Assembly (NCBI GenBank): GCA_903944555.1
Contig: CAJASG010000260.1
Location: 1-12,137 of the forward strand
Reading direction: 5' to 3'
DNA: 12,137 nucleotides
DNA from: an uncultured beta proteobacterium
GTDB lineage: Bacteria > Pseudomonadota > Gammaproteobacteria > Burkholderiales > Burkholderiaceae_C
Part shown: piece after piece, positions 1-12,137 of the stretch
How the letters are laid out: every line of letters begins with the position of its first letter
Numbering within the stretch: the first letter of the stretch is position 1
Translations under genes and position numbers: made by a program
The notes under the pieces: generated by a model
Seen by the model: only the letters and a program-made list of their open reading frames with translations
Database searches by the model: none
What the model was told of the DNA's origin: nothing

Positions 1-405
1 GTTTTGCTGGCGCCGCTCGGCCCACAAAATGATGAAGCCACCAATGATGAAGGTACTGGCCACCACCACCGGCGTGAACAGATGCGCCTTGATCGCCTTA
101 CCGAACAGCAGGCCCAAAATGACCGCCGGCACAAAGGCAATCAGCACATTCAGGGCAAATTGGCGCGCCTGCTTTTGGCTGGGCAGGGCCACCACGGTGT
201 CGCGGATTTTTTGCCAGTACACCAAAATCACGGCAAAAATGGCACCGGTCTGGATGGCAATGTCAAACACCTTGGCCTTGTCGTCGTCAAAGCCGAGCAA
301 TGCCCCGGCCAATATCAGGTGGCCGGTAGATGAAATGGGTAAAAACTCCGTCAGCCCCTCAACCACGCCCATGATGGCGGCTTTCATCAGCAATGCAAAA
401 TCCAC
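1..405 (-). CDS. uppP: Undecaprenyl-diphosphatase UppP/BacA, N-terminal 135 residues (cut by window edge)
   Basis: Integral inner-membrane enzyme that dephosphorylates undecaprenyl pyrophosphate, recycling the lipid carrier of peptidoglycan and other surface polymers; it also confers bacitracin tolerance. Reading the minus strand from a GTG at 405-403 gives an open frame to the window edge that starts [17 protein letters not shown]. It carries the family's catalytic segment [15 protein letters not shown] at about residues 16-30, then membrane helices around residues 45-65, 85-105 and 112-130. The family is about 270-280 residues long, so roughly half is present. The GTG start is preferred over the downstream ATG (386-384) because a GGAG motif lies five bases upstream and because family members begin with this MD-x-x-LL-x-KA segment. 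It is divergent from the cyclase gene, with 76 bases between the starts. Family assignment is secure. Confidence 0.96.
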
Positions 406-417
406 GTGTACTCCCTC
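406..417 (-). promoter_or_regulatory. Ribosome binding site of uppP
   Basis: On the minus strand GAGGGAG (417-411) followed by TACAC precedes the GTG codon at 405. The GGAG core and five-base spacing fit a strong Shine-Dalgarno site and decide the non-ATG start of uppP. Confidence 0.75.
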
Positions 418-481
418 AGTGAGCCGCGATTATCGCCGAGCGGCCAGATAAAATTGGGCTCCTTTACAGTGGGCCAGTGCC

Positions 482-1864
482 ATGTCCGAATCAACCGTCA
501 CCAACCACGCCCTAAGCCCTGAAGCCGAGATGCTGGAACTCGTGGAGCAAACCAGTGCGGCATGCAAAGCCATGGTGGCCCATTGCGCTGACCAGCATGC
601 CGCCGAGTTGGCCGACTATTTTTACAACGGCATGCTGCAATATCCGCAGGCCAGCCTGTTCCTGGATCACGCTATCGTGCATGACCGCTTGCACAGCTCC
701 ATGCAGCGTTGGCTGCGTGAGTTGTTTGGCCACCCTCACACAGATATGGCCAAACTGGCAGCCCACCAACTGCATGTTGGGGCCGTACACGCCCGTATTC
801 AGCTCCCGCTGCACTTGGTGACGCGCGGTGCGCGCTTGCTCAAACAACGCTTCAAGCAGCGTGTGCCTGACTACTGCACAGACAATGCAACGCATCTCGA
901 AGCGCTGGGCTACATCAGCCAAATGATGGACCTGGCGTTGGAGCTGATGAGTTCATCCTACCTGCGCAATACCGAGCGCGAAGTGCGCAGCGACGAAGCC
1001 TACCGGCTGTTTTCCATGGGCCAGAACATGGCCGTAGAGCGTGAGCGCCAGCGCTATGCCCTGCTGGAGTGGAGCCAGGAGGCGCTGTTTACTCTGCACC
1101 GCCCAATGCGCCCCGTGATGTTGCCGCGTCTGAGCAATGCCGAGTTTGGGCTCTGGTTCACCCATAAGGCTGCGGTGGTCTTTGAGGGTTCACCTGAGAT
1201 CCAGTTCATCCAGGAGTCGATGATCAACATCGACACCATGCTGCTGCCGCAATTGCAGTCACTGTCGCCACAGGACTTGAAAAGCAATGAACTAATTGCC
1301 GAGTTGCAGTCGCTGCTCGAAGGGATCAAGTTCCAACTCTCCACGCTCTTTGAGCGCCAGTTGGAGGTAGAAAATGGCCGCGACGCCCTGACCCGTCTGC
1401 TCAACCGCCGCTTCTTGCCCTCGGTCATGAGCCGCGAGATCCACATGGCGCAAACCCAGGGCCACAGCTTTGCGGCGCTGCTGCTGGACATTGACCACTT
1501 CAAGGTGGTCAACGATGTCCATGGCCACGAGGCAGGTGACATGGTGCTGCAGCAAGCCGCTGCCATCATTGTCAATGCCGTGCGAAACGGTGACTTTGTG
1601 TTTCGCTACGGCGGTGAAGAAGTGGTGGTCATGCTGGTGGAAGTGAATGCGGAAGTAGCGCAGCGCATTGCCGAAAATATCCGCAAACAATTTGAAGCCA
1701 ATGAGTTCCTGATTGGCCAAGGACGAAGCGTCCGTGCCACGATCAGCATTGGCTTGGCCATGCACGACGGCCACCCGGACCACCAATACCTGATACGTCG
1801 GGCCGACCAAGCCATGTACGAAGCGAAATCTTCGGGCAGAAACCGGATTTGCATAGCCAAATAG
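482..1864 (+). CDS. dosC: Globin-coupled haem sensor diguanylate cyclase (DosC/YddV type)
   Basis: Cytoplasmic 460-residue enzyme predicted to make c-di-GMP from two GTP under control of haem-bound gas. Residues about 15-165 form a globin-sensor domain. H103 in the motif VHARIQLP matches the proximal haem histidine of E. coli DosC, and Y48 in YFYNGML matches its distal tyrosine, which hydrogen-bonds O2. Residues 175-300 are the helical middle domain, with FGLWFTHK as in DosC. Residues 300-460 are the GGDEF domain, beginning DALTRLLNRRFLP. The active-site signature is GGEEV (377-381) instead of GG(D/E)EF, while both acidic residues are kept. An inhibitory-site RxxD (R368-D371) lies five residues before it, so product feedback is expected. 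There are no membrane helices. The start ATG at 482 has only a weak GTGGG upstream. No partner phosphodiesterase (DosP) lies in the window. The 3' end runs into a repeat. Assignment rests on recalled similarity to DosC through all three domains. Confidence 0.93.
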   Translation: MSESTVTNHALSPEAEMLELVEQTSAACKAMVAHCADQHAAELADYFYNGMLQYPQASLFLDHAIVHDRLHSSMQRWLRELFGHPHTDMAKLAAHQLHVGAVHARIQLPLHLVTRGARLLKQRFKQRVPDYCTDNATHLEALGYISQMMDLALELMSSSYLRNTEREVRSDEAYRLFSMGQNMAVERERQRYALLEWSQEALFTLHRPMRPVMLPRLSNAEFGLWFTHKAAVVFEGSPEIQFIQESMINIDTMLLPQLQSLSPQDLKSNELIAELQSLLEGIKFQLSTLFERQLEVENGRDALTRLLNRRFLPSVMSREIHMAQTQGHSFAALLLDIDHFKVVNDVHGHEAGDMVLQQAAAIIVNAVRNGDFVFRYGGEEVVVMLVEVNAEVAQRIAENIRKQFEANEFLIGQGRSVRATISIGLAMHDGHPDHQYLIRRADQAMYEAKSSGRNRICIAK

Positions 1865-1913
1865 GCCTTTGGCCCAATGAATACGTGCGCAGCTAGCTCA
1901 CATATTCATAGCA
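1851..1913 (-). repeat. Degenerate ~60-bp dispersed repeat, copy 1 (between convergent stops)
   Basis: On the minus strand the element starts TGCTATG at 1913, one base after the permease stop codon, continues through AGCTAGCTGCGCACG, and ends TTTGGC at about 1856, overlapping the stop codon and last codons of the cyclase gene. Aligned without gaps to the minus-strand copy in the response regulator (10392-10331) it matches at 34 of 62 bases, and at 22 of the first 32, sharing the octamer GCGCACGx and the GGG and TTTG blocks at identical spacing. It lies between two converging genes and may also fold (GGCC-TTT-GGCC at 1864-1874), but there is no T-run to make it a classical terminator. Confidence 0.6.
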
Positions 1914-3145
<1,232 letters not shown>

Positions 3146-3149
<4 letters not shown>

Positions 3150-3856
3150 AGCGCAACGCCCCCCGCACCAGCGCCCGTACTGGCCACGTCTTCCACAACT
3201 CGCCCGTCCTTGAACACAATCTTGCGCCGCGCCCAGGCGGCAATGTCGCTCTCATGCGTCACGATCACCACCGTCATGCCCTGTGCATTGAGCTCAGCAA
3301 GCAAACACATGATGTCTTCGCTGGTCTGGGAGTCCAATGCCCCGGTGGGCTCGTCCGCCAATATGAGTTGCGGGCTGTTCACCAGCGCACGCGCAATGGC
3401 CACGCGCTGTTGCTGCCCACCCGACAACTCGGCCGGTGTATGGTTGCCCCGCTCGGCCAGCCCCACACGTTCCAACGCGGCCAGCGCCTTGGTGCGCCGC
3501 TCGGCCACCGAGACGCCTGCATACACCATGGGCAGCTCCACATTCTCCAGCGCGCTGGTACGCGGCAACAGGTTGAACTGCTGAAACACAAAGCCAATGC
3601 GCCGGTTGCGAATGGAGGCCAACTGGTCTTGCGTCATCACCTCCACCTCTTCACCGGCCAGCAGGTAAACCCCCTGCGTGGGCTGGTCCAGACAGCCCAA
3701 AATATTCATCAGCGTGGACTTGCCGGAACCGGAGGTGCCCATGATGGCCACGAAGTCGCCCTCGTCGATCTCCAGCGACACGCCACGCAGGGCGTGCACG
3801 GTCTGCTCACCCATCACATAGGTTTTGGTCAGATCGCGCGCTTCAATCAGTGCCAT
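3146..3856 (-). CDS. ABC transporter ATP-binding protein (MacB/LolD-like)
   Basis: Cytoplasmic ATPase of 236 residues that powers the adjacent permease by mechanotransmission. Motifs are complete: Walker A GTSGSGKST (40-48), Q-loop Q92, signature LSGGQQQR (144-151), Walker B LILADEP (164-170) with catalytic E169, D-loop ALD, and switch H201 in VTHE. This combination and the length are typical of the LolD/MacB/YknY subfamily. The C-terminal tail after about residue 222 is low-complexity (TGAGAGG). The start ATG at 3856 is 11 bases after the adaptor stop. The stop overlaps the permease start by four bases. It is the second gene of the adaptor-ATPase-permease operon. A LolCDE lipoprotein-sorting role is less likely because a HlyD/MacA adaptor is encoded directly upstream. 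Confidence 0.96.
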
Positions 3857-3867
3857 GCGCCTGTGCC

Positions 3868-5190
3868 CTAGAAAGACAAACGGGGCGTCGGCGCTGCGGT
3901 GCGCGGAGCACCCGCCGTGGACTGGGTGCCGGTAATGACCGTAGCGCCCTCCTTGAACAACTCCGCATTCGGACTGGCAGGGCTCACCAGCAACTCGGTG
4001 CTGGTGCCATCGGTAATCCCCAAGCGCACGCTGTAGGCCTTGGGCTGGCCCTGAGGGTCATTCAGGTAGATGCGACCCCGTGTGCTGATGCGGCTACTTT
4101 CATCACGCCCCTTGGCTTGTTGTTCAGGCGCTTGCGGCGCAGGGTCCACACCCGCGATGCGCACCCGCAGCGCCGCGTTGGGAATCTTCAGCACGTTCTC
4201 GCGCAAATCAGTCACCACGCGCACATTGGCGGTCATGCCGGGTAACAGGCGCCCGCCTTCGTTGGCGAAGCCCACCACAGCCACATAGGTCACCACATTG
4301 GCCACATTGGTGGCGGCCTTGCGCACCTGGCGAATCTGCCCCTCAAAGGTTTGCCCCGGATAAGCGTCCACCGTGAAGCTGGCTTTTTGCCCGGCGCGCA
4401 AACGCCCCACATCGCTCTCGTCGATGCTGGCATCCACCTGCATATCCGACAGATTCTGGGCAATGACAAACAGCTCTGGGGCTTGCAAACTGCTGGCCAC
4501 GGTCTGGCCCTTTTCAATCGCACGCTTGATGACAATGCCGTTCACCGGCGAGGTAATGCGGGTGCGCGCCAAGTCAATGCGGGCCTGCGCCAGTGTGGCA
4601 TTGCGCTGTGCCACGTTGGCCTGGGCCGCTTTAACCTGCGCCTGTGCCACACCCACTTGCGCCTGCACCGCCTTCAGGGCTTCAACGCTGGTGTTGACCA
4701 GCGCACGGGCTTTGTCGCCCTCGCTCACCGCTATAAATTTTTTTTCCACCAGGCTTTGTTTGCGATCGGCGTCGCGCCGCGCCTCGTCCAAGTCGACCTG
4801 CGCGCGTGACACCTGGGCCTGCGCGGCCAGGGCATTGGCCTGCGCGGTCAGCACCGCCGCCAACGCCGCGTCCACATCGGCCTGCGCCGAGCGCACGCGG
4901 TATTCAAAGGTTTCTGGATCGATTTGCGCCAGCAGTTGCCCGGCCTTCACCTCGGAGTTGAAGTCCACCAACAAATCCCGAATCTGGCCGCTGACCTGTG
5001 TGCCCACCACCACTTGGGACACCGGGTTCACCGCGCCACTGGCCGCCACCGTGGCTTGCAGGTTGCCGCGCTCGATTTTGGCGGTGCGGTACTGCACCGC
5101 GTCCGCCCCACTGCGCTGCATCCACCACCATGCACCACCGGACACGACCGCAACACCGACTACCCCAGCCAACCAATAAGACTTTTTCAT
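3868..5190 (-). CDS. macA: MacA-like periplasmic adaptor subunit (HlyD/membrane-fusion family)
   Basis: Inner-membrane-anchored periplasmic adaptor of about 440 residues that links the ABC permease to an outer-membrane TolC-type duct. In order: an N-terminal anchor (MKKSYWLAGVVGVAVV, about 5-24); first lipoyl half at about 40-95 (GTQVSGQI, LLAQIDP); an Ala/Gln-rich alpha-hairpin at about 95-210; second lipoyl half (RITSPVNGIVIKR); beta-barrel (VDASIDESDVGRL); and a membrane-proximal domain with a Gln/Lys-rich disordered insert (APEQQAKGRDE). The start at 5190 is chosen because MKK plus a hydrophobic stretch makes a proper signal anchor; a start at 5256 would add 22 non-hydrophobic residues. 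Neither start has a good ribosome site. A TACAAT box (minus strand, about 5205-5200) lies only seven bases before the ATG, so a leaderless mRNA is possible. The hairpin tip differs from the MacA docking motif: the usual Ser is A154. First gene of the operon; no TolC gene nearby. Confidence 0.92.
   Translation of the reverse strand: MKKSYWLAGVVGVAVVSGGAWWWMQRSGADAVQYRTAKIERGNLQATVAASGAVNPVSQVVVGTQVSGQIRDLLVDFNSEVKAGQLLAQIDPETFEYRVRSAQADVDAALAAVLTAQANALAAQAQVSRAQVDLDEARRDADRKQSLVEKKFIAVSEGDKARALVNTSVEALKAVQAQVGVAQAQVKAAQANVAQRNATLAQARIDLARTRITSPVNGIVIKRAIEKGQTVASSLQAPELFVIAQNLSDMQVDASIDESDVGRLRAGQKASFTVDAYPGQTFEGQIRQVRKAATNVANVVTYVAVVGFANEGGRLLPGMTANVRVVTDLRENVLKIPNAALRVRIAGVDPAPQAPEQQAKGRDESSRISTRGRIYLNDPQGQPKAYSVRLGITDGTSTELLVSPASPNAELFKEGATVITGTQSTAGAPRTAAPTPRLSF
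4730..4740 (-). repeat. Core-only match to the dispersed repeat inside the adaptor gene
   Basis: The minus-strand 11-mer AAATTTATAGC is identical to the core of the repeat in the sensor kinase gene (9897-9907) and is read in the same frame, giving Lys-Phe-Ile-Ala in both proteins. Flanking bases match poorly (about 6 of the next 15), so this is either an eroded copy or chance. It falls at the tip of the alpha-hairpin of the adaptor and next to a run of eight A (T on the plus strand). Confidence 0.3.
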
Positions 5191-5323
5191 GGGGCCGATT
5201 GTAGAAAGCCCGCGGGAAACCGCGTTTCGCACCCGGTATAGGGCGTTTGGTCGCATGGTGATGGCGATTCAGGCGTGCACCGGTCACAGTTCGTCCATCA
5301 CATCACCTTTTAAAGACTCCACC

Positions 5324-5857
5324 ATGCTCTACCAAATTTTTTCCAACACACCGCGCTGGGTCTGGGTACTGCTGCTCGCTCTGCTTTGGATTGGCTGCAA
5401 GCAGACGGTGACGCGCACGGCTTCTCTCAAACGTATCACCGTCATGCCTTTGGTGATGACCGGCCTCTCGCTTTCTGGCACGGTCACCGCGTTTGGCGCT
5501 GAGCCCGTGGTTTTGCTGGCGTGGCTCGGCGCGGCAAGCCTGGTCGGCACCGTGGTGCTGCAACGCCCATTGCCGCACGCAACGCATTACAACCCGATGG
5601 AGCGCCGCTTCTCGATTCCCGGCAGCTGGGTGCCGCTGCTGCTGATCATGGGCCTTTTCATGACGAAGTATGTGGTTGGGGTGGCTTCGGCCATGCACCC
5701 CGCACTGGCCCACAGCAGCAACTTCACATTGATGTTCAGCGCGCTGTACGGTGCATTCAGCGGGATCTTTCTGGCCCGTGCGGCCCGCCTGTGGCGCCTG
5801 GCCCTGGCATCCGACCCGGCACTCGGGTTTGGTGCCCCAACGGCAGCCATGACATAA
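5324..5857 (+). CDS. Five-helix membrane protein, DUF6622-like
   Basis: A 177-residue hydrophobic protein of unknown function, predicted in the inner membrane with five helices at about 10-27, 34-54, 57-76, 105-127 and 136-158. The start MLYQIFSNTPRWVWVLLLALLWIG resembles, from memory, the conserved opening of the DUF6622 family (MLYQI-x-x-TP-x-WV-x-x-LL-x-x-L). For this reason ATG 5324 is chosen over the in-frame ATG at 5189, which would add 45 polar residues reaching into the adaptor gene. No Shine-Dalgarno sequence is evident before it. It diverges from the adaptor operon across 133 bases. The next gene downstream is 135 bases away behind its own promoter, so this gene is probably a separate unit. 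Its C-terminus is short and non-conserved in appearance. No catalytic motif is visible. Confidence 0.8.
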   Translation: MLYQIFSNTPRWVWVLLLALLWIGCKQTVTRTASLKRITVMPLVMTGLSLSGTVTAFGAEPVVLLAWLGAASLVGTVVLQRPLPHATHYNPMERRFSIPGSWVPLLLIMGLFMTKYVVGVASAMHPALAHSSNFTLMFSALYGAFSGIFLARAARLWRLALASDPALGFGAPTAAMT

Positions 5858-5907
5858 CGCAATGCAGTCAAAAACTAGGCAGTAGCGACTAAAGAAGGAA
5901 TGGAACA

Positions 5908-5936
5908 TTGACTTATTGTGTACAACCGTACACAAT
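5908..5936 (+). promoter_or_regulatory. Predicted sigma-70 promoter of the acyltransferase gene run
   Basis: TTGACT (5908-5913), 17 bases, then CACAAT (5931-5936): five of six and four of six matches to the consensus boxes with ideal spacing. The start site would be near 5943, about 50 bases before the ATG at 5993. The region is clearly AT-richer than its surroundings. The whole spacer is occupied by a perfect inverted repeat, so the promoter is probably repressible. Confidence 0.55.
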
Positions 5937-5938
5937 AA
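5913..5938. promoter_or_regulatory. Perfect 11+11 inverted repeat, likely operator
   Basis: TTATTGTGTAC (5913-5923), spacer AACC, GTACACAATAA (5928-5938): every base of both 11-base arms pairs. The dyad extends outward as GACTT/AAGTC if two extra A are skipped on the right. It exactly fills the gap between the predicted -35 and -10 boxes, the classical place for a repressor site. A transcription terminator is less likely: the arms are AT-rich and no T-run follows on the plus strand. The cognate regulator is not identifiable. Confidence 0.65.
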
Positions 5939-5992
5939 AAGTCAGAGATTTCAGTTTTTGACATTCCTGTAAAACCACCGGATCGCACTGCC

Positions 5993-6979
5993 ATGACTTC
6001 ATCATCACAAGCAATAATGCCATTGGGCCAGTCAATATCGGCTGCACCATCCCACAAACGCGCCAAAGCATTGGGTGGCAAGCTGCAGCAGCTCGACGAG
6101 TCCCTGTGTACACTTGAATCAACATTTTTACCCACTCGCCGTCAAACAAAGGCAGCCCCGCCAAGTGCGCCAGTGCGCGAGGGGCTGAACGGCCCCGATC
6201 CGGTGTTGATGCAGCGCCAAGCCGGGTTGGTGGCCCGCCTCATGGACACGTACTTCAGACTGGAGATCAGTGGCTGGGACAAGTTGCCCCAACAACCCGT
6301 CCTGCTGATTGGTGGGCACTCCGGTGGCCCGCTGACGATGGACGCCTGGACCATTACCTATGCTTGGTGGCGGCACTTTCAAGGCAGCCGCACCTTGCAC
6401 GCCACTGCACACGATGTACTGATGAAAACGCCGGGTCTGGGCCGCTATTTCCGCCGCAATGGCGTCATCAGCCCGACCTGTGACAGCATTCAGGCCGCTT
6501 TTGCGCAGGGCGACGATGTCATCCTGTGGCCGGGCGGAGAGAAAGACGCCTTTCGCAGCTGGAGCAAGCGCGACCAGGTGGTGCTTGGGGATCGAACCGG
6601 TTTCATTCGCATGGCAATCCGCACCAACACGCCCATCGTGCCGGTGGCCACCGTGGGGGGACACGACACCCTGTTTGTCTTGTCGGAAGGCCGGTGGCTG
6701 GCCAAGCTGCTCAATCTGAAAAAGCACATGCGCTCTGAAGTAGCACCCATCACACTGAGTTTCCCGCTGGGGCTGGCCATTCACGTCACGCCGCTGCAGC
6801 ATATTCCGCTGCCCGCCAAGATTCGCACCGCTTTTTTGGAACCCGTCTACTTTGACGGCAACCCGGAATTGGCCAATGATCCGGCCTACGTGCAGCGCAA
6901 ATACCAAGAGGTCGAGCACCGCATTCAGGCCGGCATGGACCAGCTGGCCAAGCACCGTAAATTTCCTGTTTTTGGATAA
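5993..6979 (+). CDS. MGAT/LPLAT-family acyltransferase
   Basis: A 328-residue glycerolipid-type acyltransferase, probably membrane-associated, expected to move a fatty acyl group from acyl-CoA or acyl-ACP to a lipid hydroxyl. The domain spans about residues 68-315, opening LVARLMDTYFRLEISGWDKLP. The catalytic block is GGHSGGPLTMD with H109 and D117. This is the NHSGG-x-x-x-D form of MGAT-like proteins rather than the HX4D of PlsC. A second block, WPGGEKDAFR (179-188), matches the substrate-binding PGG-x-x-E/D motif, and VPVATVGGHDT follows. Residues 1-65 are polar, have AT-rich third positions and look unconserved, so the true start may be downstream; ATG 5993 is kept because it lies about 50 bases after the predicted promoter, though no ribosome site is clear. 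First of five tightly spaced genes; the stop is five bases before the hydrolase ATG. The substrate is unknown. Confidence 0.88.
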   Translation: MTSSSQAIMPLGQSISAAPSHKRAKALGGKLQQLDESLCTLESTFLPTRRQTKAAPPSAPVREGLNGPDPVLMQRQAGLVARLMDTYFRLEISGWDKLPQQPVLLIGGHSGGPLTMDAWTITYAWWRHFQGSRTLHATAHDVLMKTPGLGRYFRRNGVISPTCDSIQAAFAQGDDVILWPGGEKDAFRSWSKRDQVVLGDRTGFIRMAIRTNTPIVPVATVGGHDTLFVLSEGRWLAKLLNLKKHMRSEVAPITLSFPLGLAIHVTPLQHIPLPAKIRTAFLEPVYFDGNPELANDPAYVQRKYQEVEHRIQAGMDQLAKHRKFPVFG

Positions 6980-6984
6980 ACACC

Positions 6985-8232
6985 ATGAAAAAGAAACACG
7001 TTCACCTGTCCGACCTGCATGGCTACAGCCGCCTCGCCATCGAAGCCACGCTGGGCGTGACCGACTTGGTGGAGGCCATGCACCACAACATCCTCAAGCT
7101 GCCCCTTCCCTTTGGCAAAACCGCCAAAGAGCCTAGGGCTGGCGTTCACGGCGCGGTCTACAAGGTTTTACAAAAATCCAGCGGTCTGGTGTACGACTCG
7201 GTGCGGGGCGTTACCAAACTGGTCGGCGGTGGGCTGGACGCCGCACTCAGCCACCTGGAACCTGAGTTGGCCCACCTCAACTCTTCCGACGAGCGCGCGG
7301 CGATTGTGTCCATTCTGAACGGTGTGCTGGGTGACCACATGACCGCCCACGACAACCCATTAACCATCCAGATGGGTTTTCGACGCGAGGGCAAGCCACT
7401 GAACCTCACGCCCGATGCCTTGGCCAACGCCATTCCCAACCCACAGGGCAAGGTATTGATACTGCTTCACGGCCACTGCATGAATGAGCTGCAATGGCGC
7501 CGCAACGGCCATGACCACGGCGAGGTACTGGCGGCAGCCAACGGCTACACCCCCATGTACCTGCGTTACAACAGCGGCCTGCACATTTCAAAAAATGGCC
7601 GGGCTTTTGCCGACCTGCTGGAAGAAATGGTGCGCGCTTGGCCCGTGCCAGTCGAAGAAATATGCATCGTGGGCTACAGCATGGGCGGGCTGGTGGCGCG
7701 CAGCGCCTTTCATTACGGTACGCAGGCCCAACACGGCTGGCTGCAGTACGTGCACAAGCTGATGTTTGTCGGCACGCCACACCACGGCTCTATGGTGGAA
7801 CGGGCCGGCAACATGGTCGACCTGGCGCTGGAAGTAAGCCCCTATTCCGAAGCACTGTCGCGCCTGGGCAAGATTCGCAGCGCGGGCACCACCGACTTGC
7901 GCCATGGCAACCTGATTGACGAAGACTGGGAGGGGCGCAACCGCTTTGCCCATGCTGCGGACCAACGTCAGTTGTCCCAACTGCCTGCGGGGGTGCATTG
8001 CTATGCCATTGCGGCCATGATTGCCAAGGAGCACTGTGAGGTGCGCGGCAAGCTCTTCGGCGACGGACTGGTGCCCCTGAAAAGCGCATTGGGGCACCAC
8101 CAGGATGAAGACCGCGCCCTGACCTTTCCCGAGGGTCACCGCAAGGTCTTTTACGGCATGACACACTTGGGGCTTCTGGACAGCCCGGAGGTCTGCGCAC
8201 AATTGCAGAGCTGGATCGCCGAAAAAGCGTAA
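6985..8232 (+). CDS. Alpha/beta hydrolase, lipase/esterase-like (PGAP1-type fold)
   Basis: A 415-residue serine hydrolase likely acting on an ester lipid. The catalytic triad is readable: S232 in the elbow GYSMGG, D360 in FGDGLVP, H394 in MTHLGLL. The oxyanion-side HGH motif (LILLHGHCMNE) lies near residue 160, and VGTPHHGS follows the elbow as in triacylglycerol lipases. Residues 1-95 are an extra helical segment (GYSRLAIEATLGVTDLVEAMHH, then GLVYDSVRGVTKLVGGGLDA) with amphipathic Gly/Val/Leu patterning. It has no signal peptide and may attach the enzyme to a membrane or lipid surface. The gene starts five bases after the acyltransferase stop with only a weak GGA before it, suggesting coupled translation. 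Paired with an acyltransferase and followed by haemolysin III, it points to lipid turnover; the substrate cannot be read from sequence. Confidence 0.88.
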   Translation: MKKKHVHLSDLHGYSRLAIEATLGVTDLVEAMHHNILKLPLPFGKTAKEPRAGVHGAVYKVLQKSSGLVYDSVRGVTKLVGGGLDAALSHLEPELAHLNSSDERAAIVSILNGVLGDHMTAHDNPLTIQMGFRREGKPLNLTPDALANAIPNPQGKVLILLHGHCMNELQWRRNGHDHGEVLAAANGYTPMYLRYNSGLHISKNGRAFADLLEEMVRAWPVPVEEICIVGYSMGGLVARSAFHYGTQAQHGWLQYVHKLMFVGTPHHGSMVERAGNMVDLALEVSPYSEALSRLGKIRSAGTTDLRHGNLIDEDWEGRNRFAHAADQRQLSQLPAGVHCYAIAAMIAKEHCEVRGKLFGDGLVPLKSALGHHQDEDRALTFPEGHRKVFYGMTHLGLLDSPEVCAQLQSWIAEKA

Positions 8233-8264
8233 CAACGGCCGTCCTCCGCAAACAAGGGAACCGC

Positions 8265-8885
8265 GTGTACCACGGCGAAAAACTCAATACATTCACCCAC
8301 CTGCTCGGCTCGGCACTTGCGATCTCGGGCCTTTCCATTTTGGTGACGGTCGCCGTGCTGCAAGGCGACCCCTGGAAAGTGTTCAGCTTCAGCATTTACG
8401 GCATTACGCTGGTGCTGCTGTACAGCCTCTCCACCATCTACCACGGTGTGCAGAATCCGCGCATCAAGGCGATTTTGCAAAAGCTGGACCACAACGCCAT
8501 CTACCTGCTGATTGCCGGCAGTTACACGCCCATTTCACTGATCACACTTCGGGGCCCTTGGGGCTGGACGCTGTTTGGGCTTATCTGGAGTTTGGCACTG
8601 CTAGGCGTGGTGCAGGAGTTGCTTTTTGGGCACCGAACGCGTCGCCCATCCCTGGTGCTGTATGTGCTGATGGGGTGGCTGGTGGTGATCGCCATTAACC
8701 CCCTCATGCGCGCCATGCCGACCGCCGGATTGCTCTGGCTGTTGGCGGGCGGGCTGGTGTACAGCATGGGCATTTACTTCTACATCCATGGTGAGCGGGT
8801 ACGGCACTTCCACGGCGTGTGGCACCTCTTCGTACTGGGCGGAAGTGTCTGCCACTTCATCTGCATTCTGTTGTACGTGGCCTGA
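8265..8885 (+). CDS. trhA: Haemolysin III family membrane protein TrhA (PAQR family)
   Basis: A 206-residue seven-helix inner-membrane protein of the progestin/adipoQ receptor superfamily. These proteins are thought to be zinc-dependent membrane hydrolases related to ceramidases; E. coli TrhA (YqfA) affects membrane energetics and fluidity. The metal-site residues are intact: S56-x3-H60 in STIYH, D75 in LDHNAIYLLIAGSYTP, and H183-x3-H187 in HGVWH. The start is a GTG at 8265, preceded by AAGGGA as ribosome site, giving the family-typical YHGEKLNTFTHLLG opening. It follows the hydrolase by 32 bases and precedes the sensor kinase by 15. The name haemolysin is historical; a lytic role is not implied. 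Confidence 0.95.
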   Translation: MYHGEKLNTFTHLLGSALAISGLSILVTVAVLQGDPWKVFSFSIYGITLVLLYSLSTIYHGVQNPRIKAILQKLDHNAIYLLIAGSYTPISLITLRGPWGWTLFGLIWSLALLGVVQELLFGHRTRRPSLVLYVLMGWLVVIAINPLMRAMPTAGLLWLLAGGLVYSMGIYFYIHGERVRHFHGVWHLFVLGGSVCHFICILLYVA

Positions 8886-8900
8886 CGTATATTCGCGCCC

Positions 8901-9959
8901 ATGAATTCCCTTTTCTGGTCCTCCCTCGCACGGCGCCTCATTGTGGCGATGGCATTCAACACCGTGATTGCGTTGGGAATTACCGCATTTGGTGAGCATC
9001 ACTTGGGCATCAACTTCGTGTATTCCCAGTGCATTGGCCTGTCCATCTGGGCACTGCTGGATTTTGGCTACAGGCTCCTGACCCCGAACTGTGTGAACAG
9101 GTGGCGCCGCCTGTTCTGGGTCGTTCCGCTGGGCGCCACCCTTGGCTACGTGATCGGCACACTGGTGGCCGACACCCTGCTAAGCACCCACAGCTTTCAT
9201 TACTGGACGAATGCGCCCGGCAAAGCCGTTGGTTTCCTGATCCTGAGTCTGGTCGCTGGCACTGCCAGCACCTATTACTTCATGAGTCGCGAGCAACTGG
9301 CCAGCGCGCGCGAAGGCCAAGCCCACGCCGACGCCCAAGCCCAAGCCGCCCAGCGCCAAGCCGCCGAATCGCAACTCAAGCTGCTGCAAACGCAGCTGGA
9401 GCCGCACATGCTGTTCAACACCCTGGCCAACCTGCGGGTGCTCATCGGGCTGGACGCTGCGCGGGCGCAAGACATGCTGGACCATCTGGTGGCCTACCTG
9501 CGGGCCACGCTGGACGCATCCCGCGCCACCCGCCATAGCCTGCAGGCAGAGTTTGACCGGCTGAGGGACTACCTGGAACTGATGGCCGTGCGCATGGGGC
9601 CGCGTCTGCGCTACACGCTGGACCTGCCGCCAGAGCTGGCGAACCTGCAAGTGCCGCCCTTGCTGCTGCAGGCGCTGGTGGAAAACAGCATCAAACACGG
9701 CTTGGAGCCTCAGGTGGAAGGCGGCTCCATCACGGTATCGGCCCGCCTTGACGGGGGCCTGTTGACGCTGGAAGTGGCGGATACCGGTGCGGGCTGCAGT
9801 GCCGACCTCAACTTGCCGCCCGAACCCTCCGCCAGCTTTGGTCTGGCACAGGTGCGGGCACGCCTGCATACCAGTTACGGCGATCTTGGTACTATCAAAT
9901 TTATAGCTGGTCACGCAGGTGGTATGCGGGTTAGCATCACTTTTCCCTCTGAAAAATGA
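8901..9959 (+). CDS. LytS/AlgZ-type sensor histidine kinase
   Basis: A 352-residue membrane sensor kinase. Four helices lie at about 12-32, 38-60, 72-96 and 110-130, followed by an Ala/Gln-rich signal helix (residues about 133-160) coded by a run of GCC-CAA-like repeats. The kinase core is of the His_kinase (PF06580) class: phospho-acceptor H169 in EPHMLFNTLANL, N-box E261-N262 in ENSIKHG, and G-box DTGAGC. The closing strand GGMRVSITFP is present, but the segment TIKFIAGHAGG before it is encoded by a dispersed repeat. No periplasmic domain is large enough for a sensing fold, so a signal within the membrane is likely. The stop overlaps the regulator start as ATGA. Only 15 bases separate it from trhA, and no ribosome site is obvious, so it is probably cotranscribed with the lipid genes. 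Confidence 0.93.
   Translation: MNSLFWSSLARRLIVAMAFNTVIALGITAFGEHHLGINFVYSQCIGLSIWALLDFGYRLLTPNCVNRWRRLFWVVPLGATLGYVIGTLVADTLLSTHSFHYWTNAPGKAVGFLILSLVAGTASTYYFMSREQLASAREGQAHADAQAQAAQRQAAESQLKLLQTQLEPHMLFNTLANLRVLIGLDAARAQDMLDHLVAYLRATLDASRATRHSLQAEFDRLRDYLELMAVRMGPRLRYTLDLPPELANLQVPPLLLQALVENSIKHGLEPQVEGGSITVSARLDGGLLTLEVADTGAGCSADLNLPPEPSASFGLAQVRARLHTSYGDLGTIKFIAGHAGGMRVSITFPSEK
9891..9944 (+). repeat. Degenerate ~60-bp dispersed repeat, copy 2 (3' end of kinase gene)
   Basis: ACTATCAAATTTATAGCTG (9891-9909), then CGCA, GGGTTAGC (9928-9935) and TTTT at 9941-9944. Compared without gaps with the minus-strand copy in the regulator gene it matches at 34 of 53 bases, including blocks TAGCTG, CGCA, GGGTTAGC and TTTT at identical spacing. 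It is translated in frame as TIKFIAGHAGGMRVSITF, the last strand of the kinase ATPase domain. Core arms CTAT/ATAG form a small dyad around AAATTT. Confidence 0.6.
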
Positions 9960-10828
9960 ACCCAACCCAGGCCCCCACCGCGCTGCTGGCCGAAGACGAG
10001 CCCCTGCTCGCGGCGGCCCTCCAAGCCGAGTTGGCCAGGTTGTGGCCCGAACTGGTGGTGCTGGCCTGCGTCGGCGATGGCAATTCGGCCGTCACCCAGA
10101 GCCTGGCGCTGGCGCCCGATGTCCTGTTTTTTGACATCCGCATGCCGGGCCAAAGCGGTATCGACGCGGCGCTGGCCCTGGCGGACGCCTGGATCACCAC
10201 TGGGCCGCAGGCCAAACCCTTTCCGGCGCTGGTGTTCGTCACCGCTTACGACCAGTACGCCGTAGCCGCCTTTGAAGCCCAAGCCATCGATTACGTGCTC
10301 AAGCCGGTGAAACCGGATCGGCTTCAAAAAACAGTATCAAAACTGCAGCTAACCCTTACCAGTCGTGCGCAAGCAGCTACCAAATCAATAGCATCCACAT
10401 CGTCTGGCGATCTGCTGTTGGACGATACGCTGGCCCAGTTGCGCCACTTGCTGGGCGCGGCACAGTCCACCTCACCCACGGGCACACCGACCACGGCAGT
10501 ACCGCTGCTCACGGTCATCCAGGCCAGCGTGGGCAACACCATCCGCATGGTGCCCATTGCCGACGTGCTGTGCTTTGAGGCCGCCGACAAGTACGTGCGC
10601 GTGCTCACCACCGAGCGCGAGTACCTGATCCGCACACCCCTGAAGGAGTTGCAGGAGCAACTCGACACCCAGGTGTTCTGGCAAATCCACCGGGGCACGG
10701 TGGTGCGGGCGCAGGCCATTGAATCCATCACCCGGGATGAGGCCGGCAAAACCCTGCTGCGCTTGCACGGGCTACAGGAAAAGTTTGTGGTCAGCCGCCT
10801 TTACAGCCACCTGTTCAAGGCGATGTGA
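9956..10828 (+). CDS. LytTR-family response regulator
   Basis: A 290-residue cytoplasmic transcription factor, partner of the upstream kinase. The receiver domain (about 8-124) has acidic pocket E13-D14, phospho-acceptor D60 in FFDIRMPG, T96 in FVTAYD and K116 in VLKPVK, all intact. A long variable linker (about 125-175) follows, its first 21 residues encoded by a dispersed repeat in reverse orientation. The LytTR DNA-binding domain (about 176-288) shows IADVLCFEAADKYVRVLT and the FWQIHRGTVV block. Regulators of this type (LytR, AlgR) bind direct repeats and often control surface or membrane genes. The start overlaps the kinase stop (ATGA), indicating translational coupling. Its stop is three bases from the stop of the converging outer-membrane gene. 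Target sites are not identified. Confidence 0.95.
   Translation: MNPTQAPTALLAEDEPLLAAALQAELARLWPELVVLACVGDGNSAVTQSLALAPDVLFFDIRMPGQSGIDAALALADAWITTGPQAKPFPALVFVTAYDQYAVAAFEAQAIDYVLKPVKPDRLQKTVSKLQLTLTSRAQAATKSIASTSSGDLLLDDTLAQLRHLLGAAQSTSPTGTPTTAVPLLTVIQASVGNTIRMVPIADVLCFEAADKYVRVLTTEREYLIRTPLKELQEQLDTQVFWQIHRGTVVRAQAIESITRDEAGKTLLRLHGLQEKFVVSRLYSHLFKAM
10331..10394 (-). repeat. Degenerate ~60-bp dispersed repeat, copy 3 (regulator linker)
   Basis: On the minus strand: GCTATTGATTTGGTAGCTG, CTTGCGCACG, ACTGGTAAGGGTTAGC, TGCAGTTTTGATACTG (10392 down to about 10333). Its ends GCTA/TAGC form a dyad. It is the most complete copy and anchors the alignments: 34 of 53 against copy 2, 34 of 62 against copy 1, both ungapped. 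On the coding strand it reads in frame as T126 to A146 (KLQLTLTSRAQAATKSIA), the start of the linker between receiver and LytTR domains. Confidence 0.65.
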
Positions 10829-10831
10829 GCT

Positions 10832-12073
10832 TTAGAAGGTCCAGGTGGTGGTGATGTAGGCCACATTGCGGGCCGCCAGTTGTGCCGCCACCGCGTTGTC
10901 CGGCCCGCCAAAATTTCTCACGCCGCCTTGCACCTGAACCCGATCCCCCTGCCAACTCAGCGCCGCAGTCACCACACGGCCCTGATCGGCCGGGCTGTAC
11001 AACACATCCAGCGTCGGCGTCCACGGACCGTTTTGCCAGCTCACACGCATCAGCACATTGTTGCGTCGCAGGTTGGGTGACACGCCAAACGCATCGGCCT
11101 GCCACGCCAGATTGCCAGCCACCGCAGACGCCGGTGCACCAAAAGCAGACAAGTTGGTCAACTGGGTGTTGCGCTGGCCCCAGGCGTCCCACTGCGCATC
11201 ACTCATCGCCGAGCCGTCCCACCACGCTTCAGCCAGCAGACTAAGCTGGCTCTCATGCGTCCAGGTGCCGCCCAGCAACAGTTGTGTCACGTCATCGACC
11301 ATGCCGCTGCGCCAGGGGTTGCTGGTTACCAGCCCATTGGTGGCGGGGTTGATGGCCTTGCTGTCTGCCCGGCTCAGGTAGCGCAACGAGCCATGCAACT
11401 CAAGTGCATCACCGGCCACCCAGGCCAGCGCCGCCCCCACGCTGGCACCATTGCGGGCACCCAGGCGGGCAAAACCGTAGCTGTCCAGCGCGCCGTTGCG
11501 CTGGTAAACGCGCCCAGCCAGTGCGGGCTCCAGCACACCCCGGTCCTGCGGCGAACCCGTGGGGTGCAGCGCCACCAGGGACCAGGCCGTGTCAGCCGTG
11601 AAATGCTCCGCCATCAACACCGGGCGGCCTTGGGCGGTGCTTGTCACCAGCCCCAAGCGTTCTTCTTGCTGCACCATGTCGTTGGGCCGAAAGCCGTAGC
11701 CCACGTCCCAGGCCACAATTTTCTTGCCAGCGCTGAACTGCCAGGCGCCGCCGTCGTGCGCGGCATACAACTCGTTAACCCAGCCCTGGCCATCGCTGGT
11801 GCGATCGCGCCAGCGGCTTTGCTGCAAGGTCGCCACGCCAGTGATGCCGTGCCCACTGGCGCGCAGCTCGGTCTCCAGCGTGGCACCGCTGTCGGGGTCT
11901 GCAACCGTGCCAGTCTTAACCACATTGGCCAGGGCTAACGGCCCCAAGTTGGATGCAGTCTGCTCAGTCCACTGCAGCCGCACCTGGCCGCCCAACTCCA
12001 CTTTTTGCGCCATGCACGCGGCACTGGTCGCCCATGCCAACGCGGCTGCCGCCAGCAGTTCAACACAGCGCAT
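10832..12073 (-). CDS. Outer-membrane beta-barrel protein (porin-like), family not recognised
   Basis: A 413-residue exported protein. A signal peptide (MRCVELLAAAALAWATSAACMA) with likely cleavage after A22 is followed by alternating polar/hydrophobic strands typical of a transmembrane beta-barrel (for example LEVELRASGHGI-like, GAALAWVAGDALELHGSLRYL, VLMRVSWQNGPWTPTLDVLY). It ends ITTTWTF, and a C-terminal Phe after aromatic alternation is the Bam-complex recognition signature. Segment GKKIVAWDVGYGFRPNDMV resembles a conserved strand-loop of proteobacterial porin-like barrels, but I cannot name the family. C20 in SAAC is not a proper lipobox. The start is supported by GGAG six bases upstream. 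Its ATG follows the stop of another gene by three bases, so it is the second or later gene of an operon entering from the right. It converges on the response regulator gene. Confidence 0.85.
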   Translation of the reverse strand: MRCVELLAAAALAWATSAACMAQKVELGGQVRLQWTEQTASNLGPLALANVVKTGTVADPDSGATLETELRASGHGITGVATLQQSRWRDRTSDGQGWVNELYAAHDGGAWQFSAGKKIVAWDVGYGFRPNDMVQQEERLGLVTSTAQGRPVLMAEHFTADTAWSLVALHPTGSPQDRGVLEPALAGRVYQRNGALDSYGFARLGARNGASVGAALAWVAGDALELHGSLRYLSRADSKAINPATNGLVTSNPWRSGMVDDVTQLLLGGTWTHESQLSLLAEAWWDGSAMSDAQWDAWGQRNTQLTNLSAFGAPASAVAGNLAWQADAFGVSPNLRRNNVLMRVSWQNGPWTPTLDVLYSPADQGRVVTAALSWQGDRVQVQGGVRNFGGPDNAVAAQLAARNVAYITTTWTF

Positions 12074-12076
12074 GGC

Positions 12077-12137
12077 TTACTCCAGCGACGGATTTTTGGA
12101 CAGGAACATGGGGTTGAGCCACTCCTTCGGCACCACA
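12077..12137 (-). CDS. C-terminal 19 residues of an unidentified gene (cut by window edge)
   Basis: Minus-strand open frame from the window edge to a TAA at 12079-12077, reading VVPKEWLNPMFLSKNPSLE. Evidence that it is real: it runs in the same direction as the barrel gene, ends three bases before that gene's ATG, and contains that gene's ribosome site (GGAG) in its last codons, as in tight operons. The fragment is too short for family assignment. Confidence 0.6.
   Translation of the reverse strand, partial: VVPKEWLNPMFLSKNPSLE

Follow-up and report, generated by a model that had tools for sequence, protein, structure and literature searches.

The locus and its repeat copies

The window analysed here, a stretch of 12,137 nucleotides, carries a two-gene operon on its plus strand: a sensor histidine kinase gene (8901-9959; Pfam PF06580, of the His_kinase type, and PF02518) whose stop codon overlaps the start of a response regulator gene (9956-10828), the product of which joins a receiver (PF00072, residues 10-127) to a LytTR DNA-binding domain (PF04397, residues 195-289). 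A copy of a dispersed repeat (10327-10394, plus strand) lies in frame over the helix between these two domains. It scores 52.2 bits (E 5.9e-16 within the window) and spans positions 4-71 of R1, a sequence-only model built from 22 copies in the window's own genome; because all 22 had the exact core, R1 favors copies of that kind. The first-pass annotation of this DNA had already proposed that the repeat is translated in frame in the regulator linker, and so it is, as QKTVSKLQLTLTSRAQAATKSIA. Its 3′ block (10366-10393, plus strand), made up of the near-invariant core TGCGCAAGCAGCTA and a GCTA..ATAGC end, agrees with the own-genome consensus at 25 of 28 positions and has a block z of 6.2.

Two further copies were expected from that annotation, one in the kinase gene and one about 8.5 kb away, and R1 finds both. 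The kinase-end copy (9892-9957, minus strand, 16.9 bits) covers the kinase's final codons, but it is antisense to the linker copy, from which it lies ~370 bases away in the opposite orientation. The distant one (1847-1912, plus strand, 18.3 bits) is degenerate and had been placed between two unrelated genes; it in fact runs across the stop codon of a GGDEF gene, which ends at 1864, into the adjoining intergenic DNA. When the 64 bases of the linker are compared directly with every window position on both strands, the best ungapped matches are 38/64 at 9889-9952 (minus) and 35/64 at 1851-1914 (plus), followed by 32 and 30. The same two places come out on top with and without R1. These matches are similar in size to the 34/53 and 34/62 reported earlier, although the exact figures were not recovered.

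Searches of Rfam with positions 9800-10500 gave three matches, all far below gathering scores, and BLASTN against plasmid and phage collections returned none, on which ground a plasmid or phage origin was rejected. Two viral contigs in IMG/VR contain the 3′-block pattern of the repeat (L433, 11213-11240; L434, 1219-1246).

Abundance and genomic setting of the family

The window's genome (4.07 Mb in 792 contigs) yields at least 150 R1 matches among 1,747 candidates, all with E ≤ 5e-11, and the core GCGCAAGCWGCTAY occurs there 249 times with at most one mismatch, as opposed to five times for a backward control. The proposal of a real, degenerate and dispersed repeat, in nucleotide-level excess in its host genome, is borne out by these counts. 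Its suggested association with the Comamonadaceae fits as well, with named relatives and the window's family group carrying the repeat. The exact core is found 128 times in the window's genome, and 56 of 200 genomes in the family group have a match, with a maximum of 177 per genome. A survey of 300 genomes of the order found one exact core in 21 of the 291 that lie outside the family group, and more than one in none. Of the genomes tested with R1, the eight that have a linker copy give at least 150 matches each and the two that lack one give none.

The copies of the window's genome are far from uniform. Pairwise identity among 178 of them averages 0.64 (0.55 in the 5′ block, 0.78 in the 3′ block), at a mean GC content of 0.452. 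The linker copy had been called the most complete, which is true inside the window only: it matches the majority consensus of its genome at 40 of 68 positions, and 173 of 178 other own-genome copies come closer. The open literature was searched for this repeat family and no description was found, subscription papers being mostly outside the scope of that search; the absence is weak evidence of novelty.

Where copies sit was assessed on 182 distinct copies of at least 25 bits. Thirty are wholly within coding frames by a strict codon-usage rule, while a simple, looser gene finder places 55 inside genes, 33 sense and 22 antisense. The remainder fall between tandem (70), convergent (37) or divergent (8) gene pairs or at contig edges (12), set against 313 tandem, 71 convergent and 62 divergent pairs in a background from the same loci, which partly overlap and in which pairs bearing copies are counted. 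Measured from a copy to the stop codon upstream, the gap has a median between -2 and 10 bases. All 28 submitted proteins (27 coding-copy open reading frames plus the regulator) have a Pfam match. One helicase-associated gene on contig C789 (DUF3418, HA2), which we take to be HrpA-like, bears two copies ~105 bases apart (L255 and L301). Strand was followed in one genome, OS-4 (G499), where 25 exact cores are on the plus and 8 on the minus strand; no replichore-polar switch was visible there by eye, on a genome whose origin was not mapped. This ratio is more uneven than that of most copy-rich genomes, and G308 (18, 34) is also uneven.

A repeat lying over the linker helix

Comparison with 80 orthologous regulators (81 with the window's own) bears directly on how the linker copy arose. 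R1 detects a linker copy in 29 of the 80; on the minus strand it detects a copy upstream of the regulator, presumably in the kinase gene, in 26; in one locus (L148) the upstream match lies ~210 bases further upstream. Calls that combine the matrices with a synonymous-shuffle control divide the 81 regulators into 34 element-bearing, 41 repeat-free and 6 intermediate and unscored, and on the regulator tree these states require a minimum of 11 changes. The Polaromonas matrix had contained one orthologous linker copy (L112, there as L223); with this shared copy removed, three rows switch and the classes become 35, 39 and 7 of 81.

The first-pass annotation held that the element had inserted and been kept as coding sequence, and pointed to a 21-residue segment that relatives might lack. 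The alignment speaks against both. Counted from KP to the column aligned with the window's RAQ, the linker has 24 residues in all 34 regulators that bear the repeat and in 40 of the 41 that do not, and since the two groups agree in length, the repeat lies on codons native to the gene. The linker helix is, judging from these alignments, a feature that exists independently of the repeat that overlies it. Recent insertion into the linker was accordingly rejected, as repeat-free orthologues keep the helix at its full length; a linker shared at protein level by orthologues had been the annotation's own criterion for refutation. Total linker length is 37 residues in 15 of the 34 repeat-bearing regulators, which is also the repeat-free mode; the window's linker has 48, so that some residues have been gained downstream of the helix. 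In the nine rows compared from Rhodoferax, Polaromonas and Acidovorax orthologues the linker copy keeps the same register, and to judge by this agreement across three genera it is old.

Codon choice in these linkers favors the repeat well beyond what protein sequence and codon usage would predict. None of 500 synonymous shuffles that sample the gene's own codon usage scores as high as the window's linker, nor did any of 500 when the shared Polaromonas copy was left out, and the kinase-end copy gives the same result (0/500). Within the element GC3 is 0.29, as compared with 0.85 in the rest of the regulator gene. Across the 34 element rows the three blocks have mean z values of 2.35, 2.07 and 4.97, exceeding 2 in 22, 19 and 33 rows, respectively. 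Codon sharing between clades (23 rows assigned to clades, 197 element-bearing pairs) is 72% in the element and 59% elsewhere for element-bearing pairs, 57% and 61% for element-free pairs, and 32% and 58% when an element-bearing row is paired with an element-free one.

That AT-rich codons might resemble the repeat by accident is an explanation to which we give next to no credence, even with the window's copy among the least consensus-like of its genome. It is opposed by the shuffles, which never reach the observed score, by an excess in as many as 34 of 81 regulators, and by GC3 outside the element, which is unrelated to genome copy number (rho -0.20, p 0.16). Codon bias was rejected on the shuffles and on this lack of relation.

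The linker score, by comparison, rises with the number of copies in the genome (rho 0.83, or 0.73 when z is used; 51 genomes), the copy count for the window's genome having come from a slightly wider pattern than those for the others. Among 24 copy-rich genomes (at least 60 matches) 22 carry the linker site, one does not (L126) and one is intermediate; among 19 copy-poor genomes (at most 15 matches) the site is absent from 15, intermediate in four (z 3.3-5.0) and carried by none. Copy-poor genomes therefore mostly spell the helix with ordinary codons, and a few keep a weak signal. Scored genomes number 38 of the 51, after eight with 16-59 matches and five intermediates (one copy-rich, four copy-poor) were dropped, and in these the site is present in 22/23 copy-rich and 0/15 copy-poor genomes. 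Removal of the shared copy changes this to 22/23 and 1/15, one of the four copy-poor genomes with residual signal being reclassed as a carrier. The tree offers only three to five independent pairs, which agree in direction (sign test p 0.25), so the sequence comparison is suggestive of a linker state that tracks genome copy number.

Insertion and overlay in other genes

A further overlay is found in rmlD, where the element covers codons 119-141. Orthologues were found 21 times in 24 searched genomes, and the compared 37-residue segment is ungapped in all 21. Four carry the element at the equivalent place, and the nearest relatives (G492, G493) have native GC-rich codons there; this comparison rests on protein rows, plus-strand codons and R1 matches. 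Even in its native form RmlD resembles the repeat peptide at the position of the overlay. In L389 and L392 rmlD has another repeat position, around residue 275.

Measured against PDB homologues, the other coding copies differ in what they add. LpxB and HpnC, like RmlD, align across the element without a gap; an OppD-like protein differs by -1 to +2 residues, FolC has 4 more, TilS 4 to 6 more and the CCA enzyme 6 more; RarA has 6 fewer. ThiL gains about 11 and MetH 19. Taking the metH query with the best 120 of 7,881 homologues, the corresponding segment is 20-23 residues long in 49, 42-46 in 49, 29 in 13 and of different lengths in 10. By this alignment metH has a true in-frame insertion of ~20 codons. 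The insert in the window's genome (L012, reverse strand 962-1813) is an antisense reading of the repeat; in other metH proteins its identity as repeat was judged by protein sequence only. What the earlier annotation described thus survives as an abundant dispersed repeat read in frame, with insertion being real in metH but not at the regulator.

The metH case is an argument for a mobile palindromic element that inserts in frame, as Rickettsia palindromic elements (RPEs) do, in which case the regulator copy would be ancient and its flanks later trimmed. This account also gains from the mainly gene-end or intergenic locations, and from reading frame: 28 of the 30 coding copies use two frames, the ones most often stop-free (114 and 118 of 182 copies). 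It is nonetheless an unlikely one, given that the regulator, rmlD, lpxB and hpnC have no indel and that inspection of the consensus by eye reveals no terminal inverted repeat, which together with a target-site duplication marks a MITE. For the regulator, evolution in place or conversion is a better explanation than insertion; metH is explained by insertion.

A proposed double-stranded site rather than an RNA stem

The kinase-end antisense copy and the regulator sense copy, ~370 bases apart in one transcript, could in principle pair or form hairpins and so act at the RNA level. In favor of such a function, an upstream minus-strand match and a plus-strand linker match occur together, in the same order, in 23 of 80 orthologous loci, and the consensus ends in GCTAT..ATAGC. 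Covariation and folding point elsewhere. The 24 strongest covarying pairs in 178 own-genome copies include no distant pair, all being 1-2 bases apart (AA with TT, CC with TT, AT with TA), and covariation in the Acidovorax and Polaromonas sets (34 and 33 copies) is near shuffle maxima. The consensus fold is weak, with compensatory change in 0 of 6 predicted pairs, and in-gene copies take both orientations. We regard a role in RNA as highly improbable; an RNA stem in particular was judged unlikely on the neighbor-only covariation and the weak folds. A/T content along the unit shows a periodicity near 11 bp, with no significance test attached. Together, the neighbor covariation and this periodicity would suit a double-stranded site read partly by its shape.

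Interpretation

The reading that we prefer, at a probability of just under one half, is that the repeat is a dispersed ~66-bp double-stranded DNA site of Comamonadaceae, and that compatible coding stretches have been pulled towards its motif by substitution. A DNA-binding protein would recognize the core together with A/T tracts at a spacing of ~11 bp, and compatible codons would be drawn towards the motif by biased recombination or by selection; the regulator linker would then be a helix in the protein and a site in the DNA at the same time. One candidate user is a protein of DNA topology, such as gyrase, as suggested by copies located at the ends of genes and within convergent pairs, in parallel with BIMEs. 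A DNA-uptake receptor is another, suggested by dialects and in-place evolution that resemble those of uptake sequences. Gyrase-like and uptake-receptor use are both candidates, which the present analysis does not separate.

Several observations count against the preferred reading. Insertions occur elsewhere, ~20 codons in metH and 4-11 residues in thiL, tilS, folC and the CCA enzyme, and these gains make insertion part of the story. A residual excess (z > 3) is seen in four of the 19 copy-poor genomes, and these four sit outside the 0/15 count. Copy scores are also two-peaked: in 293 kb of stretches taken around strong copies, 98 of 137 matches of at least 5 bits score at least 45, and 22 lie between 10 and 45, a degenerate tail that is absent from three shuffles. 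Two peaks suit copying.

Genus-specific forms weigh on both sides. The consensus differs between the window's genome, Acidovorax and Polaromonas, and the own-genus matrix scores best for 3/3 Acidovorax and 4/4 Polaromonas linkers tested. Three other linkers are not scored best by the matrix of their own genome, which again tells against the preferred reading: the window's linker scores 52.9 with its own matrix and 64.0 with that of Polaromonas, L092 scores 25.6 with its own and 52.4 with that of Acidovorax, and L099 scores 33.5 with its own and 51.2 with that of the window's genome.

These patterns may also be accommodated by copying and overwriting, a form of gene conversion in which DNA with partial similarity to the repeat is paired with, and then replaced by, a copy that is single-stranded or recombining. 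Such a process would leave no indel and could keep copies close to the genus consensus, as is seen in the three Acidovorax and four Polaromonas linkers; the two-peaked scores, and the resemblance of native RmlD to the repeat peptide at the overlay, speak for it too. On the other hand, own-genome copies that average 64% identity, and 55% in the 5′ block, offer little for homologous recombination, and the linkers of the window, L092 and L099 depart from the consensus of their own genomes. On balance we hold gene conversion to be somewhat unlikely.

Returning to a site approached by substitution, a broader form of that proposal may be advanced tentatively, as a possibility that we would not yet bet on: that the ~66-bp unit is a recognition site with genus dialects, kept at set positions in conserved genes through in-place rewriting of codons, and that many protein segments in Comamonadaceae may be constrained by it and by the protein fold together. 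We know of no uptake or segregation signal as long as ~66 bp.

Genes for conserved proteins would seem to bear constraint at the DNA level, with the same helix spelled in repeat-like or in ordinary codons, and the spelling largely following the presence of the family in the genome. The family lends itself to testing how dispersed signals in DNA enter coding sequence, be it by insertion, conversion or substitution. It also counsels caution, in that linker sequence and codon choice in Comamonadaceae need not mirror protein function alone.

Comparison with known repeat systems

REP and BIME sequences occur next to stop codons and in the space separating convergent genes, and bind gyrase or IHF. 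The repeat described here shares their preference for gene 3′ ends and convergent pairs (37 convergent versus 8 divergent), but sits within coding sequence too. REPs, in the portion of the literature drawn on here, are palindromes of 20-40 bp tagged by GTAG or CGTC (PMC3733652), and the present consensus, judged by eye, is without a short palindrome so tagged.

Another comparable repeat is the betaproteobacterial repeat element, or BRE, known from Comamonadaceae and Bordetella, with some copies coding (PMC3110155). Like BRE, our family is dispersed in Comamonadaceae and partly within coding sequence. According to the sections of that paper used here, Bordetella BREs measure 75-91 bp, average 69% GC and are partly tandem, and 1-29 copies are listed per genome (PMC3110155); the present repeat, at ~66 bp and 45% GC and with more copies, is set apart by this description, the sequences being unaligned.

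RPEs provide a close parallel for a repeat that is dispersed, in frame in unrelated conserved genes and recognizable by its encoded peptide, and the residue-adding insertion in metH extends the likeness. The unit here is shorter, ~66 bp as opposed to the ~150 bp given for RPEs in the part of PMC10969869 used. Unlike RPEs, most copies add little to their proteins: of ten coding copies set against PDB homologues, one has gained 19 residues and one ~11, and eight have gained 6 or fewer or none. At the regulator no residue-adding insertion was found, with 24 residues either way. Nor was stem covariation seen, or a long foldback palindrome, the fold being weak and covariation confined to neighbors.

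The uptake sequences of Neisseriaceae and Pasteurellaceae (DUS and USS) are instructive in a different manner. The excerpted accounts describe lineage-specific dialects (PMC3630211) and an origin by point mutation, not insertion, without orientation bias (PMC1939737). Differences are plain enough, since the present unit is ~66 bp rather than 9-12 and includes some true insertions. Copy number is some hundreds, set beside the 943 exact DUS reported for N. cinerea in the portion of PMC3630211 drawn upon. Yet dialects exist here as well, with a consensus that varies among the window's own, Acidovorax and Polaromonas genomes; single linker copies follow the local dialect in Acidovorax and Polaromonas but not in the window, L092 or L099. 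No indel accompanies the repeat in the regulator, rmlD, lpxB and hpnC, and metH has an insertion.
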